Below, piece after piece: positions 1 through 39,298 of a DNA stretch of 39,298 bases. Where the stretch lies: the NCBI GenBank assembly GCA_945889645.1, contig CAMDCA010000017.1, forward strand, positions 1 through 39,298, in the 5' to 3' direction. Both the position numbers and the translations under genes were made by a program. Numbering within the stretch: the stretch's first letter is position 1; each line of letters opens with the position of its first letter. The DNA comes from Rhizobium sp. Q54. GTDB taxonomy: Bacteria > Pseudomonadota > Alphaproteobacteria > UBA2966 > CAIVPW01. Under the pieces are notes generated by a model. The model saw only the letters and a program-made list of their open reading frames with translations, made no database searches and was not told the DNA's origin.

Positions 1-54
1 CCACGACCGCGATCACTCGTCCGCGCAAATCACCAGAGTAAGGTTTCGGCATTC

Positions 55-82
55 ATGCTGGCCTCCATCTCCCAGCCAGCAT
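55..82. promoter_or_regulatory. Inverted repeat upstream of the RHH gene
   Basis: ATGCTGG at 55-61 and CCAGCAT at 76-82 form a perfect 7-bp inverted repeat with a 14-base spacer, about 97 bases before the start codon of the ribbon-helix-helix gene. RHH proteins of the ParD type commonly bind palindromes in their own promoter, so an autoregulatory operator is possible. It could equally be the end of a terminator from the gene to the left, which is outside the window. Nothing else is visible in 1-178. Confidence 0.25.
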
Positions 83-178
83 CTTGAATCACACCTGCGC
101 CCTCACGTGAATCCCCCGCGATTCAACCCGATCTCAAAGTGCTCTAGAGGCGGTCTCTTGGCCTTGGAGGATTTCTCT

Positions 179-829
179 ATGGTTGTCACGTTGCCGCCGC
201 TCTTGGAAAGCTGGGTAAATCAAAAGGTTAGTTCCGGCATGTATGGAGATGTCGGCGAGGTTATTCGCGAAGCGGTGAGGCGAATGGCAGTTTCCGAAGG
301 GGTAGGCCCCAACAGCCCCAGCCCAATGCCCGCGACGCGGACGGTGCCGCCTCTCGACACTCGGACGACGACGCCACCCCAGAAGAACATGAAGTCCAGG
401 CGGTTCGACGAGGCGGACCGAGAGGTCGTGGTCCACGCTGTCGGCAAGCACTGTGGTGTGAGTCTTCAGCGCAGCGGTCACCGCAAGATCGCACTTCGCG
501 ATGGAAAGGGACGCATTTACTGGGTGCTCGGCGGATATGGCGATTGGCACGGCATTCCGGTTGACCTGATCGATGGCACCAGCGCGGAATCCGCCAGGGA
601 GGGCGTGTTCGTACTCGCGAAGCGCATGGATGCCTCAATCCGCATTTTTCATGCGCGCCTCTCGGACCTACTTGGAAACGTTGAGACGTTCGGAAAAACA
701 GAACTCGACGATCAAAGGCAATTCGACCTTGAGTGGTCGAGCGGACTGCCAACCATCAAGCAATGCCCGTCGGTCAAGTTCTCTGACGTTGGCGAAGTGC
801 CTGCGCCGACCGCACACAAGCCGCGGTAG
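179..829 (+). CDS. ParD-like ribbon-helix-helix protein with unknown C-terminal domain
   Basis: The start at 179 was chosen because GGAGG lies 8 bases upstream (165-169); an in-frame earlier start at 107 has no ribosome site. The product is 216 residues. Residues 1-40 (MVVTLPPLLESWVNQKV..., then GEVIREAVRRMA) match the ribbon-helix-helix fold of ParD antitoxins: a short beta strand, a helix, then the S/GEVIREA-R second helix. A Pro/Thr/Ser-rich linker (about 44-72) leads to a roughly 130-residue domain (KSRRFDEADREVVVHAVG... to the end) that I do not recognise. Ordinary ParD proteins are about 80-90 residues and are followed by a ParE toxin. No toxin gene is present here, and the next gene (metH) is convergent with only 8 bases between stop codons. 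It may be a DNA-binding regulator with a sensory or effector tail, or an antitoxin whose partner lies elsewhere. The RHH call is fairly secure; the function is unknown. Confidence 0.75.
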   Translation: MVVTLPPLLESWVNQKVSSGMYGDVGEVIREAVRRMAVSEGVGPNSPSPMPATRTVPPLDTRTTTPPQKNMKSRRFDEADREVVVHAVGKHCGVSLQRSGHRKIALRDGKGRIYWVLGGYGDWHGIPVDLIDGTSAESAREGVFVLAKRMDASIRIFHARLSDLLGNVETFGKTELDDQRQFDLEWSSGLPTIKQCPSVKFSDVGEVPAPTAHKPR

Positions 830-837
830 GTAGTGCG

Positions 838-3800
838 CTACACTGAGAAGTACTTCGCCTGTGGGTGCATGATCACCAGCGCTGACGTGGACTGCTCCGG
901 GTGGAGTTGGTCGCCCTCGCCGAGGCTCACGCCGATGCGTTCGGCGCCCAGCAGTTCCATCAGCTTGCGCTGGTCGGACAGGTTCGGGCACGCGGGGTAG
1001 CCGAACGAATAGCGGCTGCCGCGGTAGCCTTGGCGCAGCAGGTCTGGCATCGCCGGTGCGTCCTCAGCGCCGAAGCCGAGTTCGTGGCGGATGCGCTTGT
1101 GGACGTACTCGGCCAGCGCCTCGGTGATCTCGACGCCGAAGCCGTGCAGGTACAGATAGTCCTGGTAGCGATCCTGGGCGAACCACTCGCGCGCGACTTC
1201 GGACGCGTGCTGACCCACCGTCGCTAGTTGGATGCCGATGATGTCGCGTTCGCCGGACTTCACGTCCTTGACGAAGTCGGCGACGCACAGGCCGCCCGGC
1301 ACGTTCTGGCGCGGCAGCGTGAAGCGCGCGACCTCGGCCTTGTTCTCGCCGAACAGGATCAGGTCGTTGCCTTCGGCCGCGGCGTGCCAGTAGCCGTAGA
1401 TCGCCTTGGGATCGAGGATGCTCTCGCGCACACACTGCTCCGCGATGCGCGCGATGATCGGGCGCAATTCCTTTTGCGCCCAGACGTCGAAGTCCTCCTT
1501 CTTGCGGCCCTGCTTGCGATAGCCCCAGTGGAACTGGAACAGCATCGTTTCGTTCAGGTACGGCATCAGCGCCTTGAGGTTCACCTTCTCGATCATGCGC
1601 GGACCGAAGAACGGCGGCACCGGTACCGGCAGGTCGCGGTTGAGCTGGTCGCGGTGGACCTTGGTCTCCTCCATGTCCACCGGGCGCAGGTCGGCGGTCG
1701 CCGCCTGGCCCAGCTTCTTGGTGTTCTTCGGGCGGGCGGCGCGCTTGGCGCGGTTCTCCTGCAGGAACTCGTCGAACTTGCCGTCCATCACCTGGGCCAT
1801 CAGGCCAAGGCCGTCGAACGCGTCCTGGGCGTAGGCGACGCGGCCCGCGCCATACGCCGCTGTGCAGTCTTCCTCGACGTAGCCGCGCGTCAACGCGGCG
1901 CCGCCGAGCAGCACCGGCATCTCGAATCCGGCGCGAGTCATCTCCTCGAGATTCTCGCGCATGATGACGGTCGACTTCACCAATAGCCCCGACATGCCGA
2001 CGGCGTCGGCGGCGTGGGTCTTGGCGGCGTCCATGATGGTCTGGATCGGCTGCTTGATGCCGAGGTTAACCACCTTGTAGCCGTTGTTGGTCAGGATGAT
2101 GTCGACCAGGTTCTTGCCGATGTCGTGCACGTCGCCGCGCACGGTGGCGAGCACGATGGTGCCGCGCGCAGGGCCTTCGGCCTTCTCCATGTACGGCTGC
2201 AGGAATGCCACCGCGCCCTTCATGGTCTCGGCGGACGCCAGCACGAACGGCAGCTGCATCTTGCCCGAGCCGAACAGCTCGCCCACCACCTTCATGCCGT
2301 CGAGCAGGAAGGTGTTGATGATGTCGAGCGGCCTGTGTTTCTGCAGCGCCTCGGTGAGGTCGGCCTCCATGCCCTGGCGGTTGCCGTCGATGATGCGCTC
2401 CTTCAAGCGCACCTCAACCTGCTCCGACCGGACCTTGACCTTCTTCTCGACCGTACGGTCGCCGAACAGGCCGATGAATGCCTGCAGCGGGTCGTAGTCC
2501 TCGCGGCGGCGGTCATAGATCAGGTCCTCGGCGGCGATGCGCTCGTCTTCCGGAATCTTGTGCAGCGGCACGATGCGCGCGACGTGCACGATGGCGCCGG
2601 TCAGCCCGCGCTTCAGCGCGTGGTCCAGGTACACTGAGTTCAGCACGTGGCGCGCGGCCGGATTGAGGCCGAACGAAATGTTGGAGAGGCCGAGAATGAT
2701 CTGGCACTCCGGCAGCTCCTTGCTGATGCGCTCGATGCCCTCCAGGGTCCACAGGCCGAGCTTGCGATCGTCCTCGTTGCCCGTGCAGATCGTGAAGGTC
2801 AGCGGATCGAACAGCAGGTCCGCCGGCGGCAAGCCGTGCTTGTTCACCGCGAAGTCATACAGACGCTTCGCCACCGCGACCTTCTGGTCAACGGTCTTGG
2901 CCATGCCTTGCTCGTCGATGGTCAGCGCGATCACCGCGGCGCCGAACTTGCGGGCCAGCAGAAGGCGCTTGTGCGCCGGCTCCTCGCCGTCCTCGAAGTT
3001 GATCGAGTTGATGATCGCCTTGCCGCCGTAGAGGGCGAGCGAAGACTCGAGCACCGGGTATTCGGTCGAGTCCACCACCAGCGGCGCGCGCACGGCGCCG
3101 CGCATGCGGGTGATGACCTCGGTCATCTCCTTCACTTCGTCGTGGCCGACGTAGGCGCAGCACAGGTCGAGGGCGTTGCTGCCCTCCTTCTCCTGGTCCT
3201 TGCCCATGGCGACGCAAGCATCCCAGTCCTTGGCGTCCTGCAGCTCGCGAAACTTCTTGGAACCGTTGGCGTTGCAGCGCTCGCCGATCGACAGGTAGGC
3301 GTTTTCCTGGCGCAGCTCGACCTGGCCGTACAGCGAAGCGATCGACGGCACGTAGTGCACGCTGCGCTTCACCGGCGTCGGGCGGTACTTGAAGGCATTG
3401 CCGCCCGGCGTCTTGGCGCCGACGCGCTTTAGCATCTCGTCGATGGCGGAGATATGCGTGCCGACGGTGCCGCAGCAGCCGCCGACCATGGAGACGCCCT
3501 CCTCCACGACGAAGCGTTCCTGCCAACGCGCGATCTCCTCGGGCCCGAGCGGATAGTGCGTCTTGCCTTCGATCAGCTCGGGCAGGCCGGCGTTCGGCTG
3601 GACCGAGATGTGGCGGCGCCAATTGCGCGACAGCCAGCGCACATGGTCCGCCATCTCCTGCGGACCGGTGGCGCAGTTGAGGCCCATCGAATCAGCGCCC
3701 ATCGCGTCAACCACCGTGGCCGCCGCGGCGATGTCGGCACCAACCAGCAGCGTGCCGGTGGCCTCGACGGTCACCTGCACCAGGATCGGAATGTCCGCCT

Positions 3801-4341
3801 TGGCCTGCTCGCGCGCACGCTTGGCGCCGTTGATGGCGGCCTTGATCTGCAGCGGGTCCTGGCACGTCTCGATGAGGATCGCCGACGTGCCGCCGGCGAT
3901 CAGGCCAGAGCACTGGATCATCAGCGCGTCCTCCAGTTCCTGGTACTTGATGTGACCGAGGGTCGGCAGGCGCGTGCCGGGACCGACCGAGCCCAGCACG
4001 AAGCGCGTGCGGCCGTCGCCCTTGAACTGGTCGATAGCTTCGTTGGCGAGCTCGGCGGCGCGCTTGTTGATCTCGAACGCCTCGTCCTTGAGGCCGAACT
4101 CGCCCAGCGTAATGGGCGAGCCGCCGAACGAGTTGGTCTGCACCATGTCGGAGCCGGCCGCGAGGTACGTCGCGTGGATTTCGCGCACCAGGTCCGGGCG
4201 GCTCTTGTTCAGGATCTCGGTGCAGTTCTCTTGACCCAGGTAGTCGCGCTGCAAATCGAGATTGCGCGACTGCACCTGGGTGCCCATGGCGCCGTCGCAG
4301 AGCAGAACGCGCTGCGATAGGTGGTCAAGGAAGTTGCTCAT
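838..4341 (-). CDS. metH: Cobalamin-dependent methionine synthase
   Basis: Methyl transfer from 5-methyltetrahydrofolate to homocysteine via cobalamin; cytoplasmic. At 1167 residues it is close to the 1227 of E. coli MetH and has every module in order. The homocysteine-binding barrel occupies about 1-305, with zinc ligands C223 and C289/C290 (MVGGCCG). The pterin-binding barrel occupies about 345-620 and begins with GERCNANGS. A cap helical bundle follows at about 640-725. The B12 domain carries DVHDIGKN with the cobalt-ligating H739 and the SGLL and GGAA motifs. The C-terminal reactivation domain has RYSFGYPACPNL near the end. It is the last gene of a likely ArsR-MT/metF/metH unit, 353 bases beyond metF. 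The ATG at 4341 has a weak GGGGA 5 bases upstream and overlaps the TGA of an upstream ORF that repeats the first 18 residues of MetH, so translation may be coupled. The product call is very secure. Confidence 0.97.
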   Translation of the reverse strand: MSNFLDHLSQRVLLCDGAMGTQVQSRNLDLQRDYLGQENCTEILNKSRPDLVREIHATYLAAGSDMVQTNSFGGSPITLGEFGLKDEAFEINKRAAELANEAIDQFKGDGRTRFVLGSVGPGTRLPTLGHIKYQELEDALMIQCSGLIAGGTSAILIETCQDPLQIKAAINGAKRAREQAKADIPILVQVTVEATGTLLVGADIAAAATVVDAMGADSMGLNCATGPQEMADHVRWLSRNWRRHISVQPNAGLPELIEGKTHYPLGPEEIARWQERFVVEEGVSMVGGCCGTVGTHISAIDEMLKRVGAKTPGGNAFKYRPTPVKRSVHYVPSIASLYGQVELRQENAYLSIGERCNANGSKKFRELQDAKDWDACVAMGKDQEKEGSNALDLCCAYVGHDEVKEMTEVITRMRGAVRAPLVVDSTEYPVLESSLALYGGKAIINSINFEDGEEPAHKRLLLARKFGAAVIALTIDEQGMAKTVDQKVAVAKRLYDFAVNKHGLPPADLLFDPLTFTICTGNEDDRKLGLWTLEGIERISKELPECQIILGLSNISFGLNPAARHVLNSVYLDHALKRGLTGAIVHVARIVPLHKIPEDERIAAEDLIYDRRREDYDPLQAFIGLFGDRTVEKKVKVRSEQVEVRLKERIIDGNRQGMEADLTEALQKHRPLDIINTFLLDGMKVVGELFGSGKMQLPFVLASAETMKGAVAFLQPYMEKAEGPARGTIVLATVRGDVHDIGKNLVDIILTNNGYKVVNLGIKQPIQTIMDAAKTHAADAVGMSGLLVKSTVIMRENLEEMTRAGFEMPVLLGGAALTRGYVEEDCTAAYGAGRVAYAQDAFDGLGLMAQVMDGKFDEFLQENRAKRAARPKNTKKLGQAATADLRPVDMEETKVHRDQLNRDLPVPVPPFFGPRMIEKVNLKALMPYLNETMLFQFHWGYRKQGRKKEDFDVWAQKELRPIIARIAEQCVRESILDPKAIYGYWHAAAEGNDLILFGENKAEVARFTLPRQNVPGGLCVADFVKDVKSGERDIIGIQLATVGQHASEVAREWFAQDRYQDYLYLHGFGVEITEALAEYVHKRIRHELGFGAEDAPAMPDLLRQGYRGSRYSFGYPACPNLSDQRKLMELLGAERIGVSLGEGDQLHPEQSTSALVIMHPQAKYFSV

Positions 4342-4457
4342 GCGAGTCCCCGGCCGGCAACGGCGCCATTCTTCTTGATTTGTTCGGCGCGCCTACGGCG
4401 CAACGCGCCGTCGCAGAGCAGAACGCGCTGCGATAGGTGGTCAAGGAAGTTGCTCAT
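4338..4457 (-). CDS. Upstream ORF 1: 39-aa copy of the MetH N-terminus plus basic tail
   Basis: This ORF starts at the repeated metH ATG (4457). It encodes MSNFLDHLSQRVLLCDGA, then a basic, Arg-rich tail (LRRRRAEQIKKNGAVAGRGLA). Its TGA (4340-4338) overlaps the real metH ATG (4341-4339) as ATGA. A 4-base overlap of this kind is the classic arrangement for translational coupling, so this ORF could set the ribosome supply for metH. It has the same weak GGGGA element as metH. It may instead be a non-functional by-product of the tandem duplication; no homologue is known to me. Confidence 0.5.
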   Translation of the reverse strand: MSNFLDHLSQRVLLCDGALRRRRAEQIKKNGAVAGRGLA

Positions 4458-4573
4458 GCGAGTCCCCGGCCGGCAACGGCGCCATTCCTCTTGATTTGTT
4501 CGGCGCGCCGACGGCGCGACGCGCCGTCGCAGAGCAGAACGCGCTGCGAGAGGTGGTCGAGGAAATTGCTCAT
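4454..4573 (-). CDS. Upstream ORF 2: second 39-aa MetH-start copy
   Basis: This ORF starts at the outermost repeated ATG (4573). It encodes the same 18 MetH residues, then SRRRRAEQIKRNGAVAGRGLA, and ends in a TGA (4456-4454) that overlaps the ATG of upstream ORF 1 as ATGA. Its context upstream of the ATG differs from that of the inner copies (GAGCAGCCC before the ATG), so this may be the ancestral metH leader, with the inner 232 bp being the duplicated insertion. Compared with the next copy its peptide has only L19S and K29R changes. Whether it is translated cannot be told from sequence. Confidence 0.45.
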   Translation of the reverse strand: MSNFLDHLSQRVLLCDGASRRRRAEQIKRNGAVAGRGLA

Positions 4574-4600
4574 GGGCTGCTCGGTGACTTCCTTGCCAGC

Positions 4601-4672
4601 CTGGATTGCTTCGTCGCTGCGCTCCTCGCAATGACAACACGGTCATTGCAAGCCGAAGGCGAAGCAATCCAG
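4601..4672. repeat. Dispersed palindromic repeat, copy A
   Basis: A 72-base imperfect palindrome whose ends are CTGGATTGCTTCG and CGAAGCAATCCAG, with inner CTCGCAATGACA and GGTCATTGCAAGCC arms. The same element recurs at 8226-8299. Elements with the TCATTGCGAG...GCAATCC core are a well-known intergenic repeat family in many bacterial genomes. This copy lies between metF and metH, where the transcript could fold into a long hairpin that attenuates, protects or processes the message. Confidence 0.85.
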
Positions 4673-4694
4673 ATATATGGAGGGGGCTTCGTTT

Positions 4695-5591
4695 CTATCC
4701 AGTGGCGCTTGCCGCCATCGGCGTGGGCCGCTTTTTAGGCGGCCGCAGGCCGAGGATATGGCAAATCGAATACGTCAGCTCGGCGCGGTTCAGTGTGTAG
4801 AAGTGGAACTGCCGCACGCCGGCCTCGCACAGGTCCTGGCACTGGCGGATGGCGACGGCGGCCGCGACCTGCTTGCGCGTCTCCGGGTCCTCGTCGAGGC
4901 CCTCGAAGGCGTCGGCCAGCGACGGCGGGATGCTGGCGCCGCAGGTCTTGGAGAACTGCACGATCTTGGCAAAGTTGGTCACCGGCATGATGCCCGGCAC
5001 GATCGGCACGGTGATACCGGCCTTGCGCGCGCGCTCGAGGAACTCGAGGTAGTGCCGGTTGTCGAAGAAGAACTGGGTGATGGCGCGGGTCGCCCCGGCG
5101 TCGATCTTGCGCTTGAGGTTGTCGAGGTCGGCGCGGGCGCTGGCCGCCTCGGGGTGAACCTCGGGGTACGCCGCCACCGATAGCTCGAAATCGCCGACCT
5201 TGCGCAGGCCGCCCACAAGATCGGCGGCGAAGGCATAGCCGCCGGGGTGCGGCACGTACTTGCTCTGGCCTTCGGCCGGATCGCCGCGCAGGGCGACGAT
5301 GTGGCGGATGCCGGTCGCCCAGTACTCGTGCGCCACGGCATCCACCTCGGCGCGGGTGGCGCCGACGCAGGTCAGGTGCGCGGCGCTGCGCACGCCAGCT
5401 TCAGCTTGGATGCGGCGCACTAGCGAATGCGTGCGCTCGCGCGTGCTGCCGCCCGCACCATAGGTGACCGAGACAAACTTCGGCCCCAGCGGCGCCAGGC
5501 GTTGCACCGCCAGCCACAGTTGCTCGGTCATCTGCTCGGTCTTCGGCGGGAAGAACTCGAACGAGACGGAAAGATCGTTGGCGCGCGTCAT
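4695..5591 (-). CDS. metF: 5,10-methylenetetrahydrofolate reductase
   Basis: Reduces methylene-THF to 5-methyl-THF, the methyl donor for MetH; flavoenzyme, cytoplasmic. The product is 298 residues, the usual bacterial MetF length. The N-terminal strand has FEFFPPK (11-17, with the catalytic Glu at 12), followed by SVTYGAGGSTRERT, the TCVGATRAEV segment, ALRGDPAEG for flavin/folate binding, and the C-terminal FHFYTLNRAEL characteristic of the family. The ATG at 5591 overlaps the TGA of the upstream regulator gene (ATGA, 4 bases), so the two are cotranscribed and probably translationally coupled. The frame stays open far upstream of this ATG, but that stretch is an overlap with the regulator gene and has no MetF homology. 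Very secure. Confidence 0.96.
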   Translation of the reverse strand: MTRANDLSVSFEFFPPKTEQMTEQLWLAVQRLAPLGPKFVSVTYGAGGSTRERTHSLVRRIQAEAGVRSAAHLTCVGATRAEVDAVAHEYWATGIRHIVALRGDPAEGQSKYVPHPGGYAFAADLVGGLRKVGDFELSVAAYPEVHPEAASARADLDNLKRKIDAGATRAITQFFFDNRHYLEFLERARKAGITVPIVPGIMPVTNFAKIVQFSKTCGASIPPSLADAFEGLDEDPETRKQVAAAVAIRQCQDLCEAGVRQFHFYTLNRAELTYSICHILGLRPPKKRPTPMAASATG

Positions 5592-6550
5592 GCTGCGCTC
5601 CGTTCGGTGGCGGACTGCAGGGGCGCGTCGGCCGGCCACACCGTCACGGTCAACGGGTTGCCGGCCAGCACGATCGGCGGCGCCGGTTTGAGCCCTGCGC
5701 TCTCGAACCAAGCCGCGACTTCTTCGTGGGTGAAGCCGAGGCGGCGGTGGGCGTGCTCGTCGCGCAAAGCCTCCAGGCGATGCGGCGCAAAATCGACCAC
5801 CGCGACGCGGCCGCCCGGTGCCAGCACGCGCGCGGCTTCGCGAATCGCCGCCGCCGGCTCGTCGGCGTAGTGCAGCACCTGATGGATGCTGATGGCGTCC
5901 ACGGAACGCGGCGCCATGGGCAGGTGATACATGTCGCCGTGGCGCACCTGGAACTGGGCGCAGCCGGCTTGTTCCAACCGCGCGCGGGCGAGCGCCAGCA
6001 TCTCGCGCGACAGATCGATGCCGGTGCCGCGCTCGGCGCGTCCCTTGAACAACTCGAGAATGCGCCCGGTGCCGGTACCGATGTCGAGGAACTGGCGGAT
6101 CGAGCGGTTGGCGAATGCCGTCAGCAACGCGCGCTCGACCTCGGCCTCGGGCACATGCAGCGAACGAATCTCGTTCCAGTGTGCCGCATTGGCGCGGAAG
6201 TACTCCTCGGCGCGGTTCTGACGCGCCCGCTTGATGCCGGCAAGGCGGTCGATATCCTGTGCCAGCACCGGGTCGTCTTCCGCCATCAGGCGCGCCAAGG
6301 CACGGCTGAGGTCGAGCCCGCCGCCCTTCTCGGCCAGGCGATAGAACGCCCAGGTGCCTTCGGGGAAGCGGTCCAGCAGACCCGCGTCGCACAGCAATTT
6401 GAGATGGCGCGAAATGCGGGGCTGGCTCTGCCCCAGGATCTGCGTGAGTTCGCTCACGGTCAGCTCGCCGCGCGCGCACAAAGCCAGAAGGCGCAGCCGG
6501 GTTGGCTCGCCCGCGGCACGCAGTCCCGCCAGAAGTTCGTCGGTATGCAT
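5588..6550 (-). CDS. ArsR-family regulator fused to SAM-dependent methyltransferase
   Basis: 320 residues. Residues 1-80 form an ArsR/SmtB winged helix (TRLRLLALCARGELTVSELTQILG, then QPRISRHLKLLCDAGLL). There is no obvious metal-binding CxC motif. Residues about 115-320 form a class I methyltransferase with motif I LDIGTGTGRILELF (about 155-168), a following acidic GIDLS, and GGRVAVVDF. Such fusions are common next to met genes in alphaproteobacteria. ArsR-family repressors that sense S-adenosylhomocysteine or SAM are known for the methionine cycle, and by inference the methyltransferase fold here serves as a SAM/SAH sensor. The gene overlaps metF by 4 bases and is preceded immediately by a strong palindrome (6552-6585), so it probably represses its own operon. 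Alternatively it methylates an unknown substrate. Confidence 0.92.
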   Translation of the reverse strand: MHTDELLAGLRAAGEPTRLRLLALCARGELTVSELTQILGQSQPRISRHLKLLCDAGLLDRFPEGTWAFYRLAEKGGGLDLSRALARLMAEDDPVLAQDIDRLAGIKRARQNRAEEYFRANAAHWNEIRSLHVPEAEVERALLTAFANRSIRQFLDIGTGTGRILELFKGRAERGTGIDLSREMLALARARLEQAGCAQFQVRHGDMYHLPMAPRSVDAISIHQVLHYADEPAAAIREAARVLAPGGRVAVVDFAPHRLEALRDEHAHRRLGFTHEEVAAWFESAGLKPAPPIVLAGNPLTVTVWPADAPLQSATERSAA

Positions 6551-6551
6551 G

Positions 6552-6585
6552 CGACAGACATAAACATATCTTTATGTATCTGTCG
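6552..6585. promoter_or_regulatory. Palindromic operator of the met operon
   Basis: CATAAACATATCTTTATG (6559-6576) is a palindrome with 6-base arms around a 6-base centre. It is nested in a wider symmetry in which CGACAGA on one side answers TCTGTCG on the other. It is strikingly AT-rich for this genome and starts just outside the start codon of the ArsR-methyltransferase gene (6550), so bound protein would block initiation. ArsR-type operators are 12-2-12-like AT-rich palindromes of this kind. It also faces the divergent mlaA gene 230 bases away. Assignment to the adjacent regulator is inferred from position. Confidence 0.7.
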
Positions 6586-6815
6586 AGAGCCCGTAGACTC
6601 GATTTGCGGCCGTGCCATTTCCGCCACGGTAGTGTCTCCCGGGCGCAAATGCGTGATGTCGCACACTGGCAAACCAAGGGGCCCTATGGTACCCAGCCAC
6701 TGTCGCCGTGCGACTTGTCTGCCACGGGGGCGGTGGCGCGCTGGAAGGGAAGTTCCAGCAGCTGCTGCGGCGGGGGTCGTCGGGGGCGGGTTTCCTCCGC
6801 GGCATTAGTTTGGGC

Positions 6816-7538
6816 ATGATGTACAAGCTGACACTTCTCGCGGCCGCCCTGGCACTGGCGGCGTGCGCGACCGTTCCATCAGATCCCGTCGCGCGCGCGG
6901 CCTACGACCAGGCCAACGACCCGCTCGAGCCGTTCAACCGGACCATGTTCGCCTTCAACATGGAAGTCGATCGCATCGTCCTTGAGCCGGCGGCACGCGG
7001 CTATCGCGCGACGGTACCGGCCGGCGGCCGCCGGGCGGTGACCAACTTCCTCCGCAACCTGAAGTCCCCCGTGACGCTGGTGAACGACCTGCTGCAGGGT
7101 AACGTGCACCGCGCGGCCCAGACCAGCTGGGATTTCGTGATGAATTCGACGGTCGGCATCCTCGGCCTGTTCGACCTAACCGACGACACCGATTGGGAAA
7201 ATCACGAGGAAGACCTCGGCCAGACCCTCGCGGTTTGGGGCGTCGGGGCCGGGCCGTACCTGGTGCTGCCCTTCTTCGGTCCGTCCAACGTGCGCGACAC
7301 CGCCGGCTTGTTCGGCGACCGCACCCTCGACGCGTTCGAATACGTCATCGAGCCGCCGGACGACACGCGGTTCTTTACCGGCCGGACGGTCGCGGGCGCA
7401 GTAGAGTCGCGCGAGCGCACGCTGGAGGAGTTCAATGACCTTCGGCGTACCTCTTTGGATTTTTATGCCACCGCACGGAGCCTTTACCGGCAGTCGCGCA
7501 GTCACCAGATTCGGAATGGCGCCCCCAGCGGCGTTTAG
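6816..7538 (+). CDS. mlaA: MlaA (VacJ) outer-membrane lipoprotein
   Basis: Removes mislocalised phospholipids from the outer leaflet of the outer membrane and hands them to MlaC. 240 residues. A lipoprotein signal with lipobox LAAC appears in the first 20 residues (MMYKLTLLAAALALAAC), placing the protein in the outer membrane. The mature part has the VacJ signature: NDPLEPFNRTMFAFN, the KSPVTLVNDLLQG segment, GILGLFD, EDLGQTLAVWGVGAGPYLVLPFFGPS and the following DTAG. The start was set at 6816 because residues upstream in frame do not fit a signal peptide; 6819 is an equally possible ATG. mlaC follows after 23 bases. The mlaDEF (inner-membrane) genes are not in the window. Confidence 0.94.
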   Translation: MMYKLTLLAAALALAACATVPSDPVARAAYDQANDPLEPFNRTMFAFNMEVDRIVLEPAARGYRATVPAGGRRAVTNFLRNLKSPVTLVNDLLQGNVHRAAQTSWDFVMNSTVGILGLFDLTDDTDWENHEEDLGQTLAVWGVGAGPYLVLPFFGPSNVRDTAGLFGDRTLDAFEYVIEPPDDTRFFTGRTVAGAVESRERTLEEFNDLRRTSLDFYATARSLYRQSRSHQIRNGAPSGV

Positions 7539-7561
7539 CGAACTCAGCGCGGAGTAGTCCT

Positions 7562-8218
7562 ATGCGCCTTGCAGCAACCGAAACCGTGTTTGCGGCCCCG
7601 ACGCGCGGCCTGATGACAGCGGCGCGCGGCATGCTTGCCGCGCTGATCGTCTCGATGACCGCCGGCAGCGCGATGGCGGCACCGAAGGACGCCGAGAACT
7701 TCGTGCGCATGCGCGGCGACGAGGCGGTCGCCACGCTGGCCAAGAAGCTGCCCGACGCCGACTACATGCGCGAGTTCAACGCCTTCGTGGACCGGACGTT
7801 CGACGTGCCGGCGATGGCGACGTTCGCTCTTGGCGTCTATGTGCGTCAGGCGACGGACGCCCAGAAGCAGGAATACACCGGACTGTACCGCACCTACTTC
7901 ATCAACACGTACGCCCAGCGCTTCCGGCAGTACTCGGGCGAACGCTTCGAGGTCACGGGCTCGCGCCCGGTCAACCCAACCGAGAACCTAGTGCAAAGCC
8001 GGATCGTGCGTCCGGCAGGCGCCGCGCCGATCGTCATCGAGTGGCACGTGCGCGAGGAAGCCGGCCAGCAGCGTATTGTCGACCTGCTGATCGAAGGCCT
8101 GCGCCTCGGCGTGACCATGCGCGACGAGTTCGGTGGCGTCATCCAACGCGGTGGCGGGATCGACGGCCTCCTCCGCGCCCTCAAGAACAACAACGCCAAC
8201 TTCAAATTGGGAGCGTAG
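7562..8218 (+). CDS. mlaC: MlaC periplasmic phospholipid-binding protein
   Basis: Periplasmic shuttle that carries phospholipids between MlaA and the inner-membrane MlaFEDB complex. 218 residues. A Sec signal peptide ends near SAMAAPK (about 40). The MlaC/Ttg2D fold follows, with FVDRTFDVPAMATFALG, the LYRTYFINTYAQRF helix, and the C-terminal VDLLIEGLRLGVTMRDEFGGVI typical of the family. GGAG lies upstream of the ATG at 7562. It forms a two-gene unit with mlaA. Downstream lies a palindromic repeat and the convergent ettA gene. Confidence 0.93.
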   Translation: MRLAATETVFAAPTRGLMTAARGMLAALIVSMTAGSAMAAPKDAENFVRMRGDEAVATLAKKLPDADYMREFNAFVDRTFDVPAMATFALGVYVRQATDAQKQEYTGLYRTYFINTYAQRFRQYSGERFEVTGSRPVNPTENLVQSRIVRPAGAAPIVIEWHVREEAGQQRIVDLLIEGLRLGVTMRDEFGGVIQRGGGIDGLLRALKNNNANFKLGA

Positions 8219-8225
8219 GCTCCCG

Positions 8226-8299
8226 CTGGATTGTTCATCGCTGCGCTCCTCGCAATGACACCCTCGTTGTCATTGCGAGCCGAGGGCGAAGCAATCCAG
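8226..8299. repeat. Dispersed palindromic repeat, copy B
   Basis: A 74-base imperfect palindrome starting CTGGATTG and ending GAAGCAATCCAG. Its inner arms CTCGCAATGACA and TGTCATTGCGAG match perfectly. It is the same element as 4601-4672. It lies between the convergent ends of mlaC and ettA, 8 bases after the mlaC stop, where it could act as a bidirectional transcription end or an RNA-stabilising hairpin. Confidence 0.85.
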
Positions 8300-8327
8300 G
8301 CTCGCGCCCCGGTCGCGGTGGGACTGA

Positions 8328-10007
<1,680 letters not shown>

Positions 10008-10117
10008 GGCGGGATCCTTGCGGTTAGGCGAACGCGTCGGGCCGCACTGCTAAACGAAGGCGCCCGCGAATGCAAACCGCCGCAGGGGCGCTGCTCGCCC
10101 GTGCTATAGGGGTCGCG

Positions 10118-10834
10118 ATGGCCGCGCCCAAAACCCCCGGTCCGGACTACAGCGCCGTCCTAGCCAAAGGCGTGCGCGGCGCGGTGGCCAAGGCCGTGCC
10201 GGCACTCGACGGTGAGCGCCTGGACGGGCTGATGACCGAGCTATTTGGCGTCGCCGACTCGGCTTTTGCTGCCGTGGTCGCCAAGGACCCACCCAGACGA
10301 ACGATCGCCTGCAAGGCCGGCTGCGCCTATTGCTGCCACCTGTACGTGCAAGTCACGCCGCTCGAAGCGATTCACCTCGCGCGCGCCCTGCGAGCGCGCG
10401 GTGCGGAGGCGCTCGCAGCCGTCCAGGAGCGCGTCGCGGCCGCCCATCGCAAGACGGCTGGCAAGGACGCCGAATACCGCAATTTGCTGGCCGAGCCCTG
10501 CCCGCTGCTGCAGGACGGGCAGTGCAGCGTGTATGCGGAGCGGCCGTTCGCCTGCCGTGGCGCCAACTCCGCGGATGCCGACGCCTGCCGGCGCGGCATG
10601 GGCAGGTCCAGCAGCGTGCCGCTGCCGACCTTCGTGCACCAGCGCAACGTCTACGCGGCAGTCGAAAACGGCGCGGCGCATGGCCTCCTGGATGCCGGTG
10701 CGCGTCCCAACGTGCTGGAACTGATCGCCGCGTTGCACCTCGCGCTCGCCCACGAGGATCCGCTTAGGGCGTGGCAGTCGGGCGAGCTCGACTTCGAACC
10801 GGCGCGTTGCCGCGAAGCGGGGAAGCGCGTCTGA
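10118..10834 (+). CDS. YkgJ-family cysteine-cluster protein
   Basis: 238 residues from the ATG at 10118, chosen for the AGGGG 5 bases upstream. An earlier in-frame start at 10070 lacks a ribosome site. The eight cysteines C65, C69, C72, C73, C128, C136, C146 and C157, in the pattern CxxxCxxCC...CPLL...C..Y..RP..C, define the YkgJ/UPF0153 family, predicted to bind zinc or an Fe-S cluster. The biochemical function of the family is not established. The gene is divergent from ettA and converges on the next gene with a single base between stop codons. The family assignment is good; the role is unknown. Confidence 0.85.
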   Translation: MAAPKTPGPDYSAVLAKGVRGAVAKAVPALDGERLDGLMTELFGVADSAFAAVVAKDPPRRTIACKAGCAYCCHLYVQVTPLEAIHLARALRARGAEALAAVQERVAAAHRKTAGKDAEYRNLLAEPCPLLQDGQCSVYAERPFACRGANSADADACRRGMGRSSSVPLPTFVHQRNVYAAVENGAAHGLLDAGARPNVLELIAALHLALAHEDPLRAWQSGELDFEPARCREAGKRV

Positions 10835-10835
10835 G

Positions 10836-12107
10836 CTAGCGGCGCCGGCTCCACATCAGCGTGCCGATCCAACCCGTGACCATCGCGCCGACGAGCAGAT
10901 AGCTGACCGGCACCCACGGCACCGTTCCTTCCGGGCCGCCGATGAGCAGCGTGCGCAAGCCGACCGTCGCGTCGTGCACGGGCAGTCGGCCAAGCCAGGC
11001 GACCCACTGCGGCGCAGCCGCCGGCGGCGCCAGCATGCCGCCGGCCAGCGCCTGGTAGAAAACCAGCGGAACGGCGAGCAGGAGCGCGGCGAAGCTGAAC
11101 AGGCTAAACATCGCCGTGACGATCGTCATGGCGGCCGCGGTGACCAGCCAGCGGAACGCCCACAGCGCCCAGAAGTTGGTCCAGTTGCCGGTCAGACTCG
11201 CCACCACGAGGACCGCGACCAATCCCGCCACCACCGACGCAAAGAGCGGAATGAGGGTGCGCGCCAGCAGTACCGATCCGACGTGCCCGTCACGCAAGAG
11301 CGGGCGCGAGCCGAGGAACAGCAGCACCGATCCAATGAGCGCCCCCATCCACGACGCGAAGCTCATCACGAATGGCGCCTGCACGAGCACCGGGCTGGCG
11401 GAATAGAGCGAGATCGATGTCACACGCACCGGCTGGGCGGGGGCGCCCGCAGTCGCGGTGCCTGGCGCGATCGGCGCGGGCGCAGCCTCTGGCCGTGGCG
11501 CATCGAGCGGCGTCACGGTCACCAGCGGCACCGGAACGGCCGGCACCGCGCCGCGCGGCAAGGGCGCGGCCGGCGCGGCTGCAGGTGGCGCGACCGAAAT
11601 GATCGCCGCGGGCGCGCGTTGCGCCGCGAGTTGCGCGCGTGCCCCCAGGACCACCAGCGAAAGTGCGCCCTGTAGCTGCCCCGGCAGCGTGTGGCCGATC
11701 TGCGTCTCCAAGACACTGAGGTGGTCGGTGTTGATGACGCGCGCGTTGGCCGTGTCGCCCGCCACCACCAGGGCGCTGAAATCGGGCGGGAACACCAGGA
11801 CGGCGACCAGTTCGCCCCGCGACAGCGCGGCCGTGGCGGTCGCCTCGTCGGGGAACGTCGCGGTGCGGAGGGGAAGTTGTGGTCTTATCGCGGCCAACGC
11901 CTGGTCAGCGATGCGCAAGGGTTCCGCGGCGGTTGCCGGAACACCCTCGTCGAGGTTGACGACACCAAGGCTAAGGCGTGCCACCGCGGCGTTCTGGTCG
12001 ATCACCGCCGTCAGGTTGAAGAAGCAGAAGATCAGCACGACGACCGACGGCGCGATCAACGCGCCGCGCAGGATGGGCTGTTCGCGCATCATGTCGAAGA
12101 GCTTCAT
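10836..12107 (-). CDS. YhgE/Pip-like (DUF3533/ABC-2 type) membrane protein
   Basis: 423 residues from the ATG at 12107, chosen because GAGG lies 4 bases upstream; a TTG seven codons earlier is possible. One transmembrane helix lies at about 14-34. A periplasmic region follows, with LGVVNLDEG and LVAVLVFPPDFSALV, the pattern seen in ABC-2/YhgE-Pip exporters (DFS..L). An Ala/Pro-rich linker lies at about 165-225, then come five or six C-terminal membrane helices (from about MSFASWMGALIGSVLLFLG to the end). It lacks the long coiled-coil region of true Pip proteins. No ABC ATPase gene is adjacent. Likely a small-molecule or envelope exporter component, but the substrate is unknown. Confidence 0.75.
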   Translation of the reverse strand: MKLFDMMREQPILRGALIAPSVVVLIFCFFNLTAVIDQNAAVARLSLGVVNLDEGVPATAAEPLRIADQALAAIRPQLPLRTATFPDEATATAALSRGELVAVLVFPPDFSALVVAGDTANARVINTDHLSVLETQIGHTLPGQLQGALSLVVLGARAQLAAQRAPAAIISVAPPAAAPAAPLPRGAVPAVPVPLVTVTPLDAPRPEAAPAPIAPGTATAGAPAQPVRVTSISLYSASPVLVQAPFVMSFASWMGALIGSVLLFLGSRPLLRDGHVGSVLLARTLIPLFASVVAGLVAVLVVASLTGNWTNFWALWAFRWLVTAAAMTIVTAMFSLFSFAALLLAVPLVFYQALAGGMLAPPAAAPQWVAWLGRLPVHDATVGLRTLLIGGPEGTVPWVPVSYLLVGAMVTGWIGTLMWSRRR

Positions 12108-12209
12108 GGACCCTCTTGCGGGATTCAAACGGCGGGAGCCGCGGGGCGGTGGCGTTTCGGGACCACGGCAGGTAGCATTCTAGCCCCGTTGCGCTTGCCC
12201 CGGAGCCTC

Positions 12210-13013
12210 ATGCATCTGCTCGAAGCCGCCCGCGCTATTCGTCGGGTTGGACTGTCGGCGGCATGCTGTGCCGTGACTGCGGTGGCGATCGCCGGTGATC
12301 CGATGGCCGCGATTCAGATACCGGTTCCGTGCGCGGGCGAATCGCCCGCCTACCCCACGGTCGATCAGCCGGCCGACATCCGCGTCGTCTACTACGACGC
12401 CCTCGGCCCGAAGTGGGCTCCGGCCCCGTGCACCGGATGGAAGGAATCCAACGTCGCCTTCCTGATCACGACGGCGGGACGATTCCGTCATGTCGGCAGC
12501 ATCGAGGAAATCGCCGCCCGCCTCGGCACGATCTCGTCGTACCACGACATCCTGTACTGGTCGCACTCGCGCCAAGTGTGGCGGCCGATCATGCCGGAGG
12601 CGTTCGCCCTGGCTGGTCCGGACCCCGCGTCCAAACGCGGCAACTTCACAGCCGCGGAAATGCTCGACGGCGCGCCGCGCTACTTCTGGCAGAGCGCGTC
12701 CGGCAAGTTCGCCTATCGCCTGCAGGTGATGCGGCACGACGACCGCAGCATGGTTGTCGAGATGGAAAACGTGACCGGCTTCCAGATGCTGCTGCTGCCG
12801 GTGTTCCGCCCGGGCGACGCGCGCATGCAGTACTACGTCGAGAACGAAAGCGGCGACGTGTGGCGCTACTACTCGATGATCGCGGTGAGCGGACCGTTCT
12901 CGTCCCTGCTGCGCTCGGGCGAGGAGTCGTTCATCAATCGCGCCGGCGCGATCTATCGCTACTTTGCCGGCATTCCGACCGACCAGGAGCCGCCGCCGCT
13001 GCGCGCCAAGTGA
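12210..13013 (+). CDS. Secreted protein of unknown function
   Basis: 267 residues from the ATG at 12210 (GGAG just upstream). The frame is open much further upstream, but that part lies over the opposite-strand membrane gene and has no signal peptide. Residues 10-33 (RRVGLSAACCAVTAVAIAGDPMAA) form a Sec-type signal. The mature domain has two cysteines (C41, C74) that could form a disulfide, and aromatic-rich segments (SSYHDILYWSHSRQVWRPIMPEAF, YYVENESGDVWRYYSM). I do not recognise the family. It reads as a full, intact gene with strong third-position GC. It converges on the DUF1761 gene across a strong hairpin terminator. Confidence 0.75.
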   Translation: MHLLEAARAIRRVGLSAACCAVTAVAIAGDPMAAIQIPVPCAGESPAYPTVDQPADIRVVYYDALGPKWAPAPCTGWKESNVAFLITTAGRFRHVGSIEEIAARLGTISSYHDILYWSHSRQVWRPIMPEAFALAGPDPASKRGNFTAAEMLDGAPRYFWQSASGKFAYRLQVMRHDDRSMVVEMENVTGFQMLLLPVFRPGDARMQYYVENESGDVWRYYSMIAVSGPFSSLLRSGEESFINRAGAIYRYFAGIPTDQEPPPLRAK

Positions 13014-13031
13014 TCCCGTCTCCACAAAAGC

Positions 13032-13059
13032 GAACGGGCGGGGGGTACCCCGCCCGTTC
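13032..13059. terminator. Bidirectional hairpin terminator
   Basis: A perfect 12-bp stem (GAACGGGCGGGG / CCCCGCCCGTTC) with a GGTA loop lies between convergent genes. On the minus strand it is followed by CGCTTTTG, a short U-run, so it is best read as the terminator of the DUF1761 gene. It would also stop the plus-strand gene less efficiently. Confidence 0.85.
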
Positions 13060-13085
13060 TGCTCGTACTGGTGACGGACGGCAGG

Positions 13086-13505
13086 CTACATCGCCCGCCA
13101 CCAGCCGATTACGGCGCCTGCGACGGCGAAGATGATGAGGCTGTTGACGCCGTACACCCAGTGCAGAGCGGTGGGGCGGCCTTCGAAGAGAACGTTCATG
13201 GAGGCAGCGGGGAGAGTCAGGCCGAGCCAAACGATGAGGGCGACCATCACCCCGTCGGCCACGCCGGCCGTGCCCGCCCAGCCCTCAATGGCTGCGAGCA
13301 CCGACATTTCCAGGATTGCGAGTACGAATCCGGCGATGAGGACCCGAGGCGTCATCGCTGCGCGGACTTCCGCCTCGGTCTTGCCGATGGCGTTCATCCA
13401 CGCCTTTCCGGCGACTGCCGGCAGGTAATAGACGGCCCCAATGATCATGGCCGCGATCGCGGAGACCAAGACAGCGACGTAATTGACGTCCCACGCGGCT
13501 GACAT
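13086..13505 (-). CDS. DUF1761 family membrane protein
   Basis: 139 residues from the ATG at 13505, chosen because AGGGGG lies 7 bases upstream; the longer reading to 13628 has no such support. Four predicted membrane helices: VAVLVSAIAAMIIGAVYYLP; VLIAGFVLAILEMSVLAAI; VMVALIVWLGLTLPAASM; WVYGVNSLIIFAVAGAVIGWW. The WMNAIGKTE segment after helix 1 and the LT.P....VLFEGRP loop are typical of DUF1761. The function is unknown. Monocistronic, with its own terminator. Confidence 0.85.
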   Translation of the reverse strand: MSAAWDVNYVAVLVSAIAAMIIGAVYYLPAVAGKAWMNAIGKTEAEVRAAMTPRVLIAGFVLAILEMSVLAAIEGWAGTAGVADGVMVALIVWLGLTLPAASMNVLFEGRPTALHWVYGVNSLIIFAVAGAVIGWWRAM

Positions 13506-13647
13506 GTCCCATCCCCCTAAGCTGGACCCAAGCGGGGCGTTCGCGGCCGGACCAAGCCGCGACAATATCTTGCGCTCAAATGTGGGCAAGGCACAAGAGC
13601 TAGGCGTGGCGAGGGGTCGCAGGGGCACTTTGGCGTGGCCCGGCGGA

Positions 13648-13724
13648 TGGTGGGCCCGGGAGGACTCGAACCTCCAACCAAGCGGTTATGAGCCGCCGGC
13701 TCTGACCAATTGAGCTACAGGCCC
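13648..13724 (-). tRNA. tRNA-Ile2 with anticodon CAU
   Basis: A full 77-base cloverleaf with encoded CCA (TGG at 13648-13650 on the plus strand). Acceptor stem GGGCCTG/CGGGCCC with one T-G pair, D arm GCTC-AATTGGTCA-GAGC, anticodon loop CTCATAA, T arm GGAGG-TTCGAGT-CCTCC. The anticodon CAT is shared by elongator Met and by Ile2, where C34 is changed to lysidine by TilS. The CTTGGTTG variable region after the anticodon stem resembles Ile2 rather than elongator Met, so Ile2 is preferred. Initiator Met is excluded because the GGG/CCC anticodon-stem pairs and the mismatched first pair are lacking. Confidence 0.9.
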
Positions 13725-13785
13725 CCGGTCAGAGGCTATCACCGCCACGCCAGGGCTGGGAGGTTTCAACGCCCTCACAGCCAAC

Positions 13786-13814
13786 GGCCGCCAGGGGGGA
13801 GGACCCTGGCGGCC
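13786..13814. terminator. GC-rich hairpin between tRNA and small ORF
   Basis: An 11-bp perfect stem (GGCCGCCAGGG / CCCTGGCGGCC) with a 7-base loop, located just after the stop of the small minus-strand ORF at 13863-14114 and before the tRNA. There is no U-run, so it would be a weak or Rho-assisted terminator, or simply a structured intergenic element. Confidence 0.5.
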
Positions 13815-13862
13815 GCTCGCTGGCGCGCCCGCTTCGAACGGGGCGCTATTCGAGCCTGCCGC

Positions 13863-14114
13863 TCATCCGATGAGCGAGGCGGCGAACACAAGAACCAAGA
13901 GAGCGGTTGCCATCGCAACCGGTCCTGCGCCGACCATTGCCGTTCGGGCGAACGGCGTGGGTCGGAACGGGTTGAGGTGCTGAGGGACGCGGGACGAGAG
14001 GGAGACCACGTTCTGCACTTGCTCCGAGTTGGCGGGGAGCAACCCCGCACGACCATGGGCGGCAACCGCCCTCGCGTTCATCATCGCAAGGCGCGTGCCG
14101 AACGGCGCGAACAC
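13863..14114 (-). CDS. Possible small tail-anchored protein (ORFan)
   Basis: The only plausible gene in the 540-base stretch between the tRNA and the next gene. GTG start at 14114 with AAGG about 7 bases upstream, 83 residues; the ATGATG at 14084 would give about 73. The C-terminus (AMVGAGPVAMATALLVLVFAASLIG) is a clean membrane helix ending at the stop. The N-terminal half is polar and Pro-containing (SRVPQHLNPFRPTPF). Third positions are fairly GC-rich. No recognisable family. A long plus-strand reading across the same DNA is Arg-rich and judged spurious. Confidence 0.4.
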   Translation of the reverse strand: MFAPFGTRLAMMNARAVAAHGRAGLLPANSEQVQNVVSLSSRVPQHLNPFRPTPFARTAMVGAGPVAMATALLVLVFAASLIG

Positions 14115-14264
14115 CAGGTAACCTTAGAGAGCGCTTGTTTCCAACGCGTCGCGTCTGCCTGCGCGGGCGGTCGCAGGTGCCACGGGCTCGCGCGCGCACA
14201 AGGCAAAGGCAGCGGACTGCTACCAAGTTGGTCAACGGCACCAACGGTGCGCGCTGCCGCCACT

Positions 14265-14930
14265 TCAGGCGGGACGACTCTCGATGCGGACCTCGGCGCG
14301 CGCGAGCCGCCGATACAGATCGCGCCGCCGCTTCATCGGCTGCCAGTCGTAAAGCAGCGTCTCGATGGCCTTCCAACATGCCACCCAGCCGAGGAGGATG
14401 AGGCTCTCTTCCGTCAGACGGGCGAGTCCTTCCGCTTCGATCATGTTGTCGGCGATCTGGCTCAGCGCCAGGCATGCGGCGAGGACCGGCAAGCCAATCC
14501 ACAAGTAGCGGCGGCCAAGACGCACCTCCTCGCGCCGTTCGCGTTCAGCCATGTCGGCGCGTTCACCGAAGTAGTGCCCAATTGCCCGCCCGACGTCCGC
14601 CTCCTTCGCAACGCGGCCCTCCGCGTCGGGCAGGTGCAGGACGATGCGGATCTCGCTGCGCCGCGGCAGGTCACGCGCCCAACTGGCGATGAATTCCTCG
14701 GCACTGTCGTCCAGGTCACGCTCGTGGAACGGGGCCGGATCGAAGGAATTGAACAGCTGGCCCAACTCGCGAAGCTGCACGTCGATCACCCCGGACGAGA
14801 CGGTCACAACACGTGCCTCAACTTGGGGAGGCGGTGCAGTTCCTGGGTCGCATCCCGCGCACGGCGGCGCTCCGGCTTGGCGTGCCAGCCATGGACCAGC
14901 TCGCCCGTCGATGTCGAAGAAGACCTTCAT
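14265..14930 (-). CDS. Membrane protein of unknown function, last gene of the dnaG-rpoD unit
   Basis: 221 residues if started at the ATG at 14930, 8 bases after the stop of the chorismate mutase-cupin gene. A GTG at 14807 has a better ribosome site (TGAGG, 8 bases away) and would give 180 residues, beginning just before the conserved-looking core VIDVQLRELGQLFNSFDPAPFHERDLDDSAEEFIASWARDL. That core is followed by LPDAEGR and a C-terminal half with two membrane helices (YLWIGLPVLAACLALSQIA; ESLILLGWVACWKAIETLLYDW), then a basic tail. I recall similar alphaproteobacterial proteins but no function. The start is uncertain; the gene is real. Confidence 0.75.
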   Translation of the reverse strand: MKVFFDIDGRAGPWLARQAGAPPCAGCDPGTAPPPQVEARVVTVSSGVIDVQLRELGQLFNSFDPAPFHERDLDDSAEEFIASWARDLPRRSEIRIVLHLPDAEGRVAKEADVGRAIGHYFGERADMAERERREEVRLGRRYLWIGLPVLAACLALSQIADNMIEAEGLARLTEESLILLGWVACWKAIETLLYDWQPMKRRRDLYRRLARAEVRIESRPA

Positions 14931-14938
14931 AGCGCCGA

Positions 14939-15760
14939 CTAGTACGGCCGGCCGTCCTTGTGCGTGAACACCCAGCGACCGTCGGCGCTCTGGATTGCCC
15001 GGAGATCGTCATCCGGGTAGGCGCCCTCATCCCCAGCTGTACGGTCGCCGACTTCGAGGTAGACGACGTCCTGCTCCGTCCGGTTCATCAAGTGGTGCGC
15101 GCGACCGCCCGCGGCAAAGCCGGCGCACATGCCGGGGCGCAAGGCGACCTCACCCTCATCGGTGACCAGGGTTGGGTCGCCCTCAAGGACGAGGATGAAC
15201 TCGTCCTGCTTGCTGTGCCGATGCAACATTGACGACTGGCGGCCGGGCGGCAGCGTGGTCAGGTTGACGCCGAAGTTCTTCAGCCCGAAGACGTTGCCGA
15301 GGCGGCGCCGAATGCGATGCTTGAGCAGGCTGTAGAAGGGTTCCGGCGAGACCGAGCGAACCGGATCCGGCGCTACCTCTGTGGCCCGCACTGCCAGTGG
15401 GCTTGCTTCGCGCTTGGCCGTAGCCGTCGGCGCCGAAGGCGGCCGCGCCAAGGCAATGTGCGCTTCTTCGAGCGCGCACGCCTCGTCGATGATGGCGCGC
15501 CAAAGGCGCCGCGCAGTCGCCGGATCGAGTCCGGCGGCGCGGGCGTGTGTTTCGACGCGGGACAGGACTGCCTCGATGCGGGCCGGCACGATCACCGGTT
15601 CGCCGCGCATCGCTTTGATGTCGCCGATCTGCTCGACCAGCACGAAGCGCCGGGCGAGAACGCGCACGAGCTCGGCGTCCGCGTCGTCGATCTCGGCGCG
15701 CAGCGCCGCCAAGCGGTCACCGCCGGCGGCCTGATTCTGGGTGATGGAGGGCTTGCTCAT
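14939..15760 (-). CDS. Chorismate mutase (AroQ-type) fused to a cupin domain
   Basis: 273 residues, start ATG 15760 with GGGAGG 6 bases upstream. Residues 16-100 are a chorismate mutase helical domain: LRAEIDDADAELVRVLARRF, EQIGDIKA, PARIEAVL and LWRAIIDEA, with R21, R38, K49 and R61 in the places of the substrate-binding residues. Chorismate mutase converts chorismate to prephenate for Phe/Tyr synthesis. After a Pro/Ala linker (106-138), residues about 160-273 form a cupin with motif 1 HRHSKQDEFILVLEG (H180, H182, E187) and motif 2 PGMCAGFAAGGRAHHLMN (H222, N226), so a metal site is likely. The reading frame is continuous across both. The two parts normally occur as separate proteins. It lies 24 bases downstream of rpoD. 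The domain calls are secure; the joint function is unknown. Confidence 0.88.
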   Translation of the reverse strand: MSKPSITQNQAAGGDRLAALRAEIDDADAELVRVLARRFVLVEQIGDIKAMRGEPVIVPARIEAVLSRVETHARAAGLDPATARRLWRAIIDEACALEEAHIALARPPSAPTATAKREASPLAVRATEVAPDPVRSVSPEPFYSLLKHRIRRRLGNVFGLKNFGVNLTTLPPGRQSSMLHRHSKQDEFILVLEGDPTLVTDEGEVALRPGMCAGFAAGGRAHHLMNRTEQDVVYLEVGDRTAGDEGAYPDDDLRAIQSADGRWVFTHKDGRPY

Positions 15761-15784
15761 CGCGGGCCTCCCGCGAGCGCGGGC

Positions 15785-17767
<1,983 letters not shown>

Positions 17768-17845
17768 CTTGCGTTTTCCGTCCTGGGTCAAAGGCCAGTC
17801 CTAACCGTCACGCGCGAGAGCGGCCGAGCCGCATATCCGCACGCA

Positions 17846-19609
17846 TCAAAACCAATGGTGTTCGATCTCGCCCGCGGCACGCTGGTGCTGCGCCAGCACA
17901 TCGCGCCATTGCTCTTCAACGTCGGCCAGCAACGCTTCGGGCCGCACGAACTTCTCCACCATGCTCAGCGATTCCTGCGCCAGCCGGTCAGCGACCGTTC
18001 GCGCGGTGCCGGTGAGTTGGGCCCGCAGACCAGCGGAGTCAAGGCTCTCACCCAATGGCGCGATGTCTAGGAGGCCCTGCCGCAGGGTGTCAAGCTCGCT
18101 ATCCGCAAGGCCGATGTGGCCCAGCTCATCCTCGATCGTCTTGAGCAGGCCCGGATGGTTAACGAGGGCCGCCATCAACACCCGCTCGCGTTGCCGCGGG
18201 CTGCCGCCAGAGCCTGCACCGAGGGCCTTGCCCGAAGACAGCTTGGGCCGCAGCGCAACCGCGCGGAACCCTCGCCGTCCCTCGCCCCGCCCCTCACCCC
18301 GGAAGTCGCCGCGGAACTCGCGCCGCGCCTCGGCCGCCCGGGTCGCGGGGGGAAAGGCCGCCTGCAGCTGCATCGAGAAGTGCCGCTTGTAGTACTCGCG
18401 CACAACCGGGTGTGCGATCTCCCGCACCAGTTCCTTGAGGTCGCTCTGCAGCCCGGCGCGGCGTTCGGGGGTGCTGAAGTCGCCCGTGGCCGCGGTGCGC
18501 CACAGAACGTCGGACAACGGAATGGCGGCTTCCAGCGCCGCCTTGACCTCGGCGCCGCGGCCGGCCCGCACCAGGCTGTCCGGGTCCTCGCCGGCCGGCA
18601 GGGCGGCAAAGCGCAAGGAATGGCCCGGCTTGAGCAGCGGTAGCGCATGGCGTGCCGCGCGGACCGCGGCCTGCCAGCCGGCCGAATCGCCATCGAGGCA
18701 GACGATCGGTTCCGGCGCCATGCGCCACAGTTCTTCCAGTTGGCGATCGGACACCGCGGTGCCGAGCGGCGCCACCGCGGCCGGATAGCCGGCCAGGGTC
18801 AGCGCGATGACGTCCGTGTAGCCCTCGCACAACACCACCGTACCGGCGTCCCGCGCCGCGGCACGGGCGGCGGCGAGGTTGTAGAGCAGCGTGCCCTTGT
18901 GGAAGAGCGTCGTCTCCGGCGAGTTGAGGTACTTGGGCTTGGCGTCGCCCAGGGTGCGCCCACCGAACGCGACGGTGCGGCCGCGCGAATCGGTGATCGG
19001 GAACATGACGCGGTCGCGGAAACGATCGTAGGTGTCGCGGCCGTCCTCCGGCTTGATGATCAGGCCCGCATCGAGCAGCAGCTTCTCCGACATACCGCGG
19101 CCGACGAACGTGTCCTTCAGAGACGTGCGCGCTTCGGGCGCGTAGCCGATCTTGAACTGCGTGACGACCGCCGCACCCAGCTTGCGCGATTCCAGATACG
19201 TGCGTGCCTCGGCACCGCCGCGCTGGCGCAGCTGGTCGGCGAACCAGTCCGCCGCGGCCTGCAGCGCCTTGTACAAGTCGGCGCGCTCGTCGCGGTCCTC
19301 GGCGTCGCGCGGCGTGCGCGCCGGCATTGCCACGCCGGCATCGGCGGCGAGCCGCTCCACCGCTTCGGGGAATTCCAATCCCTCGGTCTTCATCACAAAG
19401 TCGAACAGGCTTCCGTGCGCCTGGCACCCGAAGCAGTGATAGAAGCCCTTGTCCTCATTCACCGTGAATGAGGGCGATTTCTCATGATGGAAGGGGCAAA
19501 GCCCTGTGTACTCACGGCCGCGCTTGGTGAGCTTGACCTTCTTGCCGACGACCTGAGCGATCGGCACTCGCGCACGGATCTCGTCGAGGAAAGCCTCGGA
19601 GAACGCCAC
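17846..19609 (-). CDS. dnaG: DNA primase DnaG
   Basis: Synthesises RNA primers at the replication fork, recruited by DnaB helicase. 587 residues. The N-terminal zinc ribbon has C38, H41, C59 and C62 (GLCPFHHEKSPSF, HCFGCQAHG). The catalytic core includes YAPEARTSLK, RVMFPITDSRGR and GGRTLGDAKPKYLNSPET. The TOPRIM motif has E263 (CEGYTDVI) and D307/D309 (CLDGDSAGWQAA). The C-terminal helicase-interacting part (from about 460) follows a Gly/Arg-rich linker (RREFRGDFRGEGRGEGRRGF). The start is GTG at 19609, 6 bases after the yqeY stop, with no clear ribosome site, suggesting coupled translation. rpoD follows after 78 bases. Confidence 0.97.
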   Translation of the reverse strand: MAFSEAFLDEIRARVPIAQVVGKKVKLTKRGREYTGLCPFHHEKSPSFTVNEDKGFYHCFGCQAHGSLFDFVMKTEGLEFPEAVERLAADAGVAMPARTPRDAEDRDERADLYKALQAAADWFADQLRQRGGAEARTYLESRKLGAAVVTQFKIGYAPEARTSLKDTFVGRGMSEKLLLDAGLIIKPEDGRDTYDRFRDRVMFPITDSRGRTVAFGGRTLGDAKPKYLNSPETTLFHKGTLLYNLAAARAAARDAGTVVLCEGYTDVIALTLAGYPAAVAPLGTAVSDRQLEELWRMAPEPIVCLDGDSAGWQAAVRAARHALPLLKPGHSLRFAALPAGEDPDSLVRAGRGAEVKAALEAAIPLSDVLWRTAATGDFSTPERRAGLQSDLKELVREIAHPVVREYYKRHFSMQLQAAFPPATRAAEARREFRGDFRGEGRGEGRRGFRAVALRPKLSSGKALGAGSGGSPRQRERVLMAALVNHPGLLKTIEDELGHIGLADSELDTLRQGLLDIAPLGESLDSAGLRAQLTGTARTVADRLAQESLSMVEKFVRPEALLADVEEQWRDVLAQHQRAAGEIEHHWF

Positions 19610-19615
19610 GCGCGT

Positions 19616-20077
19616 CTAGCCCAGTAGGCCTTTCACGACCGCGCTCGCCTTGCCGAAGTCCATCTGGCCCGCGTACTTGGCGCGCATCGCGGTCATCACC
19701 TTGCCCATGTCCTTCATCCCCGCCGCGCCGGTTTCCTGGATCTCCTTGCGCGCCAGGTCGGTGATTTCCGCGTCACCGAATTGCTGCGGCAGGAAGGTCT
19801 TGATGACATTGATCTCGGCGATCTCTTTGTCCACCAAGTCCTTGCGTCCACCCTGTTCGAACATAGCAGCGCTATCGACGCGCTGCTTGATGGCGGACTG
19901 GAGGAAGTTGAGGATGTCCTGATCGCCGATGCCCGCGGCATTGCCACTGGGACGCGCGGCGATATCGCGATCCTTGATGCCGGCGAGCAGCAGTCGCACG
20001 GTGCTGAGCCTAGTCTCGTCACGCGCCTTCAAGGACTCCTTGAGCGCCTCGCTCAGGCGAGTTCGCAGGTTCGACAA
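19616..20077 (-). CDS. yqeY: GatB/YqeY family protein
   Basis: 153 residues, resembling the tail domain of GatB amidotransferase, and present upstream of dnaG-rpoD in many bacteria. Proposed to interact with tRNA; its cellular role is not settled. Family features: LRTRLSEALKESLKARDETRLSTVRLLLAGIKDRDIAAR, EIAEINVIKTFLPQQ, and the C-terminal MGKVMTAMRAKYAGQMDFGKASAVVKGLL. The start is a TTG at 20077, with no better in-frame ATG upstream. It is the first gene of the yqeY-dnaG-rpoD unit and is divergent from carA. Confidence 0.92.
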   Translation of the reverse strand: MSNLRTRLSEALKESLKARDETRLSTVRLLLAGIKDRDIAARPSGNAAGIGDQDILNFLQSAIKQRVDSAAMFEQGGRKDLVDKEIAEINVIKTFLPQQFGDAEITDLARKEIQETGAAGMKDMGKVMTAMRAKYAGQMDFGKASAVVKGLLG

Positions 20078-20216
20078 AGGTCAACTCTGGTTCGATTGGG
20101 AGGCAACCATCCTACCCGATACCAGGGTTCGCAGGCAAATCGTCGCGCAATGCTAGCGAGCGCCCTAAGTTGTTGAAAACAAATTCGGATCGAGTCCCGG
20201 ATAGCAACGGTTTTTC

Positions 20217-20245
20217 TTGACGCGCGGAGGCCCGTTGCCTAGGTT
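20217..20245 (+). promoter_or_regulatory. Candidate carAB promoter
   Basis: TTGACG (20217-20222), a 17-base spacer, then TAGGTT (20240-20245) is a fair sigma-70 match oriented toward carA and would place a transcription start about 110 bases before the carA ATG. Prediction only. Confidence 0.45.
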
Positions 20246-20277
20246 GCGCGCAACAATCCAACCCGTTGCGGCACCCG

Positions 20278-20318
20278 TCGCAGGCTCTGCCTGCGAGGCC
20301 GCCCACGCGAGCTTCGCG
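20278..20318 (+). promoter_or_regulatory. Structured carA leader
   Basis: Two small perfect hairpins occur in the predicted carA leader: TCGCAGG-CTCTG-CCTGCGA (20278-20296) and CGCGA-GCT-TCGCG (20306-20318). They could be part of a post-initiation control of carAB (pyrimidine or arginine) or simply GC-rich folding. No known riboswitch motif is recognised. Confidence 0.3.
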
Positions 20319-20364
20319 CGGGGCAGCGGTGCAGCAGGACGGCGGTACACGGAGCCAGCGGTAC

Positions 20365-21573
20365 ATGGGTCAGCAGCCAGGGGGACGCGCTCGGAGCGAA
20401 GAGCACCGGGCCGCGGAGATTCCGCCTGGACGCCAGCCACCGCCGTACACCGCAGCGCTCGTTTTGGCCGACGGCACCGTCATTCGCGGCCAGGGCTTCG
20501 GCGCCAGTGCCACCGTGGTCGGCGAGGTGTGCTTCAACACCGGCATGGCGGGATATCAGGAGACGCTCTCCGATCCGTCCTACGCCGGACAGATCATCAA
20601 CTTCACCTTCCCGCACATCGGCAACGTCGGGGCCAATCTCGAGGACATCGAGTCCACCAACCCGGCCGTGCGCGGCATGGTGGTGCGCGATGCCATCACC
20701 GATCCGTCCAACTTCCGCGCCGAGTTCACCCTCGACGCCTGGCTGCGCCGCCACAACGTGCCAGGCATCTCGGGCGTCGATACGCGCCGCCTGACGCGCC
20801 ACATCCGCGCCGCCGGCGCGCTGAGCGGCGCACTGGTGCACGATCCGCACGGCAAGCTCGACATCGCCGCCCTGCAAAAGCTGGCGCGCGAATGGCCGGG
20901 CCTCGAAGGCATGGACCTCGCCAAGGGCGTGTCCACGACCCAGGCCTATGAGTGGAACAAGCGGCGCTGGAAACTCGGCGCGGGGTACGCCGAACGCACC
21001 GACGCCAAGTTCCGCGTTGTCGCGGTGGACTACGGCGCCAAGCAGAACATCCTGCGCAGCCTGTGCGAGGTCGGCTGCGCCGTGACGGTCGTTCCGGCCA
21101 CTGCCACCGCCGAAGAAATCCTGCGCCACAACCCGGACGGTGTGTTCCTGTCGAACGGCCCGGGCGATCCGGCCGCCACCGGCGAATATGCACTGGCGCC
21201 GATTCGCGCCGTGCTCGAAAAAGGCACGCCGCTGTTCGGCATCTGCCTCGGCCACCAGCTGCTCGGCCTCGCCCTCGGCGCCAAGACCCACAAGATGCGC
21301 CAGGGTCACCGGGGCGCGAACCACCCGGTCAAAGAGATCACCACCGGCAAGGTCGAGATTACCAGCCAGAACCACGGCTTCGCCGTTGACCCGGACACGC
21401 TGCCGCGCGGTGTTTCGGCGACGCACGTTTCGCTATTCGACAACACGCTCGAAGGCCTCAAGGTCGACAACGCGCCAGTCTACTCGGTGCAGTACCACCC
21501 CGAGGCGTCGCCGGGCCCGCAGGACAGCCACTACCTGTTCCACCGCTTCATTGACCTGATGGAGCGCAATTGA
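20365..21573 (+). CDS. carA: Carbamoyl-phosphate synthase small subunit
   Basis: Glutamine amidotransferase subunit that feeds ammonia to CarB for carbamoyl phosphate, used in arginine and pyrimidine synthesis. 402 residues from the ATG at 20365 (GGAG 9 bases upstream); an open extension to 20266 is poor in coding character. The N-terminal CarA domain has GVDTRRLTRHIR. The class I glutaminase has GDPAATGEYALAPI, nucleophile C294 in GICLGHQLLG, and H378/E380 in QYHPEASPGP. carB follows after 36 bases. Confidence 0.97.
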   Translation: MGQQPGGRARSEEHRAAEIPPGRQPPPYTAALVLADGTVIRGQGFGASATVVGEVCFNTGMAGYQETLSDPSYAGQIINFTFPHIGNVGANLEDIESTNPAVRGMVVRDAITDPSNFRAEFTLDAWLRRHNVPGISGVDTRRLTRHIRAAGALSGALVHDPHGKLDIAALQKLAREWPGLEGMDLAKGVSTTQAYEWNKRRWKLGAGYAERTDAKFRVVAVDYGAKQNILRSLCEVGCAVTVVPATATAEEILRHNPDGVFLSNGPGDPAATGEYALAPIRAVLEKGTPLFGICLGHQLLGLALGAKTHKMRQGHRGANHPVKEITTGKVEITSQNHGFAVDPDTLPRGVSATHVSLFDNTLEGLKVDNAPVYSVQYHPEASPGPQDSHYLFHRFIDLMERN

Positions 21574-21609
21574 TCGGGCCGTTCGCCCCACCGTTCGTGC
21601 GTTGCAACC

Positions 21610-24885
<3,276 letters not shown>

Positions 24886-24978
24886 GCCGACTTTTCCACC
24901 CGTGGCGCCGGAGGCCGGATAGGCCCCGCGCCATGATTGATTTTTGCGCCGGCACGTTCTGAGGTCGAGAAAGCGTCG

Positions 24979-25461
24979 ATGGCACAAGAGAAGATACCGA
25001 TGACCCGCCCCGGCTATGAGCGCCTGCTCGAAGAGCTGAAGCGCCTCAAGCAGGAAGAGCGTCCGGCGGTCATCCGGGCAATCGAAGAAGCGCGCGGTTA
25101 CGGCGACCTGTCGGAGAACGCTGAGTACCACGCCGCCAAGGAACGTCAGAGCTTCATCGAGACCCGCGTCGCCGAGCTCGAGGACCGCACCCGCCGCGCC
25201 GAGGTCATCGACGTCGCGCGCCTGACCGGCAGCAGCCACATCAAGTTCGGCGCCACCGTCACGCTGGCCGACGAAGACACGGAAGAGAAGACCACCTACC
25301 AGATCGTCGGCGCCGACGAGTCCGACATCCGCGCCGGCCTGTTGTCGATCCAGTCGCCGCTGGCCCGCGCTCTCATCGGCAAGGCCAAGGGCGAGTCGGT
25401 TGAGGTCGTCACGCCGGGCGGCGCCCGCGCGTACGAAATCCTCGCGGTCGCCTATCGCTAG
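24979..25461 (+). CDS. greA: Transcription elongation factor GreA
   Basis: Rescues backtracked RNA polymerase by stimulating transcript cleavage. 160 residues from the ATG at 24979 ([16 protein letters not shown]). The N-terminal coiled coil carries the catalytic acidic tip in [20 protein letters not shown]. The C-terminal domain has [10 protein letters not shown] and [17 protein letters not shown], then [11 protein letters not shown]. Residues in frame upstream of 24979 do not belong to the family. It follows carB by 93 bases, the usual alphaproteobacterial order, and ends at a hairpin shared with the convergent Lrp-type gene. Confidence 0.97.
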
Positions 25462-25480
25462 GCGTCCCGTCGCGGGACGC
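25462..25480. terminator. Hairpin between greA and Lrp-type gene
   Basis: A perfect 8-bp stem GCGTCCCG-TCG-CGGGACGC fills the whole space between the two convergent stop codons. There is no U-run, so termination efficiency is uncertain. Confidence 0.6.
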
Positions 25481-25963
25481 TCAGTCCTCTGCGTGGCTCA
25501 GCGGAACACCCGGCAGGTGCTTCGACTCGCGGATCGCCAAGGTGGAGCGCACCGTGTCAACATTCGGCGCCGAGACCAGTTCACGCGTCAGCCAAGTCTG
25601 GTAGGCGTCCCAGTCCTTGGCCACGACCTTCAGGATAAAGTCGGTCTCGCCCGCCATCATCGAGCACTCGCGCACCATCGGCCAGCCGCGCACGCGTTCT
25701 TCGAACGCCGCCAGGTCGGCCTCGGCCTGGCTGTGCAGGCCGACGTGGGCGAATACGGTGACGCTGAAGCCGAGTTGGGCCGCGTGGAGTTCGGCGTGAT
25801 AGCCCTTGATGTAGCCGGCCTTTTCCAAGGCGCGGACACGGCGCAGACACGGCGGCGGCGAAATGCCGACGTTCTTCGCCAGGCGCACGTTGGTCATGCG
25901 CCCGTTGTCCTGCAGCTGAGTCAGGATGCGGCGGTCAATTTCATCGAGTTTCACGCGTGGCAT
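25481..25963 (-). CDS. Lrp/AsnC family transcriptional regulator
   Basis: 160 residues from the ATG at 25963 (G-rich ribosome site upstream); an extension of ten residues is open but proline-rich. The N-terminal helix-turn-helix has KLDEIDRRILTQLQDNGRMTNVRLAKNVGISPPPCLRRVRALEKAGYI. The C-terminal RAM/ligand domain has FSVTVFAHVGL, VRECSMMAGETDFILKVVAKDWDAY and a late STLAIRESK. Members form octamers that sense an amino acid. It is divergent from the ELM1-family operon, with an AT-rich palindrome between the two genes, so it plausibly controls itself and that operon. The effector is unknown. Confidence 0.94.
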   Translation of the reverse strand: MPRVKLDEIDRRILTQLQDNGRMTNVRLAKNVGISPPPCLRRVRALEKAGYIKGYHAELHAAQLGFSVTVFAHVGLHSQAEADLAAFEERVRGWPMVRECSMMAGETDFILKVVAKDWDAYQTWLTRELVSAPNVDTVRSTLAIRESKHLPGVPLSHAED

Positions 25964-26032
25964 CGGCGCCCCCGGCGGCGGCCCCGGTGGCACCCTTTGG
26001 CGGGTCCGGCCGCGCGCGCCATAGCAACACCA

Positions 26033-26059
26033 CTTGAAAGATTATTTCAAGGGATTGAA
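26033..26059. promoter_or_regulatory. AT-rich palindromes in the Lrp/ELM1 divergent region
   Basis: CTTGAAA-GATTA-TTTCAAG (26033-26051) is a perfect 7-bp inverted repeat with an AT-rich centre. It overlaps a second one, TTCAA-GGGA-TTGAA (26046-26059), so three TTGAA/TTCAA half-sites are regularly spaced. This fits an Lrp/AsnC-type operator, and the site lies between the regulator start (25963) and the ELM1 start (26116). The surrounding DNA is otherwise GC-rich. Assignment to this regulator is inference from position. Confidence 0.6.
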
Positions 26060-26115
26060 TTTTTGTTGCGGGACCAAGGCGCTAGTACCCAAGCCGTTTT
26101 GCCATCGGGGGCCGC

Positions 26116-27096
26116 GTGACCCAAGCAGTGTGCTGGGTCGTCACCGACGGCAAACCGGGCATGCAGAACCAGTGTGTCGGCTTGGCCGAGGCGGTCGGGC
26201 TACCGTTCGACATCAAGCGCATCGTCGTGCGCGCGCCGTGGCGCTGGCTGCTGCCTCCGCTGTGGCTGACCCCGCTGCGTGCGATGAGCGCTGCGGGTGA
26301 CCAACTCGCGCCGCCCTGGCCGCGTCTGGTCATCGGTACGGGCCGCATGAGCGTTGCCCCCGTCGCAGCGATCGGTCGCGCCAGTGGTGGCCGCACCTTC
26401 ACGGTGCAGATTCAGAACCCTGGGATGCGCGCGTCTGCGTTCGGGCTGATCGTCGCGCCGCGCCACGACAATGTGTCCGGCGACAACATCGTCTCGACCG
26501 ACGGCGCACTGCATCGCGTCACGCGGGCGCGGCTCGAAGCAGAAGCCAAGCAGGTCGCTCCTACGCTAGCGCCCTTGCAGCGCCCGTTGGTGGCCGTGCT
26601 GGTCGGCGGCAACAACCGCAGCTACCGTCTCGATGCCGAAGTCGCCAACACCCTCGCCGATGGCCTCGCCGCGCTGTGCCGCAACCACGGCGCCAGCCTC
26701 GCCGTGACCGCCTCCCGGCGCACCGGCGACGCGGCGTTCGACGTCTTGCGCCGCCGTCTGGCCGAACTGCCTGCGGTCCTATGGGACGGCAGCGGCGCCA
26801 ATCCGTACTTCGGCTATCTCGGACTCGCCGACGCCATCGTCGTGACGTGCGATTCGGTGTCCATGGCCTCCGAGGCCGCCAGCACCGGCAAGCCGGTGTA
26901 CGTGTTCGACCTGCCCGGCTCGAGCCTCAAGTTCGACGCCTTCCACGCCGGACTGCGCGACGCCGGCATCACACGCCGTTTCACCGGCACTCTGGAGACG
27001 TGGTCGTACGTGCCGCCCGACGACACCGCGCGAGTTGCCCAAGAGGTGCGGCGGCGACTACAGTTGCCGCCCATTCCCTCGGCCCCGCGCACATGA
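26116..27096 (+). CDS. Mitochondrial-fission ELM1 family protein
   Basis: 326 residues from a GTG at 26116 with GGGGG just upstream. Family features: DGKPGMQNQCVGLAEAVG at the N-terminus, LVIGTGRMS, VQIQNPGM, DNIVSTDGALHRVT, VLVGGNNRSYRLD, and the C-terminal NPYFGYLGLADAIVVTCDSVSMASEAASTGKPVYVFDLPG. The last segment resembles the donor-binding end of GT-B glycosyltransferases, and COG3660 proteins have been suggested to be GT-B-like. The bacterial function is not established. Its stop overlaps the next start as ATGA, so it is coupled to the oxygenase gene. It is the first gene of a three-gene unit divergent from the Lrp regulator. Confidence 0.9.
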   Translation: MTQAVCWVVTDGKPGMQNQCVGLAEAVGLPFDIKRIVVRAPWRWLLPPLWLTPLRAMSAAGDQLAPPWPRLVIGTGRMSVAPVAAIGRASGGRTFTVQIQNPGMRASAFGLIVAPRHDNVSGDNIVSTDGALHRVTRARLEAEAKQVAPTLAPLQRPLVAVLVGGNNRSYRLDAEVANTLADGLAALCRNHGASLAVTASRRTGDAAFDVLRRRLAELPAVLWDGSGANPYFGYLGLADAIVVTCDSVSMASEAASTGKPVYVFDLPGSSLKFDAFHAGLRDAGITRRFTGTLETWSYVPPDDTARVAQEVRRRLQLPPIPSAPRT

Positions 27097-27716
27097 CTGT
27101 TCTGGACCTCGACGCGTTTCGCCGCACGCCGCTGGCGCGCGATCCCTACGAGCACTTGATCGTCCCCGGCCTGGTGCCGGCGGCGCACGCCAACGACGTC
27201 GTGCGCGACTTCCCCAAGATCGCCAAGTCAGGCCTCTTTCCGCTCTCGGCGCTGCGCTACGACGGTGCCTTTGCGCAGCTCATCGCCGACCTCGACGGCG
27301 CGCCGTTCGAGGCGGTGGTTGCCGAGAAGTTCGGCGTGTCCCTGGCCGGCAAGCCCAAGCTGTTCACCATCCGCGGACGCTGCCATCCGAAGGACGGCGG
27401 CATCCACACCGACTCGACCAACAAGATCGTCACCGTGCTGCTGTACCTGAACCCCGCCTGGGAGGATTCGGGTGGGCGCCTGCGCGTGTTGCGCGGCCCG
27501 AAGGATCTAAGAGACTTCGCCGCCGAGGTGCCTCCGCTGGCCGGCACCATGCTGGCGTTCCGCCGCTCCGAGCGATCGTATCACGGGCACGAACCGTTCG
27601 CCGGCGAGCGGCGCGCGATTCAGGTCAACTGGATCACCGACGTCGCGACGCGCGACCGCGAAGAGAATCGCCACCGCTGGTCGGCGCGCTTCAAGGCCAT
27701 CAACCCGTTCGCCTGA
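27093..27716 (+). CDS. 2-oxoglutarate-Fe(II) oxygenase
   Basis: 207 residues, start ATG 27093 overlapping the upstream stop. Double-stranded beta-helix with iron ligands H105 and D107 (GGIHTDSTNK) and distal H164 (SYHGHEPF), and a 2OG-binding Arg in GERRAIQVNW (R173 or R174). LLYLNPAWEDSGGRLRVLRG and PLAGTMLAFRRSERSYHGH resemble prolyl-hydroxylase-like enzymes. The substrate is unknown. The coupling to an ELM1-family protein and the 635-residue protein downstream suggests a shared modification of a glycan, lipid or peptide. Confidence 0.9.
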   Translation: MTVLDLDAFRRTPLARDPYEHLIVPGLVPAAHANDVVRDFPKIAKSGLFPLSALRYDGAFAQLIADLDGAPFEAVVAEKFGVSLAGKPKLFTIRGRCHPKDGGIHTDSTNKIVTVLLYLNPAWEDSGGRLRVLRGPKDLRDFAAEVPPLAGTMLAFRRSERSYHGHEPFAGERRAIQVNWITDVATRDREENRHRWSARFKAINPFA

Positions 27717-27729
27717 GGATCGCACCGCC

Positions 27730-29637
27730 GTGACGCTGGCAATCGAAACGTTCCGCCACGAAGGCGCGCGCCACTTTGGCACGACACCCTTCAAGGCGCT
27801 GGGCCACCCGATCGCGGCGCCCAAGGGCCGTGCGCTCGCTGCCAAGTTGAAGAAGGCCGGGCCGGTCGCGGTGTTCGATCCCGACGGCCTGCTGGCGTCG
27901 TTCGCCGGTTTCTACGACCTGCGCGCCAAGGACGTCCGCAGCGTGTTCGTCCAACGCGCCGAGGATGTCGGCCGCAAGGTGCTGGGCCGCACCACGCAGT
28001 CGGTGCACACGCTCGCCAAGTCGAAAGCGCGCACGGTGTTCGTCGCCGCCTTCGACGCCGAGCGCATCATCGACCAGCTGCGCGTCCTGTTGCCGCGTGC
28101 GACGTACCTCAGCTTCGACGCCATCCGCCTACCGGCGGAATGGCTGAGCAATCCGCGCAAGTATCTCGACTCGGTCAACTTTGCCACCAACTTCGCCTTT
28201 CTGCGCGACGAGCCCGGCCATCACACCGCTGTCCGCACCGCCAACTACTGGGGTGGCTACGGCGCCACCGACTCCGCGTTGTGGGCGTGTCTGTTCAGTG
28301 CCGACGGTGCCGTGCTGGCCGAGTGGACCGAGCCGATGCCCGGCGCAGGCGGCACCATAGTCATCGACAGCCGCGCGGTGCGCGCGCGCTTCGGCCTCGG
28401 GCCGTTCGCCGGATCGCTATTCCTTCACGCGCTGCGCATCAAGGGCCACGACATCGTCAAATACGCCCTCGACACCTACGGCGACGACGACACCGTGCTG
28501 TCGGCAACCCACGACGCCAACGCCTGGCCGGCCGACCTCTATGCCGGACTTCCGGCGCCGGACGCGGGCGAGCGCGTGCGCCTGTGGGTACAGAACAGCC
28601 ACCCGATTCCGATCCCGGCCGGAGCGATCTTGCTCGGCCGCATGGGCGCCGGTAAGACCAGCGCGTTCCCAGAATCCGTGCCGCCGTTCGGCACCGTGGC
28701 GATCGACGTCGGCGCCCTGCTGCCCAAGGTGAAATGGCCGCAGCAACTCGAAGTCCACGCCGGCCGCTACTTCGTCCGCCCGCGCTACGAGATCGAGCGC
28801 GGCACACGCTCACGCATGGCGCACGCCAACGTCGAGCGCACGGACCTCAAGACCGATCCGGCGATCGCCAAGCTCGGCGACGGCTTCGGCAAGGGCTTCC
28901 TGCTGCCGTTCCCCGTCGCGCCGACCGATCGCTTCCGCACCGTCGTGCTGCCGACGCCGATGTCCACCGGCCAGCGCAACCTGCCGATCACCGCCACGGT
29001 GTTCGACCAGCGCGGCAAGGAGATCGCGCGCAAGCGCCTCGGCAAGTTGCCGCGCAACCACGCCACCGTCATCGACGTCGATGCGCTGCTGGACGGAGCC
29101 CTCCTGCCTGGCCGCTTCGGCCACGTCGAACTGACGTATGACCTGGCCAAGGGCGGCGACGCAGACGGCTGGCTGCACGCCATCGCGCGCTACGAGGACC
29201 GCAAGACCGGGCACATTGCCGAAACCAGCTTCGGCGCCCATATTTTCAATACCCTCGCGGTCTACAAAGACGAGCCGCAGTCGTACTCCGGCGCGCCGCC
29301 AGGCCTGTCCACCCGCCTGTTCCTGCGCATGGGACCGGGCGCCACCGACACGTTCTGCCACCTGGTGTATGCCGCGTCGGCACCCTGGCGGCCGAAGTCC
29401 GAGACGACGTTGGTCCTCACGTCCGCCGACGGCAAAGAAGTCACGCGCGAGACCGCGCACATCGCCTGCGGCGGCTCGCTGTTCTGGCGCACCAGCGAGG
29501 TCTTCGACGCGGCGACCCGCGCCCGCGCCGGCGACAATGCGTACGTCTTGATCCGCGACGCAACGTGCCGCCTGTTCGGCTTCCACGGCCTGGATACCAG
29601 GGCGGCGTTCTCCCTCGATCACATGTTCGGGTTCTAG
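27730..29637 (+). CDS. 635-residue protein of unknown function in the ELM1/oxygenase operon
   Basis: Starts at GTG 27730, 13 bases after the oxygenase stop; 635 residues with no signal peptide or membrane helix, so probably cytoplasmic. Residues 1-145 look like a Rossmann-type alpha/beta domain (GPVAVFDPDGLLASFAGFYDL, VFVAAFDAERIIDQLRVLLP). The middle and C-terminal parts look beta-rich, with notable segments TANYWGGYGATDSALWACLF, HALRIKGHDIVKYALDTYGDDD, SATHDANAWPADLYAGLPAP, LWVQNSHPIPIPAGAI, LLPFPVAPTDRF and LPTPMSTGQRNLPITATVFD. GRMGAGKT resembles a P-loop by chance only, since no Walker B is seen. I recall related alphaproteobacterial proteins but no assigned family or function. Confidence 0.85.
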   Translation: MTLAIETFRHEGARHFGTTPFKALGHPIAAPKGRALAAKLKKAGPVAVFDPDGLLASFAGFYDLRAKDVRSVFVQRAEDVGRKVLGRTTQSVHTLAKSKARTVFVAAFDAERIIDQLRVLLPRATYLSFDAIRLPAEWLSNPRKYLDSVNFATNFAFLRDEPGHHTAVRTANYWGGYGATDSALWACLFSADGAVLAEWTEPMPGAGGTIVIDSRAVRARFGLGPFAGSLFLHALRIKGHDIVKYALDTYGDDDTVLSATHDANAWPADLYAGLPAPDAGERVRLWVQNSHPIPIPAGAILLGRMGAGKTSAFPESVPPFGTVAIDVGALLPKVKWPQQLEVHAGRYFVRPRYEIERGTRSRMAHANVERTDLKTDPAIAKLGDGFGKGFLLPFPVAPTDRFRTVVLPTPMSTGQRNLPITATVFDQRGKEIARKRLGKLPRNHATVIDVDALLDGALLPGRFGHVELTYDLAKGGDADGWLHAIARYEDRKTGHIAETSFGAHIFNTLAVYKDEPQSYSGAPPGLSTRLFLRMGPGATDTFCHLVYAASAPWRPKSETTLVLTSADGKEVTRETAHIACGGSLFWRTSEVFDAATRARAGDNAYVLIRDATCRLFGFHGLDTRAAFSLDHMFGF

Positions 29638-29724
29638 TCGGGCGGCGCCGCAGGCCTCGGTCGAGCCACCTTGCGGCCCCCGGCGCGCCGCCATACATAA
29701 GCGTCTCTCTCCTAAGGGCATCCC

Positions 29725-30693
29725 ATGGCGCGCCATCACTCCCAGGTCCTGATCATCGGTTCCGGTCCGGCCGGCTACACCGCCGCGATCTATGCGGCGC
29801 GCGCCAGCCTGGCGCCCATCATGGTGCGCGGCCTGCAGCCGGGCGGGCAGATGACCATCACCACCGACGTCGAGAACTATCCGGGCTTCGCCGACGTCAT
29901 CCAGGGCCCATGGCTGATGGAGCAGATGGAGAAGCAGGCGCGCCACGTCGGCACGACGATGATCGACGACATCATCACGTCGGTCGACCTGTCGAAGCGC
30001 CCATTCGAAGCGGTTGGCGATTCGGGCGACATCTACTCCGGCGACGCCCTCATCATCGCCACCGGTGCGCGCGCGCGTTGGCTCGGCCTGCCGTCGGAAG
30101 AGAAGTTCAAGGGCTTCGGCGTATCGGCGTGCGCGACCTGCGACGGCTTCTTCTACAAGGGCCGCGAAGTGATCGTCGTCGGCGGCGGCAACACCGCCGT
30201 CGAGGAATCGCTGTACCTCGCCAACTTCGTCTCCAAGGTGACGCTGGTGCACCGGCGCGACTCGCTGCGCGCCGAGCAGATCATGCAGAAGCGCCTGTTC
30301 GCACACCCCAAGATCAGGGTCGTGTGGGATTCGGCGATCGACGAGATTCACGGCACCCAGAACCCGCCGGGCGTCAACGCCGTGCGCCTGCGCAACGTGC
30401 GTACGGGTGCTACGACGGACATGGCCGTGCACGGGGTGTTCATCGCCATCGGCCACGATCCTTCGACCGAATTGTTCCGCGGCAAGATCACCATGGACGA
30501 GAGTGGCTACATCAAGGCGCTGCCCGGCTCGACCCGCACCAATGTGCCGGGCGTGTTCGCCGCCGGCGACGTGCAGGACGCGGTCTATCGCCAGGCGGTG
30601 ACGGCCGCCGGCACCGGCTGCATGGCCGCCCTCGACGCCCAGCATTTCCTGGCCGACGAGGCCGACAACGCCGCGCGCGACGCCGCGGAGTAG
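29725..30693 (+). CDS. trxB: Thioredoxin reductase
   Basis: NADPH-dependent flavoenzyme that reduces thioredoxin. 322 residues from the ATG at 29725 (AAGG upstream). FAD site IIGSGPAGYTAAIYAARA (10-27), redox-active CATC (C136/C139) in ACATCDGFF, NADPH site VVGGGNTAVEESLYLA, and the C-terminal FAD motif FAAGDVQDAVYRQAVTAAGTGCMAALDA. The low-molecular-weight TrxB architecture is complete. A TPR gene follows after 6 bases, so the two are probably cotranscribed. Confidence 0.97.
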   Translation: MARHHSQVLIIGSGPAGYTAAIYAARASLAPIMVRGLQPGGQMTITTDVENYPGFADVIQGPWLMEQMEKQARHVGTTMIDDIITSVDLSKRPFEAVGDSGDIYSGDALIIATGARARWLGLPSEEKFKGFGVSACATCDGFFYKGREVIVVGGGNTAVEESLYLANFVSKVTLVHRRDSLRAEQIMQKRLFAHPKIRVVWDSAIDEIHGTQNPPGVNAVRLRNVRTGATTDMAVHGVFIAIGHDPSTELFRGKITMDESGYIKALPGSTRTNVPGVFAAGDVQDAVYRQAVTAAGTGCMAALDAQHFLADEADNAARDAAE

Positions 30694-30699
30694 CCTCCG

Positions 30700-31410
30700 A
30701 TGTCGTTTCGACTCTTCGTTCTTGCAGCGGCTGTCCTCGTCGCCGGCCTCGCGGCGCCTGCGTCGGCCCAGGACGTCGCTGACGAGTGGCGGAAGCATCT
30801 GCTCGACGGTGCCACCGCCTACGGGCTTGCCCAGATGGACGTGGCGACGAAGGAGATCGATGCGGCGATGGCGATCGCCGAAAAGAACTTCGTCACCGAC
30901 GACGACAAGATGATCGCGACCCTGCTGAACGTCGTGCCGCTGCGCCGCGTCCAGGGCAAGCTGCCGGAGGCCGCCGCCCTTGGCGAGCAGATGCTCGCCC
31001 GCATCGCCCGGCGCGACGGCAGCGATGACAGCCCCGAGCTGATGGCGCCTCTCATTCTGCAAGCCGCCATCTACCGCGAGATGATGAACTGGGACGCATC
31101 CGACAAGGCGTACCTGCGCACCATCGACCTGCACGTGAAGTACTACGGCGACGCGCATCCGCGCACTGCGACCGCAATGGAGGATCGCGCCGTCATGCTC
31201 GGCAAGGCCGGACGCACGGCCGACGGGCTCGCGGTCTTTGCCGAGGTCGTTGACCTCTGGGTGTACGGCTTCGGCCCCAATCACTTGCGCGAAGCCATCA
31301 GCCGCCGTGGCTATGCCGAGGCTCTGCGCAACGCCGGCCAGCCGGAAGCGGCGACGGAGCAGGAAAGGCGCGCCGCCGAGATCAACGCGATCTGGAACGC
31401 CGGCCGCTAG
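30700..31410 (+). CDS. Secreted tetratricopeptide-repeat protein
   Basis: 236 residues, start ATG 30700, 6 bases after trxB. A Sec signal peptide (FVLAAAVLVAGLAAPASAQD, cleavage near residue 23). The mature part is made of TPR-like helical pairs, including a 'HPRTATAMEDRAVMLGKAGRTADGLAVFAEVVDLWVYGFGPNHLREA' segment typical of TPR_10/12 repeats. A periplasmic scaffold role is inferred. The TAG stop at 31408-31410 is followed, in the same frame and without another stop, by the next ORF (see 31411-31869). Confidence 0.85.
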   Translation: MSFRLFVLAAAVLVAGLAAPASAQDVADEWRKHLLDGATAYGLAQMDVATKEIDAAMAIAEKNFVTDDDKMIATLLNVVPLRRVQGKLPEAAALGEQMLARIARRDGSDDSPELMAPLILQAAIYREMMNWDASDKAYLRTIDLHVKYYGDAHPRTATAMEDRAVMLGKAGRTADGLAVFAEVVDLWVYGFGPNHLREAISRRGYAEALRNAGQPEAATEQERRAAEINAIWNAGR

Positions 31411-31869
31411 GGCCTTCCCTCGGCCGCTTCGGGCAAGCGCGCCCAGGGCATCGAGGTCCGCGAAGATGCGTGTGCCCCTGTCCTGTGCCAGTTGGTCTAC
31501 CGCACGACCGTGTCCGATCTGCCCGTGACCGTGTGGCAGTCCTTCACCGAGCGCCACGCCGCCGAGGTTGAAGTCCAGGTGCGCGGCACCGGCGAGCAGG
31601 GTCGCTTCCCCACCGCCTCGCGCTGTGACGCGCCCTACAACCGGGTCTACGTCATGCTGCTCGACAAGTACGGCCAGTCTGATGTGCCCGTGCTGTCCCG
31701 CACCGAGCCCAGCCCGGCCGCCACCACCATTTACGTCCGCGAGGTGACCTTCACCTTCACCGACGGTGCCCAGGTGCGGCAGAAGCGTGACTTGACCGAG
31801 GACGGCACCTGCGCCGTGCGAGTATCCTATCGCCCGGCCTCTACGTCGGCAGGAGACGCCACGTTCTGA
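31411..31869 (+). CDS. Conserved-looking ORF in frame after a TAG stop, start uncertain
   Basis: The frame is open from the TAG of the preceding TPR gene (31408-31410) to a stop at 31867-31869. The only in-frame initiation codon noted is TTG at 31492, which would give 125 residues, but recognisable coding character begins earlier (GIEVREDACAPVLCQLVYRTTVSDLPVTVWQSF). The body (RHAAEVEVQVRGTGEQGR, VYVMLLDKYGQSDVP, TTIYVREVTFTFTDG, RQKRDLTEDGTCAVRVSYRP) looks like a beta-rich, secreted-type domain with three cysteines before the last segment. It may be the C-terminal part of the TPR protein cut off by a nonsense mutation, a gene that has lost its signal peptide, or a gene starting at a rare codon. 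The function is unknown. Confidence 0.55.
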   Translation, partial: GLPSAASGKRAQGIEVREDACAPVLCQLVYRTTVSDLPVTVWQSFTERHAAEVEVQVRGTGEQGRFPTASRCDAPYNRVYVMLLDKYGQSDVPVLSRTEPSPAATTIYVREVTFTFTDGAQVRQKRDLTEDGTCAVRVSYRPASTSAGDATF

Positions 31870-31899
31870 CGGCCGGCCGCCCGGGGAGGGGCTGGTACG

Positions 31900-34128
31900 G
31901 TGCGGGCGAGGATTCGGGGCAAGGTTCTGGCGGGGGTTCAGGCCAAGATTAGGGCAGCCCTAACGGCTAGCCGGCGGCGGCTGCTTTCGAGCGTCGCGGC
32001 CGCGGCCTTTGCCTTGCCGCAACCGGTCTTGGCGGCGGCCATCGATGATGCCGCCGCGGGTCTGGTAGCCTTCCAGGCCGGCAAGAACGCCGACGCCGTC
32101 AGCCTGTTCTCGCGCGCCATCGATTCGCGCGAGCTGACCGGCAACAACCTCGCCGCCGCCTATACCAACCGCGGCCTAGCCCTCACCGCGGCAGGCAGCC
32201 ACACCCAGGCCCTGGCCGACTTTGATCGCGCCGTCGCCTTGCGTCCCGACTCCGCCGCCGCCTTGGCGGGCCGCGGCGCCGCCCTGCGCGGCCTCGGCCG
32301 CCTGGACGAGGCGATCGCCGATCTCGACAAGGCGGTCGCCAACGACCCCACCGACCGCGCCGCGCGCCACACCATCGCCGCTGTGCGCTTCGACCAAGGC
32401 ATGTTCCAAGAGGCGGTGAACCTCTACACCGAGCTCTTGCGGGCCACGCCGAACGACTCCGTGGCGCTGACCAATCGCGGCATGGCCTACCTCGGCCTGA
32501 ACGACCCGCCGCACGCGGTGCCCGATTTCGCCGCCGTCATCCGCCTGCAGCCGCAGAACCCGGTCGCGCACTACAACCGCGGCCTCGGCTTCGCCCAGGC
32601 CGAGATATGGGACCGCGCCGACGCCGACTTCATGATGGCGACGCGCCTGCAGCCCGACTTTGTCGAGGCGCACTACCAGCGCGGCCTGAACTGGACGGCG
32701 CGCGCCAAGGCGGACTGGGCCGAGGAGGAGTTCACCTTCGCCCTCGACAGCGATCCCAAGCATGTGCCGTCGCTGCTCGGCCGCGCCACCGCCCGCAAGG
32801 CGCGGGACAATGCGGCGGGGGCGCTGGCCGACCTGACGGCCGTGCTGTCCATCGATCCGAACAATGCCGAGGCACTGCAGGCGCGTGCGACGCTCAGCCT
32901 TGAGCGCGGCGCAATGAACGACGCGATCCGCGACTACGACCGCATCATCGCCGCCGCGCCGAAGAACGTCAGCGCGCTGGCCAACCGGGCCGCCGCCTAT
33001 GGGCGCCTGGGCGACTTTGCCGAGGCCGCCCGCGCTTACAGCCAGGTCCTCGTCCTCGCCCCCACCGACGCCCGGGCGCTGTACGCGCGCGGCACCGCCT
33101 ACCGGCTGCTCGGCCGCGCCGCCGAGGCGATGACCGACTTCACCGCCGCCATCGCCGCCGAGCCGAAACTCGCCGAAGCCTATGCCGAGCGCGGCGAGCT
33201 GTACTTGCGTGACGCCAAGCTGGCGGAAGCCAACGCCGATTTCACCGCCGTCATCGGCCTGGTGCCGACCTACGCCGGCGCGTGGACCAACCGTGGCATC
33301 GTGCGCCACCGCCAAGGCGACACCGCAGGTGCCGTGCGCGACTTCGATGCCGCCATCGCCTTGGCGCCGCGCTCCGCGCCCGCCTACTACAACCGCGGCA
33401 ACGCCCATGCCGCGCTCGGCGACTATACCCACGCGTTGGAGGACTACACCGCCGCCGTCGCCATTGCGCCCACCGCCGAGGCGCAGCACAACCGCGCCAA
33501 CGCCCTAGTCGCGCTGGGTCGCAGCGACGACGCACTGCCGGCCTACGACGCCGCCATCGCGCTCAGTCCGAACTTTGCGCTGGCGCACTACAACCGTGGC
33601 GTCGCCTACAACCGTGCCGGCAAGCCCGAGCAGGCGCTCGCCGACTTGTCGCGCGCGGTCGAGCTCAACGCCGCGTTCGCGCCGGCGCGCCTCGAAGGCG
33701 CCGCCCTGCGCTTCGAGCAAGGCAACTTCGCCGCTGCGGCGGACGACTTCGCCGTCGCCGCCCGGCTGGATCCGGCCCAAGCGACGCGCTGGCATCTGTG
33801 GCGCTACGTCGCTGCGCAGCGTGCGGGCGCCAATGCCACCGAGGCGCGCGCCGCCCTCGCCCTCCAGGACCGCACCCAGTGGCCCGGCCCGCTCGCCGCT
33901 CTGTTCCTTGGCGAGATCGACCCCGAAGCCGCGCTGGCCGGCACCGAGGACAACCCGGAACGCGCGACCATGGCGCGCTTCTTTGCCGGCGAGTATCTGC
34001 TGCTCAACAAACAGGGCGAAGGCGCCCCCGCCCTGTTCGCCGGAGCCGTGCAGGAAGGCGTGCGGGCCGGCTACGAATACGCCGCCGCCCGCGCCGAACT
34101 GAAACGCATGGGGCTGCTCGCCAACTAG
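31900..34128 (+). CDS. Large tetratricopeptide-repeat protein
   Basis: 742 residues from a GTG at 31900 behind the strong GGGGAGGGG site. An N-terminal signal-like segment (RRRLLSSVAAAAFALPQPVLAAA, about 26-48) is followed by about 14 consecutive 34-residue TPR units from about 50 to 630. These show the usual A-Y-NRG-AL...G....A..DF..A..L.P pattern (for example AYTNRGLALTAAGSHTQALADFDRAVALRP), then a more divergent C-terminal region. It is probably exported and acts as a protein-binding scaffold. It is the third TPR or secreted gene after trxB and ends before a bidirectional terminator. Confidence 0.9.
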   Translation: MRARIRGKVLAGVQAKIRAALTASRRRLLSSVAAAAFALPQPVLAAAIDDAAAGLVAFQAGKNADAVSLFSRAIDSRELTGNNLAAAYTNRGLALTAAGSHTQALADFDRAVALRPDSAAALAGRGAALRGLGRLDEAIADLDKAVANDPTDRAARHTIAAVRFDQGMFQEAVNLYTELLRATPNDSVALTNRGMAYLGLNDPPHAVPDFAAVIRLQPQNPVAHYNRGLGFAQAEIWDRADADFMMATRLQPDFVEAHYQRGLNWTARAKADWAEEEFTFALDSDPKHVPSLLGRATARKARDNAAGALADLTAVLSIDPNNAEALQARATLSLERGAMNDAIRDYDRIIAAAPKNVSALANRAAAYGRLGDFAEAARAYSQVLVLAPTDARALYARGTAYRLLGRAAEAMTDFTAAIAAEPKLAEAYAERGELYLRDAKLAEANADFTAVIGLVPTYAGAWTNRGIVRHRQGDTAGAVRDFDAAIALAPRSAPAYYNRGNAHAALGDYTHALEDYTAAVAIAPTAEAQHNRANALVALGRSDDALPAYDAAIALSPNFALAHYNRGVAYNRAGKPEQALADLSRAVELNAAFAPARLEGAALRFEQGNFAAAADDFAVAARLDPAQATRWHLWRYVAAQRAGANATEARAALALQDRTQWPGPLAALFLGEIDPEAALAGTEDNPERATMARFFAGEYLLLNKQGEGAPALFAGAVQEGVRAGYEYAAARAELKRMGLLAN

Positions 34129-34261
34129 GCGGGGTTCACTGCGGCATAGAGCGCCATGCCGCCGGCGTCCAGCAACAGTTGGACATCGGCGAACCCTGCC
34201 GCGATGCGCACGCGCGGCTGCTGCGCGCCGCGCGCACGGCCATGACCGCGCGCAACAAAAC

Positions 34262-34288
34262 GCCCCTCCCGCGGCAAGCGGGAGGGGC
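34262..34288. terminator. Bidirectional rho-independent terminator
   Basis: An 11-bp perfect stem GCCCCTCCCGC / GCGGGAGGGGC with a GGCAA loop. It is followed by TTTCGTTT on the plus strand and by GTTTTG on the minus strand, between the convergent TPR gene and the 133-residue gene. It is the best terminator in the window. The rest of 34129-34303 holds no gene that I can support. Confidence 0.9.
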
Positions 34289-34303
34289 TTTCGTTTGTCC
34301 GGC

Positions 34304-34705
34304 CTAACGCAGGTTGCGGTCGTTGAGGTTGGTGCCCGCCGAACTCACCGGGCGCACGCTGGAGGTGACCAGATCGCCGCGCACGGACGTGCACTCGTAG
34401 CTCAGGCGTTGCGGCCGGCCGGTGTTGGCGTCGGCCATGATGGCCTGGCCGCCGATCGACAGGCGATCGCCGGGGTCCATCTTGTGCCACACGGTGTTGG
34501 CCACGAACTCGATCGGAACACGGGCGCGGTTCTCAGAGTCGAAGTTGCCGCGCTGGCAGATCGACAGCTCGCGCTCGTACGGACCGGGGCCGCGCACGAA
34601 TTGGTCGGCCGGCTGCGGCCACCACAGTGCCGCGGCGCCACCACCGGCCGCGACCAACACCAATACTACGAGCGCCAGAGTCACCTGGCGGGAACGCTTC
34701 GTCAC
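34304..34705 (-). CDS. Small membrane-anchored protein coupled to msrP
   Basis: 133 residues, GTG start at 34705 with AGGAG 7 bases upstream; that ribosome site overlaps the stop of the msrP-like gene, so translation is likely coupled. One N-terminal membrane helix (TLALVVLVLVAAGGGAAALWW) with the rest in the periplasm. The exported part has two cysteines (LSICQRGNF, SYECTSVRG). I do not recognise the family. Its position after the molybdoenzyme, where MsrQ would often be found, raises the possibility that it is an accessory protein. Terminated by the hairpin at 34262-34288. Confidence 0.75.
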   Translation of the reverse strand: MTKRSRQVTLALVVLVLVAAGGGAAALWWPQPADQFVRGPGPYERELSICQRGNFDSENRARVPIEFVANTVWHKMDPGDRLSIGGQAIMADANTGRPQRLSYECTSVRGDLVTSSVRPVSSAGTNLNDRNLR

Positions 34706-34715
34706 CGGTCGTCTC

Positions 34716-35696
34716 CTACATGAACAAGGTGCGGTTCTGCGGCATGGATGCGTACAGCGGCGCGACGAATTCGGCGTAGCCGTTGTACAGCAGGGTCGCG
34801 CGGCGCAAGTTGCCGCCCAGCAGGCGCTCGTCCGCCTGGCTCCAGCGCGGATGATCGACCTGCGGGTTGACGTTGGCCCAGAAGCCGTACTCGCGCGGCG
34901 CCAGCGTCTCCCAAAACGTCGTCGGGCGCTGGTCGGTGAAGCGGAACTCGACGATCGACTTCACCGACTTGAAGCCGTACTTCCACGGCGCCGCCAGGCG
35001 CAGCGGCGCGCCGTGCTGCTTGGCGATCGGCTTGCCGTAGACACCGGTGGCGATGAAGGCGAGCTCGTTGGTCGCCTCTTCCATGGTCAGGCCGTCGGTG
35101 TACGGCCACGGATAGCCGGCGAAGAACTGGCGCTGGGTCGGTGCGATGTCCTTGTCGAGGAACGTCACCATGGTGACGTACTTGGCGGAGCCGAGCGGCT
35201 TGGCAAAATCGACCAGCGCCTTGAGCGGGAAGCCGCTCCACGGCACCGTCATCGACCACGCCTCGACGCAGCGGTGGCGATAGACGCGCTCTTCCAACGG
35301 CATCTGCTTGATCAGGTCATCGAAGGCGATCTTGGTCGGCTTCTCGACCATGCCGGTGATCGCCACTTCCCACGGCCGCACCGGCAGCTTGGCGGCGCGG
35401 TCGGTGATGTCTCCGGCCTGCGCCAGGAACTCATAGAAGTTGTTCCACGAGCCGGCAGCCTTCTCGGTCGTCAGGTCGCGATCGACCTTGTACTTGTCGT
35501 TGCGCTTGACCGGGTACAGCACGGCGGTCGGATCGGGCGGATCGGCCGCCAAGGCGGCCTCAAGACCGAGCGGCAAGCTGGCCAGCATCGGACCGGCGGC
35601 GAGCGCCTTCACCAGGGTGCGGCGGTTGAGGAACAACGACTCGGGCGTCGCCGCCGAGTCGGGCAACTCCCAGCCGCGGGGGTTCTTGATCAACAT
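34716..35696 (-). CDS. msrP: MsrP/YedY-type molybdopterin-dependent periplasmic reductase
   Basis: Periplasmic enzyme that, with the heme membrane protein MsrQ, repairs oxidised methionine in envelope proteins. 326 residues. A Tat-type signal has twin Arg (R25/R26, NRRTLVKALAAG) and a cleavage site near ALAADPP. The molybdenum-cofactor cysteine is C143 in YRHRCVEAWSMTVPWSGFPL. Other family segments are YPWPYTDGLTMEEATNELAFIATGVYGKP, HGAPLRLAAPWKYGFKSVKSI, and the C-terminal NVNPQVDHPRWSQA and RRATLLYNGY. No msrQ gene is in the window, and the downstream coupled gene is a 133-residue anchored protein instead. The enzyme assignment is secure. Confidence 0.94.
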   Translation of the reverse strand: MLIKNPRGWELPDSAATPESLFLNRRTLVKALAAGPMLASLPLGLEAALAADPPDPTAVLYPVKRNDKYKVDRDLTTEKAAGSWNNFYEFLAQAGDITDRAAKLPVRPWEVAITGMVEKPTKIAFDDLIKQMPLEERVYRHRCVEAWSMTVPWSGFPLKALVDFAKPLGSAKYVTMVTFLDKDIAPTQRQFFAGYPWPYTDGLTMEEATNELAFIATGVYGKPIAKQHGAPLRLAAPWKYGFKSVKSIVEFRFTDQRPTTFWETLAPREYGFWANVNPQVDHPRWSQADERLLGGNLRRATLLYNGYAEFVAPLYASMPQNRTLFM

Positions 35697-35803
35697 CGCG
35701 CAACTCCTGTGGTGAGACGGGCTCTACCTGCCGAATGTAGGGCGTTGTGACGCTGGCAGGGGGCTTGGAACAAGTCAAACCCGCGTGACTCGGCAAAGGG
35801 TCT

Positions 35804-35852
35804 TACCCACCCTCACCCCACCCTCCCCCGCCAACAGACGGGAGAGGGGGAG
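35804..35852. repeat. Intergenic C-rich/G-rich palindromic repeat
   Basis: CTCCCCC (35823-35829) pairs with GGGGGAG (35846-35852) and is preceded by CCCTCACCCCACCC. This layout (CCCTCACCCCAACCCTCTCCC... / GGGAGAGGG) is a common dispersed intergenic element in several proteobacterial genomes. It lies in the space between the msrP start and the EF-G-like stop and may act as a terminator for the EF-G-like gene. Confidence 0.6.
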
Positions 35853-35861
35853 AATAGCGCG

Positions 35862-37907
35862 TCAGGCCTTTGCGTGGAGTCCGTGCGGCTCCGTCGTGCG
35901 CGCCGCGATGACTTCGTCGGCGAGCCGGCCGATGAGTTCCTGCAGGTGGTCGAACTTCGACGTGAACGTGCCGACGCCGGCCGTGAGGGAGCGCAACTCG
36001 ATGATGAGGTCGCGGGTCTCGACCTGCGGCAGGTGCGCGGTCACCACGTCCCAGCCGGGCCACCCGTCGCGCGCGTCGAAGCCGAGGATGTGGCCGCGGC
36101 GGACCGACACCAGCGCGTTGACCTTGTTGGTGTAGTGCGACGGGACGGCGATCTCGACCTGCACGATCGGCTCCAGCAAGACCGGATCGCACTTCGGCGC
36201 GCCTTCCTGCATCGCCATGCGGCCGACGGTCTTGAACGACATCTCAGACGAGTCCACGTCGTGGTACTTGCCGTCCACCAGCTTCACCGCGACGTCCACC
36301 AGCGGGAAGCCGAGCGGCCCGCGCTTGAGGTATTCGGACACGCCCTCCTCCGCCGCCGGAATGAACTGCTTCGGCACCACGCCGCCGACGATGCCGTTCT
36401 CGAACCTGAAGCCCGAGCCGCGCGGCAGCGGCTTGATCTCCAACGTGACATCTCCGAACTGCCCGTGGCCGCCCGACTGGCGCTTGAAGCGGGCCGGCTG
36501 AGTCACCGTCTTGCGGATTGCTTCCTTGTAGGGGACGTGCGGGCGGCCGGTAGTGACCTGCAGCCCGAACTTGCTCTTCAGCCGGTCGGCGGCGACGCGC
36601 AGGTGCATCTCGCCGCATCCGGCCAGGATCCATTCGTTGGTTTCGTCGTCGTGGTAGAAGCGCAACGAGCGGTCTTCTTCCAGCAGCTTGGTCATCGCCG
36701 ATGAGATCTTTACCTCGTCGTTGCGATCGGTGGCGGCCAGCGCCAGCGCGTACACCGGCGGATGCACCGGCGCCTTGGCCAGCGGCTTCTCGCCCTTGGC
36801 CGTGCTCAGCGTGTCGCCGGTGTGCGCCTTCTCCAGGCGGCCCAGTCCGACCACATCGCCAGGCCCGGCCTGGTCGAGCTTCTCGGTCGCCGCCCCGAGC
36901 AGGCGGAACAATCCCGACACGCGCTCGCCGTTGAGCGTCATGCCGTCCTTCACCACGCCGCGCAGCACACGCGCCACCGACAGCTTGCCGCCGCGCGCGG
37001 TGTGTACGGTCTTCAGCACATGGGCGAGCGGCTCGCCGAGTTCGTCCACGCCACGGTTGCGCGCCGCACGCGCCGAGCCCGGCGTCTCATGCCGCAGCGC
37101 TTTCAGCAATCGATGCACGCCACCCATGCGATCGGCGGCGCCGAGGAACACCGGCGCGATCAGATCCTCGGACAGGTCCTTGGACAGTTGCGCCAGGACG
37201 CTGTCCTTTGGCGGCGTCACGTCCTCCAGCAGTTGCTCCATCAACTTGTCGTCGAAGTCGGCCAGCTTCTCCAGCATGCGGGCGCGCTCGGCCTTCTCGT
37301 GCGCCGCCTCGCCGGCGGGAATGTCGATGCGCTCGGACTCTTTGCCGGGCTTGTAGTGGTAGGCGCGCTCCTGGGCGAGATCGATGTAGCCGGTGACGTG
37401 CTCGCCCTCGCGCACCGGGATTTGGCGCAGCACCAGCGGCTTGGCGGAGTTCGCCTGCAGCGCGTCGAACAGGTCGGAGATCGACCCCGACGCGCGGTCG
37501 ATCTTGTTGACGAACACGAAGCGCGGCAGGTCGAGCGCATCCAGCGCCTTGAACAGCGGCACCAGCGATGGCGCCCGGTTGGGATCGGCTTCGCACACCA
37601 CCACGGCGGCATCGGCGCCTTGCAGTGCGTCCGCCGTCTCCTGCGCGAACTCGATCGAGCCCGGCGTGTCGAGGAACGTGAACGTCTCGCCCATAAACGT
37701 CGTGGTCGCGACGTTGAGCTCGACACTCATGCCGCGCGCCCGCGCCTCGGCCGACGAATCGCCGGTGGTGTTCTTCTCATCGACCTTGCCCAAGCGATTG
37801 ATGCGCCCCGTGGCGAACAGGATGTTTTCCAGCAGCGTGGTCTTGCCCGACAGATACGGGCCGACGAGGGCAATGGTGCGCGGGCCCATGGGATTGCGTG
37901 CGGGCAT
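35862..37907 (-). CDS. EF-G-like translational GTPase, divergent paralogue
   Basis: 681 residues from the ATG at 37907, with a strong GGAGG site 7 bases upstream; a longer frame to 38015 is unsupported. The EF-G domain order is intact: GTPase domain with P-loop GPYLSGKT (16-23), DTPGSIEF (80-87) and NKID (134-137), then domain II, and domains III-V (EWILAGCGEMHLRVAADRLKSKFG, SGGHGQFGDVTLEIKPL, GFPLVDVAVKLVDGKYHDVDSSEMSF). Two deviations from canonical EF-G stand out: the P-loop is GPYLSGKT instead of the usual AHIDAGKT type, and the switch II histidine of DTPGH is serine (S84). EF-G paralogues of this kind occur in many alphaproteobacteria besides the main fusA; the function is unclear. Confidence 0.92.
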   Translation of the reverse strand: MPARNPMGPRTIALVGPYLSGKTTLLENILFATGRINRLGKVDEKNTTGDSSAEARARGMSVELNVATTTFMGETFTFLDTPGSIEFAQETADALQGADAAVVVCEADPNRAPSLVPLFKALDALDLPRFVFVNKIDRASGSISDLFDALQANSAKPLVLRQIPVREGEHVTGYIDLAQERAYHYKPGKESERIDIPAGEAAHEKAERARMLEKLADFDDKLMEQLLEDVTPPKDSVLAQLSKDLSEDLIAPVFLGAADRMGGVHRLLKALRHETPGSARAARNRGVDELGEPLAHVLKTVHTARGGKLSVARVLRGVVKDGMTLNGERVSGLFRLLGAATEKLDQAGPGDVVGLGRLEKAHTGDTLSTAKGEKPLAKAPVHPPVYALALAATDRNDEVKISSAMTKLLEEDRSLRFYHDDETNEWILAGCGEMHLRVAADRLKSKFGLQVTTGRPHVPYKEAIRKTVTQPARFKRQSGGHGQFGDVTLEIKPLPRGSGFRFENGIVGGVVPKQFIPAAEEGVSEYLKRGPLGFPLVDVAVKLVDGKYHDVDSSEMSFKTVGRMAMQEGAPKCDPVLLEPIVQVEIAVPSHYTNKVNALVSVRRGHILGFDARDGWPGWDVVTAHLPQVETRDLIIELRSLTAGVGTFTSKFDHLQELIGRLADEVIAARTTEPHGLHAKA

Positions 37908-38239
37908 CGGATCCTCCTCCGATTGTGCGCAACGCGCCCCGACGAGGCGCGAAGCGCCACTGTGTCGCGCGCCACCGCGCGCAACGCCCACCGCCCAATA
38001 TGCAGCCGTCAGCAATCCGTCAGCCGCAACGCGGCAGGCTACTGCACCCCCATCGTTTCAAAGGCAGGCACCCGGTGGCAAGGGGGTACGCGTCGGATGG
38101 CGGAGGCTGGGAGATTCGACCAGGGTGGAGCCGCGCGGGCCAAAGGATATGGCGACATATGGGCCTCCTGCCCGTAGGTCCCGGGGAGGTTTGTAGCGCG
38201 GCCCGCCCTGCCGGCCGGGCACCACAGCGGCACTCGGTC
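37908..38239. other. Non-coding stretch between EF-G-like and AbiJ-like genes
   Basis: 332 bases with no gene I can support. A 64-codon minus-strand reading (38039-38233) is Pro/Arg-rich with no ribosome site. The stretch contains the EF-G-like leader and short GC-rich inverted repeats (for example GCCGGC near 38211). It is the boundary between core genes and the accessory-looking right end. Confidence 0.4.
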
Positions 38240-39130
38240 TTACTTGAGTAGCTCGGCCGCCCTCGCCTTGCCGATCAGATACGACACGAAGGCCGCTGAG
38301 GCTCCGAACATGAAAAGGGCATCCGCCTCATCCACCGCAGGGGCATCCTTCTCAAGCAGGGCGTGACGAATACCTTGTTCTGTATTCGTAAAACCATAGA
38401 GCGCCTCAAATCCCCGCTTCATCGCGCCGTTGAGCTTTGTCGTCGCCTCAAGCCGAGCGAGAGCCGGACCGAGAGTCTGCGCATTGGGGTCCAACGTACG
38501 CGCGACCGCCTCAACTGCGTGCACGCTCTCACGCACGCTGTCAGCGTTGCGCCCGGCAGACAACTCTTGGGCAGCCTTGCGTAGGTGGCTTCGCGCGCCC
38601 CGAAATTCCGCCTTCGCCAGAGCGGCGAAGGCCTGCTCAATCACGCGATTCTCCTCGTGAGACCCGTTGGGCACGATCGTATCGTTGTCGAGGACGCGAT
38701 AGGCGGCCCTTGCGGTCCGCAACGCACGCTCGATCCTCTCGGCAAACCGGAAAGGCTTTTTGGGGTGACGCAAGGCCCACTGCAGCCATCCGAGGACCGC
38801 CACGTAGTCGCCCTTCTCGAAAGTCGCGCGCGTCTTCGCAACATGTGGGAGTTGCTCGGTCCCGAAGTCGTCTGCCATCCTGGCGTCGCGCTTCACATGC
38901 ATGTCGTAGAGGATCGCCCTCCAAGGATCCACGAGGTACCGCGGGCCCCCGTCGATCGGGTGTCGCGACGCATTCTGAAAATCGTCGTAGACAACCTCCC
39001 ACAACAACGCGCGCAACTCCGCGGACAGTTCGCGAAGGCGCAATTGCGTCGGCAGGGGCTCCACGCCTTCGGCCTGCTCGAACGTGACGTGCTGGCGCGC
39101 GTCATTGTCTGTTTTTGGGGATGAAACCAA
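38240..39130 (-). CDS. AbiJ-like abortive-infection family protein
   Basis: 296 residues, counted from a TTG at 39130; no ATG or GTG lies in frame between it and the upstream stop, so the start is uncertain. The N-terminal part (LRELSAELRALLWEVVYDDFQ) matches the AbiJ N-terminal domain pattern of 'eLRnaLWnv'. The C-terminal part matches AbiJ-type proteins: DSVRESVHAVEAVARTLDPNAQTLGPALARLEATTKLNGAMKRGFEALYGFTNTEQGIRHALLE, then DEADALFMFGASAAFVSYLIGKAR. Members are linked to phage defence by abortive infection and to HEPN-like folds. Codon usage is less GC-biased than in the core genes, suggesting horizontal transfer. No partner gene is visible, and the divergent gene at 39252 is cut off. The family assignment is by recall, not by search. 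Confidence 0.7.
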   Translation of the reverse strand: MVSSPKTDNDARQHVTFEQAEGVEPLPTQLRLRELSAELRALLWEVVYDDFQNASRHPIDGGPRYLVDPWRAILYDMHVKRDARMADDFGTEQLPHVAKTRATFEKGDYVAVLGWLQWALRHPKKPFRFAERIERALRTARAAYRVLDNDTIVPNGSHEENRVIEQAFAALAKAEFRGARSHLRKAAQELSAGRNADSVRESVHAVEAVARTLDPNAQTLGPALARLEATTKLNGAMKRGFEALYGFTNTEQGIRHALLEKDAPAVDEADALFMFGASAAFVSYLIGKARAAELLK

Positions 39131-39251
39131 TGTCGGCGCCGGCGCAGCTCGGTGGCGTCGCGAAGTTGGTTGGAATTGGTGGTGGCGTAGTCTCCGGGTG
39201 CTTCAACCCCAGCAAGTGCGGCGTTTGACGCGCCGGACAGGAGACCACGCC

Positions 39252-39298
39252 ATGACAAGCACTATCACGAAGCCGAATGCCGTTCAGCCTGACGCGGG
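39252..39298 (+). CDS. Start of a gene truncated by the window edge
   Basis: ATG at 39252 with GGAG about 9 bases upstream; 15 complete codons (MTSTITKPNAVQPDA) before the window ends. Too short to assign. It is divergent from the AbiJ-like gene, with about 120 bases between the two starts. Confidence 0.6.
   Translation, partial: MTSTITKPNAVQPDA

Follow-up and report, generated by a model that had tools for sequence, protein, structure and literature searches.

Truncated copies of the metH start form a chain of candidate leader ORFs upstream of methionine synthase in an alphaproteobacterial family

Introduction

The stretch of Rhizobium sp. Q54 DNA analyzed here (39,298 nt, hereafter the window) raises the question of why the start of metH, encoding the cobalamin-dependent methionine synthase, stands three times in succession, and whether the two short ORFs formed in this way are leader ORFs maintained by selection or debris of recombination. 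Leader ORFs and coupled overlaps are in general well known. Leader ORFs that lie close to a gene have been proposed to increase its expression through reinitiation (PMC4833913), and termination-reinitiation requires overlaps or very short distances (PMC6728339, PMC10666635). A literature search missing most subscription journals found no report of leader ORFs that repeat the start of their own gene and keep its amino-acid sequence.

Results

A repeat search of the window revealed a 116-nt unit in three copies in register, with spacings of 116 and 116 bp, bearing out the original prediction that the metH start is triplicated at exact 116-bp intervals. TRF agreed (period 116, 2.5 copies, 96% matches, score 530) and identified no other array of this kind in the window. 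On the minus strand the order is C1-L1-C2-L2-metH, and the features of the region are as follows.

838..4341, minus strand: metH, cobalamin-dependent methionine synthase, 1167 aa (TIGR02082, 1236.6 bits, cut-off 1010.85)
4341-4288, minus strand: C3, the metH-proximal copy, which is metH's own codons 1-18 and part of metH
4338..4457, minus strand: upstream ORF 2, 39 aa; its stop overlaps the metH ATG (ATGA)
4342..4403, minus strand: L2, 62-nt tail, also the leader of metH; 3 differences from L1
4387..4403, minus strand: GC-rich hairpin TTGCGCC-GTA-GGCGCGC at the start of L2, of the same dispersed family as that of L1
4404..4457, minus strand: C2, the middle copy of metH codons 1-18, with 53 nt that match metH exactly
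4454..4573, minus strand: upstream ORF 1, 39 aa; its stop overlaps the start of upstream ORF 2 (ATGA)
4458..4519, minus strand: L1, 62-nt tail, also the leader of C2
4503..4519, minus strand: GC-rich hairpin TCGCGCC-GTC-GGCGCGC at the start of L1, a member of a genus-wide dispersed family
4520..4573, minus strand: C1, the outermost copy of metH codons 1-18; 3 synonymous differences from C2 and 0 amino-acid changes
4597..4673, minus strand: dispersed inverted-repeat element TCATTGCGAGGAGC...GAAGCAATCCAG, between metF and upstream ORF 1; 25 places reported in the genome
4695..5591, minus strand: metF, methylenetetrahydrofolate reductase, the gene upstream of the array (NCBIfam)

The two 39-codon ORFs are chained by ATGA into metH as predicted (4573..4454 and 4457..4338, then metH at 4341..838), and our comparison likewise reproduced the observation that C1 differs from both C2 and the metH start at three sites of the shared 54 bp, all synonymous. 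Two further claims stood in part. The leader had been described as repeated together with the start; three starts are present, but they alternate with the tails (start-tail-start-tail-start), so that the unit of leader plus start occurs only twice and no leader copy precedes the outermost start. The tails had been said to differ by two conservative-looking changes; two amino-acid changes do separate L1 from L2, along with one silent difference, but only R to K is conservative and S to L is not. An assembly artefact is unlikely, because related arrays of differing sequence stand in separately assembled genomes.

Related arrays were present in four of the eight genomes examined for the family, spread over two genera. 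The source genome of the window (G000) and a genome of another genus (G006) carry two upstream copies, each with spacings of 116 and 116 bp, and two congeners of G000 carry two copies at 123 and 123 bp (G002) or a single copy at 114 bp (G003). The array is absent from G001 and G004, which are close congeners of G000, and from G007 and G005. Each upstream copy comprises the metH start with its first 18 codons, a basic tail of 17-21 codons headed by the hairpin, and a stop on or 6 nt before the next start; the copy boundary always falls after metH codon 18 in all four arrays (CDGA, then S, or L instead in one copy). Since G003 groups with G002, and G000 with G001 and G004, in the MetH tree, the presence of the array is patchy, requiring losses or repeated gains. 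The family consists of uncultured aquatic bacteria; the public records of the relatives are metagenome assemblies, with isolate names that we interpret as lakes, a reservoir and two marine sites. The start copy was absent at all metH loci from outside the family (70-odd alphaproteobacterial loci; 80 were fetched including the family, two of them with <60 bp upstream), and a search for the ORF products in 385 genomes of the class, a draw that included just part of the family, recovered such ORFs in the source genome only.

Analysis of start duplications in general showed that only metH and moaC stand out in ~650 kb of G000 plus the window, and that none stand out in 400 kb of G002. The moaC case in G000 is an 11-codon copy of the moaC start (MRKLTHLDDKG) that lies between trpC and moaC, is overlapped by trpC at a TGATG, and is joined to the same GC hairpin as the metH tails.

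L177:970-1064 (G000 C8, trpC-moaC junction): moaC start-copy leader ORF, then GC hairpin, then moaC

At this site G001 has the hairpin alone, with no start copy, and G004, G002, G003 and G007 have neither; the presence of the hairpin in G001 and its absence from the closely related G004 are suggestive of mobility. The identities of moaC, metF and metH were confirmed by NCBIfam, trpC was named from reading its end, and the copied moaC start has too few codons for a test of selection.

The hairpin occurs in all tail copies, with 97.2% of cells paired and a single pair in which both sides have changed. The short hairpin pieces fold with energies only weakly below those of shuffles, and the leader as a whole shows no unusual structure (z -0.42). 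Its strict pattern, GTYGCGCCNNNGGCGCG, is dispersed in excess in four of five congeners (12-35 matches versus 0-2 for the reversed control), G003 having 3 matches versus 3 for the control, and members of the family sit in both intergenic and coding DNA. The tail beyond the hairpin yielded no convincing further copies as a dispersed repeat. The dispersed form can be written GTCGCGCC-NNN-GGCGCG, with a loop that is often GNA and one coding frame that reads VAPEAR; it was recorded at many loci (L174-L189 and L217-L286) besides window:4503-4519 and 4387-4403, and is clustered in G001 C12 (locus L178) and G003 C90 (locus L225).

Other repeats and genes surround the array. The inverted repeat TCATTGCGAGGAGC...GAAGCAATCCAG has a second copy in the window at 8226-8299 and differs from the GC hairpin family, and in G002 the gap between metF and the first copy holds another repeat-like stretch, CTTCGACAAGCTCAGGACGAG and its inverse (locus L157, about 3970-4060). 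Upstream of metF, an ORF at 5588-6550 resembles, by reading of its sequence, a fused ArsR-type regulator and SAM-dependent methyltransferase. A riboswitch-controlled metH leader was considered and rejected, as neither the window nor the metF-metH regions of seven relatives had an Rfam match to a known riboswitch (SAH, SAM or cobalamin).

The distance from each upstream stop to the next start is −4 nt in G000 and G006 and +6 nt in G002 and G003, the anatomy of a coupled leader ORF. Every metH in the family begins ATGAGC or ATGAGT, and the ATGA overlap is mostly automatic, because metH begins ATGAG and an open frame that enters it at 3n+2 spacing therefore meets TGA; a fraction of 0.58-0.96 of shuffled 62-nt tails ended within −4 to +6 nt of the start. 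We thus rejected ATGA coupling as evidence of selection by itself. In G002 and G003, where the spacings of 123 and 114 bp are in frame, a TAG lies 6 nt before the next ATG, a position that shuffled tails gave at fractions of 0.032 and 0.013, respectively. The closeness of stop and next start therefore recurs by another route in the in-frame congeners. The proposed selection on ATGA coupling is accordingly weakened by the automatic overlap at 116 bp and retains some support from the rare TAG at +6 in two congeners. In G006, an overlap of the metF stop with the first upstream start takes the chain back to metF, but coupling to metF is not general, because ~120 nt containing a dispersed repeat intervene between metF and the first ORF in G000.

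Comparison of the upstream copies across the four genomes revealed a codon pattern that points to selection. The original prediction had argued for selection from the three synonymous differences within one genome, an argument that is weak because C2 was recently derived from metH. Among the four outermost copies, variable sites at codon positions 1/2/3 numbered 4/3/14 (17 sites each), as compared with 6/0/17 among eight metH genes, and the outer copy compared with its own metH gave dS values of 0.32, 0.48, 0.75 and 0.73 and dN values of 0, 0.03, 0.10 and 0.08. In simulations of a neutral copy beside a constrained metH, conditioned on the observed synonymous count, no more than 0.25% of runs for any genome produced as few amino-acid changes as observed; the upstream copies fit an acceptance rate near 0.1. 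The substitutions include Arg replacements at hydrophobic or core positions (L8R, L13R and C15R), and the tails showed no peptide-level constraint within a genome.

Codon models, which like the other selection tests rest on 17 codons per copy, gave results that depended on the assumed history of the copies. With one old origin, omega for the upstream copies was 0.028 (lnL −286.1 versus −311.9 at omega=1, a doubled difference of ~52), and with branch times tied, so that copy and gene have had equal time, it was 0.022 (lnL −286.3 versus −308.1, a doubled difference of ~44). With a separate origin in each genome and untied branches, omega=1 was not rejected (lnL −283.3 versus −283.5); this case would correspond to copies younger than their divergence from metH would suggest, for example through import from another lineage. 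Comparison of one with several origins was not decisive with only 17 codons. Beyond the hairpin, however, the tails are alike between species (G002-G003, z 5.3; G000-G006, z 3.1), and this likeness, together with the identical cut after codon 18, favors an old common origin. In sum, third-position divergence over four genomes and rejection of neutrality under two of the three models favor the proposal of selection rather than neutral debris, and separate origins with free branch times do not; we consider selection on the upstream copies the more probable interpretation, short of proof.

Discussion

The best explanation we can offer is that the array may consist of selected, translated leader ORFs, derived from a duplicated metH start, that feed ribosomes into metH, a proposal that we regard as evenly balanced between right and wrong. 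Based on the codon pattern, the part copied from metH is likely to be under long-term selection at the amino-acid level and the ORFs are hence likely to be translated. With less certainty, the stop-start distances (PMC6728339, PMC10666635) suggest that ribosomes initiating at the first ORF would end at the next start and restart there, such that the chain would meter delivery into metH. Also with less certainty, the amino-acid conservation suggests that the metH-like N-terminus of the peptide may contribute, whether as a nascent chain acting in cis or in trans. In the three of the four genomes that have two upstream copies, the second would be a later duplication of the tail-plus-start unit. 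Counting against this explanation, half of the family, including two close congeners, lacks the array, the upstream copies bear the Arg replacements noted above, and the ATGA overlap is largely automatic.

A possible but rather unlikely alternative is recombination debris: truncated metH starts would have been left upstream when the metF-metH junction underwent tandem duplication or illegitimate exchange, often with a mobile GC hairpin involved. Constraint would then be only apparent, the copies being recent images of real metH starts, in part those of another lineage, renewed by unequal crossing-over. Consistent with such debris, C2 is nearly identical to metH and C1 is older, L1 and L2 are alike within each genome, the junction hairpin is dispersed in the genus and also joins the moaC start copy, and neutrality is not rejected by the codon model that allows separate origins and free branch times. 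The end of the G006 tail also resembles the end of metF (13 nt, p 0.001), which is what a tandem duplication of the metF-metH junction would leave. Nevertheless, neutrality is rejected if copy and gene are of the same age, the cross-species similarity of the tails and the identical codon-18 cut favor an old common origin under which it is also rejected, and no reset by gene conversion is visible in G003 and G006, where dS is 0.75 and 0.73.

Two other explanations appear improbable. Changes in copy number within a population could alter metH translation in the manner of phase variation, as might be expected from the 0, 1 or 2 upstream copies of closely related species and from direct repeats with identical stretches of ~80 bp, which favor RecA-dependent or slippage change; we think this improbable given that C1 and C2 have stood apart for long enough to diverge and that upstream copies number exactly two in three of the four arrays. 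Slightly more improbable still is an RNA element, composed of the hairpin and the repeated start, that acts on mRNA stability or a regulator and to which the peptide is irrelevant. The retention of the paired hairpin in all copies would fit such an element, but variation in the start copies lies mostly at third codon positions, fitting a peptide and not an RNA, the whole leader is no more structured than usual, the hairpin family is found all over the genome, and no Rfam family matches the leaders.

The proposed leader ORFs of metH share features with three known systems. Like leader ORFs that feed ribosomes by reinitiation (Korolev et al. 2016, PMC4833913; the iraD leader ORF, PMC5574718), they are short, lie directly upstream of the gene and have their stop on or near its start, but they differ in that they copy the start of their own gene, are repeated, and appear conserved as amino acids in the copied part. 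Overlapping gene pairs with termination-reinitiation coupling through ATGA or TGATG (PMC6728339, PMC10666635) resemble the ATGA of G000 and G006, in two genera, and the TGATG of trpC and the moaC start copy; in contrast, the metH units all derive from a single gene by truncation, and two species have them spaced at +6 nt without overlap. Finally, the ~17-20 nt GC hairpin, which is dispersed in the genus and present at every start-copy junction, recalls small palindromic mobile elements capable of inserting in genes as well, such as the Rickettsia palindromic elements and other small repeats (PMC2229807), although it is much shorter and is found where a duplicated gene start is joined.

A bolder and doubtful extension is that metH would be governed by truncated versions of its own N-terminus: metH-like peptides, nascent or free and encoded by the one or two upstream copies, would regulate MetH synthesis, in an arrangement long kept in the family and built recurrently, also at moaC, by way of a small hairpin element. 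Judging from the moaC case, small hairpins together with duplicated starts may offer a general route to new leader ORFs. If the selection signal holds, close relatives with 0, 1 or 2 copies would constitute a natural experiment on how reinitiation chains set methionine synthase output.

Follow-up and report, generated by a model that had tools for sequence, protein, structure and literature searches.

Directly behind an rpoD-like sigma factor gene of the uncultured alphaproteobacterium Rhizobium sp. Q54, a single open reading frame joins an AroQ-type chorismate mutase (CM) to a cupin with a predicted metal site, and this fusion is a real, rare and apparently undescribed domain pair, known from a single genome. 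Within the window (the whole stretch of DNA that was analysed, 39,298 nucleotides; Table 1), it looks like a gene fusion of one species rather than an established new enzyme. We give a probability of roughly 0.6 to a lineage-specific gene fusion, in which the CM would make prephenate and the cupin would keep its own activity, the two halves being co-produced and not chemically coupled.

Table 1. Features of the fused gene and its surroundings, in positions of the window
Feature	Position	Strand	Remarks
Fused CM-cupin gene	14939..15760	minus	273 aa, ATG start; ORF call and Pfam
CM_2 (AroQ-type) domain	15464..15703	minus	aa 20-99, Pfam
Linker, Pro/Ala-rich	15395..15457	minus	about aa 102-122; CM genes of sister genomes stop near its start or middle
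Cupin module	14942..15400	minus	aa 121-273; spans the entire stand-alone cupin
rpoD-like sigma factor gene	15785..17791	minus	directly upstream of the fused gene
dnaG-like primase gene	17846..19609	minus	upstream of rpoD
HAD-type hydrolase remnant	14804..14930	minus	first ~25 and last ~12 codons left
Conserved membrane-like protein	14265..14807	minus	follows CM or HAD in G002-G004

One frame with two domains, and its rarity

The frame runs for 273 codons without an internal stop, and both domains it encodes are above their Pfam cut-offs, CM_2 (type II CM family) with E 5e-21 and 75.2 bits against a cut-off of 27, and Cupin_2 (amino acids 167-237) with E 2.6e-13 and 49.9 bits against 27.2. One frame with these two domains had been claimed from the original reading of the DNA. 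The upstream order is YqeY-like and dnaG-like ORFs, then the rpoD-like ORF, then the fused gene, the neighbours carrying names that we assume from sequence alone; the start of the fused ORF is preceded by a purine-rich stretch, and the gap after the rpoD-like ORF is 24 bp. Neither half shows decay, and both are full length. The linker between them has a position-2 GC of 0.80, compared with 0.48 and 0.46 in the two domains, and may, given this difference from both, be recent coding sequence. In an AlphaFold2 model of the fused protein (pTM 0.58), three helices (residues 6-52, 58-75 and 80-105) precede a linker whose pLDDT drops under 50 at residues 111-116 and a cupin mostly above 90; blocks of residues 1-120 are at 58-83, the alignment having held just three other CM sequences, and the CM part is therefore weakly modelled. 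The predicted structure fits two independent domains.

It is highly improbable that two separate genes were united artificially, through chimeric assembly of the contig or an error in the frame. The genome is a draft of 101 contigs, with further indels in genes on contigs C16, C23 and C46, but both flanks of the fused gene are collinear with sister genomes, the cupin fits precisely into the space from the end of the CM to the start codon of the HAD gene, it differs from the stand-alone copy on C23 (70% identity), and a chimera would require two joins, both at gene borders. Neither a chance join nor one by frameshift is likely, given two complete halves and flanks whose order matches the sisters.

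The partnership had been described as unusual, and wider searches bear this out. With the full protein as query, and a hit counted as fused when a single open frame covered both halves (up to six candidates scored per genome), 189 of 385 genomes of the class had a match at 1e-5 and 47 of 398 genomes of the phylum had one at 1e-20; in both sets, which overlap, the genome studied here was alone in carrying the fusion. The long matches in the class that were inspected as candidates for further fusions turned out to be stand-alone CMs (G065, G290) or stand-alone cupins (G191, G070); beyond these four there are matches in G081 (C67) and G642 (61-273, three stops), and others starting at amino acids 84-105. 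At 80 named loci with related cupins, no CM match reached E 1e-3 or better, and five weak CM matches up to E 10 were none of them positioned as in a fusion. No match came from phage records, and plasmid records gave 41, none spanning 80% of the query.

The literature points the same way within its scope: titles and the starts of abstracts on chorismate mutase with cupin, fusion or cupin domain showed no CM-cupin fusion, and none was among the matches listed on CM domain architectures. A search on BacB with cupin and prephenate found nothing, and the word cupin is absent from PMC4921024 and from the accessible portion of PMC10520331. In the known bifunctional CMs (CM-PDT, CM-PDH, DAHPS-CM, CM-CDT) the partner is an enzyme of the shikimate/aromatic pathway; here, Pfam matches above cut-off name the cupin alone beside CM_2. 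The exported CM-CDT enzymes, so far as the accessible text of PMC10520331 describes them, are likewise a very rare and lineage-limited CM fusion, but with the next pathway enzyme as the partner instead of a cupin.

The chorismate mutase half and the aromatic pathway

Four basic residues of the CM half (R21, R38, K49 and R61) are invariant across seven aligned CMs and are the counterparts of R11, R28, K39 and R51 of E. coli CM, the E. coli numbering being transferred through a gapless alignment. Relative to the CM domain of E. coli PheA (1ecm, AroQ-alpha), the fused CM shares the CM_2 profile, the three-helix layout and these four catalytic residues, and differs in carrying Val58, Ile62, Ala94 and Glu98 at the sites of Asp48, Glu52, Ser84 and Gln88. 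The original prediction of an AroQ-type CM with its key residues is thus upheld for the basic residues, and not for the other active-site positions of the E. coli enzyme. The site of Glu52, which contacts the chorismate hydroxyl, is Ile or Val in all seven aligned CMs. Among the AroQ sequences compared in the available part of PMC12329711, the Asp48 site is Asp in 57% and the Glu52 site is Glu in 81%; since Glu at this site is common, not universal, Ile62 lowers the claim of activity and not that of family membership. The subgroup of the fused CM lacks the Asp48 and Glu52 of E. coli and has Glu replacing Gln88, which counts against certainty about its activity; conversion of chorismate to prephenate is a prediction, and the CM half is most likely a prephenate supplier. 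Going by work on E. coli and yeast CM, Glu98 would be expected to favour activity at low pH. The best NCBIfam match, over the full length, is the CM-like subfamily TIGR01803, where the fused CM, at 62.2 bits, stays under the cut-off of 73.35, in contrast to the CM of another alphaproteobacterium, which passes at 75.5. The latter, a similar CM from a distant genome (L152:4900-5220), represents another setting for the subgroup of the fused CM, being flanked on both sides by genes that we presume to be pyruvate-dehydrogenase-like.

A pericyclic enzyme other than CM, such as an isochorismate-pyruvate lyase like PchB, has to be considered for this half, and we judge it very improbable. PchB structures occur among the profile matches of the CM half, and Val58 and Ile62 resemble the non-acidic Ala51 and Val55 that PchB has at the Asp48 and Glu52 sites, where CMs mostly carry Asp and Glu (PMC12329711, in the part available). 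PchB has a tyrosine (Tyr87) at the Ser84 site, however, whereas Ala94 is small there, as in CMs, and the isochorismate lyase profile NF005475 scores the fused CM at 38 bits, its cut-off being 126. No match to isochorismate synthase lies above the cut-off in any of the five genomes searched (the genome studied here being 95.5% complete); each has a single isochorismate-synthase-like match, all sub-cut-off, which in this genome is trpE, and with no isochorismate synthase found a lyase activity is unlikely.

The fused-type, rpoD-linked CM is moreover the sole CM_2 found in two genomes of the same family (G005 and G006), and AroH-type CMs are absent from all five genomes searched; these findings make it the probable housekeeping CM of the family to which these genomes belong. 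A second CM gene, a possibility that had been raised for the genome of the fusion, does exist on contig C16, in truncated form. It is of PRK06034 type, adjoins what we take to be hisC- and tyrA-like sequence, and encodes 135 aa compared with 287 aa in the G001 relative; the interior is lost and an end fragment remains, with the CM domain still open, and its relatives in G001-G004 have open frames of 296-368 aa. At this site (L119:6400-7130, minus strand), the last codons persist in another frame. The C16 gene being truncated, the fused protein would be the main intact CM of the genome, where a match to prephenate dehydratase was found on contig C60.

Irregular genes occur at other loci as well. 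On C46 (L120:7000-7600, minus strand), a further cupin gene is frame-shifted and without its middle, which brings to three the genes of this genome that have lost an internal stretch while retaining both ends. This may be how genes generally decay here, or a trait of the assembly. The stand-alone cupin on C23 has an aligned first ATG that meets a stop after six codons (L116:4735-4760), and a start codon further along may be the one used.

The locus behind rpoD and the origin of the cupin

A place within the dnaG-rpoD unit had been called unexpected, which the relatives contradict: a stand-alone CM lies directly behind rpoD wherever the locus was recovered, in five related genomes of five, three of the same genus (G002, G003, G004) and two of the same family (G005, G006). 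G001 gave weak rpoD matches only, as other sigma factors give, and G007 gave no match to the fused protein. Because the CM is separate at this position in the relatives, and no other fusion was found, we regard the CM behind rpoD as ancestral and the cupin as the newcomer. In G003 and G004 the CM is followed by an ORF for a HAD-type hydrolase of 212 aa and then by the membrane-like gene, which in G002 stands directly behind the CM. Just a few codons past the point where the sisters' CM ends (KR, then stop), the N-terminal sequence of the stand-alone cupin starts (PLAV in G004).

The remnant of the HAD gene in the window has a frame shift near its start. In the intact HAD gene of G004, GGACCTG flanks both borders of the stretch lost in the window, where the sequence is GGAACTG, a pattern as for deletion between short repeats. 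The probable GTG start of the membrane-like gene lies across the HAD stop, and the protein gave no Pfam match when scanned with a longer start; repeats around the locus are of short, weak families only.

The genome carries several cupins, the fused one among them. In a tree of 109 cupins, the fused cupin is nested in the genus clade, and the cupins of G003 and G004 group apart from the fused cupin, which joins the pair of G002 and C23 (support 100/97 for the group of these three). It is 70-71% identical to each of these four stand-alone cupins, with pairwise dS of 0.91-1.48 and dN/dS of 0.17-0.25, values by which it is an old paralogue, not a fresh copy. For the fused CM against the CMs of G003, G004 and G002, dS is 0.65, 0.64 and 1.07, and dN/dS is 0.29, 0.29 and 0.23. 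Both halves are marked by purifying selection, although with the fusion in a single genome dN/dS mostly reflects the time before it. The order of this genome, G003/G004 and G002 in a small tree of three joined proteins is weakly supported (69), and any exact count of cupin duplications is provisional.

Two other origins were considered and dismissed. That the cupin came horizontally from some distant source is ruled out by its position inside the genus clade, and a recent duplication of the C23 cupin is contradicted by a synonymous distance of about 1.0, compared with 0.64 between the fused CM and that of G003, as well as by the grouping of C23 with the cupin of G002.

The sequence of events that we propose starts from the order rpoD, stand-alone CM, (HAD gene), membrane-like gene. 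A cupin gene would have been inserted behind the CM, or was an ancient neighbour there, and loss of the CM stop would then have joined the CM to the in-frame cupin ORF, giving a protein of two domains connected by a flexible linker. Its CM half would dimerise and make prephenate on the way to phenylalanine and tyrosine. The cupin half would keep its ancestral metal-dependent activity, and the two would share their production behind rpoD, without chemical coupling. On this reading the join would be an accident of the lineage, retained since neither half suffers.

The cupin half and the question of coupling

The predicted metal ligands of the cupin, three histidines and one glutamate (H180, H182, E187 and H222), can all be found in the sequence and hardly vary across the family alignment, and the complete ligand motifs first read from the DNA are thereby confirmed. 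In a structure search whose listed rows concern mainly the cupin half, the closest solved relative was 3i7d (Z 23.2, 1.4 A over 151 residues, 40% identity), the cupin SPO2919, deposited as a sugar phosphate isomerase and, unlike the fused cupin, stand-alone; a literature search by PDB codes found no paper on it. TM1459, DddK, RemF, BacB and others lie at Z 13-14 and do not discriminate between functions. Related cupins have no theme among their neighbours, judging from a scan of 45 co-directional ORFs, taken from 151 that a rough ORF rule had called; SelR, the most frequent family, accounted for 4 of the 45. No function assigned to the cupin family was found.

The broader proposal, that the cupin as a metalloenzyme uses prephenate or some other product of the CM, or else switches the CM in a metal-linked way, so that a new two-step or regulated branch-point enzyme would be co-made with the housekeeping sigma factor, appears unlikely. 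Taken alone, the first form of it, a two-step enzyme whose cupin acts on prephenate or another product of chorismate, is decidedly unlikely. The bicupin BacB, which we take to act in bacilysin synthesis downstream of prephenate, is among the fold matches (Z 13.2), yet it is just 13% identical, at rank 27, and tied with many cupins of other functions. The stand-alone relatives of the fused cupin are widespread and usually not beside aromatic-pathway genes (one isochorismatase and one PhzF-like among the 45 neighbours), and several cupins, not the fused copy alone, are present in its genome. Other CM fusions do unite pathway neighbours, as described in the available text of PMC10520331, but the same text reports no catalytic benefit of the fusion in CM-CDT, though its steps adjoin in the pathway, and for this reason the mere fact of fusion says little in favour of channelling. 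The original suggestion of a cupin acting on prephenate finds no support, its closest relatives being stand-alone cupins with no recurring aromatic-pathway neighbour.

Regulation is the other form that coupling could take, with the cupin as a ligand-binding domain of the CM, like the ACT domains in PheA, and this we consider quite improbable. Cupins act as sensors in regulators, one cupin of an XRE regulator is among the fold matches, and fused domains commonly control CM enzymes (PMC10520331, as far as available). Against this stand a complete metal site and the descent of the cupin from a stand-alone family, not from a sensor domain. The preferred reading therefore remains that of co-produced halves, the cupin probably retaining a predicted metal-dependent function of its own, without acting on prephenate.

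CM fusions are a known kind of protein, and the cupin partner is new among the genomes, families and literature searched. If the two domains do cooperate, this would give a widespread orphan cupin family its first function. If they do not, the gene would be a clean case of a non-pathway domain captured by the gene of a housekeeping enzyme, with the state before the fusion preserved in sister genomes.
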